Shown here: piece after piece, positions 1-64,000 of the stretch
How positions within the stretch are numbered: the first letter of the stretch is position 1
How the letters are laid out: the number at the start of each line of letters is the position of its first letter
Assembly: GCA_022846035.1 (NCBI GenBank)
Contig: AP025580.1
Span: 2,666,001 to 2,730,000 of the forward strand
Origin: Christensenellaceae bacterium
Lineage (GTDB): Bacteria > Bacillota > Clostridia > Christensenellales > Christensenellaceae
Length of the DNA: 64,000 bases
Direction: 5' to 3'
Position numbers and translations under genes: made by a program
Notes under the pieces: generated by a model
Database searches by the model: none
The model's input: only the letters and a program-made list of their open reading frames with translations
What the model was told of the DNA's origin: nothing

Positions 1-1110
1 AAGCAGGCGTGGGAAGATACCACCGCTCCCATCGGAAGCTTCGAAATGATTTCCGCAACGGGCGCATTCGTCAGGGACGGTTTGCCTGTGGTCAGCGTAA
101 ATTGCAATTTTACCGTCAGGGGTCTTGACATCCAATATACCTATGATGCCAACGGTAAGATTGCCGGTATGTGGATGGCGTATGCCGCGAAATCCCTCAC
201 GGCGCAGAGCACTGACGATTATGTGGAGCTTCTTATTTCCGTCGGCACAGACCGTCCCCTTGAAGGCATCCTCACCCTTCCCCGTTATATCCAGAAGCCC
301 CCCGTGGTATTGATGATAGCGGGCAGCGGCCCGCAGGATGCGAATGAAACGGTAGGCACTTCAGGCAACAAGCCTTTTGCCGATATTGCGCACGGACTGG
401 CGCAGCAGGGCGTCGCTACCCTGCGTTACAACAAACGCACCTCTCAATATCCCAACGAACCGGATCATCTTCTTGACCTGACGATCCAGTATGAAGTGCT
501 CAACGATGCCGCGAGCGCTGTCAGCCTGCTCAGGGATTCACAGTGGGTCAACCCGCAGCGTATCTATGTTTTAGGACACAGCCTCGGCGGTATGCTCGCT
601 CCCAAAATCGCGCAGGACAACGAGCTTGCGGGCCTAATTTCCCTGGCCGGTTCTCCGCGCAGCCTGCTGGATATTATATCGGACCAGAACGAAGCGGCCG
701 CCATGGCAGGACAAATCACTCCCCAGCAGCTTGCGCAGGCAAAAGCGCTGATCGAGAAAGCGAAAAATGCCCAACAGGGGGATACGTCTTCTCTTCTTGG
801 CGCAACGGGCAACTACTGGCATAGCTTAAACCAGATCGATACGCCGTCTATCGTGTCGTCGCTCGATATTCCGATGCTTTTCCTGCAGGGAGATGCGGAT
901 TTCCAGGTTTCTCCGGAAAAGGATTTCGACGCATGGAAAGACGCGCTTTCCGGCAAACCGAATGCGCAGTTTAGGCTCTATTCCGGCCTCACCCATCTGT
1001 TTACGCCGCTGCCGCCCAATGCTTCAGGCAGAACCGCCGATTACGACGCGCCGCAAAATGTCGATCCTCAGGTGATCGCGGATATTGCGGCATGGATTAA
1101 GGCAAACTGA
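1..1110 (+). CDS. Alpha/beta hydrolase with N-terminal DUF3887-like domain (5' end cut off by window)
   Basis: The reading frame is open from the first base, so the true start lies outside the window and the internal ATG at 46 is not the start. The N-terminal part (about 75 residues visible) resembles DUF3887. A serine hydrolase domain follows. Its nucleophile motif GHSLGG is near 580, the acidic residue is in LQGDADFQV near 890, and the histidine is in SGLTHLF near 990. IAGSGPQD near 325 looks like the oxyanion region. The family contains esterases and peptidase-like hydrolases that are often exported, but the signal peptide is not visible here. The substrate is unknown. The gene converges on the ClC channel with a gap of six bases. 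Confidence 0.85.
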   Translation, partial: KQAWEDTTAPIGSFEMISATGAFVRDGLPVVSVNCNFTVRGLDIQYTYDANGKIAGMWMAYAAKSLTAQSTDDYVELLISVGTDRPLEGILTLPRYIQKPPVVLMIAGSGPQDANETVGTSGNKPFADIAHGLAQQGVATLRYNKRTSQYPNEPDHLLDLTIQYEVLNDAASAVSLLRDSQWVNPQRIYVLGHSLGGMLAPKIAQDNELAGLISLAGSPRSLLDIISDQNEAAAMAGQITPQQLAQAKALIEKAKNAQQGDTSSLLGATGNYWHSLNQIDTPSIVSSLDIPMLFLQGDADFQVSPEKDFDAWKDALSGKPNAQFRLYSGLTHLFTPLPPNASGRTADYDAPQNVDPQVIADIAAWIKAN

Positions 1111-1116
1111 TCGCCT

Positions 1117-2688
1117 CTAAGCCGTTTGGCACCAGTCTATGACCTGTTCCCGTACCATATACGAATTTTCTTCATTACAAAGGATGATCAAGGTATCTCC
1201 CGGGCGGATACGCACCGTTCCCTTGGGGATGATTTCGTGACTGCCTCTTCTCACGGCGACAATCAGGCTTTGCTGCGGCCACTTGATTTCACTGATTTTT
1301 TTCATGCAGATCGGCGCCCCGTGATGTACGGGAATTTCAAGCAGTATTTTGTTCCCTTCGCTTTCCGCAGGCTGTTTTTCGCCGTTTGTTTCGATGATCC
1401 GCTCTAAAAGCTGTTCGTAAACCGGCTTTGCTTTCAAGAGGTCTGCCACGGCATATGCGATCAGCGATACGAGGGTCAGGGATAAAAGCTGCGTGAAAGA
1501 CCCTGTCATTTCGCATATCAGTATGATGCCAGTGATCGGCGCGCGCACGATAGCCGCGAAAAAACCCGCCATGGCCAGCACGATGAAATTCTGCAACAGG
1601 CCCTGCGGAAGGGCGAATACATCGATCATCGCCATGCCGGCTCCCCCGCCCAGCAAAGCGCCCAGCACGAGCAAAGGCAGAAAGATACCGCCCGGCGCGC
1701 CCGAACCAAAGCTTACCATAGAGAAAATGAATTTAATCAGGAAAATCACGAACACCATCGCCAGTGCAAACTTTCCGTCGATCAACATAGGGATCAATTG
1801 ATTCCCGCCGCCGAGCACCGCAGGAAAGGTAAAACCCAGGATTCCCGCGCATAAAAACGGGATCATCAGACGGAATTCCAATCTGACCTTTTTCATTTTA
1901 TCGTAAAGCTGCTGGGATTTTTTGATGCAAAAATTATAAAACGCGCCGCCTACGCCAAGCACGGCGCCCAAAATCAGGATCGCCCAATAAAGGTCGAGCG
2001 GAATATTCTGCGTCAGGTGGAAACTGAAAATAGGCGATAAACCAAATATGTTCCGTGAAATAAAATCCGCCGTTACGGACGCCGCCATGGTAGAAAGCAG
2101 CACCTCGATGGAGAAATTCTTATGCAATTCCTCCAGGGAAAACAATACTCCTGCAAACGGCGCATTGAAAGCCGCCGCAAGGCCCGCGCTCGCACCGCAT
2201 GTCATCAGGAGCTTTTCTTCCACCTTGATACGCTTTGTCATGCGGGAAAAGCCTTTTCCCATCATCGCGCCCAATTGTATGGACGGGCCTTCCCGCCCAA
2301 GCGACAGCCCTGCGCCGATGCTGAGAACGCCGCCGGCGAATTTGCCGGCCAGCACCCTCCACCAGCTTTGGCTGAATATACCGTGTATTTCGCCTTCTAC
2401 CTGCGGAATACCGCTGCCGCTGATCATCGGCTGCCAGCGCACAAGCTTTGCCGTAAGCACAGCAAAAATCACCAGTACGCCAAACCAGGCGGCCATCAGC
2501 AAAATATTTTGTCCGGCTGCCGACAGGATAAAAGACAACGCCTCATTCGCATTCTCGATCGCAAGGCGAAAGAGTACCGATACCAGACCCGCGAGCGCGC
2601 CCACGGCGATCCCCTGTATCAGCAGCCCGTATCTGAAATTTTTAAAGCGGTGCAATACCGTATGGGTATCGTTTGCGCTGTTTTTCAT
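1117..2688 (-). CDS. ClC-family chloride channel or H+/Cl- exchanger with C-terminal RCK_C (TrkA-C) domain
   Basis: The protein has about 523 residues. The ATG at 2688 is chosen because AGGCGGGAG lies directly upstream; a start at 2751 would add 21 non-conserved residues. The ClC signatures are present in order: GSGIPQVEG, GREGPSIQLG with the gating glutamate, and GAPGGIFLP. The rest of the core is hydrophobic helices. The last 80 or so residues form a TrkA-C-like domain containing IPKGTVRIRPGDTLIIL, which in relatives binds a regulatory ligand. Keeping the glutamate of GREGP is typical of exchangers, so proton-coupled chloride transport is more likely than a passive channel, but that is inference. 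It lies just beyond the terminator of the leu operon and probably has its own promoter. Confidence 0.9.
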   Translation of the reverse strand: MKNSANDTHTVLHRFKNFRYGLLIQGIAVGALAGLVSVLFRLAIENANEALSFILSAAGQNILLMAAWFGVLVIFAVLTAKLVRWQPMISGSGIPQVEGEIHGIFSQSWWRVLAGKFAGGVLSIGAGLSLGREGPSIQLGAMMGKGFSRMTKRIKVEEKLLMTCGASAGLAAAFNAPFAGVLFSLEELHKNFSIEVLLSTMAASVTADFISRNIFGLSPIFSFHLTQNIPLDLYWAILILGAVLGVGGAFYNFCIKKSQQLYDKMKKVRLEFRLMIPFLCAGILGFTFPAVLGGGNQLIPMLIDGKFALAMVFVIFLIKFIFSMVSFGSGAPGGIFLPLLVLGALLGGGAGMAMIDVFALPQGLLQNFIVLAMAGFFAAIVRAPITGIILICEMTGSFTQLLSLTLVSLIAYAVADLLKAKPVYEQLLERIIETNGEKQPAESEGNKILLEIPVHHGAPICMKKISEIKWPQQSLIVAVRRGSHEIIPKGTVRIRPGDTLIILCNEENSYMVREQVIDWCQTA

Positions 2689-2753
2689 TCTCCCGCCTCT
2701 TTTGTAACATTTTCCCGTTACTATCTTAGACCCTTTCCAAAATTCATGCAACT

Positions 2754-2789
2754 AAAAAAGGGCAAGAAACCTTTCCCTGCCCTTTTTTA
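2754..2789 (-). terminator. Terminator of the ilv-leu operon
   Basis: On the minus strand a GGGCA...TGCCC hairpin is followed by a run of six T. It starts directly after the leuD stop codon and closes the eight-gene operon. Confidence 0.8.
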
Positions 2790-2795
2790 TTTTCC

Positions 2796-3287
2796 TCACA
2801 GCTTATCTTGTCCAACCGCCTTAATGAGGCCGCCGGCCTCAATAATATCCTGGATAAACGTTGGGAACGGCTGGGCGTAATATTCCTTGCCTGTCGTCAG
2901 GTCACGGATTTGACCTGTGCCAAAATCCACTTCCACCTCGTCGCCGTTTTTGATCTCCCGTGACGCTTCCTCACATTCGAGGATAGGCAGCCCGATATTG
3001 ATCGAGTTGCGGTAGAAAATGCGCGCAAAACTCGCCGCGATCACACAACTGACGCCCGATTCTTTGATGGCGATGGGCGCGTGCTCGCGCGACGAGCCGC
3101 AACCGAAGTTTTTGCCGCCCACCATAATGTCACCTTTTTTGACTTTCTTTACAAACTCCGTATCAATATCTTCCATGCAGTGCGACGCAAGTTCCTCAGG
3201 GTCCGACGTATTTAAGTAACGCGCGGGGATAATCACGTCCGTGTCGATATTATCTCCATATTTTAAAACAGTTCCTTTTGCATTCAT
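2796..3287 (-). CDS. leuD: 3-isopropylmalate dehydratase small subunit (short archaeal/clostridial type)
   Basis: The 163-residue length fits the short LeuD family used in archaea and clostridia rather than the roughly 200-residue E. coli type. The N-terminus reads [17 protein letters not shown], and [15 protein letters not shown] is the aconitase swivel-domain signature. With LeuC it isomerises 2-isopropylmalate to 3-isopropylmalate. Members of this short family also convert (R)-citramalate to beta-methylmalate, which suits the neighbouring cimA. The gene starts 15 bases after leuC ends, with GGAGG-like bases upstream, and is the last gene of the operon before the terminator. Confidence 0.93.
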
Positions 3288-3302
3288 TCCTGTAAACCTC
3301 CC

Positions 3303-4559
3303 TTATAGCTCAGTCGGCGAAGCGATCCTGCCCGCAACCGCGCTGGCCGCCGCAACTTCCGGGCTTGCCAGGTATACTTCAGATTTTACATGCCCCATCC
3401 GGCCCACAAAGTTCCGGTTGGTGGTCGCCACCGCGCGCTCGCCCTCCGCCAAAATGCCGCAGTGTCCGCCGAGGCACGGCCCGCAGGTAGGTGTGGAAAC
3501 GGCGCAGCCTGCCTCGATAAATATTTTCAGCAATCCCTCTTCCATGGCCTGCAGATAAATCGCCTGCGTCGCCGGAAAAATGATCGTACGCACATTTTTT
3601 GCGACTTTCCTGCCCACGAGAATATCCGCCGCCGCGCGCAAGTCGCTGATTCTGCCGTTCGTGCACGAACCGATCACCACCTGGTCGATCCTAATATCGC
3701 CTACTTCGTCGATGGTCTTGGTATTTTCCGGCAAATGCGGGAAAGCTACCGTGGATTTGATCTGTGACAAATCGATGTCGATCACGCGCGCATAATCCGC
3801 GTCTTCGTCCGGCGCATAGACGGTAAACTCACGGTCCGAATGACTGCGCAGGTATTCTACCGTCTGCTCGTCCACTTCAAAAATGCCGTTTTTGCCGCCC
3901 GCTTCGATCGCCATATTTGCCATGCACAACCGATCGTCCATCGTAAGCGAGGCAAGCCCCGGGCCGCCGAATTCCATGGACTGGTAAAGCGCGCCTGAAA
4001 CACCGATCATGCCGATGATGTGCAGAATAACGTCTTTGCCGCTCACATATTTTTTGAGTTCGCCTCTTAAATTGAAGCGGATGGCCTGCGGCACCTTAAG
4101 CCATACCTTGCCGGTCGCCATGGCCGCCGCCATGTCCGTAGAACCAACGCCCGTGGAAAAGGCGCCCAATGCGCCGTATGTACACGTATGCGAATCCGCG
4201 CCGATAACCGCGTCGCCCGCGACGACCAGTCCCTTTTCGGGAAGAAGCGCATGCTCGATGCCCATCGTTCCCACGTCAAAGAAATTAACGATACCATGCT
4301 TTATCGCAAATTCGCGTACCAGCTTGCATTGCTCCGCCGCCTTGATGTCCTTGTTTGGCGTAAAATGGTCCATCACCAGCGCGATTTTGTTTTTGTCGAA
4401 TACATCCTTACCTGTCTTGTTAAACTCGCGGATCGCGACTGGCGAGGTGATGTCGTTGCCCAGCACCATATCCAGCTTGATGGAAATCAGCTGTCCGGCC
4501 GCAACGCTCGGCAGTCCCGCGTGCGCAGCCAGTATTTTTTGCGTCATTGTCATGCCCAT
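3303..4559 (-). CDS. leuC: 3-isopropylmalate dehydratase large subunit
   Basis: The protein has about 418 residues. The start [15 protein letters not shown] is preferred over an ATG six bases upstream, because GAGGA lies six bases before it and would otherwise touch the start codon. [11 protein letters not shown] is also the usual clostridial N-terminus. Cysteines for the [4Fe-4S] cluster are in SCTNGR (about residue 300) and [12 protein letters not shown] (about 355-365). [18 protein letters not shown] sequence marks the aconitase superfamily. It is the catalytic partner of LeuD and probably serves both the leucine and the citramalate routes. A small hairpin abuts its ribosome binding site. 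Confidence 0.94.
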
Positions 4560-4565
4560 ATTCAT

Positions 4566-4584
4566 TCCTCGCGCCTTCCGGCGC
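4566..4584 (-). promoter_or_regulatory. Hairpin abutting the leuC ribosome binding site
   Basis: On the minus strand GCGCC-GGAA-GGCGC forms a 5-bp stem with a GNRA-type tetraloop. It is followed without a gap by GAGGA, the leuC Shine-Dalgarno sequence. Such a hairpin could protect a processed mRNA end or tune LeuC output, but no direct evidence is visible. Confidence 0.4.
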
Positions 4585-4654
4585 TCCGGGAAAGAAGCTG
4601 CACCTCTTCCCCGACCTTTCTCTGTTTAGTGTTATTTTTCCTCGGCGAACGAAG

Positions 4655-6244
4655 TCAGTTAGTATTGTTTTCACTTTCATCCAGCGTAAGCTTATATTCG
4701 ATGGAATCCGTGAGCGCCAAAAAGCTTGCTTCGATGATGTCCGTGGAGACGCCTACCGTATTCCATCGGTGTTTCCCGTCCGTGGATTCAATGAGAACGC
4801 GCACCTTGGCGGCCGTGGTCGCCGAGCTTTCCAAAACGCGCACCTTGTAGTCCACAAGCCGCATGTGCTCAAGCGCCGGATAGAATCCTTTGAGAGCCCC
4901 TCTAAGCGCAAGGTCGAGCGCGTGCACCGGACCGTCTCCCTCCGCGCCTGTAATACGGGATTCGTCACCCACCTTGACCTTGATAATCGCGGAAGAGGGA
5001 TATTCCGCATCCTTTAACGGTTGCTCGCCAATGATCTTGAAGTATTCCAATTCAAAATACTTTTTGTATTTGCCCAACAGCCTGCGGATCACCAGTTCAA
5101 AGCTCTGCTCCGCCGCCTCGAATTGATAACCCCCGAACTCCAGCTGCTTTAACTTATCGACCAGTTCCCCCACCACCGGGTCCTTGGGACCAACGGACGG
5201 TTCGATCCGTTGTATCTTCTTTAAAATAGTCGCCTTGCCGGATACCTCGCTCATCAGATACCGACGGTTGTTGCCCACGCTCTGCGGCTCCACATGCTCA
5301 AAGCTTTCGCGTATTTTCTTCACGCCGTCGATGTGCATGCCGCCCTTGTGCGCAAAGGCGCTGCTACCCACATATGGGCTTCCCGACGGCAGCCATATGT
5401 TGGAAATATCCGCGACCCGGCGCGCCGTTTCCGTAAGCCGCTTCAGGTTTTCTTTCCCGATCACGGTATAGCCGCGCTTTAGTTCGAGGTTGGGGATAAT
5501 CGTTGAAAGGTTTGCGTTTCCGCAGCGTTCCCCATAACCGATAAACGTACCCTGTACCTGCTTTGCGCCCGCGTCCACGGCCATCATGGTCTGCGCGACC
5601 GCCATGCCCGTGTCGTTGTGGCAATGAATGCCTATCTGCGCTTTCGGAAAAGTTTCCACCACGCGCCGCGTCGCATCCGCGAGGTCTGTCGGATACATCC
5701 CGCCGTTCGTATCGCACAGGCAGAGCGCGTCCGCGCCGCCGGCTTCCGCCGCGCCAAGGACGAGCATCGCATATTCCGGATTGGCCATATAGCCGTCGAA
5801 AAAATGCTCTGCGTCAAAAACGACATATTTGCCGTGCCGTTTCATATACGCGACCGTACTTTCAATCATCCCCAGGTTTTCTTCCAGCGTGGTATTTAAT
5901 ACTTTCAATACATGCAGATCCCACGCTTTTCCGAAGATCGAAACTGCCGGAGTTCCCGCTTCCAGCAGGCTACATACGTTTATATCCTCTTCCGGACGGA
6001 TATTTTTGCGCCGCGTACTGCCGAACGCGCACAGCTTGGCGTGCCTTGGCTGCTCAGTGGCGATCCTGCGGAAAAACTCCAGGTCTTTCGGATTGGAACC
6101 GGGGTTCCCCGCTTCGATAAAATCGATGCCGAGCTCGTCCAGCGCATGTACGATATTCAGTTTATCTTCCACCGAGAAAGCGATGCCCTCTCCCTGCATA
6201 CCGTCACGCAGGGTAGAATCGAACACGACTATTTTTTTGCTCAT
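4655..6244 (-). CDS. cimA: (R)-citramalate synthase
   Basis: The protein has about 529 residues. The start MSKKIVVFDSTLRDG is supported by AGAGGA seven bases upstream; a longer frame would run back into leuA. It belongs to the DRE-TIM metallolyases, with catalytic motif STLRDGMQGEG, metal-binding HCHNDTGMAVA and GTFIGYGERCGNANL. Its length and the divergence from the neighbouring leuA match the citramalate synthase family (TIGR00977 type), which condenses pyruvate with acetyl-CoA. The C-terminal LeuA-like dimerisation domain suggests feedback control, usually by isoleucine. Together with LeuCD and a LeuB it would give 2-oxobutyrate for isoleucine synthesis without threonine deaminase. A homocitrate synthase-like role is less likely in this operon. 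Confidence 0.88.
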   Translation of the reverse strand: MSKKIVVFDSTLRDGMQGEGIAFSVEDKLNIVHALDELGIDFIEAGNPGSNPKDLEFFRRIATEQPRHAKLCAFGSTRRKNIRPEEDINVCSLLEAGTPAVSIFGKAWDLHVLKVLNTTLEENLGMIESTVAYMKRHGKYVVFDAEHFFDGYMANPEYAMLVLGAAEAGGADALCLCDTNGGMYPTDLADATRRVVETFPKAQIGIHCHNDTGMAVAQTMMAVDAGAKQVQGTFIGYGERCGNANLSTIIPNLELKRGYTVIGKENLKRLTETARRVADISNIWLPSGSPYVGSSAFAHKGGMHIDGVKKIRESFEHVEPQSVGNNRRYLMSEVSGKATILKKIQRIEPSVGPKDPVVGELVDKLKQLEFGGYQFEAAEQSFELVIRRLLGKYKKYFELEYFKIIGEQPLKDAEYPSSAIIKVKVGDESRITGAEGDGPVHALDLALRGALKGFYPALEHMRLVDYKVRVLESSATTAAKVRVLIESTDGKHRWNTVGVSTDIIEASFLALTDSIEYKLTLDESENNTN

Positions 6245-6263
6245 ATTTTTTTCCTCTGATATT

Positions 6264-7769
6264 CTATGCTCCCAGCAGTTTATTGACCGCATTGATATAC
6301 GCCAGCATGGAAGCCTCGATGATGTCTGTGGAAAGCCCCCGTCCGGTGACCGTACGGTCTTCCGAGGAAACCTTGACCACAACCTCGCCCAGCGCGTCCT
6401 CGCCGTGCGAAACCGCGTTGATCTTGTAATTGTTCAACTTTAAGGGCATATTGACGATCTGCTCGATCGCCTGGTAAGCTGCGTCGACAGGCCCGTCGCC
6501 CAAAGCGACCTGCTCTCTGGTTTCCCCCGACATATCCTCCAGCGTAATATTGGCCGTTGCTTGGATCGTGTTGCCGCTGTTGACGACAAACTGTTTTAAG
6601 CGGAAGTGTTCCACGACCTTGGCCGCTTTCTGCGCGACCAGGGCTTCCACGTCGTATTCCGTGACTTCCTTTTTCTTGTCGCACAAGTCCTTGAATTGCG
6701 CAAAGGCGCTGTCCAGCTCTTCCTTGCTCAGATTGTAACCCAGTTCTTTTAAGAAATCGTCGAACGCATGGCGGCCGGAATGCTTGCCCAGCACCATTTT
6801 GTTCGTGGTCAGCCCGACAGATTCGGGCGTCATGATCTCATACGTTTCGCGTTTTGCCAGCACGCCGTGCTGGTGAATGCCGCTCTCGTGCGCGAATGCG
6901 TTCGCACCGACGATCGCCTTGTTTGGCGGGATGGATACGCCGATGATCTTTGACAGCAAGCGTGAAGAACGGTAAATCTGCCTGGTATTGATGCGCGTAT
7001 CCGCCTCAAACAGGTTCCTCCTCGTATGGATCGCCATGACGATCTCTTCCAAAGACGCGTTGCCCGCGCGCTCGCCTATGCCGTTGATCGTGCATTCGAC
7101 CTGCGTTGCGCCAGCGCTCACCGAGGCCAGCGAATTTGCCACTGCCATGCCCAGGTCGTTGTGGCAATGGACCGCCAGGTCGACGTCGTCCACGCCTTCC
7201 ACGTTTTGTTTCATATAGGCGATCATGTCGTACATTTCCTGCGGCAGGGCGTAGCCTACCGTATCCGGCAGGTTGATGGTCTTTGCGCCCGCGTCGATCG
7301 CCGTTTGGACGCATGTCGCCAAAAACGCCTTGTCGCTCCGTGAAGCATCCTCTGCGGAAAATTCCACATCGCTCACAAGCGTGCGCGCATAAGATACGGC
7401 TTCTTTGATGTGCGTGAGAACCTGTTCTTCGCTCATCTTCAGCTTATATTGCATATGCAGCGGCGAGGTTGCCAGGAAGATATGGATACGGGGCGCGACC
7501 GCTTCTTTCAGCGCCTCATAGGAAGCGTCGATGTCTTTTTTTACGCTTCGCGAAAGAGACGCGACCGTGCAGTTCTTGATCGTCTTAGCGACGGTTGCAA
7601 CGCTTTCAAAATCGCCGGGGGACGATACGGCAAAGCCTGCTTCGATGATGTCCACTTTCAGCATCTCCAGTTGCTTTGCGATCTCGATCTTTTCCGACAG
7701 GTTCATGCTACATCCCGGGGATTGTTCCCCGTCACGCAGCGTCGTATCAAATATTTTAATGGTTTTCAT
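6264..7769 (-). CDS. leuA: 2-isopropylmalate synthase
   Basis: The 501-residue protein starts [19 protein letters not shown], the catalytic signature of isopropylmalate synthases. The metal-binding motif [14 protein letters not shown] and [14 protein letters not shown] follow. The C-terminal 120 or so residues form the LeuA allosteric domain, with [12 protein letters not shown] and the [12 protein letters not shown] end, so leucine feedback inhibition is expected from the family. AAAGGAA precedes the ATG. It condenses 2-oxoisovalerate, made by IlvD, with acetyl-CoA, the first leucine-specific step. It lies 33 bases after ilvD and 19 bases before cimA, so all three are co-transcribed. Confidence 0.95.
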
Positions 7770-7802
7770 AACTATAAATTCCTTTCGGCTTACGATTTCA
7801 TA

Positions 7803-9452
7803 CTATTCCAGAATCGCGCCTGTATCGGCGCTCTGCACCATTCTTGCATATCTCGCGAGCCAGCCCGTCCTGACTTTCGGGGGCTTTGGCCGCGAGTTCG
7901 TAAGTCGTTTTTGGAGCTCGTCATCGCTGACTTTCAATTTGATGGAGTATGCGCTTATATCGATCTCTATAATATCTCCATCCTGCACGCAGGCAATGGG
8001 CCCGCCTGCCGCAGCCTCGGGAGAAACGTGCCCAATCGCCGCGCCGCGCGACGCACCGGAAAACCGTCCGTCCGTTAAAAGCGCGACATCTTTATCAAGG
8101 CCCATCCCCGCCAGATTGGAGGTGGGGGCGAGCATCTCGCGCATACCCGGTCCTCCTTTGGGGCCCTCGTAGCGGATCACGACTACGTCGCCCTTTTCGA
8201 TCTGTCCTCCGAGAATCGCCGCATTCGCGCCCTCTTCGCAGTCGAACACCCGAGCCCTGCATGTAGATTTCAGCATCTCCGGAGCAACCGCCGACCGCTT
8301 GACTACACAACCGTTTGGCGCTATATTTCCATACAGTATGGCAATTCCGCCCGTTTGGGAATACGGATCGTCTATCGGACGAATCACATCGCCTTTGATC
8401 CCAACGTTTTTGATACGTTCCTTTATGGTTCCGTCTACCGTTTTGTTGTCGCGTATCAGGTCTTTTTTACTGAGCTCCGCCATCACGGCCGTAACGCCGC
8501 CGCATTCGTTCAGTTCTTCGATGTAATGGCGCCCCGCCGGCGCCAAATGGCACAAGTTAGGCGTCTTTTCACTAATCCCGTTGACTTGGTGTAGGTCGAT
8601 TTTAATGCCGCATTCGTGTGCGATTGCCGGCAGGTGCAGCATACTGTTCGTGCTGCATCCCAGGGCCATATCCACTGTGACCGCGTTTACAAACGCATCG
8701 TTTGTCATGATGTCGCGCGGACACAGGTTTTGTTCTGTCAGCTTCATGATCTGCATGCCCGCGTGCTTTGCGAGCGCGGTTCTCGCCGCCATCACCGCCG
8801 GAATCGTCCCGTTGCCGGGCAGCGCCATGCCCAGCACTTCCGAAAGGCAGTTCATGGAGTTCGCGGTATACATGCCCGAGCAGCTCCCGCAGCCGGGACA
8901 TGCTTTTTGCTCGAACATTTCCAGCTCCTCATCCGAGAGCGCCCCGCTTGCGTGCCGGCCTACAGCCTCAAACATGCTGGAAAGGCTCGTCTTTTCCTCA
9001 TGGAACCGCCCCGCCAGCATGGGACCGCCCGAACAAAAGATTGTAGGAATATTGACCCGTGCCGCCGCCATCAGCATGCCCGGTACGATTTTATCGCAGT
9101 TGGGGACCATTACCGCACCATCAAAGGCATGCGCAATGAGCAGCGTCTCCACGCTGTCCGCAATGAGCTCGCGCGAGGGCAGCGAATAGTGCATTCCCAT
9201 ATGGTTCATCGCGATCCCGTCGCATACGCCGATAGCCGGTACCTCGATGGGCGTACCGCCCGCCATACGTATACCGTCTTTAACCGCCTGCGCGACTGTG
9301 TCAAGATGCACATGGCCGGGGATGACCTCGCTTTGCGCGTTTACCACCGCAATGATGGGGCGCTCCAGTTCTTCTTTTGTCAGCCCCAGCGCATACAGCA
9401 AAGAGCGGTGCGGCGCGCGCTGTGCGCCTGTTTTAATGTTATCGCTGTTCAT
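7803..9452 (-). CDS. ilvD: Dihydroxy-acid dehydratase
   Basis: The 549-residue length is normal for IlvD. Iron-sulfur cysteines are visible in PNCDKIVPG and [18 protein letters not shown], and the C-terminal catalytic part contains [13 protein letters not shown] and [14 protein letters not shown]. It dehydrates 2,3-dihydroxy-isovalerate and 2,3-dihydroxy-3-methylvalerate to the keto acids of valine and isoleucine. AGAGGA precedes the ATG. It lies 12 bases after ilvC on the minus strand. The cluster is probably oxygen sensitive, as in other family members, which suits an anaerobe. Confidence 0.96.
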
Positions 9453-9464
9453 AAAATTCCTCTT

Positions 9465-10481
<1,017 letters not shown>

Positions 10482-10523
10482 TTATTATAATATCTTATAG
10501 CGCACCTGCGGTGCTCTAGGATT

Positions 10524-11024
10524 TCATGCGTCATGCAGCGAACTTTCCCCGCGCTCCAGAGCCGTGATGCCCGTACGTGCCATTTCAATAATGCCATACT
10601 CCGCCAAAAGGTCCATCAGCGCTTTGTTCTTTTCCGGCGATCCCGTAAGCTCGATGATCATGGTATCTTTTGAAATATCCACGATCTTGGTGCGGAATAT
10701 ATCGCACAGCTCAATGATGTTCGCCCGTTTTTTATCCGGCGCTTTTACCTTAACTAAGATCAATTCCTTGTAAACCGAAGTGCTGGATCTCAGCCCCTTG
10801 ATCGTGATCACGTCCACCAACTTGTCAAGTTGTTTTTGTATCTGCTCAAGCACCGCCTCGTCCCCCACCATCTCAATGGTAATACGCGAGACCTTTGGGT
10901 CATGTGTTTCCCCTACGGAAAGGGAACGGATATTGTATCCCCTGCGGGAGAAAAGCCCTGTGACCTTTGACAGGACGCCCGATGTATTTTGTACCAGGAC
11001 GGAAAGTACATATCTTCTTATCAT
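10524..11024 (-). CDS. ilvN: Acetolactate synthase small (regulatory) subunit
   Basis: This 166-residue ACT-domain protein begins MIRRYVLSVLVQNTSGVLSK, typical of IlvN/IlvH. The first ACT domain spans about residues 3-75 and a second alpha/beta domain follows, ending near ALMDLLAEYGI and MARTGITALERG. It binds the catalytic IlvB subunit and confers valine feedback inhibition in characterised relatives. It follows ilvB by 61 bases and precedes ilvC by 63. The ilvN-ilvC spacer contains a small hairpin with arms GCACC and GGTGC at about 10501-10513, of unknown role. Confidence 0.93.
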   Translation of the reverse strand: MIRRYVLSVLVQNTSGVLSKVTGLFSRRGYNIRSLSVGETHDPKVSRITIEMVGDEAVLEQIQKQLDKLVDVITIKGLRSSTSVYKELILVKVKAPDKKRANIIELCDIFRTKIVDISKDTMIIELTGSPEKNKALMDLLAEYGIIEMARTGITALERGESSLHDA

Positions 11025-11085
11025 GAGAGTTCTCCTTTACTTCTGTTTCCTTTCATTATATAACGTCCCCTATCCATGCGCACCA

Positions 11086-12750
11086 TTATTTTTCCCAGTC
11101 CAGGATGATATTGTCAAACGTCTTGCCGCCCGGCACCATAGGCAGCACATTTTCATCCTCGCTGATGTCGCACTGCACGATCACCGGCCCCTTGTGCGCG
11201 AACGCTTTTTTAAAGGCGCCAACCATGTCCTTTTCATTCGTGATGTCCACGCCATAGGCGCCGAACGCTTCCGCCAGCTTCACATAATCGGTCGGGCGGT
11301 TCAGCGTGGTCTGTGAATAACGCCCGTCGAACATGATTTTCTGCCATTGACGCACCATACCCAGCACGTTGTTGTTCATCACCAATACCATGATTGGAAG
11401 TTGATGTTTTACCGCGGTTACGATCTCCTGCAAATTCATATGGAAGCTGCCGTCACCGGCGATGTTCACGACCTGTCTCCCCGTGCCTATCGCCGCGCCC
11501 ATCGCCGCACCCATGCCAAAGCCCATTGTCCCGAGGCCGCCGGATGTGATAAATTGCCGCGGCTGCTCGATCTTCAAAAACTGTGCCGACCACATCTGGT
11601 GCTGGCCTACTTCCGTCGTAAAGATAGTGCCTTCCGGCGCCGCTTCCTGCATCGCCTGGATCACTTTCTTGGGGAACCTTGCGTTTTTTGTCGCCCGATC
11701 CAGCGGATATTTGGTTTTCCATGCCTGCGCCTGCTCAAGCCATGTTTTGTCAGTTTTTTGTTTTACCTTGGGCAGCAACGCGTCCAAAACCGCTTTCGCG
11801 TCGCCCATTACTTCATAATCCGCCGTGATGTTCTTGTTGATCTCCGCCGGATCGATATCGATATGCAGCACCTTTGCCTGCTTTGCAAATTTCATACGGT
11901 CGGAGGTCACACGTTCGGAAAAACGCGCGCCGATTGTGATCAGCAAATCGCAGTGTGTCGTGCACAGCGCCGATGCTTTCGTGCCATGCATGCCGATCAT
12001 TCCGGTATATTGCTCACAGTCTGCCGGATATGCCCCTAAGCCCATCAGCGTCATCGTAACAGGCGCATTCAGTTTTTTCGCCAATTTACGCAGGCTCTGC
12101 TCCGCCTGCGATGCGATCACGCCGCCTCCCGCCATGATAAACGGCTTTTTGCTATCGTTTAACGCCTGGGCGGCGGCGGCGATGTCCGCCGCGCTGAAAC
12201 GGTTGGGGCGCACGATCGCTTTTGGCTTTTCAGGCGTATATTCACACGACTCTACCGTTACGTCTTTGGTAATATCCACCAGCACCGGCCCCGGCCGACC
12301 GCTTTGCGCGATAAAGAACGCCTCGCGGATCGTTTTTGCCAGGTCCTCTATCTTTTGCACGATTACATTGTGCTTGGTAATTGGAATCGTCACGCCCGTA
12401 ATGTCAATTTCCTGGAAGCTGTCTTTCCCGAGATTTTTTTGTTCCACGTTGCCCGTGATCGCAACCAGGGGAACGGAATCCATATACGCTGTCGCAATAC
12501 CTGTCACCAGGTTGGTTGCTCCCGGGCCGCTCGTCGCAATTACCACGCCTGGTTTCCCCGTCGCGCGTGCGTATCCGTCTGCTGCATGCGCAGCGTGCTG
12601 TTCATGGCAAGTCAGAACATGATTGATCTCCGGATAATGATAAAGCGCATCATAAATCGGTATGACGGTCCCGCCCGGAAATCCGAAAACCGTATCCACC
12701 TGCTGTTCTTTTAAACATTCCATTACGATCTGTGCGCCACTGAGCTTCAC
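11086..12750 (-). CDS. ilvB: Acetolactate synthase large (catalytic) subunit
   Basis: The protein has about 554 residues. GTG at 12750 is chosen because GGAGG lies eight bases upstream and MKLSGAQIVMECLKEQ is the family N-terminus; a TTG at 12765 would overlap the binding site. The ThDP-activating glutamate is E50 in CHEQHAAHAADGYARATG. FAD-region and ThDP/Mg motifs follow, including NIAGDGSFHMNLQEI and VMNNNVLGMVRQWQ. It condenses pyruvate to acetolactate, or pyruvate with 2-oxobutyrate to acetohydroxybutyrate, the first common step for valine, leucine and isoleucine. It is the first structural gene of the operon and sits behind the leader-peptide attenuator. Confidence 0.95.
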   Translation of the reverse strand: MKLSGAQIVMECLKEQQVDTVFGFPGGTVIPIYDALYHYPEINHVLTCHEQHAAHAADGYARATGKPGVVIATSGPGATNLVTGIATAYMDSVPLVAITGNVEQKNLGKDSFQEIDITGVTIPITKHNVIVQKIEDLAKTIREAFFIAQSGRPGPVLVDITKDVTVESCEYTPEKPKAIVRPNRFSAADIAAAAQALNDSKKPFIMAGGGVIASQAEQSLRKLAKKLNAPVTMTLMGLGAYPADCEQYTGMIGMHGTKASALCTTHCDLLITIGARFSERVTSDRMKFAKQAKVLHIDIDPAEINKNITADYEVMGDAKAVLDALLPKVKQKTDKTWLEQAQAWKTKYPLDRATKNARFPKKVIQAMQEAAPEGTIFTTEVGQHQMWSAQFLKIEQPRQFITSGGLGTMGFGMGAAMGAAIGTGRQVVNIAGDGSFHMNLQEIVTAVKHQLPIMVLVMNNNVLGMVRQWQKIMFDGRYSQTTLNRPTDYVKLAEAFGAYGVDITNEKDMVGAFKKAFAHKGPVIVQCDISEDENVLPMVPGGKTFDNIILDWEK

Positions 12751-12807
12751 TTCATTGTCCTCCAACGTTCTTAATTATCTTACGGCTTCTCCTCGCCGCG
12801 TTTACCT

Positions 12808-12842
12808 AATAAAAAAGGCCTGCGCTTATTTGCGCAGGCCTT
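12808..12842 (-). terminator. Attenuator terminator of the ilv operon
   Basis: An 11-bp perfect stem (AAGGCCTGCGC with GCGCAGGCCTT) is followed on the minus strand by six T. It lies between the leader peptide and ilvB. Its 5' arm and loop (12824-12834) can instead pair with 12888-12897 inside the leader-peptide frame. Confidence 0.88.
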
Positions 12843-12897
12843 GAATTACTTCTTAACTCAGTCCTTACTCATGCCCTCCGGCACAACCGCAATAAGC
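12824..12897 (-). promoter_or_regulatory. Candidate antiterminator pairing of the ilv leader
   Basis: In the transcript, GCUUAUUGCG (12897-12888, within codons 27-30 of the leader peptide) is complementary to CGCAAAUAAGC (12834-12824, terminator 5' arm and loop) with one bulged A. Forming this helix would break the terminator. The pairing was found by eye and no folding energy was computed. Confidence 0.55.
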
Positions 12898-12978
12898 CTT
12901 ATTCGCTCCGTTAATAATGACGAGGCTAATAAGGTTAATAAGGACGACGATGAAATTGTAAGATTGTTTATGATTCAT
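12865..12978 (-). CDS. ilv operon leader peptide (37 residues, Ile/Val/Leu rich)
   Basis: ATG at 12978 opens a 37-codon frame ending TAA at 12865. Residues 9-22 read FIVVLINLISLVII: eleven of the thirteen residues 10-22 are Ile, Val or Leu (5 Ile, 3 Val, 3 Leu), with no Thr. The frame lies between a consensus promoter and a strong terminator, with ilvB beyond. This is the layout of a ribosome-stalling leader: scarcity of charged branched-chain tRNAs would stall the ribosome in the run and free the downstream antiterminator strand. The ribosome binding site is weak (AAGTAAGAGAA). The C-terminal part carries CGCAGGHE. A small membrane peptide is the alternative reading, but the position argues for a leader. 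Confidence 0.75.
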   Translation of the reverse strand: MNHKQSYNFIVVLINLISLVIINGANKAYCGCAGGHE

Positions 12979-13009
12979 TTCTCTTACTTCTTTCGCATTT
13001 ATGTTATTT

Positions 13010-13038
13010 ATGATAAATGCAGCTAACCTTAATGTCAA
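13010..13038 (-). promoter_or_regulatory. Promoter of the ilv-leu operon
   Basis: A perfect -35 TTGACA (13038-13033), a 17-base spacer and -10 TATCAT (13015-13010) lie about 30 bases upstream of the leader-peptide ATG. A T-box or CodY-type box was not recognised. Confidence 0.8.
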
Positions 13039-13066
13039 CATTTTTTTATCAAATCAAACAAAATAA

Positions 13067-13095
13067 TTGCAAAACGCGTGTATTTATATTAGAAT
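13067..13095 (+). promoter_or_regulatory. Promoter of tRNA-Arg
   Basis: TTGCAA (13067-13072), a 17-base spacer and TAGAAT (13090-13095) lie 44 bases before the tRNA. It is divergent from the ilv promoter, with only 28 bases between the two -35 boxes. Confidence 0.6.
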
Positions 13096-13138
13096 AAACT
13101 GCGTAATGTTCATTGCCCAACGGGGCGGTCGAACGTTC

Positions 13139-13213
13139 GCCTCCGTAGTTAAACGGATATAACAAGCCCCTCCTAAGGGCTAGTTATCGGTTCGATTCCG
13201 GTCGGGGGTACCA
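13139..13213 (+). tRNA. tRNA-Arg (anticodon CCU), CCA encoded
   Basis: A full cloverleaf can be drawn: acceptor GCCTCCG with CGGGGGT (G-U pairs at ends 1 and 4), D-arm GTTA/TAAC, anticodon stem AGCCC/GGGCT with loop CTCCTAA, T-arm ATCGG/CCGGT with loop TTCGATT, discriminator A and genomic CCA. Anticodon CCU reads the rare arginine codon AGG. It is a single gene between divergent transcription units, followed by a strong terminator. Confidence 0.93.
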
Positions 13214-13214
13214 G

Positions 13215-13253
13215 AAGAGCCGCTTGTCGACAGATGAGCGGCTCTTTTCTTTT
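13215..13253 (+). terminator. Terminator of tRNA-Arg
   Basis: The 10-bp stem AAGAGCCGCT/AGCGGCTCTT is followed by TTCTTTT, directly after the tRNA CCA. Confidence 0.85.
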
Positions 13254-13403
13254 GTGAATTACTGTTGTCAGGAGCGGCGGTTGCGATTATAATTGTTATC
13301 ATAGTCATCCTCAAAAAGAGAATGGCTGAGAGTGATGTTTGACAGCGGTTTTTGAATCGTTAGGCGTGAAGTGTAACCCATATATACGAAAGGAGATCGA
13401 TTT

Positions 13404-13658
13404 ATGTCTTGTTATTATATCATCGGAATCAGACTCAATCACCGTACCGCCAATGCGGCAAAGCTTCAGAAGGCGCTTACCGCGCATGGCTGCAATATTA
13501 AAATGCGTGTGGGCATGCATGAAACAAGCGACAACTATTGCGCAGACGACGGAGTCATCATGTTGCAGGCCTGCGGCGACAAAGAGACTATCGGCAAAAT
13601 GATCGCCGACTTCAGCGCCGTGGAAGGTGTGACCGCAAAGCTTATCGACCTTAACTAA
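13404..13658 (+). CDS. Small ACT/ferredoxin-fold protein, TM1266-like
   Basis: This 84-residue protein starts MSCYYIIGIRLNHRTANAAK behind a good AAAGGAG. It has the alternating beta-alpha pattern of an ACT-like fold and resembles the TM1266 family (putative regulator of the iron-only hydrogenase system): a beta strand near 3-10, a helix with NAAKLQKALTAHG, a strand with MRVGMHE, a strand VIMLQACGD and a final strand in VEGVTAKLI. No hydrogenase genes are nearby, so a role in hydrogenase control cannot be inferred from context. Cysteines at positions 3, 30, 46 and 57 are not arranged as an obvious cluster site. Family assignment is tentative. Confidence 0.6.
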   Translation: MSCYYIIGIRLNHRTANAAKLQKALTAHGCNIKMRVGMHETSDNYCADDGVIMLQACGDKETIGKMIADFSAVEGVTAKLIDLN

Positions 13659-13731
13659 ATTTCATGTTGGAACAACACGCGCTTTTCTGGGTAAAACATT
13701 TTAATTCGAGTGAATATATTATGCAATCGTT

Positions 13732-14061
13732 TTAAACAAAGACAACCTGTATTAAAATCATATACAGAATCGTTCCTGCCGCAATGGACAGCAGCATTTG
13801 CCGTTTCCATACATGGAGTGCCGCCACCACGGCAATACAAATTGCTTCCGGAATCCCACGATTTCCGGTAAAAATACTGACATCCCTTAGGCAGTAAATA
13901 ACCAATAGACCGAGCACGGCCGCCGGAAGCACCTTGCCAAGATACTGTATAAACTTTGGTGTCGGTTTGTCCGCGGGGAATACCAAAAAGGGCAGAAAAC
14001 GGGTGATCAGCGTTCCCAGAACCACCATTCCGATCGTAATCGCCTGCTGCGCAACGGTCAT
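13732..14061 (-). CDS. azlD: Branched-chain amino acid exporter small subunit AzlD
   Basis: The 109-residue protein has about four hydrophobic helices and the AzlD pattern [14 protein letters not shown] near the N-terminus and [16 protein letters not shown] in the middle. AzlD pairs with AzlC to export branched-chain amino acids; loss or overexpression of the system alters 4-azaleucine resistance in Bacillus. The start overlaps the end of azlC by four bases, so the two are translationally coupled. The position directly upstream of the ilv-leu operon supports a role in relieving branched-chain amino acid excess. Confidence 0.88.
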
Positions 14062-14798
14062 ACGAACGCACCTGCTTTCTCAAGCGGTTTCCTGAAAAGT
14101 GTGATCACTGCAAAAATAGTGATCATCGAGGGGATAATAAAGTTGCTTCCCCCGAATACCAGCAGGCACGCAAGCGATAGACCCAGACCGATCAGCGAGC
14201 TGTAATGCTTCTTTTCTTTTAACCATTGTTCCAAGAAGATCACGACGAAAAGGGCCGTCATAACAAATTCAAGCCCCGTCGTATCGAACAGGATCAACGA
14301 TCCGAATACGCCGCCTAACGTAGCGCCCAATACCCAATAAATCTGGTTCAGCAGCGTCACAAAAAACATAAACCAGCCCTTATCCACGCCGATCGGAATA
14401 TCGGCAGTGTAATTGATCGAAAATGATTCGTCGCACATGCCAAAGATCAGGTATGCTTTCTTGCGGCCTGTTCCTTTATATTTGTCGAGCATGGAGATAC
14501 CATAAAAAAGATGCCGCGCATTGATCATCAGTGTCAGCAGCAGCGCCCGCAGCGGGTCGAACGCTCCCAGCAAAAGGCCGACCGCCACAAACTCGACCGA
14601 ACCCGCAAAGATCGTCGCGCTCATAATGACCGGATAAATCGGGCTGAAACCCGATACATTCATATAAATTCCATATGCAATTCCCAAAAATAGAAATCCC
14701 GCAAGAATGGGGATCGTTTTGGGGAATGCCGCATAAAACGCTTTTTTGAGTACGTCCTTTTTGCCGGAATCCCGATTGCTTTTCGTATCTAGCCCCAC
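14058..14798 (-). CDS. azlC: Branched-chain amino acid exporter large subunit AzlC
   Basis: The 246-residue protein starts at GTG with GAGGG about ten bases upstream. After a short charged N-terminus it has six or more membrane helices and the AzlC signatures [42 protein letters not shown] and [10 protein letters not shown]. It forms the transport core with AzlD, whose gene overlaps its 3' end. The family exports leucine, isoleucine and valine by ion-coupled efflux. A -10 box with a TGN extension lies about 70 bases upstream. No regulator gene of the usual Lrp/AzlB kind is adjacent. Confidence 0.92.
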
Positions 14799-14868
14799 AA
14801 TAATACCGCCCTCACTCTTTTGCGCTTGCCCTTACCGTCCAAACAGATTTTGCTTTTTTGTCTTCCAC

Positions 14869-14877
14869 ATTATATCA
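14869..14877 (-). promoter_or_regulatory. Extended -10 promoter of azlCD
   Basis: The minus strand reads TGATATAAT, a TGN-TATAAT extended -10 element, with TTGCTT nineteen bases further upstream. The leader to the GTG start is about 65 bases. Confidence 0.5.
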
Positions 14878-15030
14878 TAAGCTATCCTATCAGAAGCAAG
14901 AGGATATTATAATCCAAATATACAAAGAATATCGATTTGGTTTTTGCAAACAGAAAATATTAGGCGTTATGTCAAGGAAGTGATATAATTAAATCATATA
15001 AAATATACTATACTATTAAGGTAAAAAAGA

Positions 15031-16110
15031 ATGAATAAAAATAAATTGCAAAACGCAATACAAAACTATATTGAAAAGCAAAAAGAAAATCCAACATTTT
15101 ATTTTGATAATTTAAATGAAAGAAAAAAACGTCGGGAATTTTACCAATCTTTTACTGAAAATAAGCTTCTGTCCATGTCCGAGGAGATATTTTATGAGTA
15201 TATTGGCAAACTATGGTCTATGCTCATTTGGGGCAATAAAAAATATATTGTAGATAAATTAATCGAAGATAATGGATTTAAAAATATAAAAAAGCATTTG
15301 GCCTCGCTTTTGTTCGGAACAGCTCCTATTGAATTTCGTTGGAATAATTTTTTGAAAAATGTAAAAGGCTTGGGACCTGCGACTATTAGCGAGCTTTTAA
15401 CTTATATTAATCCCCATGAATATGCCATTTTCAATAAAACTACTATTCTATGCTTTAATTATCTTGAAATTTGCGGAATGCCAAAATACAATTATCAGTA
15501 TACCGGCTCCAAATATGTTGAAGTGTGTAATCTTGCTAAAGAAATTTCAAATAGACTAAAAGAAAATCAACTTTCAGATTCAGATCTTCTTATTGTAGAT
15601 TATTTTTTATGGGATGAAATTTTACCTTTGGCCGAAAAGAACATATCTCCCATGAGCGAAAGAAAACAAGAATCGCTCATTATGTCGGCTAAAGAAACAA
15701 AGTCAATCCATGATGAAATAAAAGGGTATATTGTCGAAATCGGACGCTTTCTCGGCTTTGACAGCCGCGCGGAAGTCTCTGTTGCTTCCGGTGCAAAAGT
15801 GGATGCCGTTTGGGAAGCAACCATTGGCAACATGGGCAAAGCGATCTATGTATTTGAGGTTCAATCAAAAGGCTCCATCGACAGTTTAATTTTAAACCTG
15901 AAAAAAGCCCAAGGCAATGCGGCTGTCCAGGCGGTTGTCGCGGTTGCAGACGAAAAACAGCTTGAAAAGGTAAAAGCCGAAAGCAAGGGAGTCATTGATG
16001 AACAGTCATTACGCACCTGGGATTTTGAAGATGTGATTACAGTCTATGATGCATTAGTCAGGGCACACGAATCAATCAATAAACTTGCGCTTGTTCCTAA
16101 AAGTTTTTAA
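15031..16110 (+). CDS. Candidate DNA-binding/nuclease protein: HhH-like N-terminal half, PD-(D/E)XK-like C-terminal half
   Basis: I do not recognise a named family for this 359-residue protein. The N-terminal half (about 1-215) holds NVKGLGPATISELLTYINP near 110-130, a helix-hairpin-helix pattern as in DNA glycosylases and some nucleases. The C-terminal part (about 230-345) has KVDAVWE and, after a short strand, IYVFEVQSKG. D...ExQ fits a PD-(D/E)XK nuclease core with the glutamine variant known from BglII. Base composition changes sharply: up to about 15720 the gene is strongly AT-rich with many ATA, AAA and AGA codons; the rest matches the chromosome. That suggests acquisition or fusion. 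No methylase or other restriction gene is adjacent. A TGATATAAT -10 lies at 14981-14989 and the ribosome binding site is weak. Confidence 0.6.
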   Translation: MNKNKLQNAIQNYIEKQKENPTFYFDNLNERKKRREFYQSFTENKLLSMSEEIFYEYIGKLWSMLIWGNKKYIVDKLIEDNGFKNIKKHLASLLFGTAPIEFRWNNFLKNVKGLGPATISELLTYINPHEYAIFNKTTILCFNYLEICGMPKYNYQYTGSKYVEVCNLAKEISNRLKENQLSDSDLLIVDYFLWDEILPLAEKNISPMSERKQESLIMSAKETKSIHDEIKGYIVEIGRFLGFDSRAEVSVASGAKVDAVWEATIGNMGKAIYVFEVQSKGSIDSLILNLKKAQGNAAVQAVVAVADEKQLEKVKAESKGVIDEQSLRTWDFEDVITVYDALVRAHESINKLALVPKSF

Positions 16111-16229
16111 TCTGTCTTGCTTTTATGCCTGAGTTCTCCCCTTTTCGCAAGGAATAAGGGGATTGTATTAAGATTAAGTTTAGCACGATTTTGTGCAGTA
16201 CCCAGCCGCCCAGCCGTGGGAAATACTCT

Positions 16230-18371
16230 TTACAGCTTTTGCAGCTTACCATACTGTTTGTCAATATCCCGATGTCCGCTTATCGTCTCAAACTCGATCT
16301 CATAGCTTTTGTCCGTTTCCCGCACGACGACTCCGTTGCCAAAAATCGGATGCGTCACACGGTCTCCTGGCTTAAACGCGGCCGCCGGACTATGAAGCCT
16401 CTTTTCCAGATGTCCGATATAGGCTTTGGCCTGATTCAGAAAATCTTCATCCGGTATCCCGTCGACTTCAAGCTTATCAAAGTCCACATTAAAGATAAAC
16501 CGCGATGGGTAACGGTAACTGCTGTCGTTGTTGCGCCCTTCGGCATCCACGATAAAAAGGCTGTCTTTGGCGCGGGTAAAGGCCACATAACACAGTCGGC
16601 GTTCCTCTTCCATTTCCTGCCTGCTGCGTACCTTGCTGGATGGGAAAACCCCTTCGTTGAGGCTGACCACAAATACATACGGATATTCCAGTCCCTTTGC
16701 CGTATGGACAGTCATCAATTTAACGGACTCCCGTTTTTCCGTCACATCCAGATTGGTGAACAATGCAATTTTGCTGAGGTAATCGCCCAGCGATACTTTT
16801 TCGCCCGCCGTCGACTCATACTGCTGGATCGAATTTTTTAGTTCGCTGATATTGTCAATACGGTTTTGATCAGCGTTTTTCATCAGCATTTCTTCATAGC
16901 CGGATTCGCGCAGGATACCGTCCGTAAAGTCCGAAACGCTCATGCGGTCCGCAAGCTCTGCGTAATGCTCGATCACTTCCACATAGCGCCGGGCCTTTGT
17001 ATTCCTTAACTTTTCGTGCGTCAGGTTATCCTTGAGCGCGTCATAAAGCTTTACGTTATTGCTCTGCGCATATTCGCTGAGAAAATTAAGACGCGTTCGG
17101 CCGATCTCGCGGCGAGGCGTATTGATCGTGCGCAAAAAAGAAATATCGTCGAAAGCAAGCGGCATGCGCAGGTAACAAAGGACGTCCTTAATTTCCCTGC
17201 GGTTGTAAAATTCCACGCCGTTAAAAAGAGAATAAGGAATATCTTCCCGAACAAACGCTTCTTCTAAACTGCGGGATACATAATGCGCGCGGTAAAGCAC
17301 CGCGATATGATAGGGCTTTACGCCGCTATCCATCAAAAAACGGATGGTGCGCGCGACATAGTCCGCTTCTCCCGCCGTGGATGTCGTGTGCTTATAATAC
17401 ACCTTAGCCCCATCCCCGCGCATAGCGGACAGTACATTTGGCAGGCGCACCGTATTTTTGGAAATCAGGTCGTTGCTCACGCCCAGAATCTGCGGGGTAG
17501 AGCGGTAATTCGTATTGAGATAGATCGTCTTTGCCTGTGGAAATTCTTTGTCGAAACCGAGGATAATATGCACGTCTGCGCCGCGCCAGGAATAGATCGT
17601 CTGGTCCGGATCCCCGACCACGAATAAATTCCCATATCTACCCGAAAGCATATAAACAAGGCTTGCCTGTTTTCCATCCACATCCTGAAATTCGTCCACC
17701 TGGATATATTGCAGTCTCTGTTGCCATTTTTGCAGGACATCTTCATAATTCGTAAACAAATACAGCACATAATTAATAATGTCGTCAAAATCAAGCATAA
17801 AATTACGGCGCTGCTTCTGAACATATTTGCCCAGTATCCGGTCTTTCATATCCCGTGTAAAGCCGGAAAAATATTTGACTGCCTTTTGTTCGTCCGGCTC
17901 CGTTACCTGCCCGACATAGTCATAGGGCGCTTTGAACACATCGATCACCTTAAGCATGTCGCGAAAGGTATAGTCGCGCAGACTAAGGCCGAGCTCGCGG
18001 TAGATCTCTTCCAGCAGGCTCTTCTGGTCTGTTTCGTCCATGATCGAAAAGGACTGCGGATAATTCAGCCGATGGATGTCCTCTTTTAATACCTGCAGGC
18101 AAAAGCCGTGGAAAGTACTGATGAAGCCCGTATCCACATCCCCAAGCATTCTGCGGATACGGCTTTTCATCTCGCCGGCCGCCTTGTTTGTGAAAGTAAT
18201 GGACATAATCCTGCCGGGTGAGACGCCCAGCTCTTCCACCAAATAAACGTAACGCGAAACAAGCGTTCGCGTTTTACCGCTGCCTGCGCCCGCAATGACG
18301 CGCACATAGCCCTCTGTCGTCTGTACTGCTTCCTTTTGTTTGTCATTCAGTTGCTCAAATATTTCTGCCAA
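16230..18371 (-). CDS. pcrA: ATP-dependent DNA helicase PcrA/UvrD
   Basis: The 713-residue superfamily 1A helicase begins with the Q-motif region LNDKQKEAVQ and Walker A AGAGSGKTRT at about 26-35. Further motifs are TFTNKAAGEMK (Ia), FDDII and VDEFQDVD (II), GDPDQTIYSWRGA (III), TNYRS (IV), MTVHTAKGLEYPYVF (V) and VAFTRAKDSL (VI). The C-terminus GDRVTHPIFGNGVV is the Tudor-like PcrA tail that contacts RNA polymerase in relatives. It acts in nucleotide excision repair, replication restart and clearing of RecA filaments. The length is normal. It is transcribed alone, divergent from the DUF4180 gene. Confidence 0.95.
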   Translation of the reverse strand: MAEIFEQLNDKQKEAVQTTEGYVRVIAGAGSGKTRTLVSRYVYLVEELGVSPGRIMSITFTNKAAGEMKSRIRRMLGDVDTGFISTFHGFCLQVLKEDIHRLNYPQSFSIMDETDQKSLLEEIYRELGLSLRDYTFRDMLKVIDVFKAPYDYVGQVTEPDEQKAVKYFSGFTRDMKDRILGKYVQKQRRNFMLDFDDIINYVLYLFTNYEDVLQKWQQRLQYIQVDEFQDVDGKQASLVYMLSGRYGNLFVVGDPDQTIYSWRGADVHIILGFDKEFPQAKTIYLNTNYRSTPQILGVSNDLISKNTVRLPNVLSAMRGDGAKVYYKHTTSTAGEADYVARTIRFLMDSGVKPYHIAVLYRAHYVSRSLEEAFVREDIPYSLFNGVEFYNRREIKDVLCYLRMPLAFDDISFLRTINTPRREIGRTRLNFLSEYAQSNNVKLYDALKDNLTHEKLRNTKARRYVEVIEHYAELADRMSVSDFTDGILRESGYEEMLMKNADQNRIDNISELKNSIQQYESTAGEKVSLGDYLSKIALFTNLDVTEKRESVKLMTVHTAKGLEYPYVFVVSLNEGVFPSSKVRSRQEMEEERRLCYVAFTRAKDSLFIVDAEGRNNDSSYRYPSRFIFNVDFDKLEVDGIPDEDFLNQAKAYIGHLEKRLHSPAAAFKPGDRVTHPIFGNGVVVRETDKSYEIEFETISGHRDIDKQYGKLQKL

Positions 18372-18494
18372 AATCGATCTCCGGATTGGTTTTCTTTTAT
18401 TATATCACCTGTGCAGGTCAAATTGTGTTAAGAATATTCATTTCGTTTGCATTGCTTTCCCTATGGCCGCCCGTATCTTTTCCGCATAGCACAT

Positions 18495-18522
18495 TTGCAA
18501 AGCGTTCCTTTCCTGTTATAAT
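18495..18522 (+). promoter_or_regulatory. Extended -10 promoter giving a nearly leaderless mRNA
   Basis: TTGCAA (18495-18500), a 16-base spacer and TGT-TATAAT (-10 at 18517-18522). The expected transcription start is only a few bases before the ATG at 18533. Confidence 0.6.
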
Positions 18523-18532
18523 GGATACTATT

Positions 18533-18904
18533 ATGGAAATAAAAACCGTACAAAAAAACGGCATGGAAATCGCCGTTATACAAAGTATGGATGTTCTGGT
18601 TCATGATACCCGTTCGGCGCTTGACCTTGTTTGTACCGTCAAATATGAGACAGGCTGCGAACGTATCGCCCTTGCGAAACATGTGATACACGAGGACTTT
18701 TTCCGCTTGAGCACAGGCATTGCGGGGGAGATCCTCCAAAAATTTATCAATTACCATGTTAAGTTTGCAGTATATGGGGATTTTTCCGTCTATGCGAGTA
18801 AGCCGCTTCAGGACTTTATATACGAAAGCAACAATGGAAAGGACATTTTCTTTGCCAGAGACGAGGAGGAAGCCGTCGATCGCCTGAGTCGGGCAGAACA
18901 CTGA
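18533..18904 (+). CDS. DUF4180 domain protein
   Basis: The protein has about 123 residues starting MEIKTVQKNGMEIAVIQS. DUF4180 features are visible: a central DVLVHDTRSALDLVCTVKYETGC, then DFFRLSTGIAGEILQKFINY and a conserved KLAV-GDFS-like segment (FAVYGDFSVYASKPLQDFIYESNNG). It is probably a soluble alpha/beta domain with a STAS-like look, but the function is not established. An ATG twelve bases upstream in frame lies inside the -10 region. The proposed start would be nearly leaderless, since no ribosome binding site is visible. A small membrane protein follows after 16 bases and may be co-transcribed. Confidence 0.8.
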   Translation: MEIKTVQKNGMEIAVIQSMDVLVHDTRSALDLVCTVKYETGCERIALAKHVIHEDFFRLSTGIAGEILQKFINYHVKFAVYGDFSVYASKPLQDFIYESNNGKDIFFARDEEEAVDRLSRAEH

Positions 18905-18920
18905 ATGAAAGGAATTTTTT

Positions 18921-19199
18921 ATGGCTGTTGTATCGATTATTGTAAGTATATTTGCACTGATTGCAAGTTTTGTCCTTGGATTCCCGCTGAGCCTGCTTAT
19001 TGGGCCGTATGTAGGAATCGGGATCGGCGTTGTCGGGCTTGTGTTTGCACTTCTTTCGCGTAAAAAACGAAAATCCAACGTGGAAAATGCAGCGCTTATC
19101 ATCAGTATCATCGTACTTGCGATCTGCGCTGTCCGTATCATTTCCTTTGTTTCATTCGCGGGAAATGTAGCGGGATGGATCGCTGGCGCTTTCCAGTGA
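18921..19199 (+). CDS. Small membrane protein, DUF4190-like
   Basis: This 92-residue protein begins behind AAAGGA. It has two closely spaced hydrophobic helices near residues 3-45, a short basic loop SRKKRKSNVEN, and a third helix (ALIISIIVLAICAVRIISFV). The arrangement resembles DUF4190 and related small integral membrane proteins of Gram-positive bacteria. No enzymatic motif is present and the function is unknown. It ends just before a hairpin that can terminate transcription from both sides. Confidence 0.65.
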   Translation: MAVVSIIVSIFALIASFVLGFPLSLLIGPYVGIGIGVVGLVFALLSRKKRKSNVENAALIISIIVLAICAVRIISFVSFAGNVAGWIAGAFQ

Positions 19200-19211
19200 T
19201 TTATCCCCAGT

Positions 19212-19249
19212 AAATAAAAAATCCCCGCCTTATCTGCGGGGAAGTTTTA
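19212..19249. terminator. Bidirectional terminator
   Basis: A CCCCGC/GCGGGG stem with a seven-base loop. The better T-run is on the minus strand (ATTTTTTATTT), ending the 44-residue gene; the plus strand has AAGTTTTA after the stem. Confidence 0.7.
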
Positions 19250-19257
19250 TCGTTTCA

Positions 19258-19392
19258 TCAGCGGTCATATCCGTACTTGAAAACTTTGTTGTCTTTTACC
19301 ATCACAGCTTTTTGGACATTTTTGCTGGCTATCAGCCGATTAAACTCCTTGTCTGTGATGACTTTCGAGACTTTTTTATCTTTCATGTTCAT
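19258..19392 (-). CDS. Unrecognised 44-residue basic protein
   Basis: A short frame begins MNMKDKKVSKVITDKEFN and ends KVFKYGYDR. AAAGGAG lies four bases before the first ATG and ten before a second ATG two codons later, so initiation could use either. The peptide is lysine-rich with no membrane segment. The middle has the hydrophobic spacing of a small alpha/beta unit (RLIASKNVQKAVMVKDNKVF). It is followed by a proper terminator, which together with the binding site argues for a real gene. I recognise no family. Confidence 0.6.
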   Translation of the reverse strand: MNMKDKKVSKVITDKEFNRLIASKNVQKAVMVKDNKVFKYGYDR

Positions 19393-19564
19393 CACACTCC
19401 TTTACTTTTTACCTATCCATTTATAAACCATTTTTTTCCATTTTAAACAGATCAAACTTGCAAAAACCGCGCGCGGCTTTATACTATAAGCTTTCCGCCA
19501 TGGGCTATACCCACCTGAATGACCTTGACGGCGGCATTTTTAACCGGCCGTACCGGCTCGTCCG

Positions 19565-20626
19565 CTAAAGACGCGCGGCGATAAGAACCTGACCGCCGAT
19601 ATATTCCATTTCCTGCGCGCAATACCTCTGGTCGCAGGGCACTGCCAGCATATGCGCCGCAATGTTCCCGCAAAAGGCGCACATATCCCGCGCGATTTCC
19701 TTTTGCGGCCAGATGACCGGACAATAGATACCGTTTTGCGCAAGATACTGCTGCGCCGTTTTCTGGTTTCTTACGGTCACCGGAAAAAACAAAGGCCCTT
19801 CCTTTACCTCCGGCAGCAATGCATACTCCCGCAGCATTTCAAACAGAATTTCCGCATTACTTTTCCGCCGCGTTTCCACCTTTCCCCAATCGATTTTCTT
19901 AAGCAGCCGCACGGATTCTTCGCTCATGCCGATCATCCGGTTGTCCGTGCCCAGGCCCTCTTCCGCTTCCTGAAACAAACGGATAAATTCCCGCTTCGTT
20001 CTTTCCTTTCCGCTTCTGAGATAATCGCTTTTAAGGTCCATCGCCCGTTTTTTGGTATCCCTGTATACGCCGTCGTATGCGTCAAAGACCGGAACAAGCG
20101 GTTTTTTCCCTAAAAGCGCGCCGCCGTCCGGAAGCGACGCCCATTTACGTACGCTGAACAGCATATAATCTGCCGAAAAGCCCGCGTCCATCGCTTGTCG
20201 CAAGCTGTGTGTACGGTCGTCTATCGTGACCAGATTACGCAGCTGCCGTTTTTTATCCGTAAAATAATTCTTTCTGTCCTCATGGCTTCGTTCCGTTGCG
20301 ATTCCGAAATAGTCCATATACAAAACGATGTCTCCGTCTGTAAGGCGGCCATCCAAAAAACCATAATCCGCTGTAAAATTCCGTGTTAGCGGATAATAAA
20401 CGGCCTTGATCCCGTTTTGTTCAAACGGATAGATCATAGACATACAGCTAAGCGCGGGAACAAAAACCCTTGTATGCACAGGCGAAAGCTTTTTTGCCAG
20501 CATACGCAGCGCGTCCCTCCCCGAACGAAACAAACAGGCACCGTCCCAAAGACGGTTTTCGCCTGTTTCCCGCATAATCTCCCGATTCGCCCGCGTATCA
20601 ATATCGCTTCCAAATTCTATATGCAA
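19565..20626 (-). CDS. DegT/DnrJ/EryC1-like PLP-dependent protein (divergent)
   Basis: The 353-residue protein starts at TTG with GGGAG six bases upstream. The pattern follows sugar aminotransferases of the DegT family: FRSGRDALRMLAKKL at about 33-47 for cofactor phosphate binding, VTIDDRTHSLRQ in the position of the PLP aspartate, and DYMLFSVRKWASLPDGGALL with the candidate Schiff-base lysine near 165. The C-terminal part has FPVTVRNQKTAQQYLAQNGIYCPVIWP, the usual substrate-side domain. It is shorter and more divergent than typical members. It follows the GT2 gene by 14 bases, which suggests a joint role in making or attaching a modified sugar to a lipid or envelope polymer. Confidence 0.75.
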   Translation of the reverse strand: MHIEFGSDIDTRANREIMRETGENRLWDGACLFRSGRDALRMLAKKLSPVHTRVFVPALSCMSMIYPFEQNGIKAVYYPLTRNFTADYGFLDGRLTDGDIVLYMDYFGIATERSHEDRKNYFTDKKRQLRNLVTIDDRTHSLRQAMDAGFSADYMLFSVRKWASLPDGGALLGKKPLVPVFDAYDGVYRDTKKRAMDLKSDYLRSGKERTKREFIRLFQEAEEGLGTDNRMIGMSEESVRLLKKIDWGKVETRRKSNAEILFEMLREYALLPEVKEGPLFFPVTVRNQKTAQQYLAQNGIYCPVIWPQKEIARDMCAFCGNIAAHMLAVPCDQRYCAQEMEYIGGQVLIAARL

Positions 20627-20640
20627 AATAAGCTCCCAAA

Positions 20641-21573
20641 TTATTCTTTATCCGCAACGTCCGTCTCGTCGATGATGAATACCGGACGTTTTCGTGCCGC
20701 GTCAAACGTGCGCCATAAATATTCGCCAAGGATACCCATGGCGGTCATCACAATCCCCAGAACGAGCACAAGCAGGAAAGCAAGCACAATATGCGGCTGC
20801 ACTACATTGCCCATGAGCGCGAGCACCGCAAGCACCACGCCCCATACCGCCGCCGCGGCAAAGCTAACTCCGCCCACGGCAAGGATACAGCGAATCGGAA
20901 AATAGGAAAACCCCAGCAGAGAATCCATTGTCATCTTGACTTTTTTGGAAAATGTCCAGCCAGATTTTCCGATTTCGCGTTTTTTGCGTACATAATAGAC
21001 GTTGGCCGACGAAAAGCCGCTCCACAATATAAGCTCTGTGACAGGCGCATTATTTTCGTTCATATTTACGATCAGGTCAATGATCTGGCGGTCGATCAAA
21101 AAAGAATCCAATCCGCCCTCAGGCATGTTTTTGAGCGCAAACCTGCGCACTGTATTGGTATAAAGGGAAGAAAGCGTCTTTTGTCCGGCAGGATCTTCGC
21201 GGTCCGCGCGAACGGCCAGCACGACCTTATTTCCCTCTTCGTATTTTTCAAACATCTCAACGATCATTTCCGACGGTTCCTGCAGATCCGCGGCTTTGCG
21301 CACCGCGCAATCTCCGCTGCATACGGAAAGGCCGGCCAGCAGCGCCGCATGCTCTCCGAAATTCCTCGCAAGCTTCACCGTTTTGATTTTTTCGTCGGCC
21401 CGTTTTAACTCCTGCATTACCGCAAACGAATTGTCCTTTGAACCGTCGTCTACAAAAATGATTTCATAATCGCACGGAAGCGATGACAGCGCCTTTTCCT
21501 TAAGGTCGTTATAAAGCGGCCGGAGATTTTGTTCATTATAATAAACCGGTATGATAATTGATAACTTTTTCAT
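20641..21573 (-). CDS. GT2 family glycosyltransferase with C-terminal membrane helices
   Basis: The protein has about 310 residues starting MKKLSIIIPVYYNEQNLRPL, the nucleotide-sugar binding start of GT-A enzymes. FVDDGSKDNSF supplies the first acidic motif. In place of the usual D-x-D-L-Q-D the sequence reads VRKAADLQEPSEMI, typical of the ArnC/DPM1/GtrB group. Two hydrophobic helices near residues 215-295 anchor it in the membrane. Such enzymes move a sugar onto undecaprenyl phosphate. Pairing with the DegT-like gene downstream supports an envelope-glycan role. The ATG at 21573 is supported by family alignment; the GAGGGG upstream is rather distant. Confidence 0.85.
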   Translation of the reverse strand: MKKLSIIIPVYYNEQNLRPLYNDLKEKALSSLPCDYEIIFVDDGSKDNSFAVMQELKRADEKIKTVKLARNFGEHAALLAGLSVCSGDCAVRKAADLQEPSEMIVEMFEKYEEGNKVVLAVRADREDPAGQKTLSSLYTNTVRRFALKNMPEGGLDSFLIDRQIIDLIVNMNENNAPVTELILWSGFSSANVYYVRKKREIGKSGWTFSKKVKMTMDSLLGFSYFPIRCILAVGGVSFAAAAVWGVVLAVLALMGNVVQPHIVLAFLLVLVLGIVMTAMGILGEYLWRTFDAARKRPVFIIDETDVADKE

Positions 21574-21675
21574 AAATGACCCGTTTTCCCCTCTTGAGAA
21601 CGCTGCTTTTATTGTATCACAGTAAAATTTCATTTTAAAGGCGGCTTACTGTTAACATTAAATGAACATTTCCCG

Positions 21676-21684
21676 TGTTATAAT
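21676..21684 (+). promoter_or_regulatory. Extended -10 promoter of the pentapeptide-repeat gene
   Basis: TGT-TATAAT at 21676-21684, about 30 bases before the chosen ATG. No good -35 at the normal distance. Confidence 0.5.
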
Positions 21685-21715
21685 GAAAAAAAAGGCGATG
21701 ATTGGAGACAAGCAG

Positions 21716-22360
21716 ATGAAAATTTTGAAGCCCGAATTTCCGGAACCCCTACAAAAGCTCGTATTGACCGAGGATTATTTGGACGAGGCCCGCCTCAAGG
21801 AGCGCGACGTCGAACATAAACAAATCGGCAATACCTCTTTTCAGGAAGTCGACCTCTCGCGGCAATGTTTTCGGAATACGGTCTTTGAAAACTGCAAATT
21901 CATCGACTGTGATTTCCGCAAAACAGAGTTTGTCGACGTGCGTTTCTCTTTGTGCGACTTTTCCAACAGTAATCTGGAAAACGTCTACTTTAACCGCTGC
22001 GAAATGGTTTCTTCTAAAGGAGTGGGCATGAATTGCTTGCGCGCTTTTTTCAAGAATTTTTTCGCTGCCGACTGTAATTTCGGTTATACCAACTTTACAT
22101 CTGCCAAACTGCAAAACAACAGTTTTTTAAGATGCGATTTCTCCAATGCCGAATTCGGCGAATGTCGTTTTAAGGACCTCGTTTTTGACGCATCCGTTTT
22201 TCTGCGCGCGGTATTTTTTAAAACACCCCTGAAAAAGATCGATATGACGACGTGCGATATTGCCGGTATTACGGTAACGCCCGAGGACCTTTCCGGCATG
22301 ACCGTAACTGCCGCGCAGGCGGCCGAGCTTGCAAAGCTTATGGGGCTTGTCGTCGTGTAA
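21716..22360 (+). CDS. Pentapeptide-repeat protein
   Basis: The protein has about 214 residues starting MKILKPEFPEPLQKL, with GGAG eight bases upstream. Repeats of the A(D/N)LXX type with Phe/Leu at the centre run through SFQEVDLSRQCFRNTVFENC, KFIDCDFRKTEFVDVRFSLC and DFSNSNLENVYFNRC, then after an insertion CNFGYTNFTSAKLQNNSFLRC and CDFSNAEFGECRF. This predicts a right-handed quadrilateral beta-helix. Relatives include Qnr/McbG-like DNA mimics that protect gyrase, but also many proteins of unknown role. The many cysteines are typical of the solenoid. Its last 23 bases overlap the 3' end of the convergent aminotransferase gene. Confidence 0.85.
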   Translation: MKILKPEFPEPLQKLVLTEDYLDEARLKERDVEHKQIGNTSFQEVDLSRQCFRNTVFENCKFIDCDFRKTEFVDVRFSLCDFSNSNLENVYFNRCEMVSSKGVGMNCLRAFFKNFFAADCNFGYTNFTSAKLQNNSFLRCDFSNAEFGECRFKDLVFDASVFLRAVFFKTPLKKIDMTTCDIAGITVTPEDLSGMTVTAAQAAELAKLMGLVVV

Positions 22361-23537
22361 ACGGCATTAACGCCCTCTCCAGCCTTTTGAGCGCGGCTTC
22401 AATCACGCTTTTAGGGCACGCGAGGTTAAGACGCTCAAAGCCCTGTCCCGCCTGGCCGAAAATATAGCCTTCATCGAAAAACAGCTGCGCATCCTGCACC
22501 ATCAGGCGCTCCAGCTCGAAATGTGGAATTTCGTATCGCCGCAGATCAAGCCATTGCAGATACGTGCCCTCCAGCCGTGTAATCCTGATCTTCGGCAAAC
22601 GCTCCTTTAAAAACGCTTCTACTAAGCGCCGGTTTTCGTCGATCACATGGATCAGTTCGTCAAGCCACGCCCCGCACTGCGTATATGCGATACGGCACGC
22701 TTCGTAACCGAGGGCGTTGAGTTCGAATATGCCTGTCGCCAGCTTGGTCTTTTCAAATTTTTCGCGCATCCCTTTGTTTTTGATGATAATATTGGAAGTC
22801 TGCATGCCCGCCAAGTTAAACGTCTTGCTGGGTGCGGTGCAGGTCACGGAAAAATCGGCGAATGATTTCTTAACTTGCGTAAACACGGTATGCCGGTAGC
22901 CGGGCATGATCAGGTCGTGATGTATTTCGTCCGCCACCACCACCGCGCCGTACTTTTCGCACAGCTCGCCCACGCGCAAGAGCTCTTCTTTTTTCCACAC
23001 GCGTCCTACGGGGTTATGCGGGCTGCACAAAATGAGCATCTTGTTGTCCGGATCGGCCAGCTTTTTTTCCAGATCGTCAAAATCGATCTCATATCCCCCG
23101 TCCGTTTCCCTGAGCGCATTTTCCTGCAAACTGCGGCCTGTATGCTTCACCACCATGTAAAACGGATAATATACAGGGGTCATGATGATTACCCCGTCGC
23201 CCGGATTCGTGAGCGCGCTCACCGCGATCCCCAGCGACGCGACCACTCCTGGCGCGGGAACGATCCATTCTTTTTGGACATCCCAGCCGTGCCTCTTTCT
23301 CATCCAAAGCATAACCGCGTCAAAATATGCGTCCGTCGCCTGCGTATAGCCGAGCGTTTCCTTGCCGATATACTCCTTAAGTCCATGGACGATTTCCGGC
23401 GCGGTCACAAATTCCATATCCGCCACCGACAGGGGAACAATCCCCTTTTGCACGTCCGGATTCTTTTGCTTCATTTCTTCCCACTTTACGGAATGACCGT
23501 TATCCCGCAAAACGCATGTCGTAAAATCGTACTTCAT
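22338..23537 (-). CDS. patB: MalY/PatB-type aminotransferase / cystathionine beta-lyase
   Basis: The 399-residue fold type I PLP enzyme has the MalY/PatB signatures: an N-terminal WEEMKQKNPDVQ...VPLSVADMEF, SPHNPVGRVW, VVADEIHHDLIMPG, and the PLP lysine in TAPSKTFNLAGMQ at about residue 236. Characterised members cleave cystathionine or other cysteine S-conjugates to homocysteine or thiols, pyruvate and ammonia; MalY also acts as a regulator in E. coli. Aminotransferase activity is possible. The gene lies 19 bases after the membrane-anchored hydrolase gene, probably in one transcript. Confidence 0.88.
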   Translation of the reverse strand: MKYDFTTCVLRDNGHSVKWEEMKQKNPDVQKGIVPLSVADMEFVTAPEIVHGLKEYIGKETLGYTQATDAYFDAVMLWMRKRHGWDVQKEWIVPAPGVVASLGIAVSALTNPGDGVIIMTPVYYPFYMVVKHTGRSLQENALRETDGGYEIDFDDLEKKLADPDNKMLILCSPHNPVGRVWKKEELLRVGELCEKYGAVVVADEIHHDLIMPGYRHTVFTQVKKSFADFSVTCTAPSKTFNLAGMQTSNIIIKNKGMREKFEKTKLATGIFELNALGYEACRIAYTQCGAWLDELIHVIDENRRLVEAFLKERLPKIRITRLEGTYLQWLDLRRYEIPHFELERLMVQDAQLFFDEGYIFGQAGQGFERLNLACPKSVIEAALKRLERALMPFTRRQAP

Positions 23538-23556
23538 CTCTTCCCTGTCTCTTTCC

Positions 23557-24282
23557 TTATCTGTCGCTTATCCATTTTATAATCTGCTCGGCCGCTTCTT
23601 TCTGCTGCTGCGCAGGGCTGATCGACGCCTGCCCGTCGCCGCTCTGGTATCCGTAACTGCCAAATCCCGAATGGTTGCCGCTTTCTATCCGGTAAGAAAC
23701 GGTATCCGCCGGAAATTTTGGTTCCGCCGCCGCGTATTTGTCCCAGGCAAGCACCTGATCGTTTCCGGCTGTAATATCAAGCGCCCTCTTGCCGCTTTTG
23801 GAAAGGTCTGAATTGGGATACGACGCTAAAAACACGATGTCCTTAACCCTATCGTCATTCTTCGCATATTCCGCCGCCATCACTCCGCCCAGCGAATGTC
23901 CGCCGACCGTCCAGTTCTCAATATCCGGATAAGCGTCGAGCACGTCTTTCGCGCCGTTTACGTTAAATACCGCGAGGTCAAACGGCATTTTGACAATCAC
24001 GCAAAGCACGCCCTGTTCTGCAATGTCGCGGGCAAACATCGCGTATGCATCGGCGTCCACCTTGCCGCCCGGATAAAAAACAAAACCGTTTTTCGGAGGA
24101 GTATCCGGCATAAAGGCAATCGTTTTTGTATCCTCCGTTACAGAAACGCCGTTTCCCGTCTGCATTGCCTGTTTCGCTTCGATGGACGCGGCATAGTTCC
24201 CCGTGCACAAATAAATAAGTATCGTGCCTATCACTGCCGCAACCACGATCAGTATAACAATTTTTGTCCGTCTTTTTTTCAT
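23557..24282 (-). CDS. Membrane-anchored alpha/beta hydrolase (hydrolase_5-like)
   Basis: This 241-residue protein starts behind AGAGGAAACGT. The N-terminus MKKRRTKIVILIVVAAVIG is a signal anchor, so the enzyme faces outside. The catalytic part contains VFYPGGKVDADAYA, the nucleophile motif VGGHSLGGVMAAEYA, and a C-terminal ESGNHSGFG with the catalytic histidine; the acid is probably in DITAGNDQVL. This matches the alpha/beta-hydrolase 5 family found widely in Firmicutes. The substrate is unknown. It is the first gene of a short unit with the MalY/PatB enzyme. Confidence 0.82.
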   Translation of the reverse strand: MKKRRTKIVILIVVAAVIGTILIYLCTGNYAASIEAKQAMQTGNGVSVTEDTKTIAFMPDTPPKNGFVFYPGGKVDADAYAMFARDIAEQGVLCVIVKMPFDLAVFNVNGAKDVLDAYPDIENWTVGGHSLGGVMAAEYAKNDDRVKDIVFLASYPNSDLSKSGKRALDITAGNDQVLAWDKYAAAEPKFPADTVSYRIESGNHSGFGSYGYQSGDGQASISPAQQQKEAAEQIIKWISDR

Positions 24283-24408
24283 ACGTTTCCTCTTCTTCTC
24301 ATTCCTTTATTGTAGTGCACGGCCGCGCTTTCGTAAATATGACAATACCATTTTTCGTGCTCTCCCAAACAAATTTTGGCGCTTATTTCCTCAAATGTGG
24401 TTTCAAGT

Positions 24409-24437
24409 TTGCATTTTTACTGTTATATTTATATAGT
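24409..24437 (+). promoter_or_regulatory. Promoter of the antiporter gene
   Basis: TTGCAT (24409-24414), a 17-base spacer and TATAGT (24432-24437), about 30 bases before the start codon. Confidence 0.55.
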
Positions 24438-24465
24438 AGAATATTTTTAATGGAAGGAGAAGCCT

Positions 24466-25881
24466 ATGATCCCGATGTTGATACTTGCCGCAATCGTTCT
24501 CCTTTTGTGCGTTTTTTCAAGCAAGCTCCTATACCGCTTCGGTATACCCGCCTTGCTTATTTTTTTGGTACTGGGAATGCTTTTCGGTTCGGATGGAATC
24601 GCCGGTATTCAGTTCGACAATTATTCGCTCGTAGAAACCGTGAGCTCGTTCTGCCTGATTTTTATCATGTTTTACGGCGGGTTCGGTACCAATTGGAAAA
24701 CTGCCAAGCCGGTCATCGCGCCGTCCATTTGGCTGGCTACGGCGGGCGTTGTGATAACGGCCCTGCTGGTGGGCTGGTTTAGCTGGATCGTGCTTAAGAC
24801 GACTCTTTTGGAGGGCATGCTTGTCGGCGCGGTCGTTGCCTCGACGGACGCGGCATCCGTATTTTCCATCCTGCGGTCGCGCAAGCTGAATTTAAAAGGC
24901 GGCCTTGCGTCCATGCTGGAGGTGGAAAGCGGCTCTAACGACCCCATCGCCTATATGCTCACCATCGCCGTGCTGACGATGATGTCTACAAACGCCGAAA
25001 CCTCGATTGTGTCCATGGTCGCTATGCAGCTTATTTTTGGCGCAGGCGTTGGTTTTGCGCTCGCGTTTCTCTCCATCTTTATTCTAAAACGCATCAATTT
25101 TGAGATTGAGGGCCTGTATACGATTTATGTCGTCGCCATTGTTGTACTGGGCTATGCCCTGTGCCAGCAGATCGGCGGCAACGGCTATCTGTGTGTGTAT
25201 ATTATGGGTATTATGCTCGGAAACACCAAGATCAAATACAAACGGACGCTGGTGCATTTTTTCGACGGGCTGTCATGGATCATGCAGATGATCCTGTTCT
25301 TCATGCTCGGCCTGCTGTCCTTTCCGTCGCAGATACCGGCGATCATCGTGCCCGCCGTGCTTATTTCCCTGTTTCTCATCTTCGTGGCCCGGCCCGCGGC
25401 CGTGTTCGGCATCTTAAGCTGGTTTAAGTTCCCGACCAAGGAAAAACTATTCGTTTCGTGGGTAGGTATGCGCGGCGCGGCCTCCATCGTGTTCGCGATC
25501 TTTGCCCTCACCTTTGGCGTGGGTATCAAAAACGACGTTTTCCATATCGTCTTTTTTGTCGCGCTCTTCTCCGTTGCCGTGCAGGGAACTTTGACGCCCT
25601 TTCTCGCCAAAAAGCTTAAGCTGGTGGAAAAAGACAATTCGGTATTCAAAACCTTTACCGACTATCAGGACGAAGCGGAGATGCACCTTATCGAGGTAAC
25701 GCTCGATACACGGAACCCGTGGAATGGACGTACGCTCAATGAAGCGAATATTCCTGAAGGAATCCTCGTGGTAATGATCAAACGCAAGCGCAGAAATATC
25801 GTGCCCAACGGCGCAACCGTACTGAAAACAGGCGACGTACTCGTTTTAAGCGGTGAAAACTTTGATGGGATTCCACTGTAG
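24466..25881 (+). CDS. CPA1-type cation/proton antiporter with RCK_C domain (NhaP2/CvrA-like)
   Basis: The 471-residue protein has about twelve membrane helices with the CPA1 core: GIPALLIFLVLGMLFGSDG, VVASTDAASVFSILRSR, and ESGSNDPIAYMLTI with the ND pair that binds cation. GMRGAASIVFAIFAL is the conserved helix with arginine. The C-terminal region from about 395 is a TrkA-C domain (IPEGILVVMIKRKRRNIVPNG). NhaP2-type relatives exchange K+ or Na+ for protons at the membrane and help pH and volume control. GGAG precedes the ATG. The protein seems complete, but the C-terminal domain is short compared with E. coli NhaP2. Confidence 0.9.
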   Translation: MIPMLILAAIVLLLCVFSSKLLYRFGIPALLIFLVLGMLFGSDGIAGIQFDNYSLVETVSSFCLIFIMFYGGFGTNWKTAKPVIAPSIWLATAGVVITALLVGWFSWIVLKTTLLEGMLVGAVVASTDAASVFSILRSRKLNLKGGLASMLEVESGSNDPIAYMLTIAVLTMMSTNAETSIVSMVAMQLIFGAGVGFALAFLSIFILKRINFEIEGLYTIYVVAIVVLGYALCQQIGGNGYLCVYIMGIMLGNTKIKYKRTLVHFFDGLSWIMQMILFFMLGLLSFPSQIPAIIVPAVLISLFLIFVARPAAVFGILSWFKFPTKEKLFVSWVGMRGAASIVFAIFALTFGVGIKNDVFHIVFFVALFSVAVQGTLTPFLAKKLKLVEKDNSVFKTFTDYQDEAEMHLIEVTLDTRNPWNGRTLNEANIPEGILVVMIKRKRRNIVPNGATVLKTGDVLVLSGENFDGIPL

Positions 25882-25945
25882 ATTTTTTCGTATATATAGT
25901 ATATTATTAAAGATGTATGGAAATTTTAATTTTAGGAGATAGCAT

Positions 25946-27178
25946 ATGTTTAAGGTTAACCAGAATTTTGCGCGACTTCAGGGAAGTTATTTGTTTTCCG
26001 AAATCGCGCACCGCGTAGCCGAATATACGAAAGAGAACCCCGACGCCGATATTATCCGCCTGGGAATCGGCGACGTGACGCGGCCTTTAGCGCCGGCTGT
26101 ATTACAGGCGATCGACGCGGCCACGCAAGAGATGGCGGACGCAAAAACATTTATGGGTTACGGTCCGGAGCAGGGTTATGAGTTCCTGCGGGCGGCGATC
26201 CGGCAGGGTGATTACGCGTCCCGTGGAATCGACATCGGCCTGGACGAGATCTTTGTGTCGGACGGAAGCAAGTGTGATACCGGTAACTTCCAGGAGCTGC
26301 TTTCCCCTGACGCGCGCGTCGGCGTTACCGATCCGGTTTACCCCGTTTACGTGGACACCAACGTCATGGCGGGACGCTCGGGCGAGTTTGATACGGCGGC
26401 ATCTAAATTCAGCAACATTACCTATATCCCCACAACGGCAGACAATAATTTCGTTCCCGCGCTGCCCGAGGGCAGGGTGGACGTGATGTATCTTTGTTCC
26501 CCTAACAATCCGACGGGAACGGCTCTTACCAAAGACCAGCTTAAAGTATGGGTCGACTGGGCCAATAAAACAGGATCGCTCATCCTGTTTGACGGCGCAT
26601 ACGAACGTTTCATTACGGATAAGGACGTGCCGCACAGCATTTACGAAATCGAAGGCGCGAAGACATGCGCCGTTGAATTCCGCAGTTTCTCCAAAACGGC
26701 AGGGTTTACCGGTACGCGCTGCGCATACACCATCGTTCCCAAAGAGCTCTACGGCGAAGATGAGAACGGCGAAAAGGTCAGCCTGAACGCGATGTGGCTG
26801 CGCCGGCACACAACGAAGTTCAACGGCGTTTCGTACATTGTCCAGCGCGGCGCCGCAGCAATTTATACGGCGGACGGTAAAAATCAAATTGAAGATACGA
26901 TCAAAGGTTACCTTGAAAACGCGGCAATCATCAAGCACGGGCTGGCGCAGATCGGCATTACCTCTTACGGCGGCGTCAATTCACCGTATGTATGGCTCAA
27001 AACGCCAGACGGCATGACCAGCTGGGAGTTCTTTGACAAACTGCTCAAGGAAGCAAACGTGGTTGGTACGCCGGGAAGCGGTTTTGGTAGCGCAGGCGAG
27101 GGGTATTTCCGCCTCACAGCTTTCAATACAAAAGAAAACACAGAAAAAGCGATCCAAAGGCTCGCGAATCTAAAATAA
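25946..27178 (+). CDS. dapL: LL-diaminopimelate aminotransferase
   Basis: The 410-residue class I aminotransferase has the DapL N-terminus NQNFARLQGSYLFSEIAHRV and the conserved IRLGIGDVTRPLAP. MGYGPEQGYEFLRAAI, CSPNNPTGTAL and the PLP lysine in FRSFSKTAGFTGTRCAY (about residue 246) follow. It converts tetrahydrodipicolinate directly to LL-diaminopimelate with glutamate as amino donor. This bypasses the succinylase and acetylase routes to meso-DAP and lysine and is common in anaerobes. TTTTAGGAG precedes the ATG. A glycosyltransferase follows after 21 bases and may be co-transcribed. Confidence 0.96.
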   Translation: MFKVNQNFARLQGSYLFSEIAHRVAEYTKENPDADIIRLGIGDVTRPLAPAVLQAIDAATQEMADAKTFMGYGPEQGYEFLRAAIRQGDYASRGIDIGLDEIFVSDGSKCDTGNFQELLSPDARVGVTDPVYPVYVDTNVMAGRSGEFDTAASKFSNITYIPTTADNNFVPALPEGRVDVMYLCSPNNPTGTALTKDQLKVWVDWANKTGSLILFDGAYERFITDKDVPHSIYEIEGAKTCAVEFRSFSKTAGFTGTRCAYTIVPKELYGEDENGEKVSLNAMWLRRHTTKFNGVSYIVQRGAAAIYTADGKNQIEDTIKGYLENAAIIKHGLAQIGITSYGGVNSPYVWLKTPDGMTSWEFFDKLLKEANVVGTPGSGFGSAGEGYFRLTAFNTKENTEKAIQRLANLK

Positions 27179-27199
27179 TCTTGGAATGAGGTAAAAATC

Positions 27200-28270
27200 A
27201 TGAAAATTGCATTTCTGGCGGCGGCAAATTCCCCGCATACGATCAAATGGGCCAACGCTTTTGCCGAGAATAACGACGTTGCCGTTATCTCCCTGCCCGA
27301 AGATAAAGATAATTTCGGCGAGCTAAGTGAAAAGGTCAGCGTTACTTATCTTGACGTTCCCGCATCGCAGGGCGGGTTTAAGAAGAATGCGGCTCAGGTA
27401 AAATCGGTTTTGGCTTCCGGCGGTTTTGGCGTAGTCAACGCTTTTGGCGCGACAACGTACGGCGTTCTCGCGGCCAAGGCCAAAGCTCCGAATACTGTGC
27501 TCACGGTTTTGGGTCCGGACATCTATGCGAGCGTAGACCTCGGTAAAAAAGGCCTTGTATCCAAAAGCTTCAAGCACGCGGACGCCATCATTGCTGCCGC
27601 TCCCAATATGGTGACGCGTTTAAAACAGCTTTTCAAAAAGGAAAAAAATTATTTCGTCGTTCCTTTCGGGGTCGACCTCACCGTCTTTTCCAAGAAAGAC
27701 GGCGGCAGAAAAGAGGATGCGATTTGCTTTGGTTCCCTAAAAGCGCTTGAATATGGAAACGGCGTAGATATAGTCATTGAAGCCTTTGCTAAATTCCTGC
27801 AAAAATCCGCAGGAGAAGCGACGCTTAAGATCGTCGGTACGGGCGCAATGGAAAGCAGCTTAAAACAGCAGGCGCAAAGCGCCGGTATCGCGGACAAAAT
27901 CGAGTTTGTCGGCTATGTGCCCAATGCCAAGATGCCGGAGATGATAGGCAGCATGGACGCAACCGTCCAGATGAGCGCGGCTGAAGCGTTCGGCGTGACC
28001 GGCATCGAATCCATGGCATGCTGCGTGCCTGTAGTGGCTTCGGATACGGTAGGCGCGAGCGAATATATCTTAAACGGCGTAACAGGTTATCTTGTGAAAG
28101 CGGGCAATACCGACCGTTGCTGCGAATGTATGCTTGAGCTGCGTGACAAGGCGGCACGCGAGCATATGGGACAGCTTGCGCGTAACGATATGGAAGAATC
28201 CTTTGATCTTGCAAAGTGCAAGACGAAATATGAAGAAGCGTTGAAATCCGTTTCTCCACGCGTCATGTAA
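27200..28270 (+). CDS. GT4 family glycosyltransferase
   Basis: The 356-residue GT-B fold enzyme has an N-terminal acceptor domain (MKIAFLAAANSPHTIKWANAF). The C-terminal nucleotide-sugar domain has FVVPFGVDLTVF, a glycine-rich GSLKALEYGNGVD and LKIVGTGAME. The donor-site E-x7-E region is AEAFGVTGIESMACCVPVVAS. Retaining GT4 enzymes build lipopolysaccharide-, teichoic acid- or glycolipid-type structures. No membrane helices are visible, so it probably acts on the cytoplasmic face of the membrane. It lies between dapL and a strong terminator; its acceptor cannot be told from context. Confidence 0.88.
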   Translation: MKIAFLAAANSPHTIKWANAFAENNDVAVISLPEDKDNFGELSEKVSVTYLDVPASQGGFKKNAAQVKSVLASGGFGVVNAFGATTYGVLAAKAKAPNTVLTVLGPDIYASVDLGKKGLVSKSFKHADAIIAAAPNMVTRLKQLFKKEKNYFVVPFGVDLTVFSKKDGGRKEDAICFGSLKALEYGNGVDIVIEAFAKFLQKSAGEATLKIVGTGAMESSLKQQAQSAGIADKIEFVGYVPNAKMPEMIGSMDATVQMSAAEAFGVTGIESMACCVPVVASDTVGASEYILNGVTGYLVKAGNTDRCCECMLELRDKAAREHMGQLARNDMEESFDLAKCKTKYEEALKSVSPRVM

Positions 28271-28288
28271 AGGTTAAATTTTTCCGTA

Positions 28289-28322
28289 AAGCCGCAGCCG
28301 TAAAGCTGCGGCTTTGTTTTTT
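28289..28322 (+). terminator. Terminator after the GT4 gene
   Basis: A nine-bp stem AGCCGCAGC/GCTGCGGCT is followed by TTTGTTTTTTT; ends the dapL-GT4 unit. Confidence 0.85.
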
Positions 28323-28341
28323 TCATGAATAGTGCTATAAT
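28314..28341 (+). promoter_or_regulatory. Promoter of the acyl-activation cluster
   Basis: TTGTTT (28314-28319), a 16-base spacer and TGC-TATAAT (-10 at 28336-28341). The -35 lies in the T-run of the preceding terminator. Confidence 0.55.
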
Positions 28342-28377
28342 GAAATGAATTATTTTGAATCATACGGAGTAGACCAT

Positions 28378-30033
28378 ATGGAAAACTATCCCTTAAACCA
28401 CGTCAGTCACCTGCGGGATTTCCGTGCATTGTTGCAGCATGCGAAAGAAGTTTACCATGGAGAAGATATTTTCCGCCTGCGCACGCCGGATGGAAATGTT
28501 GAGGGAATCGGCCACGACCGGTTGATGCATGACTTAAATACGCTGGGCAACGCGCTTGTTTCCCTCGGTATCACAGGAAAGCATATCGCCGTAATCGGGC
28601 CAACCAGCTATGAGTGGCTGCTCTCCTATTATACCATTTTGTGCGGCCTGGGCGTGGTTGTGCCCATTGATAAAGAACTGCCGGACGATGAAATTGCCAA
28701 TATTCTTTTGGATAGCGGCGCTTCGTGCCTGATTTATTCGCACGAATACGCGGATACCGTGGCCAATATACGAGGCGGGATCGGTAACGTGCACTATTAT
28801 ATTGACATGAACGGCAACACGGGCACGCACAATCTGCAGGAACTTCTCAAAAACACGCAGGATATGGGATATGAAACGCTTCCGATCGATCCCCATGCCA
28901 TGTCCGCCCTACTTTATACGTCGGGAACCACGGGCAAGAGCAAAGGCGTCATGCTCACGCAAAGCAACATCCTGCGCGCGGCGGAAGGCGGGCTTAGCCT
29001 GCTCGACCTGGGGAAAGTCTGTATGTCCGTCCTGCCCGTGCATCATTCTTTTGAGAGCACGCACGGCATTACGATGATGATCGAACACGGTACGACGATC
29101 TGTTTAAACGACAGCCTGCGCCATTTTCTTGAAAATCTGCAGCTTTTTAAGCCGGATATGCTTTTCCTCGTTCCGCTTTTTGTGGAAATGATGTACGGAA
29201 AAATCTGGGCGAACGCCCGCGCGACAGGCCAGCAGGAAGCGCTCGGCATGCTGATCGAGAAAAGCAACGCAGAACTTGCGCGGGGCATTGATAACCGCAA
29301 TCTTTATTTTAAAAATATACACGCCGCGTTCGGCGGGAATTTAAAGCTGATTATTTGCGGCGGCGCGCCGCTTGCAAAACACCTGCCGCGCGCTCTGCGC
29401 GAATTTGGTATTCTTCTTTTAGAGGGCTACGGAATTACCGAGTGTTCCCCTTTGGTGTCCGTCAACCGCAACAGGTATTATGAGGACGGTTCCGTCGGTC
29501 TTCCCATCTCCTGCTGCGAGGTGCAAATCCGCAACAAGGACGAGGACGGCGACGGCGAGATTTGGGTCAGGGGCGACAACGTTATGCTCGGATATTACAA
29601 AAACGAAGAAGGTACCCGCGAGGTCATGCAGGACGGCTGGTTCAACACCGGCGATATTGGCCATGTTGACGAGGGCGGTTTTTTGTCCATTACCGGCCGC
29701 AAGAAAAACCTGATCGTCCTTTCCAATGGCAAAAACGTATATCCTGAGGAAATCGAGGGATACCTGATGCGTATTCCGTATATTAAAGAGGTCGTGGTAT
29801 TCGCGCCGCTTCAAGGCGGCCAAAGCGAGGTCGCGCTGCATGCTGAGATATTCGTAAACGAGGAATACACCGCAAAGCACACGCAAGAGGAAATCCGGCG
29901 GAATCTGGAAAAGGATATTGCCGGCATAAACAAGACCCTGCCTATCTATAAGCATGTGGAAAATTTCCATGTGCGCGATCAGGAATTTGAGAAGACGACC
30001 AAAAAGTCGATCAAGCGTTTTACCGTGCGCTAG
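28378..30033 (+). CDS. AMP-dependent acyl-CoA/acyl-ACP synthetase
   Basis: The protein has about 551 residues from MENYPLNHVSHLRDF; the ATG is supported by GGAG eight bases upstream. ANL-superfamily motifs are LLYTSGTTGKSKGVMLTQ (P-loop, about 178-195), ILLLEGYGITECSPLVS, GWFNTGDIGHVDEGG and the hinge ITGRKKNLIVLSNGKNVYPEEIE with the catalytic lysine region at the C-terminus (FEKTTKKSIKR). Long-chain acyl-CoA synthetases of this group adenylate fatty acids. A free-standing acyl carrier protein gene lies 65 bases downstream, so transfer to ACP rather than CoA is plausible. An MFS transporter completes the cluster. Confidence 0.88.
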   Translation: MENYPLNHVSHLRDFRALLQHAKEVYHGEDIFRLRTPDGNVEGIGHDRLMHDLNTLGNALVSLGITGKHIAVIGPTSYEWLLSYYTILCGLGVVVPIDKELPDDEIANILLDSGASCLIYSHEYADTVANIRGGIGNVHYYIDMNGNTGTHNLQELLKNTQDMGYETLPIDPHAMSALLYTSGTTGKSKGVMLTQSNILRAAEGGLSLLDLGKVCMSVLPVHHSFESTHGITMMIEHGTTICLNDSLRHFLENLQLFKPDMLFLVPLFVEMMYGKIWANARATGQQEALGMLIEKSNAELARGIDNRNLYFKNIHAAFGGNLKLIICGGAPLAKHLPRALREFGILLLEGYGITECSPLVSVNRNRYYEDGSVGLPISCCEVQIRNKDEDGDGEIWVRGDNVMLGYYKNEEGTREVMQDGWFNTGDIGHVDEGGFLSITGRKKNLIVLSNGKNVYPEEIEGYLMRIPYIKEVVVFAPLQGGQSEVALHAEIFVNEEYTAKHTQEEIRRNLEKDIAGINKTLPIYKHVENFHVRDQEFEKTTKKSIKRFTVR

Positions 30034-30098
30034 GACGTGGATTCGGCTTATGCAATCCAAGCGGTAAAGACCGCCCTAGGAAAGGAGGTGTAATAAAA

Positions 30099-30365
30099 AT
30101 GGCTACAGTAACCCTTGCTGCAGTACAGCAGCTATTGGCAATGGCGTCCCCTGTGGATCCGGAAGAAATCACTCCTGAAAAACACCTTATGAGAGACCTG
30201 GAGATGGATTCTTTCGGCATGATGGATGCAGTTTTGTCCTTTGAGCGGGAGTTCGGCATTGAGATTCCGGACCGTGACCTGCGCCTGTTCGATACTGTCC
30301 AGGACGTGCTTGTTTATCTGGAAAAGAAAACCGGTACGCCGCATGAAACAGTAACCGTATTCTGA
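30099..30365 (+). CDS. Acyl carrier protein
   Basis: The 88-residue protein has the four-helix ACP pattern. The phosphopantetheine attachment site is Ser38 in RDLEMDSFGMMD, where a tyrosine/leucine is usual after the serine but phenylalanine is seen. AAAGGAGGTG is a very strong ribosome binding site, in line with high ACP demand. It is probably a dedicated ACP for the neighbouring acyl-activating enzyme, not the fatty-acid synthase ACP, since no fab genes are nearby. It ends before a good terminator, which may be partly read through into the MFS gene. Confidence 0.88.
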   Translation: MATVTLAAVQQLLAMASPVDPEEITPEKHLMRDLEMDSFGMMDAVLSFEREFGIEIPDRDLRLFDTVQDVLVYLEKKTGTPHETVTVF

Positions 30366-30397
30366 ATTTATTTGTAATTCATACGCCATTTATATGC

Positions 30398-30424
30398 AAA
30401 AAGACCGCAAAGCGGTCTTTTTTG
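30398..30424 (+). terminator. Terminator after the ACP gene
   Basis: A stem AAAGACCGC/GCGGTCTTT with a three-base loop, followed by T6. Confidence 0.85.
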
Positions 30425-30463
30425 CGGAGATGCTTTCAACAATCCGGATTTGGAGTAAAAATT

Positions 30464-31621
30464 ATGAAAAGAAACATCATCCTGATTAATTGCGCCGCTG
30501 CCCTTTTGTGGATGGGCATGTATTCCTATGTGCCTACGCTGCCCGCTTTTGCAACATCGCTCGGCGCGACTGCGGTAATGCTTGGCGTGATCGGCGGTGC
30601 GTACGGCGTCATGCAAATCCTCCTGCGCATTCCTCTGGGGATCGTCTCTGACAAAAGCGGCAAAGACAAGCTGCTGCTGATCATCGGTTTTGTCATCCTG
30701 ACTGTCTCCGCCGTTTTGTTTCTCTTTGCGAACACCGTGGAAACCGTTATATTCGCGCGCGGCGTAGCGGGCGCGGCGGCAGCCTGGTGGGTTATTATTT
30801 CCGCATCCTACGCCAAATACAATGATGAGGCAAAACAGGTAAAAGCCCAGGGAATTTTGAACGCGTCCAGCAACCTTGGGAAAGTGCTCGCTTCGCTTTT
30901 TGGCGGACTGGCCGCCCAGTTTTTTGGTTTGCGCGCACCTTTTTATGTCGCCCTGCTTTCGGCAATCATCGGCCTTGTAACCATGTTCTTTTTTAAAACG
31001 TCCAAAGCGCCGGAGAAACGTACGCCTCCTACGCTAAAAGAACTTCTTTCCCTTTTGAAAAATAAGGACCTGATGATTATTTCCGTCCTTTGCATTTTCG
31101 CGCAGCTTATTTGTTTTGCCGTTCCCACTTATTTTACGTCTGTCGCGGCAGAAAATATCGGTGCAGATCCCGGACAACTCGGCAGTCTGACGCTTGTCTA
31201 CTTCCTCACCGCCGGCGTCATTTCGCTTTTCGTCGGTACGCGCTTTTACCAGAAAATCGGCGGCATTAAGGTTGTTGTGATCGCGTTTTCCTTGTGCGCT
31301 TTTTCCTGTATTCCGGTTTTCTATCATATGAACCTTACCGTTATTTACATCATGCAGGTCATATCCGGCGTCGGTTACGGAACTCTCACATCAGCCCTCG
31401 CCGGCTTCGTCATCAAGGCGGTTGCGCCTCACCAGCGTTCAACTGCCACAGGCATCTTTCAGTCCGTTTATGCGATCGGCATCTTTATCGGCCCGATGAT
31501 CGCGGGTGGCGTCATTCAGACAGCATCTTTTGACGCCGCGTATCTCGTGATCGGTGCGATCACTGCCGCCGCAGCCATCGCAAGCGGCGTCCTGATCCCC
31601 AAAAAGTATGGCAAAATGTAA
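30464..31621 (+). CDS. MFS transporter (drug/metabolite efflux type)
   Basis: The protein has about 385 residues from MKRNIILINCAAALLWMG, with TTTGGAG upstream. Twelve hydrophobic helices are expected. The MFS motif A region between helices 2 and 3 reads LRIPLGIVSDKSGKDKLL, and GARxxxG-like ARGVAGAAAAWWV is in helix 4. The C-terminal half has the repeated pattern VISGVGYGTLTSALAGF and GIFQSVYAIGIFIGPMIAG. It resembles the YfcJ/YNFM-like efflux groups. The substrate cannot be told. Its position after the acyl synthetase and ACP suggests export of an acylated product, though a terminator separates them. Confidence 0.85.
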   Translation: MKRNIILINCAAALLWMGMYSYVPTLPAFATSLGATAVMLGVIGGAYGVMQILLRIPLGIVSDKSGKDKLLLIIGFVILTVSAVLFLFANTVETVIFARGVAGAAAAWWVIISASYAKYNDEAKQVKAQGILNASSNLGKVLASLFGGLAAQFFGLRAPFYVALLSAIIGLVTMFFFKTSKAPEKRTPPTLKELLSLLKNKDLMIISVLCIFAQLICFAVPTYFTSVAAENIGADPGQLGSLTLVYFLTAGVISLFVGTRFYQKIGGIKVVVIAFSLCAFSCIPVFYHMNLTVIYIMQVISGVGYGTLTSALAGFVIKAVAPHQRSTATGIFQSVYAIGIFIGPMIAGGVIQTASFDAAYLVIGAITAAAAIASGVLIPKKYGKM

Positions 31622-31637
31622 AAATATTAAAATCCTA

Positions 31638-31667
31638 TTGTTTTATTCCCACCAATAGGGGTATTAT
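31638..31667 (+). promoter_or_regulatory. Possible promoter of the HdeD-like gene
   Basis: TTGTTT (31638-31643), an 18-base spacer and TATTAT (31662-31667). Confidence 0.4.
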
Positions 31668-31711
31668 TATTTTAACGTATCCTAAAAGGAAAACAAAGGG
31701 AGGGAATGGTT

Positions 31712-32251
31712 ATGTCAGATACATGGAAATCCAAAGAAACCATCAGGCTCGTACTTAGTATCGTGCTTCTTGTCATCGGCATCATATTACTGGCCGCGCC
31801 GCAGGCAGCAATGGTCGGCATCGTTATTTTGATCGGCGTTGTTATGCTTGCATATAGTGTTATCGCAATTTTTATGAATATTGGCAAGCGCAATAAGGGG
31901 GAAGCTTCAAGCTTTGCCGTACCGATCGTTGTTTTGATTATCGGTATTTTGCTGCTCATCTTCCGCGACGGCGTTGCAAACGTTCTTCTGCCCATCATCA
32001 TTGGCATCTGGGCAATCGTTACGGGTATTATGAGCCTTTCGGACGCATCCACCCTAAAGCATGCGGGTTCGCCCTCGTGGCGCGTGCCGACCATCACGGG
32101 AATCGCGGCGCTTGTGCTCGGTATTATTATCCTGATCGGTATCGCCACGACAAACGTCGTCGGGATTCTGCTCGGCGTATGTTTGCTGATCTACGGTATC
32201 ATCAGTATCGTGGAATGGATCGTAGTCGCAACCGCGCGCAAAAACATCTGA
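31712..32251 (+). CDS. HdeD/DUF308 family membrane protein
   Basis: The protein has about 179 residues starting MSDTWKSKETIRLVLSIV. GGGAGG lies eight bases before this ATG and only two before an ATG two codons earlier, so the later one is preferred. Six short hydrophobic helices are arranged in pairs, with the repeated glycine-rich pattern VIGIILLAAPQAAMVGIVILIG and LIIGILLLIFRDG of DUF308. HdeD in E. coli is linked to acid resistance at high cell density, but the function in Firmicutes is not established. It is a single gene with its own terminator. Confidence 0.82.
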   Translation: MSDTWKSKETIRLVLSIVLLVIGIILLAAPQAAMVGIVILIGVVMLAYSVIAIFMNIGKRNKGEASSFAVPIVVLIIGILLLIFRDGVANVLLPIIIGIWAIVTGIMSLSDASTLKHAGSPSWRVPTITGIAALVLGIIILIGIATTNVVGILLGVCLLIYGIISIVEWIVVATARKNI

Positions 32252-32280
32252 AGCGTACCTGAACGCACCTGGAAATCTAG

Positions 32281-32310
32281 GACCGGAAAGTGTTTTTCCG
32301 GTCTTTTTTC
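32281..32310 (+). terminator. Terminator after the HdeD-like gene
   Basis: A nine-bp stem GACCGGAAA/TTTCCGGTC is followed by T6. Confidence 0.85.
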
Positions 32311-32321
32311 TATAAGCTAGC

Positions 32322-32336
32322 TCAACCTATGGTTGA
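32322..32336. promoter_or_regulatory. Palindrome upstream of the XRE-methyltransferase promoter
   Basis: TCAACC-TAT-GGTTGA is a perfect 6-3-6 inverted repeat 30 bases upstream of the -35 box. It is a candidate operator for the HTH domain encoded downstream. Confidence 0.35.
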
Positions 32337-32366
32337 ATTTTTAATATTTTTTCACTGATCCGGTTA

Positions 32367-32395
32367 TTGTTCCTATGAGTAGTTCATGGTATAAC
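32367..32395 (+). promoter_or_regulatory. Promoter of the XRE-methyltransferase gene
   Basis: TTGTTC (32367-32372), a 17-base spacer and TATAAC (32390-32395). Confidence 0.6.
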
Positions 32396-32420
32396 AATAA
32401 TAGAAAGGAAAGCGGTATTA

Positions 32421-33242
32421 ATGAAATCTGGCATTGCGCAAAACATTGCGAGACTCAGGAAACAAAAGGGGCTCACGCAAGAGGCCCTCGCAAAGAAGTT
32501 GAATATTTCTTTCCAGTCTATTTCCAAATGGGAAAACGCGCAGGCGCGGCCGGACCTGACTTTATTGCCGGAGTTGGCCGATGCGCTTGATACCAACATC
32601 GATTTTTTGCTTGGTTACCATAAAAAGCACTTTACAATGTACGAGGAGTGCTACCAGTCGGATGAATACTATTGGGGTATCGAGCCGGACCCGATGTGTT
32701 ATGAGGTTCTGAAGTTGTGCCCGCCCGTAAAACCCCTGCGCCTTTTGGATGTTGGCTGCGGCGAGGGACGGGACGCTGTGTTCTTTGCCAAAAACGGTTA
32801 CCATGTGACTGGCTTTGATATTGCTGCGATGGGCGTCGAAAAGGCTAACCGATTGGCCGATGCGCATCAGGTCTATGTCGACTTCTTTGTGGCAGACCTC
32901 AAGGATTTCCGGTTGGAACAGGATTTTGACATTATCTATTCCACAAACGGCGTGTTTGACTATATCGCTCCGGATATTCGCGCCGAGGTGCTGCGCAATT
33001 ATCAGGAGCATACTGCAAAGAACGGCATGCATGCGCTGAATGTCTTTGTTCAAAAACCGTTTGTCGCCCTAGCTCCGGATATGGAGGAAACGGAATTCCT
33101 CTGGAAATCCGGCGAACTTTTCTCCTGGTACGCGGACTGGATGTTCCATGTGTGCCGCGAAACTATTTATGACTGCGAAAGCAGCGGCGTACCCCATCAA
33201 CATTGCATGGATACGCTGATTGCACAAAAAACATACTGCTAA
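32421..33242 (+). CDS. XRE-type HTH fused to a class I SAM methyltransferase (TehB-like)
   Basis: The 273-residue fusion starts with an XRE helix-turn-helix at about 5-62 (LRKQKGLTQEALAKKLNISFQ, SISKWENAQARPDL), including the usual SWENG-like recognition end. A linker rich in aromatic residues (YEECYQSDEYYWG) leads to a class I methyltransferase domain. Its SAM-binding motif is LLDVGCGEGRDAVFFAKNGY at about 107-126, followed by VTGFDIAAMGVEKAN, ADLKDF and FDIIYSTNGVFDYI. The closest recognisable family is TehB/DUF-type methyltransferases. AAAGGA lies before the ATG. The fusion could couple DNA binding to small-molecule methylation or sensing; the substrate is unknown. Confidence 0.85.
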   Translation: MKSGIAQNIARLRKQKGLTQEALAKKLNISFQSISKWENAQARPDLTLLPELADALDTNIDFLLGYHKKHFTMYEECYQSDEYYWGIEPDPMCYEVLKLCPPVKPLRLLDVGCGEGRDAVFFAKNGYHVTGFDIAAMGVEKANRLADAHQVYVDFFVADLKDFRLEQDFDIIYSTNGVFDYIAPDIRAEVLRNYQEHTAKNGMHALNVFVQKPFVALAPDMEETEFLWKSGELFSWYADWMFHVCRETIYDCESSGVPHQHCMDTLIAQKTYC

Positions 33243-33243
33243 G

Positions 33244-33291
33244 ACTTAAAAAGCCGGATCCCTTCCCAGAGTCCGGCTTTTTAAGTTTTTT
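33244..33291. terminator. Bidirectional terminator between the XRE-methyltransferase gene and purL
   Basis: A 15-bp perfect stem ACTTAAAAAGCCGGA/TCCGGCTTTTTAAGT with a 13-base loop and T6 on the plus side. It serves both convergent genes. Confidence 0.88.
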
Positions 33292-36200
33292 TATCTGAAA
33301 TATTTTACGCCGCTCTCGAATATCTTTTGGTCGTATTCGCCCGGTACGTTCTTGGCGATATACTTGCCTGCGCGTTCCGTATGTCCCATCTTTCCAAGTA
33401 TGCGTCCGTCCGGACTCATAATACCCTCGATCGCATACATGGAGCCGTTGGGATTATACCGAATATCCATAGACGGTTTTCCCTCAAAATTCACATATTG
33501 CGTCGCTACCTGTCCGTTTGCAAGCAGCTCCCGGACCTCTTTTTCCGTCGCCACAAAACGTCCCTCACCGTGCGATACGGCTACCGTATGGATTTCACCT
33601 GGTTCGCATAGCATGAGCCAGGGAGAACTTGCGCTCGTAATGCGCGTACGCACCATGCACGATACATGCCGCCCGATGTTATTATACGTAAGCGTCGGCG
33701 CATCGTCCGTCATATCCCTGATTTCCCCATACGGCACCAGCCCCAGCTTGATAAGCGCCTGGAAGCCGTTACAGATACCGAGAATCAGGCCGTCCTTGTT
33801 TTTAAGCAACTCGTGCGTCGCGTCCTTGATCCGTGGATTGCGGAACACAGTCGCGATAAACTTGCCGCTGCCGTCCGGTTCGTCGCCGCCGGAAAATCCG
33901 CCGGGAAGCATGATCATCTGTGAATGCGCGATCTCCGATTCCAATGCACGAATACTTTCATCAATATCCTGCGCGCTTAGGTTGCGCATGATCACCACGC
34001 GCGGAATTGCCCCCGCCGTCTCAAGCGCTTTGGCTGTGTCATATTCACAGTTTGTTCCCGGGAATACCGGAATAACGACGCGCGGTATCGCCGTTTTGTA
34101 GCGGCTGACGACGATATTTTTCTTTTTATAAAGGGGAGTCCTGACCTCGCCCTTATCCTCTGTCCTTGTCGCAAAAACGCTTTCCAAAGGCTGCGTATAT
34201 GCTTTCAGCGCATCCTCTAACGAAATCGTCTCGCCCATAAGCTCTAAGAAAGGCTCCTCGCGTATTTCACCCTTGATCTCAAAATCCTCGTCGTGAATGC
34301 ATGGGGATTCCACCAAAATCGCGCCATAGCGTTTTTCGGTCATCCTTTCAAGGTGCTGTGAGAACAGCTTCACGCCGAGGTTGTTGCCGAATGCACATTT
34401 TGCCGCGCCCGCAAGTACCCCGCCGCGCGTCACCGCATATGCCGAAACGACCACCTTGTCCTGAATCATCTTATGCAGCTTCTCATATTTGCGCTTCACA
34501 TCCCCGAAGTCCGGCAGGCCGTTTTCATCGCGCTGAATATCCATGAGGTAAAGCTTGTTGCCCGCCTGCTTGAACTCCGGCGTAATCACGTCTTTTGCCG
34601 CCACAGGCGCCACGCAGAACGAACAGAGCGTGGGCGGTACGTCGATATTCTTAAAGCTGCCGCTCATGGAGTCCTTACCGCCGATAGCCGCAATTCCCAG
34701 CTCCCTTTGCGCGTAGTAGGCGCCCAGAAGAGCCGAAAGCGGTTTTCCCCAGCGCTGCGGGTCGTCATGCAGGCGTTCGAAATACTCTTGCAGCGTGAGC
34801 CACGCTTCTTTCATGTCCCCGCCTGCCGCAACCAGCTTGGCAACGCTTAAAAGAATTGCATACACCGAACCTGCGAACGGGCTTTTGCTCATCATGTACG
34901 GGTCCAGTCCGTAACTCATCAGCGTCGCCGTCTTGCTGTCCGCATCATCCACCGGAATCTTCGCACACATTGCCTGCACCGGCGATAACTGGCGCACGCC
35001 GCCCAGCGGCATGGTTACGCTTCCCGCCCCGATCGTGGAGTCGAACATTTCCTGCAGGCCCTTTTGCGAGCAGATGTTCAAATCGGACAGCAGAGATAAA
35101 AGCGTATCTTTTACCGATTCTTTCCGCTCTTCTGCGAAAAGGCCATCCGTATCAAATTGTTCTACCCTGGCATGCGCGTGCTGCGTCGCGCCGTTCGTAT
35201 CTAAAAATTCGCGGGAAATATCCACAATATTTTTATCGTTCCAGAAAAGCCGCATGCGCCCCGTATCCGTCACGCGCGCAACCAGTGTCGCTTCGAGGTT
35301 TTCTTGTGCCGCCAACGCCAGCACGCGGTCTAAATCCTGCGGACGTACAACCACCGCCATACGTTCCTGCGATTCGGAAATCGCCAGCTCCGTTCCATCG
35401 AGTCCCTCATATTTCTTGGGTACTGCGTCAAGGTCTATATCCAGCCCCTCGGCCAGCTCTCCGATCGCGACGCACACGCCGCCCGCGCCAAAGTCGTTGC
35501 AGCGTTTTACCATCTTGGAGAATTCCCCGTTCCTGAACAGCCTTTGCAGCTTGCGCTCGGTCAGCGGATTGCCTTTCTGTACCTCTGCGCCGCATTTTTC
35601 AATGGATTTTTCATCGTGCGCCTTGGAAGAGCCTGTCGCGCCGCCGCAGCCGTCGCGTCCCGTGCGTCCGCCGATGAGCACGATAAGGTCCCCCTCCACC
35701 GGACGTTCACGAATCACCTGCTCTGCCGGAGCGGAAGCGATGACAGCGCCGATCTCCAGGCGCTTTGCCTTATACCCTTCATGATAGACTTCTTCCACCA
35801 GCCCTGTTGCAAGGCCGATCTGGTTTCCGTAGGAAGAATATCCATGCGCCGCTTCTCTGGTGATTTTGCGCTGCGGCAGCTTAAATTCCATGGTATCCTT
35901 GAGGCTCTCGCGCGGGTCCGCGCTTCCCGTTACGCGCATTGCCTGGTAAACGTATGAACGTCCCGAAAGCGGATCGCGGATCGCGCCGCCCAGGCATGTC
36001 GCCGCGCCGCCGAACGGTTCGATTTCCGTCGGGTGGTTATGCGTTTCGTTTTTAAACATAATCAGGTAATCACGGTCGCCCTTGTCCGTCTCGATCCTCT
36101 GCTTGATGGAGCAGGCGTTGATTTCCTCGGAATCGTCAAAATTGCGCAGCATGCCCGCGCGCTTTGCCTCGCGCACATACGCCGTCGCGAGGTCCATCAG

Positions 36201-37001
36201 GCATACGTCCCCCTCCCTGCCCATCTTTCTGCGCGCATCGAGGTAATCCTCATACACGTGCTCTGCTTCCCGCGAGATCGGGTCGTCCGCAAATTCCACC
36301 TTGTCAAGCGCGGTGGAAAACGTCGTGTGGCGGCAGTGGTCCGACCAGTATGTATCCAGCACCTTAAGCTCGGTAATCGTAGGATCGCGCTTTTCGGATT
36401 TGAAATAGTCCTGCGCGCACAGCATGTCCTCGACCGTCATGGCGAAGCCGTTTTCCGCCGTAAAGTCCGCGACCTGTTTTTTGTTCATCTTGATGAAGCC
36501 GTCCATCACGGCGACCTCCGTGGGAATACTGAGGTCCATTTCGAGCGTATCGTATTTTTGGAGCGTGGCCTCGCACGAATCCACCGGATTGATTACGTAT
36601 TTTTTGATTGTTTCAAGCTGTTGTTTATTGACATTCTTGATAAAATAAATTTTTGCAAAACGTACATTCGGGCGTTCCTTGCGCGTCAAAAGCTGTACGC
36701 ACTGCGCCGCGCTGTCTGCGCGCTGGTCATATTGTCCGGGCAGGTATTCCACCGCGAATACGGAATAGCCCTTTTTGTCGGGCATCTCCTCATAAGTTAC
36801 CGTATCCACCGCCGGTTCGCTGAACACGCTGACCACCGCCGCGTCGAAATCCGCATCGTCGATTCCTTCCACGTCGTAACGGTTTAAAATCCGTACTTCC
36901 GTAACGGGCACGCCCAGGTTCTGCTTGAAATCCAGCTTGCGCGCCTGCGCTTCCACATCAAAGCCCTTTTTCTTTTCCACAAACAATCTTTTTACGCTCA
37001 T
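33291..37001 (-). CDS. purL: Phosphoribosylformylglycinamidine synthase, single-chain
   Basis: The 1236-residue protein carries the whole FGAM synthase: an N-terminal PurS-like part, two AIRS-like synthetase domains and a C-terminal glutamine amidotransferase. Synthase motifs include DTYWSDHCRHTTFST, NETHNHPTEIEPFGGAATC and GGKDSMSG. The amidotransferase has PGTNCEYDTAKALE, the nucleophile in GICNGFQALIKLG and the histidine-glutamate in SHGEGRF. The sequence resembles the clostridial single-chain version more than the proteobacterial one. It converts FGAR, ATP and glutamine to FGAM in purine synthesis. AAAGGGGAG precedes the start. Other pur genes are not in the window, which is unusual for Firmicutes, where they are often clustered. 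Confidence 0.95.
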   Translation of the reverse strand: MSVKRLFVEKKKGFDVEAQARKLDFKQNLGVPVTEVRILNRYDVEGIDDADFDAAVVSVFSEPAVDTVTYEEMPDKKGYSVFAVEYLPGQYDQRADSAAQCVQLLTRKERPNVRFAKIYFIKNVNKQQLETIKKYVINPVDSCEATLQKYDTLEMDLSIPTEVAVMDGFIKMNKKQVADFTAENGFAMTVEDMLCAQDYFKSEKRDPTITELKVLDTYWSDHCRHTTFSTALDKVEFADDPISREAEHVYEDYLDARRKMGREGDVCLMDLATAYVREAKRAGMLRNFDDSEEINACSIKQRIETDKGDRDYLIMFKNETHNHPTEIEPFGGAATCLGGAIRDPLSGRSYVYQAMRVTGSADPRESLKDTMEFKLPQRKITREAAHGYSSYGNQIGLATGLVEEVYHEGYKAKRLEIGAVIASAPAEQVIRERPVEGDLIVLIGGRTGRDGCGGATGSSKAHDEKSIEKCGAEVQKGNPLTERKLQRLFRNGEFSKMVKRCNDFGAGGVCVAIGELAEGLDIDLDAVPKKYEGLDGTELAISESQERMAVVVRPQDLDRVLALAAQENLEATLVARVTDTGRMRLFWNDKNIVDISREFLDTNGATQHAHARVEQFDTDGLFAEERKESVKDTLLSLLSDLNICSQKGLQEMFDSTIGAGSVTMPLGGVRQLSPVQAMCAKIPVDDADSKTATLMSYGLDPYMMSKSPFAGSVYAILLSVAKLVAAGGDMKEAWLTLQEYFERLHDDPQRWGKPLSALLGAYYAQRELGIAAIGGKDSMSGSFKNIDVPPTLCSFCVAPVAAKDVITPEFKQAGNKLYLMDIQRDENGLPDFGDVKRKYEKLHKMIQDKVVVSAYAVTRGGVLAGAAKCAFGNNLGVKLFSQHLERMTEKRYGAILVESPCIHDEDFEIKGEIREEPFLELMGETISLEDALKAYTQPLESVFATRTEDKGEVRTPLYKKKNIVVSRYKTAIPRVVIPVFPGTNCEYDTAKALETAGAIPRVVIMRNLSAQDIDESIRALESEIAHSQMIMLPGGFSGGDEPDGSGKFIATVFRNPRIKDATHELLKNKDGLILGICNGFQALIKLGLVPYGEIRDMTDDAPTLTYNNIGRHVSCMVRTRITSASSPWLMLCEPGEIHTVAVSHGEGRFVATEKEVRELLANGQVATQYVNFEGKPSMDIRYNPNGSMYAIEGIMSPDGRILGKMGHTERAGKYIAKNVPGEYDQKIFESGVKYFR

Positions 37002-37070
37002 ACCTGCAACGCTCCCCTTTAGTCGCTATACAAAATTAATATCTTTTATTATACCATAACCCGCCTGCAA

Positions 37071-38042
37071 TTATAAATAAGTAAACAGGAATATATATAG
37101 CGGTATCGTGATAAAGGAAAGCAGCGTTGTGACCGCGATACTTTTGGTCGCAAACTCCGTATCCGCACCCGATATTTCCGCAAAAATCGCGGTCGCCACC
37201 ATAGCGGGCAGGCTCATCTGCACGATTAAGACTTCCGTCGGAAAATCCGGAAGTCCAAGCAGCGTTGCCACGAGCAGCATAATAAACGGCGCCGCCACAA
37301 AACGGCCGACTATGGAAAGCGATATACCCCTGTCGATTTTTTTGAGGCAGGAAAAACCCGCCCGCTGCAATATCATACCTACAAAAAGCAGGGCGAGCGG
37401 CGAAGTAATATCGCCGATGTACGTGAGCGCGGACGAAAGAAAGACGGGGAGTTCTACGCGCAGCAATACCAGCAAAAACCCAACGATCACAGCTATAAGC
37501 GGAGGCTGGAATATTTTCTTTACGATCTGTTTTCCCGTGAAGCATTTAGCCGGAACGCTTTTGTTCGCCGCGCAGGCAATCTCCATGCCGTCTCGCGCTA
37601 TTTCCACATACCCCACGCTGTTCATGAAGGTGGTGTTCGCCATATAGTAAAAAAGCGCGAACACCAGCGCATCCTGTCCGAAAATCGCCGTGGCCACAGG
37701 AAGCCCGATATACACGGAATTGGAAAAAGAAAACAGCGCCCCAAAGACGCCGCGTTGTGTTTTCTTGATTTTCGCAACCCGAGCCACCAGCTTGCTTAAA
37801 GCATAAAGCGCACCGATCGCCGCGAAAGATGCGACGATATAAACCCACGAACCCGCGATTTTTTCTACGGTAAAGCTGTTTAAAAAAGCCATGACCGCCG
37901 TCGCCGGCAGCGTAATGTTTACGATCAGCTTACTGATAAAGCCGGTAACGCTTTTGTTCGCCCATCCCTTATATGAAATGAAATACCCGACAGCAATGAT
38001 GATTACCACCATCAGCACCGCCTGCAGCGCGTCTAAAACCAT
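37071..38042 (-). CDS. AEC family transporter (auxin efflux carrier-like)
   Basis: The 323-residue protein has ten predicted helices in two inverted halves. Typical features are VGYFISYKGW at the N-terminus, the broken-helix regions NITLPATAVMAFLNS and GALFSFSNSVYIGLPVATAIFG, and the C-terminal MSLPAMVATAIFAEISGAD. Bacterial AEC members export or import malate, malonate and other organic anions; the substrate here is not defined. It lies 54 bases after the aspartokinase gene and 69 before purL on the same strand, so it is probably transcribed together with them. Confidence 0.87.
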   Translation of the reverse strand: MVLDALQAVLMVVIIIAVGYFISYKGWANKSVTGFISKLIVNITLPATAVMAFLNSFTVEKIAGSWVYIVASFAAIGALYALSKLVARVAKIKKTQRGVFGALFSFSNSVYIGLPVATAIFGQDALVFALFYYMANTTFMNSVGYVEIARDGMEIACAANKSVPAKCFTGKQIVKKIFQPPLIAVIVGFLLVLLRVELPVFLSSALTYIGDITSPLALLFVGMILQRAGFSCLKKIDRGISLSIVGRFVAAPFIMLLVATLLGLPDFPTEVLIVQMSLPAMVATAIFAEISGADTEFATKSIAVTTLLSFITIPLYIFLFTYL

Positions 38043-38096
38043 ACTTTATCCCTGTTTTTTCCGCTTTCTTGCGCTATGCGGCCAGATACATTCAGC

Positions 38097-39413
38097 TTAA
38101 ACCAGCGCTTTATAGATCGCCTTAACCGCTTTTTCAAAATCGTCGTTTTCCACGCCGACGATGATATTGATTTCGCTGGAACCCTGGTCGATCATGCGCA
38201 CGTTGACGCTGTTGCTTGCAAGCGCCGCAAACAGCTTGGCAGAAACGCCGATCTGCCGGATCATGCCGCGTCCCACCGTCGCGATGATCGCCATATTCGA
38301 AGAGACCTCCACGCTGTCGGGCTGGCACTGCGCATGAATCTCGTCGATCAATTGCTCGATCACGCCGCGCACCCGTACGTCTGCGATGACGACGGATATT
38401 GTGTCGATGGACGAAGGCATGTGCTCATAGGAAAGCCCGAATTTTTCCAGGCATCCGAGCACCTTGCGGCCAAAGCCGATTTCCGTGTTCATACCGTCTT
38501 TTTCTATGGTAATGACTGTAAAATTCTTTTTGCCCGCGATACCCGTTATGCCCTCTTTTGCGCCGTCCCGTCCTTCAACCGCAGGAATGATCATCGTTCC
38601 GCTGTTTAAAGGGTCGTTGGTATTTTTCACATTGATGGGAATCGCCGCTTCCAGCACCGGAAAAATGCTGTCCTCATGCAGCACCGTCGCGCCCATATAC
38701 GCAAGCTCGCGCAGCTCGCGGTACGTAATCACGTCGATCTTTTTAGGATTTTCTACGATACGCGGGTCCGCCATCATAAAGCCCGAAACGTCCGTCCAGT
38801 TCTCATAAAGGTCGGCGTTCGCCGCGCGCGCCACGATGGATCCCGTAATATCGCTGCCGCCGCGTGAAAACGTCTTGATCTTGCCGTTCGGCAGGCTTCC
38901 GTAAAAGCCCGGAATCACCGCCCGCTCGTGCAGCTTGAGCGCGCCCGGCAGGATGGAAAGCGTCTTTTTCGCGTCGTATACGCCGTCTTCGTTAAAGAAA
39001 ATAACATCGGCCGCGTCAATAAAATCGTAGCCGAGAAGGTCCGCGATCAGAAGACCGTTGAGGTATTCGCCGCGCGACGCCGCGTAATCCTCGCTCGCCC
39101 CTGTCCTGATGTCCTCATACATCTTCTCAAGGTGGTCCTCAATTTTGATGGATAAATTCAGCTCGTCGCGAATATCCGTATAACGCTTCACAATTTTCCC
39201 GTAGATTTCCCGCGTATCATCCAGCCTGATCGCGGCGTCGTGCAGCGCGTACAATAAATCCGTTACTTTTATATCGTCCGCAAAACGTTTCCCCGGCGCG
39301 GACGGCACCACAAATTTTCTTGCCTCGTCCGCATCGATGATCTGCTTCATTTTCAGGATCTGCCCCGCCGACGCCAGCGAGCTACCGCCAAATTTCCCAA
39401 CCTTAACAGCCAT
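38097..39413 (-). CDS. lysC: Aspartate kinase
   Basis: The 438-residue protein starts MAVKVGKFGGSSLASAGQIL, the KFGGSS signature of aspartokinases. The catalytic part has FSRGGSDITGSIVARA and TDVSGFMMADPRIV, and the C-terminal 140 or so residues contain two ACT domains (VITIEKDGMNTEIGFG, VSSNMAIIATVGRGM) for allosteric control, usually by lysine or threonine. It makes aspartyl phosphate for lysine, threonine and methionine, and with dapL supports meso-DAP and lysine synthesis. There is no homoserine dehydrogenase fusion. Which isozyme this is cannot be decided, so the symbol is provisional. Confidence 0.92.
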   Translation of the reverse strand: MAVKVGKFGGSSLASAGQILKMKQIIDADEARKFVVPSAPGKRFADDIKVTDLLYALHDAAIRLDDTREIYGKIVKRYTDIRDELNLSIKIEDHLEKMYEDIRTGASEDYAASRGEYLNGLLIADLLGYDFIDAADVIFFNEDGVYDAKKTLSILPGALKLHERAVIPGFYGSLPNGKIKTFSRGGSDITGSIVARAANADLYENWTDVSGFMMADPRIVENPKKIDVITYRELRELAYMGATVLHEDSIFPVLEAAIPINVKNTNDPLNSGTMIIPAVEGRDGAKEGITGIAGKKNFTVITIEKDGMNTEIGFGRKVLGCLEKFGLSYEHMPSSIDTISVVIADVRVRGVIEQLIDEIHAQCQPDSVEVSSNMAIIATVGRGMIRQIGVSAKLFAALASNSVNVRMIDQGSSEINIIVGVENDDFEKAVKAIYKALV

Positions 39414-39430
39414 GTTAAATCCTCTCCAAC

Positions 39431-40762
39431 TTATTCCTCAATTTTTTCCATTTCTGGTTGTTCTTCTTCAAAATCGTCTGTCAACAGGCGGCCTTCCAGA
39501 TAATACCGCTTTTGCTCCGCCTCACCGAGCGAAAACGTCTTTTTGGGGAGCACGCCGCAGGCTATCACCAGGTCAAAAAATTCGCTCTTTTCCATAGGCT
39601 CAAAGTAGAAACCGAGGTTATCGTATTCCTTTGCCAGCGATAAGAACGCTTCGTCGCCATGAATGTAGTCGATACAGCTCTGCGAATTTTGGGCTACGTA
39701 CTCCTCAAAAATTTCCTGTACTTCGCCCACGGCAAGCGGGTGCTGCGGATTTTCGATAATGATCCTGCCCGCTCCGTCATGATATAAAAACGGGATCTGA
39801 TACGTCCCGTCGTGCTCAATCTCCGTGCGCCAGCGCCCGAATACCAGCTTGGCATTCCTGCCCCGCTCCCGCAGGCGCTCTACCACAAACTGCACGCAGC
39901 CCGAGGGATTCACTCCGAAAAGTACGCGGTGTATGGGCATAAACTCCACCGCCTTGTCACGCAGGTTGATGATCTCGCACAAGGCAAAGCGAAGCGGATG
40001 ATTCTCGCGCTGTTCCTCGCTGAGTTCCTGCTTTACTTCATCCCATACCGCTTTTGCCGTTGCCAGCGAATGGTTGCCGTCGCCCACGCAAAAAAGCATG
40101 TTGTCACGGTCCGCAAGTCCGGCGATCGCCTCGTTTACGCCGTTTATCAGCTTTGACTCGTCCACAAGCCAGCCCTCGATCCGGCCGCCGCCCATCATCA
40201 GGTCAAAATCATATAGCTTTTTCAGGCTCGTGCGCTGGATGTGCAACGGACCGATCACGCTATCCTGCGGATCGTCCATCAAAAGCATGATATGCGGGAG
40301 TTCAATCTCCGCGCCGCTCCTGATCTTCATTCGCGGCGGTATGCGTGAAAGCACCGTCTGCTCCGTCGCGCGGATCATGGGCTTATTTTCTATTTTAAAA
40401 TCGTACTGCTCCAGATCCATTGCCAGCAATATGCCCTTGCGCAGCTTATTTCCCAAATGCCGCTCCGTAAGAACGATTCCCTCCGGCAGCAGCCCCATAA
40501 CGCCTTTGTTTAAATATTCGTGCATTTCTGCTTTTAAATCGTCGATACACTGCGCCACATTATCGCTTTCCAAATAGACTTCCGGCAATACCATATGCAG
40601 CGTAGAGGGCGCGTTTCCGACGAATTTTTCTACTTTCTGCCAATACTCAGGCTGCGATGTGAATTGGTCACATGCCACGCATGCCCATTTCTCCATACTG
40701 ACATCCCGCGCCGGCAGCAAGATCTGCGGAATCACATAGCCCCATTCTTTTGTATCTTTCAT
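39431..40762 (-). CDS. DUF1015 family protein
   Basis: The protein has about 443 residues. The ATG at 40762 is chosen because GTGGAGGAAAC directly upstream is the binding site; a GTG at 40774 would lie inside it. DUF1015 features are GYVIPQILLPARDV at the N-terminus, the central DGNHSLATAKAVWDEV and the C-terminal YIHGDEAFLSLAKE. No transmembrane helices are seen. The biochemical role is unknown; relatives are sometimes found next to amino acid or serine metabolism genes. It starts the four-gene run DUF1015-lysC-AEC-purL and has a good promoter. Confidence 0.85.
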   Translation of the reverse strand: MKDTKEWGYVIPQILLPARDVSMEKWACVACDQFTSQPEYWQKVEKFVGNAPSTLHMVLPEVYLESDNVAQCIDDLKAEMHEYLNKGVMGLLPEGIVLTERHLGNKLRKGILLAMDLEQYDFKIENKPMIRATEQTVLSRIPPRMKIRSGAEIELPHIMLLMDDPQDSVIGPLHIQRTSLKKLYDFDLMMGGGRIEGWLVDESKLINGVNEAIAGLADRDNMLFCVGDGNHSLATAKAVWDEVKQELSEEQRENHPLRFALCEIINLRDKAVEFMPIHRVLFGVNPSGCVQFVVERLRERGRNAKLVFGRWRTEIEHDGTYQIPFLYHDGAGRIIIENPQHPLAVGEVQEIFEEYVAQNSQSCIDYIHGDEAFLSLAKEYDNLGFYFEPMEKSEFFDLVIACGVLPKKTFSLGEAEQKRYYLEGRLLTDDFEEEQPEMEKIEE

Positions 40763-40813
40763 TGTTTCCTCCACTTTTTAGCCGTTTTCCATCCATCCAA
40801 AGATACATAGTAT

Positions 40814-40842
40814 AATATATCAGCAAAACGCCGTCTTTTCAA
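40814..40842 (-). promoter_or_regulatory. Promoter of the DUF1015-lysC-AEC-purL run
   Basis: TTGAAA (40842-40837), a 17-base spacer and TATATT (40819-40814), about 50 bases before the DUF1015 start. Confidence 0.6.
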
Positions 40843-40866
40843 GTAAAAAGGCAAAAGACCGCGCTT

Positions 40867-42276
40867 TCAGATAATAAACGGAGCGGCCTGCGGTTTTTGC
40901 TCAAGCAAGGCGCGCAGGATGTGCAGCCCCTTTCCGAGCTGCTGCTTTGTCGGTGCGGCGGAAAGCGATACGCGCACCGCGTCAAAGGGAAAATCGCTGC
41001 CGACGACAAACTTTTCTGCGCAAAACACGTTCACGCCTTCATCCCGCGCCGCCGCCTCAAACTCCCGCCCGTGTATCCCTTCAGGCAAAATAAGCCAGCG
41101 AAAATAATCCCGCCGCCCGCCGCGCACATCGTAACCTGCCAAAATCTTGTCCGCGAGCGCGTTGCGTGCCTGCGCCTCGGTTCTCTTTTTACGGATGATC
41201 TCGTCCGCAAGGCCCGTGCGCACCAGATGGGCAACGATCTGTGTATTAAAGTGCGAAGTCATCAGGTTTATGTTGCGTATCCCGAGGTCGATACGCGTGC
41301 GGAATTCCTGCGCTACCGCCAAAAACGCTACGCGCAGTCCAGCGGACAACGCCTTGGACGTACCGCTGATATAAACGCTGCGTTCGGGCACGTAGGCAGA
41401 GATTGGTTTTACGCCCGTATTTTTGAGGAATGCATAAGTATCGTCCTCCAAAAGAATCAATCCATTTTCACGGATCACCCGCGCCACCGCCTGGCGCCGC
41501 TCTGCCGGCATGGAATAGGCGGTCGGGTTCTGGCATTCGGCCATCAGGTATATGCCCTTGATTTTGTCGTTGCGGCATAACCGCCGCAGTTCTTCCACAT
41601 CCATACCGTCCCTGTCCATATCCACGGGCACTAGCCGGATCCCCAGCATATAGGCAAGGTTTTTAAAGCCGGTATATGTAAAACGGTCGGTCACGATTTT
41701 ATCTCCCGCCGAAAAAAGCGACGTCAAAATAATCGCCAGCGCGTTTTGCACGCCGGACACCACAAATATATGCTGCGGCGTAACCGTATAATTCATTTTC
41801 TTGAGCCACGCTACGCCAAGCTGGCGGTCCTCGTCCTTTTTTTGCGGCGCGTCGTACGACAAACAATCCTCGATGTCCGGACTGTGGGCGACATGGCGCA
41901 TAGCCCCGATAATATACTGGTCCTTGTCGTGCAAGGGAAATATCATCCCCAGATCGATCAGGTTCGGCGTGCTCGTGCCGTCGGCGGTCGTCGTCGCGTC
42001 GGACGCGAGCACATCCGAAGAAATAAATGTACCCTTTCCCACCGTTGCGAAAATCAGTCCGCGCTGTTCGCATATTTTAAACGCCCGCGTAACGGTGCTT
42101 AGGTTAAGGCCGAGAAAATCGGCCAGTTCACGCTGCGGCGGCAGCTTGTCCCCCGGCTTTAACACACCATTTTTGATGTCGCGCTTAAGGGCGTTCACAA
42201 TCTCCAGATAAACGGGACCTTCTCCTCGTTTTATTTCCGGCTGCCAACTCAGGTCGTCATAAAAAAATCCTGCCAT
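40867..42276 (-). CDS. MocR-type transcriptional regulator (GntR HTH plus aminotransferase domain)
   Basis: The protein has about 469 residues starting MAGFFYDDLSWQPEIK, with AAAGGAG upstream. The N-terminal wHTH of the GntR type spans about 20-90 (YLEIVNALKRDIKNGVLKPG, LPPQRELADFLGLNLSTVTR). The fold type I aminotransferase domain follows, with GVQNALAIILTSLFSAGD, CQNPTAYSMP and the PLP lysine in YISGTSKALSAGLRVAF near 310. MocR proteins sense PLP or amines and regulate vitamin B6, GABA or taurine genes. Repeated operators lie between this gene and a divergent ECF S-component, and one of them covers this gene's own -10 box, so autoregulation is likely. Confidence 0.92.
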   Translation of the reverse strand: MAGFFYDDLSWQPEIKRGEGPVYLEIVNALKRDIKNGVLKPGDKLPPQRELADFLGLNLSTVTRAFKICEQRGLIFATVGKGTFISSDVLASDATTTADGTSTPNLIDLGMIFPLHDKDQYIIGAMRHVAHSPDIEDCLSYDAPQKKDEDRQLGVAWLKKMNYTVTPQHIFVVSGVQNALAIILTSLFSAGDKIVTDRFTYTGFKNLAYMLGIRLVPVDMDRDGMDVEELRRLCRNDKIKGIYLMAECQNPTAYSMPAERRQAVARVIRENGLILLEDDTYAFLKNTGVKPISAYVPERSVYISGTSKALSAGLRVAFLAVAQEFRTRIDLGIRNINLMTSHFNTQIVAHLVRTGLADEIIRKKRTEAQARNALADKILAGYDVRGGRRDYFRWLILPEGIHGREFEAAARDEGVNVFCAEKFVVGSDFPFDAVRVSLSAAPTKQQLGKGLHILRALLEQKPQAAPFII

Positions 42277-42301
42277 GTCTGCTCCTTTAAATTTGTATTG
42301 C

Positions 42302-42316
42302 ATACAATTATACCAT
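42302..42316 (+). promoter_or_regulatory. MocR operator copy 1
   Basis: ATACAATTATACCAT, overlapping the -10 box (TATAAT on the minus strand, 42312-42307) of the MocR gene. Fourteen of fifteen bases match copy 2. Confidence 0.6.
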
Positions 42317-42335
42317 TGAAACCGCTCTGCAACAA
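42307..42335 (-). promoter_or_regulatory. Promoter of the MocR gene
   Basis: TTGTTG (42335-42330), a 17-base spacer and perfect TATAAT (42312-42307). Confidence 0.65.
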
Positions 42336-42342
42336 TAATATA

Positions 42343-42357
42343 ATACAATTGTACCAT
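42343..42357 (+). promoter_or_regulatory. MocR operator copy 2
   Basis: ATACAATTGTACCAT, the same orientation as copy 1 and 41 bases away. It contains the palindrome TACAATTGTA. A further half copy, TGCATACAATT, lies at 42365-42375. Confidence 0.6.
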
Positions 42358-42384
42358 AATTAAATGCATACAATTTATTTTTTA

Positions 42385-42399
42385 ATGGTACAATTATAT
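42385..42399 (-). promoter_or_regulatory. MocR operator copy 3 (inverted)
   Basis: Read on the minus strand, ATATAATTGTACCAT differs from copy 2 at one base. It ends 13 bases before the -35 box of the ECF S-component gene. Confidence 0.55.
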
Positions 42400-42412
42400 C
42401 CGGACGTTTGCA

Positions 42413-42441
42413 TTGCAAAAATGACGTTTAAAGTATATAAA
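42413..42441 (+). promoter_or_regulatory. Promoter of the ECF S-component gene
   Basis: TTGCAA (42413-42418), a 17-base spacer and TATAAA (42436-42441). Confidence 0.65.
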
Positions 42442-42464
42442 AAAGCAAAGCGAGGAAAAGTATC

Positions 42465-42986
42465 ATGCAGGATAAGACAAAAAAACTAACGACCACGGCG
42501 GTTATGACCGCGCTCGTTTTTGTGGTGACGCTGCTCATTTACATTCCGGTACCCGCCGTCAAAGGCGCATACTTCAATATCGGCGATGTGATCATTTATT
42601 GCCTGTCGTTTATCCTTGGCGGCCCTTACGCCGTGTTTGCCGCGGCGGTAGGCAGCGCGCTCGCGGACTTAACGCTTGGCTCGGTGATCTATATTCCCGC
42701 CACGCTTGTAATCAAGGGATGCATGGCGCTCATCGTTGGCGTGCTGACTTTAAGAAGCGTTTCTTTCGGGCGTTACCTGTTTGCGTGCGTCATTGCGGGG
42801 CTTGTGATGGCGTTTGGTTATTGCACATATGAATTCTTCGTGATCGGCGGATGGGCTGCCGCCGCCGCCACCTTTATTCCCAATATGATCCAGGCAGGCT
42901 GCGGAATCGCAATCGCCGCCGCGCTTTATCACCCCATGCGCTCGCTGCGCAGCCGGTTTGCCCTGCGCCCTAAACTATCCTGCTGA
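42465..42986 (+). CDS. ECF transporter S component (possible vitamin B6 type)
   Basis: The 173-residue protein has five to six hydrophobic helices. Like PF07155-type S components it has an N-terminal TTAVMTALVFVVTLLIYIPVP helix with the AxxA spacing used for EcfT docking, then GAYFNIGDVIIYCLSFILGG and GSALADLTLGSVIYIPATLVIKG. GAGG-like bases lie before the ATG. S components bind a vitamin and work with a shared EcfA/A'/T module, which is not in the window. MocR regulators next to such genes are typical for pyridoxine uptake (PdxU-like), so vitamin B6 is the first guess; riboflavin or another ligand is possible. The 3' end overlaps the convergent GNAT gene by twelve bases. Confidence 0.82.
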   Translation: MQDKTKKLTTTAVMTALVFVVTLLIYIPVPAVKGAYFNIGDVIIYCLSFILGGPYAVFAAAVGSALADLTLGSVIYIPATLVIKGCMALIVGVLTLRSVSFGRYLFACVIAGLVMAFGYCTYEFFVIGGWAAAAATFIPNMIQAGCGIAIAAALYHPMRSLRSRFALRPKLSC

Positions 42987-43592
42987 GTTACGGGTTTTAG
43001 GGTATGCCCTCAGTTTTTCGTAAATAATAGGCCACGCGGCCTGAAAATCTTTCTCATAGTCTCTGCCGCCTTTCCAAGCGGCGGAGACTTTTCCTGTATA
43101 GGGCACGAAGCCGAACTGCATATAAATATTGATCGCCTTGTAGTTCCACGTGGAAGAACTCAGGTACAAGATCCCGTCCGTATCCAGCTTTTGGTAAAGG
43201 TCCAGCAAATACGTGAGCAACGCTTTTACCAGTCCTTTTCCCTGATATTCCGGCGCGGTGGATACCCAGTGTATGCGCAGGTGCTCCGCTCCCAGATGGC
43301 CGCCCGGCCAAAGCGACGCTGTCGCCGCGACCCCGCCCGCTTCATTTAATACGAAAACGCATTGCTTTTCCAATAGCTGCGGCCTGCTCAAAAATTCCCT
43401 GCGGAAAAGATCACGCGCCTTATCAAGCGTATCCGTTTGCCCGAGTAGGTAAATCAGCTCCGCCCACTTTTGTTCATAGCCCGAACGGTATCCGCAAAAC
43501 CGAAATCCTTCCGGCAGTCTATGCCTCGGGTATCGCGCCGTATCCGGCTTTTGCATAAGCACATCGAAGTGAGGAACCGTTTTGTCCAGCAT
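42975..43592 (-). CDS. GNAT family N-acetyltransferase
   Basis: The 205-residue protein starts behind GGAGCAGGCGAT. The GNAT core has RIHWVSTAPEYQGKGLVKALLTYLL, where QGKG is the acetyl-CoA pyrophosphate loop (R/Q-x-x-G-x-G/A type), followed by LYLSSSTWNYKAINIYMQFGFVPY, the characteristic final strand and helix. The N-terminal 70 residues are less conserved and may form the acceptor side. The substrate is unknown. It lies 30 bases after ogt in the same direction, so the two may be co-transcribed. Confidence 0.87.
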   Translation of the reverse strand: MLDKTVPHFDVLMQKPDTARYPRHRLPEGFRFCGYRSGYEQKWAELIYLLGQTDTLDKARDLFRREFLSRPQLLEKQCVFVLNEAGGVAATASLWPGGHLGAEHLRIHWVSTAPEYQGKGLVKALLTYLLDLYQKLDTDGILYLSSSTWNYKAINIYMQFGFVPYTGKVSAAWKGGRDYEKDFQAAWPIIYEKLRAYPKTRNSAG

Positions 43593-43622
43593 ATCGCCTG
43601 CTCCTTTCCTAAAGACGCGATC

Positions 43623-44168
43623 CTATAACGCGCTGCCCGTTTTTGGCACAAACAACCGCGATAAATCCACACCTTCCAGTTCAAGCAGCTTTATTTTTGC
43701 TGGGATTCCGCCCGCATATCCCGTCAGGCTGCCGTTTGAGCCTACTACGCGGTGGCAGGGGATTATGATAGAGATCGGGTTGTGCCCGACTGCGCCGCCG
43801 ACCGCTTGGCCCGACATGCTTTCCCTGCCCATCTTTGCCGCTATTTGTTTCGCAATATCGCCATAGGTGACTACTTCACCGTAGGGGATTTCGCATAAAA
43901 TATTCCAAACCTCCTGGCGAAATTCGCTGCCCAGGGGAGCAAGCGGCAATTCGGAAATATCCGGCTTTTTTTCCGCAAAATACCGCTCCAGCCATTTTTT
44001 TGCGGCGCAAAATACCGGCGTGTCGCTGTTCTCCGTCATCGCTTGAACTATGGAGCCTCCGTGGTATTTCTGTCCTTCCAACCACAGCCCGACAAGCTTA
44101 CTCCCGCCAGCGTCGCACGCGAGCGTAATAGTTCCCACGGGCGAGGAACAGGCCGTTTTATAATACAT
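43623..44168 (-). CDS. ogt: Methylated-DNA--protein-cysteine methyltransferase
   Basis: The protein has about 181 residues starting MYYKTACSSPVGTITLACD, with AAAGGCGG upstream. The active-site motif is PISIIIPCHRVVGSNG with acceptor Cys138, and EIPYGEVVTYGDIA and AVGGAVGHNP are the HTH and asparagine hinge. It removes O6-alkyl groups from guanine by a suicide reaction in which the alkyl group goes to the cysteine. There is no fused AdaA domain, so it is the constitutive Ogt type. The N-terminal ribonuclease-like domain is present and complete. Confidence 0.94.
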   Translation of the reverse strand: MYYKTACSSPVGTITLACDAGGSKLVGLWLEGQKYHGGSIVQAMTENSDTPVFCAAKKWLERYFAEKKPDISELPLAPLGSEFRQEVWNILCEIPYGEVVTYGDIAKQIAAKMGRESMSGQAVGGAVGHNPISIIIPCHRVVGSNGSLTGYAGGIPAKIKLLELEGVDLSRLFVPKTGSAL

Positions 44169-44202
44169 GGGATTACCGCCTTTCTTTCGTAATAGGAATA
44201 TA

Positions 44203-44242
44203 AATAGCAAAACAGCGCAGCCTTTTGGCTGCGCTGTTATTT
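44203..44242 (-). terminator. Terminator after the TM2 gene
   Basis: A 12-bp perfect stem AACAGCGCAGCC/GGCTGCGCTGTT with a TTTT loop; on the minus strand it is followed by a short T-run. Confidence 0.75.
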
Positions 44243-44250
44243 TCACGATA

Positions 44251-44718
44251 CTAATTGATGAGCGGCCTGCCGTCCGAATCTGTATTGATACTGCCCGTAA
44301 GAATCATGATACCTTCCACAAGGCCCCAGATTCCGGAGATCGTCGTTGTGATGCCGAATGTAACAAATCCGAGCAATCCCAGAATTAGCTGTCCGACCGC
44401 CTTGCTGGTAAAACCAAGATAGAAGTTGTGGATACCCAGCCATCCTAAAAAGATACCGAGGATACCGGCCGCGATCTTTGATTTGGACTGCGGAGTCGCA
44501 TAAGGATTCGCCCCCTGCTGGTTTTGCTGCTGCGTTCCGCTTTTGGGAACAAGCCCCGCGCCGCATTTGACGCATACGACCGCTTCCGGATCGGACTTTG
44601 CGCCGCAATTCCAGCAATAGTCATGTCCGGTGCCGACCGGCACCCCGCAACCCATGCATACCGTCTCGCCCGGGTTTAATTGCTTGCCGCAATTTCTGCA
44701 ATATTTAAATTCTGCCAT
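44251..44718 (-). CDS. TM2 domain protein with two N-terminal zinc ribbons
   Basis: The 155-residue protein starts MAEFKYCRNCGKQLN behind GGAGG. Two CxxC-x(n)-CxxC zinc ribbons lie at about 7-25 (YCRNCG...CMGCG) and 35-53 (YCWNCG...CVKCG). A glutamine-rich linker leads to a TM2 pair: KIAAGILGIFLGWLGIHNFYLG is the first helix with the conserved GxxGxHxFYLG turn, then LILGLLGFVTFGITTTISGIW. The topology places the ribbons in the cytoplasm. TM2 proteins have no settled function in bacteria. The promoter is near-consensus. Confidence 0.88.
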   Translation of the reverse strand: MAEFKYCRNCGKQLNPGETVCMGCGVPVGTGHDYCWNCGAKSDPEAVVCVKCGAGLVPKSGTQQQNQQGANPYATPQSKSKIAAGILGIFLGWLGIHNFYLGFTSKAVGQLILGLLGFVTFGITTTISGIWGLVEGIMILTGSINTDSDGRPLIN

Positions 44719-44811
44719 TTAGAATACCTCCTACTTCGTTGCGTCCGCTTTGTTTGCTCCATAGCAACCCTGTTACTGCTTTACGCCGCGCAACTTCCCT
44801 TTCTTGCTTTC

Positions 44812-44840
44812 AGTATACGGGGCGAAAAACCGCGTGTCAA
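44812..44840 (-). promoter_or_regulatory. Promoter of the TM2 gene
   Basis: Perfect TTGACA (44840-44835), a 17-base spacer and TATACT (44817-44812). A dyad CGCGA...TCGCG lies directly upstream at 44841-44862 and could be an operator. Confidence 0.7.
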
Positions 44841-44932
44841 CGCGATTTCACGTTATTTCGCGTTTCTTCATAAAGTCTTAAGAGGTTTGGTTGGTTTTTG
44901 TTTAGGAATAAAGACTACTATTTCGTTTTCTT

Positions 44933-45175
44933 TTATTTGATCTCCTGTTCCAGCCCGTCAAATTCCGGCGTACTGAAAAACTCGCCAAGGGTAATTCCAA
45001 ATCCGTCACATAATTTTTTGATGTTAACAATCCCTGGGTTTTGGCTTTCGCCGTTTAGTATACTTTTCACTGTTCCCTGTGGTACTGCCGAAAAGTTGGC
45101 AATACTGTTCGGATTGAAGCCTTTCTCTTTACATAGCTGCCTAATCCTGAAAGCGACTGCTTCTTGTGTATTCAT
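44933..45175 (-). CDS. Small XRE-family HTH regulator
   Basis: The 80-residue protein is essentially one XRE helix-turn-helix: AFRIRQLCKEKGFNPNSIANFSAVPQGTVKSILNGES, then GIVNIKKLCDGFGITLGEFF. GGAG lies before the ATG. Such short regulators often control nearby genes in accessory regions. It is one of two XRE genes in tandem on the minus strand. The local sequence is more AT-rich than the flanks. A dyad upstream of the TM2 promoter is a possible target; this is inference. Confidence 0.82.
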   Translation of the reverse strand: MNTQEAVAFRIRQLCKEKGFNPNSIANFSAVPQGTVKSILNGESQNPGIVNIKKLCDGFGITLGEFFSTPEFDGLEQEIK

Positions 45176-45249
45176 TTATTTGTCTCCATTAGTGACTTCA
45201 GCCGTAATTTTATAAGAAAAAAGCGAAATATCATTCCGCCTTTTCCAAT

Positions 45250-45492
45250 CTACTTTTTAAACTCCAAAACATCACTTATACTACAGTCCAATACAAAACA
45301 TACTCTTGCAAGAATATCCAAATCCACCCTTTCAAGATTCCCTTTATATAACCGATCGATCACTTCAAACCGAACATCTGTTAATTTAGCTAATTTGTTT
45401 CTGGCAATCTTTTTCTGATCCATGACTTGATTGACTTTTAAAACAATCTTGCCATAATCCCTCATTTCCAGAACAGATTTATAATTTTCCAT
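45250..45492 (-). CDS. Second small XRE-family HTH regulator
   Basis: The 80-residue protein has an HTH with KIVLKVNQVMDQKKIARNKLAKLTDVRFEVIDRLYKGNL, then VDLDILARVCFVLDCSISDVLEF, the usual XRE helix 5 end. GAGGT lies ten bases before the start. It is divergent from the SLOG gene, and a palindrome TATAGT-T-ACTATA lies between them. It differs clearly from the first XRE protein, so a simple recent duplication is unlikely. It may be a Cro/CI-like or antitoxin-type regulator, but no toxin gene is recognised. Confidence 0.8.
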   Translation of the reverse strand: MENYKSVLEMRDYGKIVLKVNQVMDQKKIARNKLAKLTDVRFEVIDRLYKGNLERVDLDILARVCFVLDCSISDVLEFKK

Positions 45493-45552
45493 TTACATAT
45501 CAACCTCATTTTAAGTCTATCTCCATAGTTACATATTGCATATTCCCTTTTA

Positions 45553-45565
45553 TATAGTTACTATA
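45553..45565. promoter_or_regulatory. Palindrome between XRE and SLOG genes
   Basis: TATAGT-T-ACTATA is a perfect 6-1-6 palindrome in the 105-base divergent spacer. TAGTTA-like repeats occur on both sides (CATAGTTACAT at about 45524 and AATAGTTATTT at about 45568). Confidence 0.45.
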
Positions 45566-45597
45566 TAAATAGTTATTTATAACATTGGGGGATTTTT

Positions 45598-46116
45598 ATG
45601 AACAAAGAAACTACCTGCTGCTTCACCGGACACCGCCCGCATAAACTGCCTTTCCTGCTAGACGAGGACCATCCGCAGTATCGGCTTTTAAAGCAACGGC
45701 TTACCAAAGAAATATTGGAAAAAATATTAATGCACGATTGCGATACTTTCCTCACCGGAATGGCGCAGGGCGTTGATATGCTGTGCGCCGAGCTGGTCTT
45801 GAAACTGCGTAAACTGATCGGCGTTCCGCTGCGGCTTGTCTGCGTAATCCCTTATCTTGCACAGGCGCAGCGTTGGCATGCGGCGGAACAGGAACGGTAT
45901 AAAAACATCCTTGCGCGTGCAGACCATAAAATTCTCTTAAGCAATGAATATACCGACGGCTGCCTGCTTGCCCGCAACCGTTTTTTGGTCGACCATTCCA
46001 TGCACATCATCGCCGTTTACAGTAAATCCTCTGCGGGTGGAACAAAATATACCGTGGAATATGCGCTGCAAAAGGGATTGTCCGTCAATATCATTGATCC
46101 AAACAACTGCAGATAA
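45598..46116 (+). CDS. SLOG-family protein (DUF1273/YspA-like)
   Basis: The 172-residue protein has TTCCFTGHRPHKLPF at the N-terminus and FLTGMAQGVDMLCAELVLKL, the GMA/GxD pattern of SLOG nucleotide-binding proteins. IPYLAQAQRWHAAEQERYK and the C-terminal GTKYTVEYALQKG complete the Rossmann-like fold. SLOG proteins bind nucleotide-derived ligands and are common in stress, sporulation (YpsA) and conflict systems. GGGGGA precedes the ATG. It is divergent from an XRE regulator, so regulation by that protein is plausible. Confidence 0.85.
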   Translation: MNKETTCCFTGHRPHKLPFLLDEDHPQYRLLKQRLTKEILEKILMHDCDTFLTGMAQGVDMLCAELVLKLRKLIGVPLRLVCVIPYLAQAQRWHAAEQERYKNILARADHKILLSNEYTDGCLLARNRFLVDHSMHIIAVYSKSSAGGTKYTVEYALQKGLSVNIIDPNNCR

Positions 46117-46228
46117 AAACAACTTCCTAAAGTTCCGGATTTTTTTAATTTCCTCTTTTTTCCTGTTCGCGCTTATGCTACATTAATATACGGTGGTATT
46201 TTATCTTTGGCGGGGACGGTATAGTATT

Positions 46229-47707
46229 GTGGAATCGTTTAAAACATTTATCAGGAACACTTTTAGCTTAAAAGTAGGCAGCGCGTCTGCGGATGAAATA
46301 TACGCGCAAGTGCAGGACGGCGCGCAAATCAAAGGCTCCAATATGTGGATTCTGATTTGCGCGATTTTTATCGCGTCCATCGGGCTGAATATGAACAGTA
46401 CGGCTGTGATCATCGGCGCGATGCTGATTTCGCCGCTTATGGGCGGCATTATTTCCATGGCGTACGGACTTGCCACAAACAATATCCGCCATACCAAAAA
46501 CGCGTTTTTAAAATTTGCGCTGCAAATCGGCATTTCGCTGGCAACCTCTTTTATTTATTTCAAACTTTCGCCTATTTCCGTGGCGGATTCGGAATTGCTT
46601 GCACGCACCAGCCCGACGATTTGGGATGTGCTCATCGCCAGCTTCGGCGGATTCGCGGGCGTGATCGGTATCACGCGCAAGGAAAAAACAAACGTGATCC
46701 CCGGCGTGGCGATTGCTACGGCGCTTATGCCGCCGCTTTGTACGGCGGGGTATGGGCTGGCGGTCGGTTCCCTCGCCTACTTTTCCGGAGCCTTGTACCT
46801 ATTCTTCATTAATACGTTCTTTATCTGCGTCACATCGGTCATTGTGCTGAAGCTGCTGCATATCCCCGCGCGCGAATTTTCGAATCAAAAAGCCAAAAAC
46901 CGTTCCCGCATGATTATCGCCGTGATCGCGATTATCACGATTATCCCAAGCGTATATTTCGGGTACCAGATCGCCAATGAAACAATTATAAAAAGCAATT
47001 ATCAAAGCTATATCAAAAATGAATTCCAGTTTGAGGAAACTCAGGTCGTCAGTTCGCAGCTTATGACGGACGACAACCTGATCGAAGTCGCTTTGGTGGG
47101 TAAAACGCTGGGAGACGACCAGATTCACGCTCTGGCGGACAAATTACCGGAGTATAGCCTTGCCTCCATGTCCCTCAAAGTTAACCAGACGGTTTACGAT
47201 ACCGGCGTAAGCAAGGAAGATGTAGAAGCCCTCATCAATCAAAACCTGGACGATAAGAACCAGCAGGAGGCAACGGAATGGAGCGATATGGAAGAACTTC
47301 TTTCCAGCGCGCAGATGCAGCTTTTGGAATCGCAGGCCAACGATATTGACATGGTCACAATCGCGCAGGATGTAAAGGCACTTTATCCGCAGATCGATTC
47401 CTGCGCAGGGGCCATCTTGTCTATCCCTGCAAAAAATTATGCCATGACCTATGACAGCGCGATTTTGGTAGTCCATACGACCCAGCCCCTGACTGACGCG
47501 GAAAAAGCGCAGTTGACAAACTGGCTTGAAATGAAGACCGAAAAAAAATCGGTCTATCTATACGAATCCCCTGTTCCGATCACGTCTTCGCTGGATCCAC
47601 AACCCGCCGCGTCTGCAACGCCGGACGCTGGACAAAGCGGTCAAACGACGACGGTCGTTCCGCCGGACGGACAAACCCCCGCGCAGGACGGCGCGCCTGC
47701 GGCTTAA
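46229..47707 (+). CDS. DUF389 membrane protein with C-terminal soluble domain
   Basis: The protein has about 492 residues. The start is uncertain: GTG at 46229 (MESFKTFIRNTFSLKVG) fits the family N-terminus, and a GTG at 46193 would add twelve residues without a binding site. The membrane core has DUF389 features in NMWILICAIFIASIGLNMNS, AVIIGAMLISPLMGGIISMAYG and VIPGVAIATALMPPLCTAGYG. A second half of about 230 residues is hydrophilic and probably extracytoplasmic. The last 30 residues are rich in Pro, Ala, Gln and Asp. The function is not established. Confidence 0.8.
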   Translation: MESFKTFIRNTFSLKVGSASADEIYAQVQDGAQIKGSNMWILICAIFIASIGLNMNSTAVIIGAMLISPLMGGIISMAYGLATNNIRHTKNAFLKFALQIGISLATSFIYFKLSPISVADSELLARTSPTIWDVLIASFGGFAGVIGITRKEKTNVIPGVAIATALMPPLCTAGYGLAVGSLAYFSGALYLFFINTFFICVTSVIVLKLLHIPAREFSNQKAKNRSRMIIAVIAIITIIPSVYFGYQIANETIIKSNYQSYIKNEFQFEETQVVSSQLMTDDNLIEVALVGKTLGDDQIHALADKLPEYSLASMSLKVNQTVYDTGVSKEDVEALINQNLDDKNQQEATEWSDMEELLSSAQMQLLESQANDIDMVTIAQDVKALYPQIDSCAGAILSIPAKNYAMTYDSAILVVHTTQPLTDAEKAQLTNWLEMKTEKKSVYLYESPVPITSSLDPQPAASATPDAGQSGQTTTVVPPDGQTPAQDGAPAA

Positions 47708-47781
47708 CGATTGACTTTACGCCTAAAATAGCCGATAATAATTGAGGTATATTGAAATTTATGACCGCGGAGGCGAAGAAG

Positions 47782-50196
47782 TTGAACTTTACGGAAATTG
47801 AAAAGAAATGGCAAAAAAAATGGGCGGAAACTGGTCTTTATAAATTTGATAAAAACAGCGACAAGCCCAAGCACTATGTTTTGGAGATGTTTTCCTACCC
47901 GTCGGGCGCGAATCTGCACGTCGGGCATTGGTATAATTACAGCCTTTCGGATACCTATGCGCGTTTTATGCGTATGACGGGGCACAATGTGTTCCATCCG
48001 ATGGGGTTTGACGCGTTCGGGCTTCCGGCGGAAAACTATGCCATCAAAACAGGTATCCACCCCAGCGATTCCACGCTGAAAAATATTGAAACCATGGAAA
48101 AACAGTTGCAGGCGATCGGCGCGACTTTCGATTGGGACTATGAACTCGTGACCTGCCTGCCCGAATATTATAAATGGACGCAGTGGTGCTTTTTACAGCT
48201 TTACAAGCACGGGCTTGCCTACCGCAAGGCGGCTCCCGTCAACTGGTGCCCGTCATGTCAGACCGTTCTTGCCAACGAACAGGTGGAGGGCGGCGAATGC
48301 GAACGCTGCGGAACGACGGTCACACGCAAACACCTGACACAGTGGTTTTTTAAGATCACGGATTATGCGGAACAGCTTTTAGAGGGACTGGACCGAATCG
48401 ACTGGCCGGAAAAAACCAAGCTAATGCAAAAAAACTGGATCGGTAAATCACGCGGCGGCGAGGTCAAATTCGATATTGTCGGCGGGGGTGATTTCACCGT
48501 ATTTACTACGCGCGCGGATACGCTGTGCGGCTGTACTTATGTCGTCATTTCGCCCGAGCACCCGCTTGTGGACAAAATCACCACTTCCGTGCAGGCTCCG
48601 GCGGTCAAGGAATACCAGGAATACGCGGCCAGGGCGACGGAGATCGACCGGCTTTCCACCACGCGCGAAAAAACGGGCGTGTTCACGGGCGCTTACGCGG
48701 TGAATCCGTTAAACGGGCGTCAAGTTCCCATTTGGACGGCAGACTACGTTCTCGCGAGCTACGGCACGGGCTGCGTGATGGCCGTTCCCGCGCACGACGA
48801 AAGAGACTTTGCTTTCGCGGAAAAATACAATTTACCCATCGAGCGCGTGATTGACGCAAAGGATAAGGATACGGATAATAAACTGCCCTTTATAGAGCAC
48901 GGTATCCTTGTGAACAGTGGAAAATATGACGGCCTTACTACCGAGGAAGGCAAGAAAGCGATTTTAGAGGATTTGGGCAAGGAGGAACGCGGCGGCTTCA
49001 AGATCAATTACCGCCTGCGCGACTGGCTTGTTTCGCGCCAGCGTTATTGGGGCGCGCCCATTCCTATGGTGTATTGCGACAAATGCGGCGAAGTACCCGT
49101 GCCCGAATCACAGCTTCCGGTGGAGCTTCCGTATGACGTAAACTTCACGCCGGACGGTACGTCTCCCCTTGCGAAAAAGGAAAGTTTCGTCAATACGACC
49201 TGTCCTATCTGCGGCGGGAAAGCCAAGCGCGACGTGGATACGATGGATACGTTCGTATGCTCGTCGTGGTATTACCTGCGCTATCCCGACAACAAAAACA
49301 GCGAGGAGGCGTGGAACAAAAAGATTGTCGACGAAATGCTGCCTGTGGATAAATACATCGGCGGCGCGGAACACGCAGTTATGCACCTGCTGTACGCGCG
49401 GTTTTTCACCAAAGCTTTCCACGACATGGGTTATATCGGCTTTGACGAGCCGTTTATGTCGCTTGTCCACCAGGGAACGATCTTAGGGCCGGACGGCGAA
49501 AAGATGAGCAAGAGCCGTGGAAACGTGATTTCCCCCGACGACCTGATCAAAAAGTACGGGTCGGATACGCTGCGCATGTACCTTGCGTTCGGTTTTAACT
49601 ATGTAGAGGGGGGGCCGTGGAACGACGACGGTATCAAGGCCATCAACCGCTTTTTGGAACGTGTGGAGCGTCTGGTAGGCGCAGTGCAAGAGCTTTCCGG
49701 CGGCAGTGGCAAGGTGGATGCGGATCTTAATTACCAGCTCAATTATGCGGTCAAAAATGTAGCGCACGATATTCCGGTGTTCTCGTTTAATACGGCGGTT
49801 GCGCGTATCATGGAGCTTGTGAACGCGTTCTATAAGTATATGGACGGACAGCCGGACGGCGCGTTTGCAAAGGTCGTCGCGCAAAAGCTGTGCCTGCTCC
49901 TTGCTCCGTTTGCGCCGCACTTTGCAGAGGAAATGTGGAACCGTTTAGGCTGCGGGTATTCCATTTTCAACCAGGATTTCCCCGTGTGCGACGAAAGTGC
50001 GCTCGTGCGCCCAACCGTCAACATGGCGGTACAGGTCAACGGTAAAGTCCGCGCGAAATTCGATATTGCGGCGGACGCTTCCAAGGAAGAAACCGAGGCT
50101 TTTGTGCGCAGTGAATTTGCAAATCTCTGGGAAGGCAAGGAAATTGTGAAATTCATCGTCGTACCCGGGCGCATTGTGAACATCGTGGTGAAATAG
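47782..50196 (+). CDS. leuS: Leucyl-tRNA synthetase
   Basis: The class I synthetase has about 804 residues. TTG at 47782 is preferred because GGAGG lies eight bases upstream and [14 protein letters not shown] is the family N-terminus. Alternatives are an ATG at 47761 and a TTG at 47752. The HIGH-type motif is [12 protein letters not shown] near 45 and KMSKS is in [11 protein letters not shown] near 573. The CP1 editing domain is present with [13 protein letters not shown] and [15 protein letters not shown], and zinc-type cysteines occur in [12 protein letters not shown] and CPICGGKAK. It charges tRNA-Leu. It is a single gene ending in a strong terminator; no T-box was seen upstream. Confidence 0.95.
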
Positions 50197-50229
50197 TGGA
50201 TAAATAATAAGGGAATTTTTTGAGAGGAA

Positions 50230-50263
50230 AAGAGGCTGTGGAAAATCCACAGCCTCTTTTTAT
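50230..50263 (+). terminator. Terminator after leuS
   Basis: A 13-bp perfect stem AAGAGGCTGTGGA/TCCACAGCCTCTT is followed by TTTTATT. It separates the convergent leuS and serS. Confidence 0.88.
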
Positions 50264-50269
50264 TCGCTT

Positions 50270-51544
50270 TTATTTTACTCCACGAATAAACTCGCGTCCG
50301 ATATATGGCCGTAAAGCCTGCGGCACTTTGATACTGCCGTCCTGTTGCTGGTAATTTTCCATGATTGCCGCCACCGTACGGCCTACCGCAAGGCCGCTGC
50401 CGTTTAGGGTGTGCACAAATTTCAGCGAGCCGTCGCTGTCTCTAAAACGGATTCCTGCGCGGCGCGCCTGGAAATCTTCGAAGTTCGAGCACGAAGAAAT
50501 TTCCACATACCGCCCATAGCTTGGCATCCATACCTCAATATCGTATGTTTTCGCGGACGAAAAACCGAGATCGCCGCCGCACAAAAGAACCACGCGGTAA
50601 GGGATCTGCAATATCTGCAAAATACTTTCCGCATTCGCTACCAGTTTTTCAAGCTCCAGATAGGATTCATCCGGCCGTGTGAATTTTACAAGCTCCACCT
50701 TATTGAACTGGTGCAAACGGATAAGTCCTTTGGTATCCCTGCCCGCGCTGCCTGCTTCCGCACGGAAGCACGGCGTGTATGCGCAACGGTAAATCGGCAG
50801 GTCCGCGCCGTCTAAGATAGACTCGCGGTACATATTCGTCACCGGAACCTCTGCCGTCGGGATCAGGTAAAGGTCGGTATCCTCGATATGGTACATATCC
50901 TCGGCAAACTTCGGAAGCTGGCCCGTGCCTTCCATGGATTTCTGGTTGGCCACAAACGGCGGAATCACTTCCGTATAACCGTTCTGCTCGGTATGCGTAT
51001 TGAGCATAAAGTTCATGACCGAACGCTCCAGCCTTGCGCCGAGGCCCTTATAAAACACAAAACGGCTGCCCGCGACCTTTGCGCCCAGCTCCGGATCGAT
51101 AATATCAAGATCATTTCCCAAATCCCAGTGTGCTTTCGGCTCGAAATCAAACTTCGTGGGCTCCATAAACTTGCGGATTTCCACGTTGTCGCTGTCGTCG
51201 TTGCCCGCCGGAACGCTTGCGTCCGGACGGTTGGGGATTGTCATCATATTTTTTTCCAGATTCGCAGACATGATCTGCAGCTCCGCGTCGTAATCCTTGA
51301 TTTGCGCCGCCAGCTCTTTCATCTCCATCATAACGGAAGAAACGTCCTCCCCGTTTTTCTTCATCACGGGGATTTCCTTTGAGATCCTGTTCCGCTTTGC
51401 CTTTAATTCTTCCACTTTAGTCATCAGCGCGCGGCGCTCTTCGTCAAGCTTTATCACCACGTCCAGCTCAATGTCCTTGCCACGCTTTGAAAGCGCGTCT
51501 GCAATCGTTTTGAAATTGTCGCGTAACGTCCTTAAATCCAGCAT
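50270..51544 (-). CDS. serS: Seryl-tRNA synthetase
   Basis: The 424-residue class II synthetase has the N-terminal coiled-coil arm (about 30-105) that contacts the long variable arm of tRNA-Ser. The catalytic motifs follow: motif 2 around [31 protein letters not shown] region ([16 protein letters not shown]), and motif 3 near the C-terminus in [18 protein letters not shown]. It charges tRNA-Ser and also the selenocysteine tRNA. The length is normal. It lies 44 bases after argS and is probably in the same transcript. Confidence 0.96.
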
Positions 51545-51588
51545 TTCTTACTCCAACCTCTTCTCTGTCTAATAAACTTATTCAATCC

Positions 51589-53280
51589 TTACATTCTATC
51601 CGGCGCTTTGATGCCGAGCAGGGAGAGCCCCCGTTTGAGGGTATCCTTTACCGCACGGGTAAGCGTCACGCGCGCGTTGGTCTGCTCCACATTCTCATCA
51701 ATGATCCTATATTCATAATAGTACTTGTTAAATGCCTGTGCAAGCTCTATTAAATGGCGCGTCACATAGAAAGGCTCGTTCTTTTCGCTTGCAGCCACGA
51801 GCGTCTGCGGGAAGAGCGCCAGGCATTTCAAAACGGCAAACGCCTCGTCGTTATCAAGCGCGGAAACGTCCATGCCTTTGTCGTTCTTTTCGTGACGGCG
51901 GATAACGGACGCGCAGCGCGTATGCGTATATTGCACGTACGGACCCGTTTCCCCATCGAAATTAAGCACCCTGTCAAACGAAAACATAATATCTTTGATA
52001 CGGCTTTGCGAAAGCGTTGAAAAAATCACCGCGCCGATACCTATATCGCTTGCGATCTTTTCCTTGTCTTCCAGATTCGGGTTCTTTTCCTCAATGATGG
52101 AAAGCGTCTTTTCCACGGATTTTTTGAGCACGTCTTCCAAAAGCACGATCTTACCGTGACGTGTGGAAAGCGTACCGTCCTCTAAAGACACCATGCCAAA
52201 TGCCACATGTTCGCAATCCTTTGACCAGTCATAGCCCATTTTTCCCAAAACGGCAAATACCTGCTTGAAGTGCAGATTCTGCTGGTAGGCGACTACATAC
52301 AGGTTTTTATAAAAATCGTACGTCTTTTTGCGGTACTCGGCAGCCGCCAGGTCGCGCGTCGCATACAGCGTCGTACCGTCGGATTTCAAGATGATCGCCG
52401 GCGGAAGCTCTTCCTCGTCCAGCCGCACCACATACGCGCCCTCGCTCTTAACGAGCAAATTTTTCTCGCGCAGTTCATCCAGCACCGCCGGGATCTTATC
52501 GTTATAAAAGCTTTCGCCCGCGAAGCTGTCGAACCGCACGTCCAAAAGTTCGTATACGCGCTTTGCTTCGCGCAACGTCAGTTCCTTAAACCATCCGAAG
52601 ATACGCATTGCTTCTTCGTCGCCGTCTTCGATCTTTTTAAACCACGCACGCGCCTGTTCATTAAGCGCCTCGTCTTTGTCTGCTTCCTCATGGAAACGCA
52701 CATACAGCTTGAGCATGGCGGAAACGCTGTCGCGGTTTATTTCGTCATCGTTCCCCCACATTTTATAGGCCGCTATGAGTTTACCAAACTGCGTGCCCCA
52801 GTCGCCCAGATGATTGACGCCCACCACGTTGTATCCCAAATATTGATTGATCTTGTAAAGCGCGCTGCCGATGGCCGTTGAAGACAGGTGTCCGATGTGG
52901 AACGGTTTTGCAATATTGACGGACGAATAGTCGATCACAATCGTCTTATTATCGCCGATATTCGATCTTCCCCAATTCTCTCCTGCGGCGCTTACCTCTG
53001 AAAGAACGCTTTGCGCATAATACATTCTGTCGTAAAAGAAATTAAGATACCCGCCCGCAACCTGTATCCGCGATACAAAATCCGGCTTTTCTATGTTTTC
53101 GGCGATCTCCTGCGCAATCACCGGCGGCGCCTTTTTCAGCACCTTGGCCAGCTTAAAGCACGGCAAAGCCGCGTCGCCCATTTTCGGATCGGGCGGCGTT
53201 TCCAGCATTTCCGAAACTTCTGTGCTTTGCATCCCTGCCGCGCCTGCTATTTTTTCCGCCAATGCGGTTTTCAAATCCAT
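51589..53280 (-). CDS. argS: Arginyl-tRNA synthetase
   Basis: The class I synthetase has about 563 residues starting MDLKTALAEKIAGAAG, with GGCGAGGGA upstream; a longer frame would add 22 unconserved residues. HIGH is IAKPFHIGHLSSTAIG near 127. A KMSKS lysine is not obvious, as in many ArgRS; MVSLEDGTLSTRHGKIV is in that region. The C-terminal anticodon-binding DALR domain has YVQYTHTRCASVIRR and HLIELAQAFNKYYYEYRI. It charges tRNA-Arg; one cognate tRNA, with anticodon CCU, is in this window at 13.1 kb. Confidence 0.95.
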   Translation of the reverse strand: MDLKTALAEKIAGAAGMQSTEVSEMLETPPDPKMGDAALPCFKLAKVLKKAPPVIAQEIAENIEKPDFVSRIQVAGGYLNFFYDRMYYAQSVLSEVSAAGENWGRSNIGDNKTIVIDYSSVNIAKPFHIGHLSSTAIGSALYKINQYLGYNVVGVNHLGDWGTQFGKLIAAYKMWGNDDEINRDSVSAMLKLYVRFHEEADKDEALNEQARAWFKKIEDGDEEAMRIFGWFKELTLREAKRVYELLDVRFDSFAGESFYNDKIPAVLDELREKNLLVKSEGAYVVRLDEEELPPAIILKSDGTTLYATRDLAAAEYRKKTYDFYKNLYVVAYQQNLHFKQVFAVLGKMGYDWSKDCEHVAFGMVSLEDGTLSTRHGKIVLLEDVLKKSVEKTLSIIEEKNPNLEDKEKIASDIGIGAVIFSTLSQSRIKDIMFSFDRVLNFDGETGPYVQYTHTRCASVIRRHEKNDKGMDVSALDNDEAFAVLKCLALFPQTLVAASEKNEPFYVTRHLIELAQAFNKYYYEYRIIDENVEQTNARVTLTRAVKDTLKRGLSLLGIKAPDRM

Positions 53281-53317
53281 TCTTTTCCCTCGCCTTACTC
53301 GTTTGATAGCATTCATA

Positions 53318-53346
53318 AATATATCATAAAAGCGCGGTTTTATCAA
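53318..53346 (-). promoter_or_regulatory. Promoter of argS-serS
   Basis: TTGATA (53346-53341), a 17-base spacer and TATATT (53323-53318). It lies next to the divergent promoter of the apbE operon. Confidence 0.65.
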
Positions 53347-53357
53347 TGTATTTTGTG

Positions 53358-53366
53358 TGCTATACT
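53358..53366 (+). promoter_or_regulatory. Extended -10 promoter of the 27-residue peptide/apbE operon
   Basis: TGC-TATACT at 53358-53366, about 30 bases before the peptide ATG. Confidence 0.5.
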
Positions 53367-53397
53367 AACATGGTAGCCATAAAAAAGAGGAGATATT

Positions 53398-53481
53398 ATG
53401 AAGTTAGGAATAAAGCGCCTGCTGTTTTTGATTCCATTTGTCGTTTTTGCAATCGTGCTTTTGGTGTTGTCGTACAAATGA
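53398..53481 (+). CDS. 27-residue single-helix membrane peptide, coupled to apbE
   Basis: ATG at 53398 follows AGAGGAG at ideal distance. The peptide begins MKLGIKRLLFLIPFVVFA and ends IVLLVLSYK. It has a basic N-terminus and one hydrophobic helix of about 19 residues with a lysine at the end, so it should sit in the membrane with N-in topology. The stop overlaps the next start as ATGA, so apbE is translated by coupling. apbE has no clear ribosome binding site of its own, which makes the small frame necessary for expression. It may be a real subunit or only a leader; I recognise no family. Confidence 0.75.
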   Translation: MKLGIKRLLFLIPFVVFAIVLLVLSYK

Positions 53482-54488
53482 AACGTATATTCCCTATTCT
53501 TCTTGCCATAACATGCACTTTCATATTGTGCGCATGCGCGCCGGCCGTACAGCAGAGCGAATCGTTCGTCATGAATACTACCGTCCGGCAAACGGTGTAT
53601 GCAGAGGACAAAGACGTGATCCGGCAAAACAACCAAATACTGCGCGGCATCGAAAACGAAATGTCAAAAACGATCGCGCAAAGCGACGTGGCGCGGATGA
53701 ACGCTGCAAATACTGAGGATGTTGAGATTTCCGACGCAACCGCGCTGGTCCTGAAAAGCTGTATCGAGCAGGCCAAGCTGACCAGCGGCGCCTTTAATCC
53801 CGCGCTGGGCGGCGTGATAAACGCCTGGGACTTCGGCACGGAAAACGCGCATGTTCCCGCGCAGGCAAAGCTGGAAGAATTGCTGGCGCATACGGATTAC
53901 AACCAGGTTACCGTCAATATAAGCGAGGACGGGAAAGCCGTCGCTAACGCGGGCGGCACGAAAATCGACCTGGGCGGCGCGGCAAAAGGGTACGCCCTTG
54001 ACCTCCTCGCGCAAAATCTGTCGGACAACCATGTATCCTCTGCTATTCTCTCCGTCGGCGGCAGTATCTATGCAACCGGAAAAAAACCGGATGGCGGCAC
54101 ATATAAAATCGGTATCCGTGATCCGGACGGCGGCGAAAACGATTATATGGCCACGCTCGATTTAGATGGAAGATTTGTTTCCACATCCGGTATTTACGAA
54201 CGCGGCTTTACGGAAAACGGGAAATACTATTTCCATATTCTGGACCCCAAAACCGGTTATCCTGCGGACACCGGACTTAAGGCCGTTACGGTCATCTGCG
54301 ATAGCGGCCTCAAGTCGGATATTTATTCTACGGCGCTCTTTGTCATGGGGCCCGAAAAAGGGATCGCATTTGCGCAGCAGCAAGGCGCGGACGCGCTCTT
54401 CCTGACGGATGACAAACGGGTCATTATGACGGACGGATTTGCAGAAAAATACAACCTTACCATAAAAAACAGGGAATACCATGAGTAA
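53478..54488 (+). CDS. apbE: FAD:protein FMN transferase (ApbE), lipoprotein
   Basis: The protein has about 336 residues with a lipoprotein signal (ILLAITCTFILCACAP). ApbE motifs are MNTTVRQTVYAED near the N-terminus, SGAFNPALGGVINAW, IDLGGAAKGYALDLLAQN for FAD and magnesium, HILDPKTGYPADTG and the C-terminal KSDIYSTALFVMG. The family transfers FMN from FAD to a threonine of secreted or membrane proteins such as RnfG/NqrC. No obvious FMN-acceptor protein is in this window, so the target is elsewhere or unusual. It is co-translated with the small peptide before it and overlaps the NusG-II gene by eight bases. Confidence 0.92.
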   Translation: MKRIFPILLAITCTFILCACAPAVQQSESFVMNTTVRQTVYAEDKDVIRQNNQILRGIENEMSKTIAQSDVARMNAANTEDVEISDATALVLKSCIEQAKLTSGAFNPALGGVINAWDFGTENAHVPAQAKLEELLAHTDYNQVTVNISEDGKAVANAGGTKIDLGGAAKGYALDLLAQNLSDNHVSSAILSVGGSIYATGKKPDGGTYKIGIRDPDGGENDYMATLDLDGRFVSTSGIYERGFTENGKYYFHILDPKTGYPADTGLKAVTVICDSGLKSDIYSTALFVMGPEKGIAFAQQQGADALFLTDDKRVIMTDGFAEKYNLTIKNREYHE

Positions 54489-54846
54489 ATTCGTTAAAAA
54501 AAGCGATATTGTCTTTACGGTCTGCCTCGTGGCGGCTATTCTTTTGGTTTGGTTTTTTACGCTCCCGCGCGACGCGGGCAATCAGGTCGTTTTCCGGCAA
54601 AACGGCGAAATCATCGCCACGCTTCCCCTTTCGGAAGAGACGGTCTACGAGGTCTTTGGACCCTACCATAATACTTTTGAAATCAAAGACGGTACCGTGC
54701 GCATTTCGCATACAGATTGTCCCAACCATCAATGCGAGAAAACAGGCGCAATCGGCAAGGCGGGACAGGCGATCGTGTGCGCGCCCAACAGCGTGAGCGC
54801 GACGATTACAGGAGAGGAGAGAGCGGTCGATGGCATTACCGGATAA
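54481..54846 (+). CDS. NusG domain II-containing membrane-anchored protein
   Basis: The 121-residue protein has one N-terminal helix (DIVFTVCLVAAILLVWFF) followed by a small extracytoplasmic beta domain of the NusG_II type (PF07009-like). The VVFRQNGEIIATLPL opening, NTFEIKDGTVRISHTDCPNHQC with two cysteines and the C-terminal IVCAPNSVSATITG are typical. Such genes regularly sit between apbE and Gx transporter genes in Clostridia. They are thought to take part in electron-transfer or flavin-related membrane functions, but no activity is proved. The start overlaps apbE and the end overlaps the next gene by 17 bases. Confidence 0.88.
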   Translation: MSKFVKKSDIVFTVCLVAAILLVWFFTLPRDAGNQVVFRQNGEIIATLPLSEETVYEVFGPYHNTFEIKDGTVRISHTDCPNHQCEKTGAIGKAGQAIVCAPNSVSATITGEERAVDGITG

Positions 54847-55345
54847 CAAAACCTCCAAATTCGTTCTGGCCGCCGTTTTATGCGGCATTGCCCTTGCACT
54901 GTCGCTCCTCGACGGAGCAATCTCCGCGCTGCTTCCCCTGCCCGGCTTCAAGCTGGGGCTGGCGAACGTAGTATCTCTTTTTGCGCTTTACTATCTCGGC
55001 CTGCCGTTGGCTATGCTTATCTGCGCGGTACGCAGTATTTTAACGGCCGTCCTCTCCGGCAATATGACAATGCTGCTTTTTTCGCTTGCGGGCGGCCTCG
55101 TTTCTATCCTCGTCATGTTCCTGCTTATGAAAAAGCTATCTCTTATTAAGGTAAGCGTCACCGGGGGAATCACGCACAATCTGATGCAGCTTGTGTGCGC
55201 CGCGCTTTTGACCGCCACGCCACAGGTATCGTATTACCTGCCCGTGCTTATCCTCATGGGCGCGGTATGCGGATTTTTTATGGGGCTGTTGTGCGTCCTT
55301 GTCTTCTCACGATTAAATAAAACAGCTTTGCGCAAAACTTTGTAA
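54830..55345 (+). CDS. Gx transporter family protein (heptaprenyl diphosphate synthase component I-like)
   Basis: The 171-residue protein has about five hydrophobic helices. It resembles the HepS_I/Gx transporter family: ALSLLDGAISALLPLPGFKLGLANVVSLFALYYLG is the typical opening with the PGxKLGLAN motif, and ITHNLMQLVCAALL follows. Related to ECF S-components, it may carry a small molecule such as a quinone precursor or a flavin. The name as a prenyl synthase component is historical. GGAGAGGAGAG is a strong binding site inside the preceding gene. Together with ApbE and NusG-II it forms one tightly overlapping unit. Confidence 0.87.
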   Translation: MALPDNKTSKFVLAAVLCGIALALSLLDGAISALLPLPGFKLGLANVVSLFALYYLGLPLAMLICAVRSILTAVLSGNMTMLLFSLAGGLVSILVMFLLMKKLSLIKVSVTGGITHNLMQLVCAALLTATPQVSYYLPVLILMGAVCGFFMGLLCVLVFSRLNKTALRKTL

Positions 55346-55399
55346 TCTGATAGTATAATAGCAATCATGCCCTGTCATTCGCGTCATAGAGGTGAACTC

Positions 55400-56524
55400 A
55401 TGAAAAAAACCATTTTTATCCTGATCGCCGTATCGCTGCTTGTGCCGCTGCTTTTTACCTGCTGCTCCCCGCCCATAAAGACGCCGGAACCGGATACTTC
55501 CCCTACGCAGGAAACAAGTACTTCCCCCTCTACGGAAGCTGTCAAAGCACCTCTCGTCCTGCCAGCCTTTGATGAGATCATAGCTGACCATGCCTTTTCC
55601 AGTTCCTGTGTTCCGGATGAACTATACCCTGCCGATACGGATCTCAAAGGATACGACGTCATCTTAAAACATCCCGAAACCACGCGGTCTTTAACAGATT
55701 GTTTTGACGTATGGCTTTCCGAGGCCGTCTCCGCCGTGCAAAACCGGTATCAAGAATATTATACCCGCGTCAACATCACCGCCGACATTGAAGCGCCGTC
55801 CTGGCAGCTCCTTTCATCCGTGGCGTACGGATGCGCTTCTCCCGAGGATTTTACCGCCTTGTTTCCATCGCTCATCCATGTCAAAATCACAAAGAACGAC
55901 GATTTTTCTGATGACTATGCCTCTTTTGACCTTACCGTAACGGCGGAAAGGCCACAGCAGCTTTTCTACACGCTTGCGCGTACGGACGCAAGCGATTCTT
56001 CGTCTATCCCCTCCGGCTTTTTTATGTGTACCTACCTAAGCACCGCATATGATGAAAATATGGAAATGATAACGCCCGATGAAGAAAATCTTCCTGTACT
56101 CAGCGAAACGCTGACCTTTCCGCTCCCTGATCGCTACGACTATGTGGATAGCTGGTACGACGACCGCGACGGCGGCGCCCGCCGGCATACGGGTACGGAC
56201 ATCCTCTGTCCGGAAAGAACGCCGGAACTTGCCTGTGTAGACGGTACCATACTTGCGGTCGGCACGGGGGATGGCACGGGAAATTATGTCGTTATCGGCG
56301 GCAGCGACGGCACGCAATACCATTATTATCATATGGTAGAGATCTCTACGTTTGTTTCAGTCGGCGATGAAATATCGCGCGGTGATGTGGTCGGGCTTGC
56401 GGGCAATACCGGCAATAGCACCGCCAACCATTTGCACTTGGCGATCATTCATCCGTCCGGCGTATACGTGAATCCGTATCCTTATCTGAACGAAGCGGTC
56501 ACGCCAGAGGATTCGGTAAATTAG
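55400..56524 (+). CDS. M23 family metallopeptidase lipoprotein (LytM-like)
   Basis: The protein has about 374 residues from MKKTIFILIAVSLLVPLL, with GAGGT upstream. The signal ends LLFTCCSPP, a lipoprotein-like Cys site, and is followed by a Thr/Ser/Pro-rich linker. The middle 200 residues are unassigned. The C-terminal LytM domain has RRHTGTDILCPE (H-x3-D) at about 264-268, and YHYYHMVE and NHLHLAIIHPSG (HxH) for zinc. GLAGNTGNST is the characteristic loop. The zinc ligands are complete, so it should be an active cell-wall endopeptidase. It lies 54 bases after the Gx gene and may belong to the same transcript. Confidence 0.9.
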   Translation: MKKTIFILIAVSLLVPLLFTCCSPPIKTPEPDTSPTQETSTSPSTEAVKAPLVLPAFDEIIADHAFSSSCVPDELYPADTDLKGYDVILKHPETTRSLTDCFDVWLSEAVSAVQNRYQEYYTRVNITADIEAPSWQLLSSVAYGCASPEDFTALFPSLIHVKITKNDDFSDDYASFDLTVTAERPQQLFYTLARTDASDSSSIPSGFFMCTYLSTAYDENMEMITPDEENLPVLSETLTFPLPDRYDYVDSWYDDRDGGARRHTGTDILCPERTPELACVDGTILAVGTGDGTGNYVVIGGSDGTQYHYYHMVEISTFVSVGDEISRGDVVGLAGNTGNSTANHLHLAIIHPSGVYVNPYPYLNEAVTPEDSVN

Positions 56525-56532
56525 GTTACGCA

Positions 56533-56568
56533 AAAAAGAGTTTCCCAAGGGAAACTCTTTTTCTTTTA
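56533..56568. terminator. Bidirectional terminator between the M23 and DUF2007 genes
   Basis: A 12-bp stem AAAGAGTTTCCC/GGGAAACTCTTT with a two-base loop and T/A runs on both sides. Confidence 0.85.
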
Positions 56569-56573
56569 CCTGT

Positions 56574-56798
56574 TTATTTTCCGCCATCCATGCCGCCAAT
56601 CAGCTCAAGCGCTTTGGCCAGGTCCTCTTTATCCACGTAAATATCATCTCCATAAGGAGAAAAACCCATATAAGCTTCCAGCGCCTCGCCTGCCTGCTTG
56701 CCCTGTACGACACAAACAATATTGTTTTGGTTGAGGACTTCCACAATCATTTCTGTCTGCACGTTACTTTCGGTAGCTGCCAGAAAAACACTCTTCAT
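56574..56798 (-). CDS. DUF2007-like putative signal-transducing protein
   Basis: The protein has about 74 residues from MKSVFLAATESNVQTEMI, with AAGGAG six bases before. VEVLNQNNIVCVVQGKQAGEALEAYMGF and IYVDKEDLAKALELIGG follow the DUF2007 pattern, an alpha/beta ferredoxin-like fold of unknown role. It lies ten bases after ychF on the same strand and is probably co-transcribed. Relatives often occur as small genes after housekeeping genes, with no agreed function. Confidence 0.75.
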   Translation of the reverse strand: MKSVFLAATESNVQTEMIVEVLNQNNIVCVVQGKQAGEALEAYMGFSPYGDDIYVDKEDLAKALELIGGMDGGK

Positions 56799-56808
56799 AC
56801 CATACTCC

Positions 56809-57906
56809 TTACACATTGAAACGGAACAGCACGACGTCGCCGTCCGCAATCACATATTCCTTGCCTTCCTGACGGACCAGCCCCTTTTCCTTTGCTGCCT
56901 GCATATCTCCGTCGCATTCGTTTTTAAGCGTATCAAAGGCGATCACCTCCGCCTTGATGAATCCGCGTTCAAAATCGCTGTGAATTTTGCCCGCAGCCTG
57001 CGGCGCTTTTGTGCCGCGCGTAATCGTCCATGCCCGCACTTCCTTTTCTCCTGCCGTCAGGTAGCTGATGAGGCCTAAAAGCGAATAAGATTTTTTGATC
57101 AGCTTGGAAAGACCGGATTCCCCGATCCCCAGTTCCTCGATGAACATCTGCTTTTCTTCCTCGTCCATGCCCGCAAGGTCCTCTTCGATCTTTGCGGAGA
57201 TCGTCACTACCTCGCTGTTGTGCTCCTGCGCATACTCCAAAAGCGGCTGCAAGGCAGGCAAACTATCGTTCCCCACCTGGTCCTCTGCGATATTGCCCAC
57301 ATAAATAATGGGCTTATCCGTCAGCAGGAACATGGAGTGCAAAACTTCTTTCCCTTCGTCGTCCAATTCGATATTGCGCGCAAAATTACCCTTTTCAAGC
57401 TCTTGCAGCAGCGTCTTTGCTACCTGTGCCTCGACCTTGAACTTTTTGTCGCCCGTTTTTTGCATTTTCAGGGCTTTGTCCAGTCGTTTTTGCACGGTCT
57501 CCATATCGGCAAATATGAGTTCGTAATTAATGGTCGTCACGTCGCGAAGCGGATCAATGCTTCCGTCTACATGCGTGATGTTATCGTCCTCAAAGCACCG
57601 CACCACCTCGATGATCGCGTCTACTTCGCGGATATGCGAGAGGAATTTGTTTCCCAGGCCCTCACCCTTGCTCGCGCCCTTTACGAGTCCGGCAATATCC
57701 ACAAACTCAATCTGCGCCGGCGTAAACTTCTGCGGATGGTAAATCTCCGCCAGGTAATCCATGCGCGCGTCCGGCACGGAAACGATTCCATAATTCGGTT
57801 CGATGGTACAAAACGGATAATTCGCGCTCTGCGCGCCTGCCTGCGTCAGCGCATTAAAAAGCGTACTCTTTCCAACATTGGGAAGCCCAACAACACCTAA
57901 TTTCAT
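56809..57906 (-). CDS. ychF: Redox-regulated ATPase YchF (Obg family)
   Basis: The 365-residue P-loop protein starts [20 protein letters not shown] with G1 at about 6-14. G2/G3 are [10 protein letters not shown] and [22 protein letters not shown]; the G4 region reads [10 protein letters not shown] instead of NKxD, consistent with ATP preference. The C-terminal TGS domain is ...[26 protein letters not shown]. YchF/OLA1 proteins bind ribosomes and respond to oxidative stress. The length is normal. AAGGAG lies 14 bases upstream, somewhat far. Confidence 0.95.
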
Positions 57907-57985
57907 TTTATTTTAAGAAACTCCTTATTGTAACCCGCCGCCAATCAGTATAAAATACAGATATAGACGTGTTTTTCTGAAAATC

Positions 57986-58039
57986 TTGCAACCATTTTAT
58001 TATAATCGGTATCTTATTTTTCCGCAAGCATGGTTGTAA
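57986..58039. repeat. Inverted repeat upstream of uppP
   Basis: Arms TTGCAACCAT (57986-57995) and ATGGTTGTAA (58030-58039) match in nine of ten positions. A TATAAT box (58001-58006) lies between the arms. It could be an operator or a stem-loop in the uppP leader. Confidence 0.4.
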
Positions 58040-58079
58040 AAAACGCGCGACAGATAGCGCAATGAAGAAGGAGCATTTT

Positions 58080-58880
58080 ATGGGTTTTTTGGAATCGATA
58101 GTATTGGGTATCGTACAAGGCTTCACGGAATTCCTGCCGGTCTCCAGTTCCGGACACCTCACCTTATTGCAAGGTCTTATGGGCCTCAATGAAGTTCCGA
58201 TCCTCTATGACGTCATGCTGCATGTGGGCACACTTATCGCGGTGTTCATTGTTTTATGGCCGGAGATCGTGGCCATCATCACGCATCCTGTAAAAAATAA
58301 GCTCGGCATGCTGATTCTGGCGACCATTCCGGCTGTCGTCGTTACATTGATCGCGGAAAAGCTGGCGCCCGAGGTCTTTGCGGACGTGCTCAATGGAAAA
58401 TATCTGGCGATCGGTTTTTTTGCTACCACGGGCGTGCTTGTGCTGTGCGAGGTCATCGCGCGGCATATGGAGCGCAAACGTGACGTGGAGCTTCCGCAGG
58501 CTATGGCGATGGGTCTTATGCAGGCGGCCGCCATTCTTCCCGGCCTTTCGCGCAGCGGCTCCACCATTGCCGGCGGCCTTTTCACCGGCGTGGGGCGCGA
58601 GCGAGCGGCAAAATACGCGTTTTTGATGTCTATTCCGGCCATCCTCGGCGGCGTTGTATTTGGCGCAAAGGACGCTGCGGAAAACGGCATGGGCGACGTT
58701 TCCATTCCTATGGTGCTGGTTGGGCTTGTTGTCTCCGCAATATGCGGTTTTATTGCGATCAAGTTTATGCTCAGGCTTATCAGCAAACATAAATTGTACG
58801 GCTTTGCCGTATACACGGCTGTGATCGGCGTGGTGGTACTTGTCCTTACCAATTCGAATCCCACGTTATTTATGTCGTAA
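58080..58880 (+). CDS. uppP: Undecaprenyl-diphosphatase
   Basis: The protein has about 266 residues starting MGFLESIVLGIVQGFTEFLP, with AAGGAG six bases upstream. UppP/BacA motifs are GFTEFLPVSSSGHL (about 14-27) and LPGLSRSGSTIAGGL (about 155-170), both near the membrane surface and forming the phosphatase site. About eight helices are expected. The enzyme removes a phosphate from undecaprenyl pyrophosphate to recycle the lipid carrier for peptidoglycan and other envelope polymers, and gives bacitracin resistance. It is a single gene with its own terminator. Confidence 0.95.
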   Translation: MGFLESIVLGIVQGFTEFLPVSSSGHLTLLQGLMGLNEVPILYDVMLHVGTLIAVFIVLWPEIVAIITHPVKNKLGMLILATIPAVVVTLIAEKLAPEVFADVLNGKYLAIGFFATTGVLVLCEVIARHMERKRDVELPQAMAMGLMQAAAILPGLSRSGSTIAGGLFTGVGRERAAKYAFLMSIPAILGGVVFGAKDAAENGMGDVSIPMVLVGLVVSAICGFIAIKFMLRLISKHKLYGFAVYTAVIGVVVLVLTNSNPTLFMS

Positions 58881-58913
58881 ACACCAGGTTATTTCTTTTA
58901 TAGCGTATATCCA

Positions 58914-58948
58914 AAAGAGCGGACGGTAAGATACCCGCTCTTTTTTTG
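58914..58948 (+). terminator. Terminator after uppP
   Basis: A stem AAAGAGCGG/CCGCTCTTT with a twelve-base loop, followed by T4. Confidence 0.82.
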
Positions 58949-58989
58949 GTAACCGCTTGTATATCAAAAAACCAGTCTAAAATCATATT

Positions 58990-59090
58990 TGTGACCGCTA
59001 TTGTGACCGGAAAGACCGATTTTTTTAAAAGTCTCACGTTTTGTAAAATATCCGCGCTTTGAAATTCTTTTTGTGACCATTTATGTGACC
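58990..59090 (+). repeat. Two tandem pairs of TGTGACC
   Basis: TGTGACC occurs four times: 58990-58996 and 59002-59008, then 59072-59078 and 59084-59090. Within each pair the offset is exactly 12 bases, and the pairs are 82 bases apart. They lie in the gap between uppP and the surface protein gene, which shows no other feature apart from the ribosome binding site at its end. Confidence 0.6.
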
Positions 59091-59161
59091 TGCGATGATT
59101 ACAATGAAGTCAATGCAAAACATCAGTAAATGAAAATACCGTATTGACGGAGGATAAACAA

Positions 59162-61744
59162 ATGCGTACGAACAGAAAAACAGTGAGAAAAAATAGAAAG
59201 GGATACAAGGCCTTTATGTGTGCGGTCCTTGCAGGCGCAATGATCTTCGGTTGCTCCGGCGTGGCTTTTGCGGCAGACTGGTATATCGACAACGGCGACA
59301 TCACGGTCGAAGCCGGCGAGGGCGGCCACAACGTCACGCAGTCCGGTAACACCACGTGGGACGATACGGAAGTTGTCATCAAACAAAACGACCAGGAAAA
59401 TGCGACCAGCAATACCGTCACGGTAAAGGGCGATGGAAACAATAAAGCAGAAGTAACGCTGGACGGCGTGAATATCGAGGCGGAAATCGGCAAGGCAGGC
59501 GTCAAGGTGGAAGGCGACGCCGATATTACGCTTGCGGATGGCTCGGAAAACAAGGTGACCGGCGGCAGCGGTGCGGCAGGCGTCGAGGTGGAAGCGGGCG
59601 ACAGCGTAACCATAAGGGGCGAAGGCAGCCTTGAGGCAAACGGCGGGCTCAACGGCGCGGGCATAGGCAGCGGCGAGCGTGAGCACGCGGGCGACATCAC
59701 TATCGAGGGCGGAACGATCAACGCGAACGGCGGCGGATATATCCAGGGCAATGGCGGCGGTGGCGCGGGGATCGGCGGCGGCAATAACGGCCACGGCGGA
59801 AACATAATCATCAAGAACGGCGATGTAACGGCGACCGGCCAGGGCGGCGGCGCAGGTATCGGCGGCGGAAGCAACGGTTACAATGCGTCTACAGGAAACG
59901 GCGCAACGGTAACGGTCAACGACGGCAAAGTAAACGCGACCGGCGGTAACCAGGGCGCGGGCATTGGCGGCGGCTTTCAGAGAACCGGCGACGTAACGAT
60001 CAACGGCGGCGACGTAACGGCGCAGGGCGGCAGCACGGGCGGCGCTGGAATCGGCGGCGGACTTTACGGTTGGGGCGACGCCAACACCATAACCATCACA
60101 GGCGGAAAAATTGACGCGACGGGCGGCGGTTCTGCAAGTCTTGGCGGCGCGGGTATCGGCACGGGCGGCAGAGGCAGCAGCGTGGCGGGCGGTACGATCA
60201 TCATTACAGGCGATGCGGAAATCACCGCGCAAGGCGGCTCCGGCGCAGCCGGTATCGGCGGCGGCGATAAGCAAAACAGCGGTACCATAACGATTGATGA
60301 CGCAGCCGTCAGCGCTTCAGGCGGTAACAACGGCGCCGGTATCGGAAGCGGTGCAGACGGTGCTGTCGGCGTCATCACCATAAACAGCGGCAAAATAAAT
60401 GTGGCAGGCGGCCAGGGCGGCGCGGGCGTTGGCGGCGGCGCGAGAAACCAAGGCGGCACGGTTGAAATAGGCGAAAACGCATCCGTAACGGCAATTGCGG
60501 GAACGGGCGCAGCCGGTGTTGGCGGCGGCACTTATGGCAAGGCCGGCACCATCATCATCAAGCAGGGCGCAAAGGTCTACGCATTCTCGGACGGCACAAA
60601 AAAATGGGCGATCGATATTGATAACGGCACATTATCACAGATCGAAAGCATACTGAACGGAAGATTCGACGGCATCAACAATAAAGGCAAGGTAGACGAT
60701 ACCACGGCGCTCCCGCTCGGAACTGAGGTTACGCTCAATATCGTCGATACGGACGGCAATGTGATCGATACGATCACGCTTCCGATCTTTTATGAAAACA
60801 AGGTCTTAAAGGACGAAAACGGCAAAACCATATGGGACGAGGACGGCAATCCGAAAATAGAAAAGATATGGCATACCTATCATTCTTTCGCGCTGCAGCT
60901 TCCGGACGGCGAATATTATATCCAGAACAGCGATAACCAGTATAACAACCAGTTTACGAATTATCCGTACGACATGGCCGATCTTTCGGACAGGGGCATG
61001 CTGTTCGTGGTAAAAGACGGCCAGATGCTGAATTACGACGAAATCAACTGGACGGATACGAATCCCCTGCCGGTTCCCGAAGACCCTGATCCTGAAGATC
61101 CTGACCCGGAGCAGCCGGATGTAACGCCGGTAGAACCCATTGTTCCGGACAATCCCGACGGCGGTACGATAACGCCTGTGACGCCGGATACAGTCACTCC
61201 GGTCACTCCCGACGCGGCGATTCCGGTAGCGCAGGTTTTGACAGATACCCCTGCGGCGGCAGGTCCGCAAACGGTAACGATCCCTGAGCAGCAGACCCCT
61301 CTTGCTTCGGGTACGGTCCAGGGTCAGGACAACCAGGATGAAGTACAGATCGAGGATCCGCAGGTCCCGCTCGCGGCAGGAAACGATACCCTTGGAAACG
61401 CGCACTGGGCGCTTTTGAACCTGATCCTGATGCTCGCGACGGCGATCGTCATGATCGTATTGCTGGTCGGATACTTTACCGGCAAAAAACACAAGGATGA
61501 ACAGACGCAGCAAGAGGGCAAACTCAAACGGCGCGGCATCGCCCGTCTATTGAGTATCCTGCCCGGCGTGAGCGCGCTCATCGCTTTCCTGCTCACGGAG
61601 AACATGAACCTGCCCATGCAGCTCACGGATGAATGGACGCTGCTGATGGCAGTCATCGCCATCGTCCAGGCAGTCATCATATTCTTCACTTTCAAAAAGC
61701 ACAAGGACGAAGAAACGCCAGTTTCTGAAACGCAAAAGGCGTAA
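59162..61744 (+). CDS. Large surface protein: beta-helix of ten AGIGGG repeats, Pro-rich stalk, C-terminal membrane helices
   Basis: The protein has about 860 residues from MRTNRKTVRKNRKG, with GGAGG upstream. A signal peptide ends near AFA-AD. From about 164 to 455 ten repeats of roughly 26-34 residues carry GAGIGGG or close variants followed by T/I-x-I-x-G-G-x-I-x-A. This predicts a parallel beta-helix, as in Cthe_2159-like carbohydrate-binding and adhesin proteins. A beta domain follows at about 500-630 and a Pro/Asp-rich stalk (EDPDPEDPDPEQPD) near 640-660. The C-terminus has three hydrophobic helices and lysine-rich tails (TGKKHKDEQTQQ, FKKHKDEE) instead of an LPXTG signal. It is probably anchored to the membrane and exposed through the wall. 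Confidence 0.82.
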   Translation: MRTNRKTVRKNRKGYKAFMCAVLAGAMIFGCSGVAFAADWYIDNGDITVEAGEGGHNVTQSGNTTWDDTEVVIKQNDQENATSNTVTVKGDGNNKAEVTLDGVNIEAEIGKAGVKVEGDADITLADGSENKVTGGSGAAGVEVEAGDSVTIRGEGSLEANGGLNGAGIGSGEREHAGDITIEGGTINANGGGYIQGNGGGGAGIGGGNNGHGGNIIIKNGDVTATGQGGGAGIGGGSNGYNASTGNGATVTVNDGKVNATGGNQGAGIGGGFQRTGDVTINGGDVTAQGGSTGGAGIGGGLYGWGDANTITITGGKIDATGGGSASLGGAGIGTGGRGSSVAGGTIIITGDAEITAQGGSGAAGIGGGDKQNSGTITIDDAAVSASGGNNGAGIGSGADGAVGVITINSGKINVAGGQGGAGVGGGARNQGGTVEIGENASVTAIAGTGAAGVGGGTYGKAGTIIIKQGAKVYAFSDGTKKWAIDIDNGTLSQIESILNGRFDGINNKGKVDDTTALPLGTEVTLNIVDTDGNVIDTITLPIFYENKVLKDENGKTIWDEDGNPKIEKIWHTYHSFALQLPDGEYYIQNSDNQYNNQFTNYPYDMADLSDRGMLFVVKDGQMLNYDEINWTDTNPLPVPEDPDPEDPDPEQPDVTPVEPIVPDNPDGGTITPVTPDTVTPVTPDAAIPVAQVLTDTPAAAGPQTVTIPEQQTPLASGTVQGQDNQDEVQIEDPQVPLAAGNDTLGNAHWALLNLILMLATAIVMIVLLVGYFTGKKHKDEQTQQEGKLKRRGIARLLSILPGVSALIAFLLTENMNLPMQLTDEWTLLMAVIAIVQAVIIFFTFKKHKDEETPVSETQKA

Positions 61745-61756
61745 TCCCAAACAGAT

Positions 61757-61790
61757 AAAAGGCAATGCCACGAGGCATTGCCTTTTTTGT
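61757..61790 (+). terminator. Terminator after the surface protein gene
   Basis: A stem AAGGCAATGCC/GGCATTGCCTT with a four-base loop, followed by T4. Confidence 0.88.
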
Positions 61791-61819
61791 TGTTCGTGTC
61801 TTTATAAATCTGCTATAAT
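61790..61819 (+). promoter_or_regulatory. Promoter of the GyrI-like gene
   Basis: TTGTTC (61790-61795), an 18-base spacer and TATAAT (61814-61819). Confidence 0.6.
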
Positions 61820-61853
61820 TGAATCAAACAATACAGACCGCCAGGGGGGCCAA

Positions 61854-62489
61854 ATGTCACAGAAAAAGCTTGATTACAAAAAGGAATACAAGGACTTATA
61901 CATGCCGAAAGCAAAACCTATGCTTATCGAAGTACCCGCTATGAATTTTATCATGGTGGATGGCAAGGGCGCGCCCGAGGGGAACGAATATCCGCGCGCG
62001 ATGCAGGCGCTCTATTCCTTAAGTTTTACCATCAAAATGAGCAAGATGGGCGGCATGCAGCCGGACGGATATTTTGAATACGTCGTACCCCCTTTGGAAG
62101 GCCTGTGGTACGGTGACAAGGGCTCCTTTGAGCAAAACGACCGCGACGCCTGGCTGTGGACGTCCATGATCCGCCAGCCGGAATTCGTGACGCGGGAAGT
62201 CTTTGACTGGGCCGTTCACCAGTGCCGTATAAAAAAACCGGAGGTAGACGTTTCCCTGGCCCGCTTTGAGACCTTTACCGAGGGCTTATGCGTGCAGATG
62301 ATGCACATTGGCCCCTATTCCAAAGAAACCGCTACCATCGAAGCCCTGCACCGTTTCATGGAAGAAAACGGCCTTGCGGACATGACGGGCAACGTGCGTA
62401 AGCACCATGAGATTTATCTTGGGGACCCGCGGCGCACCGCTCCGGAAAAGCTGAAAACAGTGATCCGCCTGCCCGTGGAGAAAGAGTAA
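61854..62489 (+). CDS. GyrI-like small-molecule-binding domain protein
   Basis: The 211-residue protein begins MSQKKLDYKKEYKDLYMPK. It has the pattern of the stand-alone GyrI-like proteins: PMLIEVPAMNFIMVDGKGAPEG, YSLSFTIKMSKM and YVVPPLEGLWYG. ARFETFTEGLCVQMMHIGPYSKE and HEIYLGDPRRTAPEKLKTVIRLPV make up the C-terminal half of the SOUL/GyrI fold. Relatives bind hydrophobic or cationic compounds, and some hydrolyse them. GGGGGG-like bases lie before the ATG. It is a single gene with a good promoter; no MerR/AraC domain is fused to it. Confidence 0.88.
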   Translation: MSQKKLDYKKEYKDLYMPKAKPMLIEVPAMNFIMVDGKGAPEGNEYPRAMQALYSLSFTIKMSKMGGMQPDGYFEYVVPPLEGLWYGDKGSFEQNDRDAWLWTSMIRQPEFVTREVFDWAVHQCRIKKPEVDVSLARFETFTEGLCVQMMHIGPYSKETATIEALHRFMEENGLADMTGNVRKHHEIYLGDPRRTAPEKLKTVIRLPVEKE

Positions 62490-62524
62490 AGCCGCGTTCC
62501 GAACGTCCATTTTCCAAAGACTAC

Positions 62525-63007
62525 TTATTTGACTCCAATGTCGCGCAGCCACGCGGATACTTCATCGCGTGCTTTTGTGCTGCCGTTTCCGTAAATCTCA
62601 AACGCTGGCAGCAGCCTGGACTGCGGGCACAGCTTTTCCATATCCTGCGCGACCCGCGCGAGGCCGCCGCCCCCATGCGTACAAAACGGTATCACTGTCT
62701 TTCCGTCCGTGTCGTGTTGCTCCAAAAAGGCCGCGACCGGCGGCGCGACTGTGCTCCACCAATTAGGCGATCCGACAAAAATCGTGTCGTATTGCTTAAA
62801 TCCCGCGCACCGCGTTTCCAGCTCGGGCCTGAAGCCCGCGCGAATTTCCTGCTGTGCCTGCTTTACCACCGCATCGTATTCCTGAGGATACGGCGTTTTC
62901 GGTTCGATCTCCAGAACATCGCCGCCTGTCTCCTCACCGATCAGCTGCGCTATCTTCTGCGTATTGCCTGAATGGGAATAGTATACAATCAAAGTGTTGC
63001 TTTTCAT
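62525..63007 (-). CDS. Flavodoxin-family protein
   Basis: The 160-residue protein has the FMN phosphate loop YYSHSGNTQKIAQLIGEE at the N-terminus, FVGSPNWWSTVAPPVAAFLE for the first isoalloxazine loop, and VIPFCTHGGGGLARV for the second. This is the long-known flavodoxin_4-like pattern, often annotated as putative NAD(P)H-dependent or stress flavodoxin. It probably reduces or shuttles electrons in the cytoplasm. The promoter has a 19-base spacer with a perfect dyad, as used by MerR regulators, so induction by a redox or electrophile signal is plausible; the regulator is not in the window. Confidence 0.9.
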   Translation of the reverse strand: MKSNTLIVYYSHSGNTQKIAQLIGEETGGDVLEIEPKTPYPQEYDAVVKQAQQEIRAGFRPELETRCAGFKQYDTIFVGSPNWWSTVAPPVAAFLEQHDTDGKTVIPFCTHGGGGLARVAQDMEKLCPQSRLLPAFEIYGNGSTKARDEVSAWLRDIGVK

Positions 63008-63044
63008 TTGTTTGTCCTCTTTTCTTTATTTCGCTGTTTTTTTG

Positions 63045-63075
63045 ATCATACATCCTGGAGTGCACTCCAAGTCAA
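63045..63075 (-). promoter_or_regulatory. MerR-type promoter of the flavodoxin gene
   Basis: TTGACT (63075-63070), a spacer of 19 bases and TATGAT (63050-63045). The 14-bp perfect palindrome TGGAGTGCACTCCA (63056-63069) fills the spacer. An over-long spacer with a central dyad is the hallmark of MerR-activated promoters. Confidence 0.75.
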
Positions 63076-63092
63076 GCACTTTTTTTACGCAA

Positions 63093-63121
63093 CAAAAAAA
63101 GCCGCCTTGAAAGCGGCTTTT
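63093..63121 (-). terminator. Terminator after the TIM-barrel gene
   Basis: On the minus strand AAAGCCGC/GCGGCTTT with T7 follows the stop codon of the isomerase gene. Confidence 0.82.
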
Positions 63122-63130
63122 GCTTGCTCT

Positions 63131-63937
63131 TTATCTCATCAATGATTTCATATAGTTGGCATAACCCGCAAAGGCAATCCCCGGTTCCTCTAAGGAAAGA
63201 TCCCAGCGTTTGAGCCACTCGAGGGAATAATATCCCTCATATCCGGCCTTTTCAAGCTGCTCGATACATTCTTTGACGGGCAAATCGCCATAGCCCACCA
63301 TCGTATATTTCAGTTTCCCGTCTTCGTACATGGAATCCTTGATATGTACGTGGCGGATCAAATCGCCTAGCTCCCCAACCGTGTCAGCAGGGCTTTCATG
63401 GAAATAGCGATACGGATGATGTATATCCCAAAGCACGCCGATATTTGTTTCGCCCGCAGTATCGATCAGCTCCGCCATCCGCTTGGAATCAGCAAAAAAC
63501 CCATTTGTTTCTACCAATACGTCAACATCCATCGGTTTTGCATACTGCGCGACTGCCTTTATCTGGCCGGCAATTGCGGTAATATTCAGTTCGCTGCTCT
63601 GCTCCGGACCAAAATCGCCCAATACGCGGATGTATTTTATCCCCATATCCTTGGCCGTATCCACATACGCTTTCGCGAGGTACACGACGTCGTCGATATG
63701 GTTTAAATCGTTCATATAACATGCCGAGGTCAGGCAAGCGATCGTAAGCCCCTTGTCTGTAAGCAGTTTTTTCGTTTTTTCGGCATTCGCGGGAGAAAAT
63801 TCCGGAATACGCGTGCCGTCGATCACATTGCCAACGCCACGGATTTCGATCCCGTCATACCCCAGATCACATGCTGTGGATATAATATCTGAAAAGCTCC
63901 ATTCAGGGCATCCCAGTGTAGAAAAACAAAGCTTCAT
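63131..63937 (-). CDS. Sugar phosphate isomerase/epimerase (AP endonuclease 2-like TIM barrel)
   Basis: The 268-residue protein starts MKLCFSTLGCPEWSFSDII behind GGAGG. Barrel elements are GYDGIEIRGVG, LTIACLTSACYMNDLNHIDD, IKYIRVLGDF and VLVETNGFFADSKR with the metal glutamate. GVLWDIHHPYRYFHESP, IRHVHIKDSMY and YYSLEWLKRW carry the remaining Asp, His and Glu metal ligands. This fits the xylose isomerase-like family (IolE, IolI, Hyi types), where the substrate is usually a sugar or inositol derivative. It is a single gene with its own promoter and terminator in the part that is visible. Confidence 0.88.
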   Translation of the reverse strand: MKLCFSTLGCPEWSFSDIISTACDLGYDGIEIRGVGNVIDGTRIPEFSPANAEKTKKLLTDKGLTIACLTSACYMNDLNHIDDVVYLAKAYVDTAKDMGIKYIRVLGDFGPEQSSELNITAIAGQIKAVAQYAKPMDVDVLVETNGFFADSKRMAELIDTAGETNIGVLWDIHHPYRYFHESPADTVGELGDLIRHVHIKDSMYEDGKLKYTMVGYGDLPVKECIEQLEKAGYEGYYSLEWLKRWDLSLEEPGIAFAGYANYMKSLMR

Positions 63938-63968
63938 AATTCGCTTCCTCCATTGCTATCTTATCAAC

Positions 63969-63997
63969 ATTTTAACATAAGGACCGTACGTTTGCAA
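63969..63997 (-). promoter_or_regulatory. Promoter of the TIM-barrel gene
   Basis: TTGCAA (63997-63992), a 17-base spacer and TAAAAT (63974-63969). Confidence 0.55.
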
Positions 63998-64000
63998 TTC

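Follow-up and report, generated by a model that had tools for sequence, protein, structure and literature searches.

A predicted Ile/Val/Leu leader-peptide attenuator upstream of ilvB in a Christensenellaceae bacterium and its relatives

The ilv-leu operon and the region upstream of ilvB

The window analysed here is a stretch of 64,000 nucleotides (64 kb), and carries on its reverse strand (12750-2796) an operon of eight genes, each of which scores above the cut-off of an NCBIfam equivalog model. In order, these are ilvB (acetolactate synthase large subunit, 12750-11086; TIGR00118, 717 bits against a cut-off of 538), ilvN (acetolactate synthase small subunit, 11024-10524; TIGR00119), ilvC (ketol-acid reductoisomerase, 10460-9465; TIGR00465), ilvD (dihydroxy-acid dehydratase, 9452-7803; TIGR00110), leuA (2-isopropylmalate synthase, 7769-6264; TIGR00973), cimA (citramalate synthase, 6244-4655; TIGR00977, 691.7 bits against a cut-off of 450), leuC (3-isopropylmalate dehydratase large subunit, 4565-3303; TIGR02083) and leuD (3-isopropylmalate dehydratase small subunit, 3287-2796; TIGR02084). 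The start of ilvB is most likely the GTG at 12750 rather than the TTG at 12765, because a GGAGG (12763-12759) sits 8 nt upstream of it. The start of cimA was set at an ATG, residue 47 of the longest frame (from 6382), because the profile begins at residue 50. These genes serve the synthesis of exactly isoleucine, valine and leucine. The operon has leuA, leuC and leuD together with cimA, the enzyme of the citramalate route to isoleucine, and no leuB was seen among the listed frames.

A consensus promoter had been claimed in an earlier sequence-only reading of this DNA, and a sigma-70-type promoter, TTGACA-17 nt-TATCAT, does lie upstream at 13038-13010 (reverse strand), with a match to 11 of 12 consensus positions. 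It is followed on the same strand by a frame of 37 codons plus stop (12978-12865; ATG at 12978, stop codon at 12867-12865), which encodes the 37-residue peptide MNHKQSYNFIVVLINLISLVIINGANKAYCGCAGGHE and has homologues in eight other genomes. The same reading had counted eleven Ile, Val or Leu among thirteen consecutive residues, and this was borne out: residues 10-22 (I V V L I N L I S L V I I; codons at 12951-12913, with a bias to ATT, CTT and GTC) hold five Ile, three Val and three Leu, and the remainder of the peptide holds none. Among the window's 894 frames that reach 20 aa or more, three have a density of at least 11 such residues per 13: the one in which the leader lies (58 aa when counted from the earliest start) and two others of 181 and 235 aa. 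This density occurs in none of 11,737 frames of 20-80 aa from ten dinucleotide-shuffled windows. The Ile/Val/Leu run of the leader frame is beyond chance.

The leader start codon lies in the loop of a weak 5' hairpin (GUAAGA/UCUUAC, 12987-12958, reverse strand; -6.6 kcal/mol, 54 nt folded). The start-codon region of the other eight leaders folds at -4.1 to -10.2 kcal/mol with different stems. In several of the nine genomes the start codon lies in or near such a weak hairpin, which might slow initiation. Six of the leaders have the motif AAGGA ahead of the start codon; in the window and in its nearest relative this reads AAAGA.

An intrinsic terminator hairpin follows the frame (12842-12815, reverse strand, with a T run to 12811) and is found in all nine leaders. 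It has 11 pairs, 8 of them G-C, and a 6-nt loop. It had been described as an 11-bp stem with T6; the hairpin stands, but two T of the T6 pair with the AA at the foot of the stem, and the element is properly either 11 bp with T4 or 9 bp with T6. The leader transcript up to the end of the terminator is about 190 nt long and mostly occupied by the frame. About 60 nt separate the terminator from ilvB, and nothing else lies between the leader frame and ilvB. The leader thus holds two things expected of an attenuator: a short frame, predicted to be translated, with regulatory codons for the operon's own products, and an intrinsic terminator between it and the first gene.

The alternative pairing proposed in the earlier reading also exists. 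Region 2 (GCUUAUUGCG, 12897-12888, reverse strand as for all elements here) lies inside the frame and forms the 5' arm of an antiterminator, pairing with region 3 (12834-12824), which comprises the top of the terminator 5' arm and the loop, in 10 pairs with one bulged A. The scheme as first drawn was correct but incomplete, as further elements are present. Region 1 (CCUUAUU, 12934-12928) pairs with AAUAAGG (12903-12897) to form a 1:2 stem; an outer stem joins GUCCUU in codons 12-13 (12945-12940) to AAGGAC (12866-12861), which overlaps the stop codon; and a hairpin UUGUGCC/GGCAUGA (12886-12869) follows region 2, and is absent from the leader L089. An A+U-rich hairpin GAGUUA/UAAUUC (12859-12843) precedes the terminator in the six genomes of the window's genus only. 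Folding of 12750-13005, which the sequence-only reading had suggested, gave an energy z-score of -4.58 against 200 shuffles.

We note that a tRNA-Arg(CCT) gene at 13139-13213 (forward strand) is divergent from the operon. The block TTGCAA...TATATTAGAAT upstream of it looks like the tRNA's own promoter, and is shared by the window with the relatives L083, L084, L085 and L087. Between the tRNA and the next frame lies a 25-aa frame (13265-13342, forward strand), LSGAAVAIIIVIIVILKKRMAESDV, with 10 Ile/Val/Leu in 13 residues.

Conservation of the leader frame and its RNA pairings

IlvB was searched for in 61 genomes (the window's own and 60 relatives), of which 29 gave a match at E ≤ 1e-100. The same leader occurs upstream of ilvB in nine genomes from three genera, the window's included. 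Within the family, 11 of 18 genomes have a matching IlvB and nine of these eleven carry the leader; in the other two (G010 and G016) the IlvB has about 51% identity and the upstream sequence is different. The best IlvB matches in a collection of named organisms, which may omit near relatives, have 48-57% identity. A profile search with the peptide in all 18 family genomes found the nine at E ≤ 1.2e-17; matches in four further family genomes (E 0.23-0.6) and extra matches in some of the nine (E 0.12-0.79) were taken as noise. In a 396-genome sample of the order, the profile found the same nine plus two weak matches (G288 and G318, E about 0.004-0.005), which were dropped, having no ilv gene nearby and, for G318, containing a stop. 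In a 398-genome sample of the phylum it found the window's own leader only. The G318 match (L130), from another family, lies in a stretch with an apparent aspartokinase gene.

The sequence-only reading would have been abandoned had the homologous regions kept neither the short frame nor its Ile/Val/Leu run. Frame, run, promoter, antiterminator pairing and terminator are all kept in the nine genomes. The -35 TTGACA is identical in every leader, and by inspection a -10-like hexamer follows 17 nt later in eight of the nine, L089 having TATAAT at 15 nt. The length difference inside the Ile/Val/Leu run is of one whole codon (L088 and L107). Residues 2-7 and the tail after C32 are variable, and the sequence K-A-x-C-G-C near the C-terminus is kept in eight of nine, in RNA that is paired (1:2 stem, region 2 and the next hairpin). 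On the 3' side of the terminator the leader sequences diverge.

Codon choice within the leader is conserved to a greater degree than in the gene it precedes. At residues identical to those of the window, the same codon is used at frequencies of 0.65-1.00 in the leaders, against 0.44-0.72 in the corresponding ilvB genes (p lies between 1.9e-7 and 0.022 for seven of the comparisons and is 0.13 for L107). The preferred codons are CTT/CTC for Leu (26/28 in leaders, 77/308 in ilvB), GTC/GTT for Val (24/29 against 107/368) and ATT for Ile (33/43 against 84/351); these counts come from related sequences, which the tests treat as independent, and the bias is partly forced by RNA pairing (AUU). CTY and GTY codons are usually read by tRNA-Leu(GAG) and tRNA-Val(GAC). 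In the stretches around the Rfam tRNA matches of the window's own genome, one of five Leu tRNAs is tRNA-Leu(GAG) and one of three Val tRNAs is tRNA-Val(GAC), so that the leader may report on these particular isoacceptors.

It is conceivable that the frame is instead the gene of a small functional membrane peptide which the terminator merely follows. The Ile/Val/Leu run could span a membrane, the frame has its own promoter, and its reading frame is kept. However, the synonymous codons are unusually conserved and fit RNA pairing, the C-terminal K-A-x-C-G-C lies in RNA that is paired, residues 2-7 and the tail after C32 vary, and the frame is separated from ilvB only by the terminator and about 60 nt. 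We therefore consider this explanation very unlikely, though of the alternatives to an attenuator it fares best.

RNAalifold, run on the nine leaders with no structure supplied, yields the 1:2 stem (alignment columns 21-27 with 52-58), the hairpin after region 2 and the terminator. The terminator and the hairpin each contain three pairs in which both partners have changed, six in all, and a count over the named structures (terminator, hairpin and outer stem) gives seven. The covariation of these named structures was reached by none of 500 shuffles on four of five measures, and by 91 of 500 on the fifth (pair types). The predicted terminator is well supported by covariation across these leaders. 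The outer stem is paired in 81.5% of cells of the MAFFT alignment and, by hand alignment, in eight of nine leaders, with one U-A to C-G change. The 1:2 stem is paired in all nine, and its variation, from U-A to U-G only, proves nothing.

The antiterminator is also paired in all nine leaders. When the six distinct leaders are aligned by hand, 61 of 62 cells pair; in the MAFFT alignment 97.8% of 90 cells are paired, against 29-55% when the arms are slid by 1-3 columns. Its variation is mostly one-sided (G-U), and the sole two-sided change and an inserted G-C pair are both in L089, the most diverged leader. For the window sequence alone, the pairing is not significant, being matched by 31 of 200 shuffles and 199 of 2000 synonymous recodings. 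Such controls are weak for single leaders in general, whether for the 2:3 pairing (17 to 419 of 2000 recodings and 9 to 44 of 200 shuffles) or the 1:2 stem (32 to 1423 of 2000 recodings), because much of region 2 is already fixed by the amino acids that the tail encodes. The support for the antiterminator is therefore comparative. It is mutually exclusive with the terminator and has its 5' strand within the frame, as expected of an attenuator, with covariation that rests on one diverged leader and is often reached in controls (57 of 500 shuffles, 120 of 720 permutations). The antiterminator thus appears conserved and plausible, with fewer supporting changes than the terminator.

Predicted ribosome-mediated attenuation

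Taken together, these analyses indicate that the operon ilvBNCD-leuA-cimA-leuCD is very probably controlled by ribosome-mediated transcription attenuation through its Ile/Val/Leu leader. Translation-coupled attenuation by these amino acids had been proposed from the sequence; the conserved parts in nine genomes, their covariation and a modelled map of ribosome stalling support it. For the cell we infer the following sequence of steps, together with a response to each of the three amino acids and silence of an untranslated leader. RNA polymerase would start at the promoter at 13038-13010, and a ribosome would follow on the leader frame. With ample charged Ile-, Val- and Leu-tRNA, the ribosome would pass codons 10-22 and cover region 2 as polymerase makes region 3 and the remaining terminator sequence; the hairpin could then fold and end transcription some 60 nt short of ilvB. 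A shortage of any one of these charged tRNAs would stall the ribosome within codons 9-24, where it would block the outer-stem strand in codons 12-13 and, further along, region 1. Region 2 would then be free to pair with the emerging top of the terminator 5' arm and loop, and polymerase would read on. If the leader were not translated at all, the outer and 1:2 stems together would hold region 2, and the terminator would form.

The stalling was modelled by folding the nascent RNA for each ribosome position, with RNA taken as exposed from 12 nt downstream of the first base of the A-site codon, an offset assumed from general knowledge. For the window leader the model gives 7-10 expected 2:3 pairs when the A-site is at codons 9-24, and at most 0.4 elsewhere. 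These 16 codons contain all 11 regulatory codons. A control region has been defined in this way, and a high share of regulatory codons in it, here 11/16, is described as raising sensitivity (PMC1183508). A wider count, of any leader base before the stop against the whole terminator 5' arm and loop, is less clear-cut for the window leader, with 10 pairs at codons 9-24 but also 3-5 at earlier codons and as many as 6 at later ones. The modelled 2:3 pairing has a similar upper limit, at codons 23-26, in the other eight leaders. Its lower limit, at codon 8 or 9, is well defined in four (L082, L083, L084 and L087). In the other five (L085, L086, L088, L089 and L107), the modelled untranslated nascent RNA also forms the 2:3 pairs in large part, and silence without translation is therefore not a uniform prediction. 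Within the range of pairing there are dips, to 2.3-2.7 pairs at codons 18-19 in L084 and to 4.9 at codon 18 in L107. In the model of the window leader the outer and 1:2 stems hold region 2 at positions before codon 9, and beyond codon 24 the ribosome covers it. The outer stem seems to be the decisive part, because the change at codon 9 comes before the ribosome has covered region 1.

Equilibrium folds of the complete RNA favour the terminator at every ribosome position in eight of the nine leaders, the exception being L089. The switch must therefore be kinetic, with the antiterminator forming first, which is the usual way in which antiterminators prevail in such switches. The antiterminator leaves about 8 bp at the foot of the terminator stem uncovered. 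Region 2 and the stop codon are 20 nt apart in the window genome, and a ribosome resting on the stop may therefore not cover region 2.

The conserved hairpins besides the terminator could be taken to mean that the leader RNA binds a ligand or protein, as a riboswitch or repressor site, and controls the terminator in that way, the frame being incidental. The frame is nevertheless maintained: where its length differs, it does so by a whole codon, and the run of cognate amino acids is conserved. Moreover, across the 64 kb only a tRNA reached the Rfam gathering threshold and no described leader family did, and CodY (PF06018) was over its cut-off in none of 61 genomes. The window's genome gave no CodY hit at all and two order-mates gave weak matches below the cut-off, with positive results for the Bacillus subtilis and Lactococcus lactis controls. 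Control by a binding RNA is on this evidence very improbable, slightly more so than a membrane peptide.

The sequence-only reading had noted the lack of a T-box, and the Rfam scan agrees, with no match to RF00230 in the window; nor was a T-box found in any of four leader loci scanned (L082, L088, L089 and L107). T-boxes are present nearby in the order: among ilvB loci of order-mates that lack the leader, 5 of the 16 scanned have one over the gathering score (L090, L091, L095, L098 and L105; the scan left out L103, L108-L111 and five leader loci). The window's own genome has T-boxes elsewhere (L255-L258). Those that precede a hisS-like gene and trpB exceed the Rfam gathering cut-off, and those that precede glyS and ileS score far below it, the gene names being our reading of the proteins. 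A T-box too diverged for Rfam, sensing uncharged tRNA directly, might draw on this company, but with no match in the window or in the four loci scanned, and a transcript of some 190 nt filled mostly by the frame, it can practically be dismissed.

Known attenuators and other ilvB leaders of the class

An attenuator read by translation is of a kind already known. Those of the ilv operons of Escherichia coli have a peptide of similar length, rich in branched-chain amino acids (BCAA), with several kinds of regulatory codon and a different gene order. The earlier reading had placed such attenuators in proteobacteria and actinobacteria, with ilv and leu genes in Firmicutes usually under T-box or CodY control. 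It was right in that we find no T-box at the locus; nor did we find CodY in the genome. Peptide attenuators of ilv-leu operons are already known in Firmicutes, having been described in Staphylococcus aureus (PMC5794164) and Listeria monocytogenes (PMC5864092) and predicted in L. lactis and streptococci (cited in PMC5794164 and PMC6123439). One account also speaks of a leader of 32 aa that contains 11 BCAA (PMC6123439). T-box control of BCAA synthesis is reported for Bacillales and Clostridia, and as absent from staphylococci, Listeria and several streptococci (PMC2494555); the last three are lineages in which peptide attenuators are documented or predicted (PMC5794164, PMC5864092, PMC6123439).

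The S. aureus leader, as described, resembles the present one in being a Firmicute peptide leader with terminator and antiterminator before a BCAA operon without a T-box, but there ilvD is first, the peptide is rich in Leu with three Ile, and CodY acts too (PMC5794164). The present operon begins with ilvB, its leader is rich in each of Ile, Val and Leu, and the genome gave no CodY match. Rli60 of L. monocytogenes is likewise presented as a ribosome-mediated ilv-leu attenuator with alternative terminator and antiterminator, and differs in its 13-aa peptide, the presence of CodY and ilvD as first gene (PMC5864092). Leaders before ilvB-II or ilvBNC in Corynebacterium, likened here by description, also have a regulatory frame before ilvB, but belong to Actinobacteria (PMC10272879, PMC11857589). 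The Veillonella ilvD and Leptospira ilvB motifs, again likened by description, are conserved RNAs before an ilv gene from other lineages, and were proposed as weak riboswitch candidates (PMC8632094). Histidine leader peptides offer a further parallel, as they replace T-boxes in Firmicutes, including Eubacteriales, but for histidine rather than BCAA and in other lineages (PMC2965389, PMC9413887). The replacement of T-boxes in Firmicutes by regular leader peptides was described by Naville and Gautheret (PMC2965389), and histidine attenuators in Eubacteriales are reported in PMC9413887.

A literature search that lay mostly outside subscription journals found neither this leader described nor any BCAA leader peptide reported from the lineage. 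With a T-box before ilvB in some neighbours within the order and a leader-peptide frame here, the locus represents a likely and testable regulatory swap. The leader also marks a short coding sequence that is easily overlooked in annotation, and is a regulator to consider when the BCAA output of such bacteria is studied.

We then surveyed 107 ilvB upstream regions of the class (80 + 27 loci, one of them too short to use). IlvB was found in 170 of 293 genomes, and the survey drew on a part of these; the others among the matches listed were mostly further members of genera already taken. A loose sequence pattern, which misses variants visible by eye (L210 and L243), gave T-box motifs in at least 13 of the 107 regions. 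A scan for leaders flagged four regions, one of which (L228) was a false positive in which the terminator follows an apparent tRNA gene; a further region, L207, was missed by the scan because loop length was limited, and was seen by inspection.

Two further Ile/Val/Leu leaders were recognised in the class. The leader of family f65 (MSDLSVIIIINLVLALTV...) is present in two genomes and, diverged, in a third, from 11 genomes searched in its order; the loci (L265, L266 and L267; MSDLSVIIIINLVLALTVIELLG... and relatives) come from one genus and have the terminator directly before ilvB. The leader of family f76 (MISMFYVIIGLVVLQLAVGVSF...) is present in five of 28 genomes searched in its order, from two genera (L260-L264), has a tail like GVSFNVHRAG, and stands before ilvB in four of the five. 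The fifth, L263, reaches its contig end about 144 nt past the frame, and neither ilvB nor a good terminator was seen in it. Seven of the eight frames of f65 and f76 are thus directly before ilvB, and in these seven the frame can pair with the terminator 5' arm and loop, in f76 through the 3' part of the leader. In the model a ribosome that has reached the frame's side of this pairing abolishes it, with a clean loss in most of the seven and a gradual one in L260. Unlike in the window leader, the untranslated RNA forms these pairs in all seven (5-15 expected pairs), and no protecting stem is therefore recognised in them.

A profile comparison of the f65 and f76 peptides with the window peptide gave no relation (probabilities 0.6% and 1.3%), a result to be read in the light of the fact that short hydrophobic peptides can hardly be tested in this way. 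Three apparently unrelated Ile/Val/Leu leaders before ilvB suggest repeated invention, and it is this apparent repetition, rather than the kind of attenuator, that is modestly surprising. Together these leaders also suggest that attenuators of this kind evolve with ease, as had been put forward for histidine leaders (PMC2965389). A wider proposal, which we hold to be evenly balanced between right and wrong, is that at least three such inventions in the class, each with its own peptide and antiterminator geometry, would have replaced the ilvB T-box while T-boxes were kept for other amino acids, with CTY, GTY and ATT codons tuning the leaders to particular isoacceptors.
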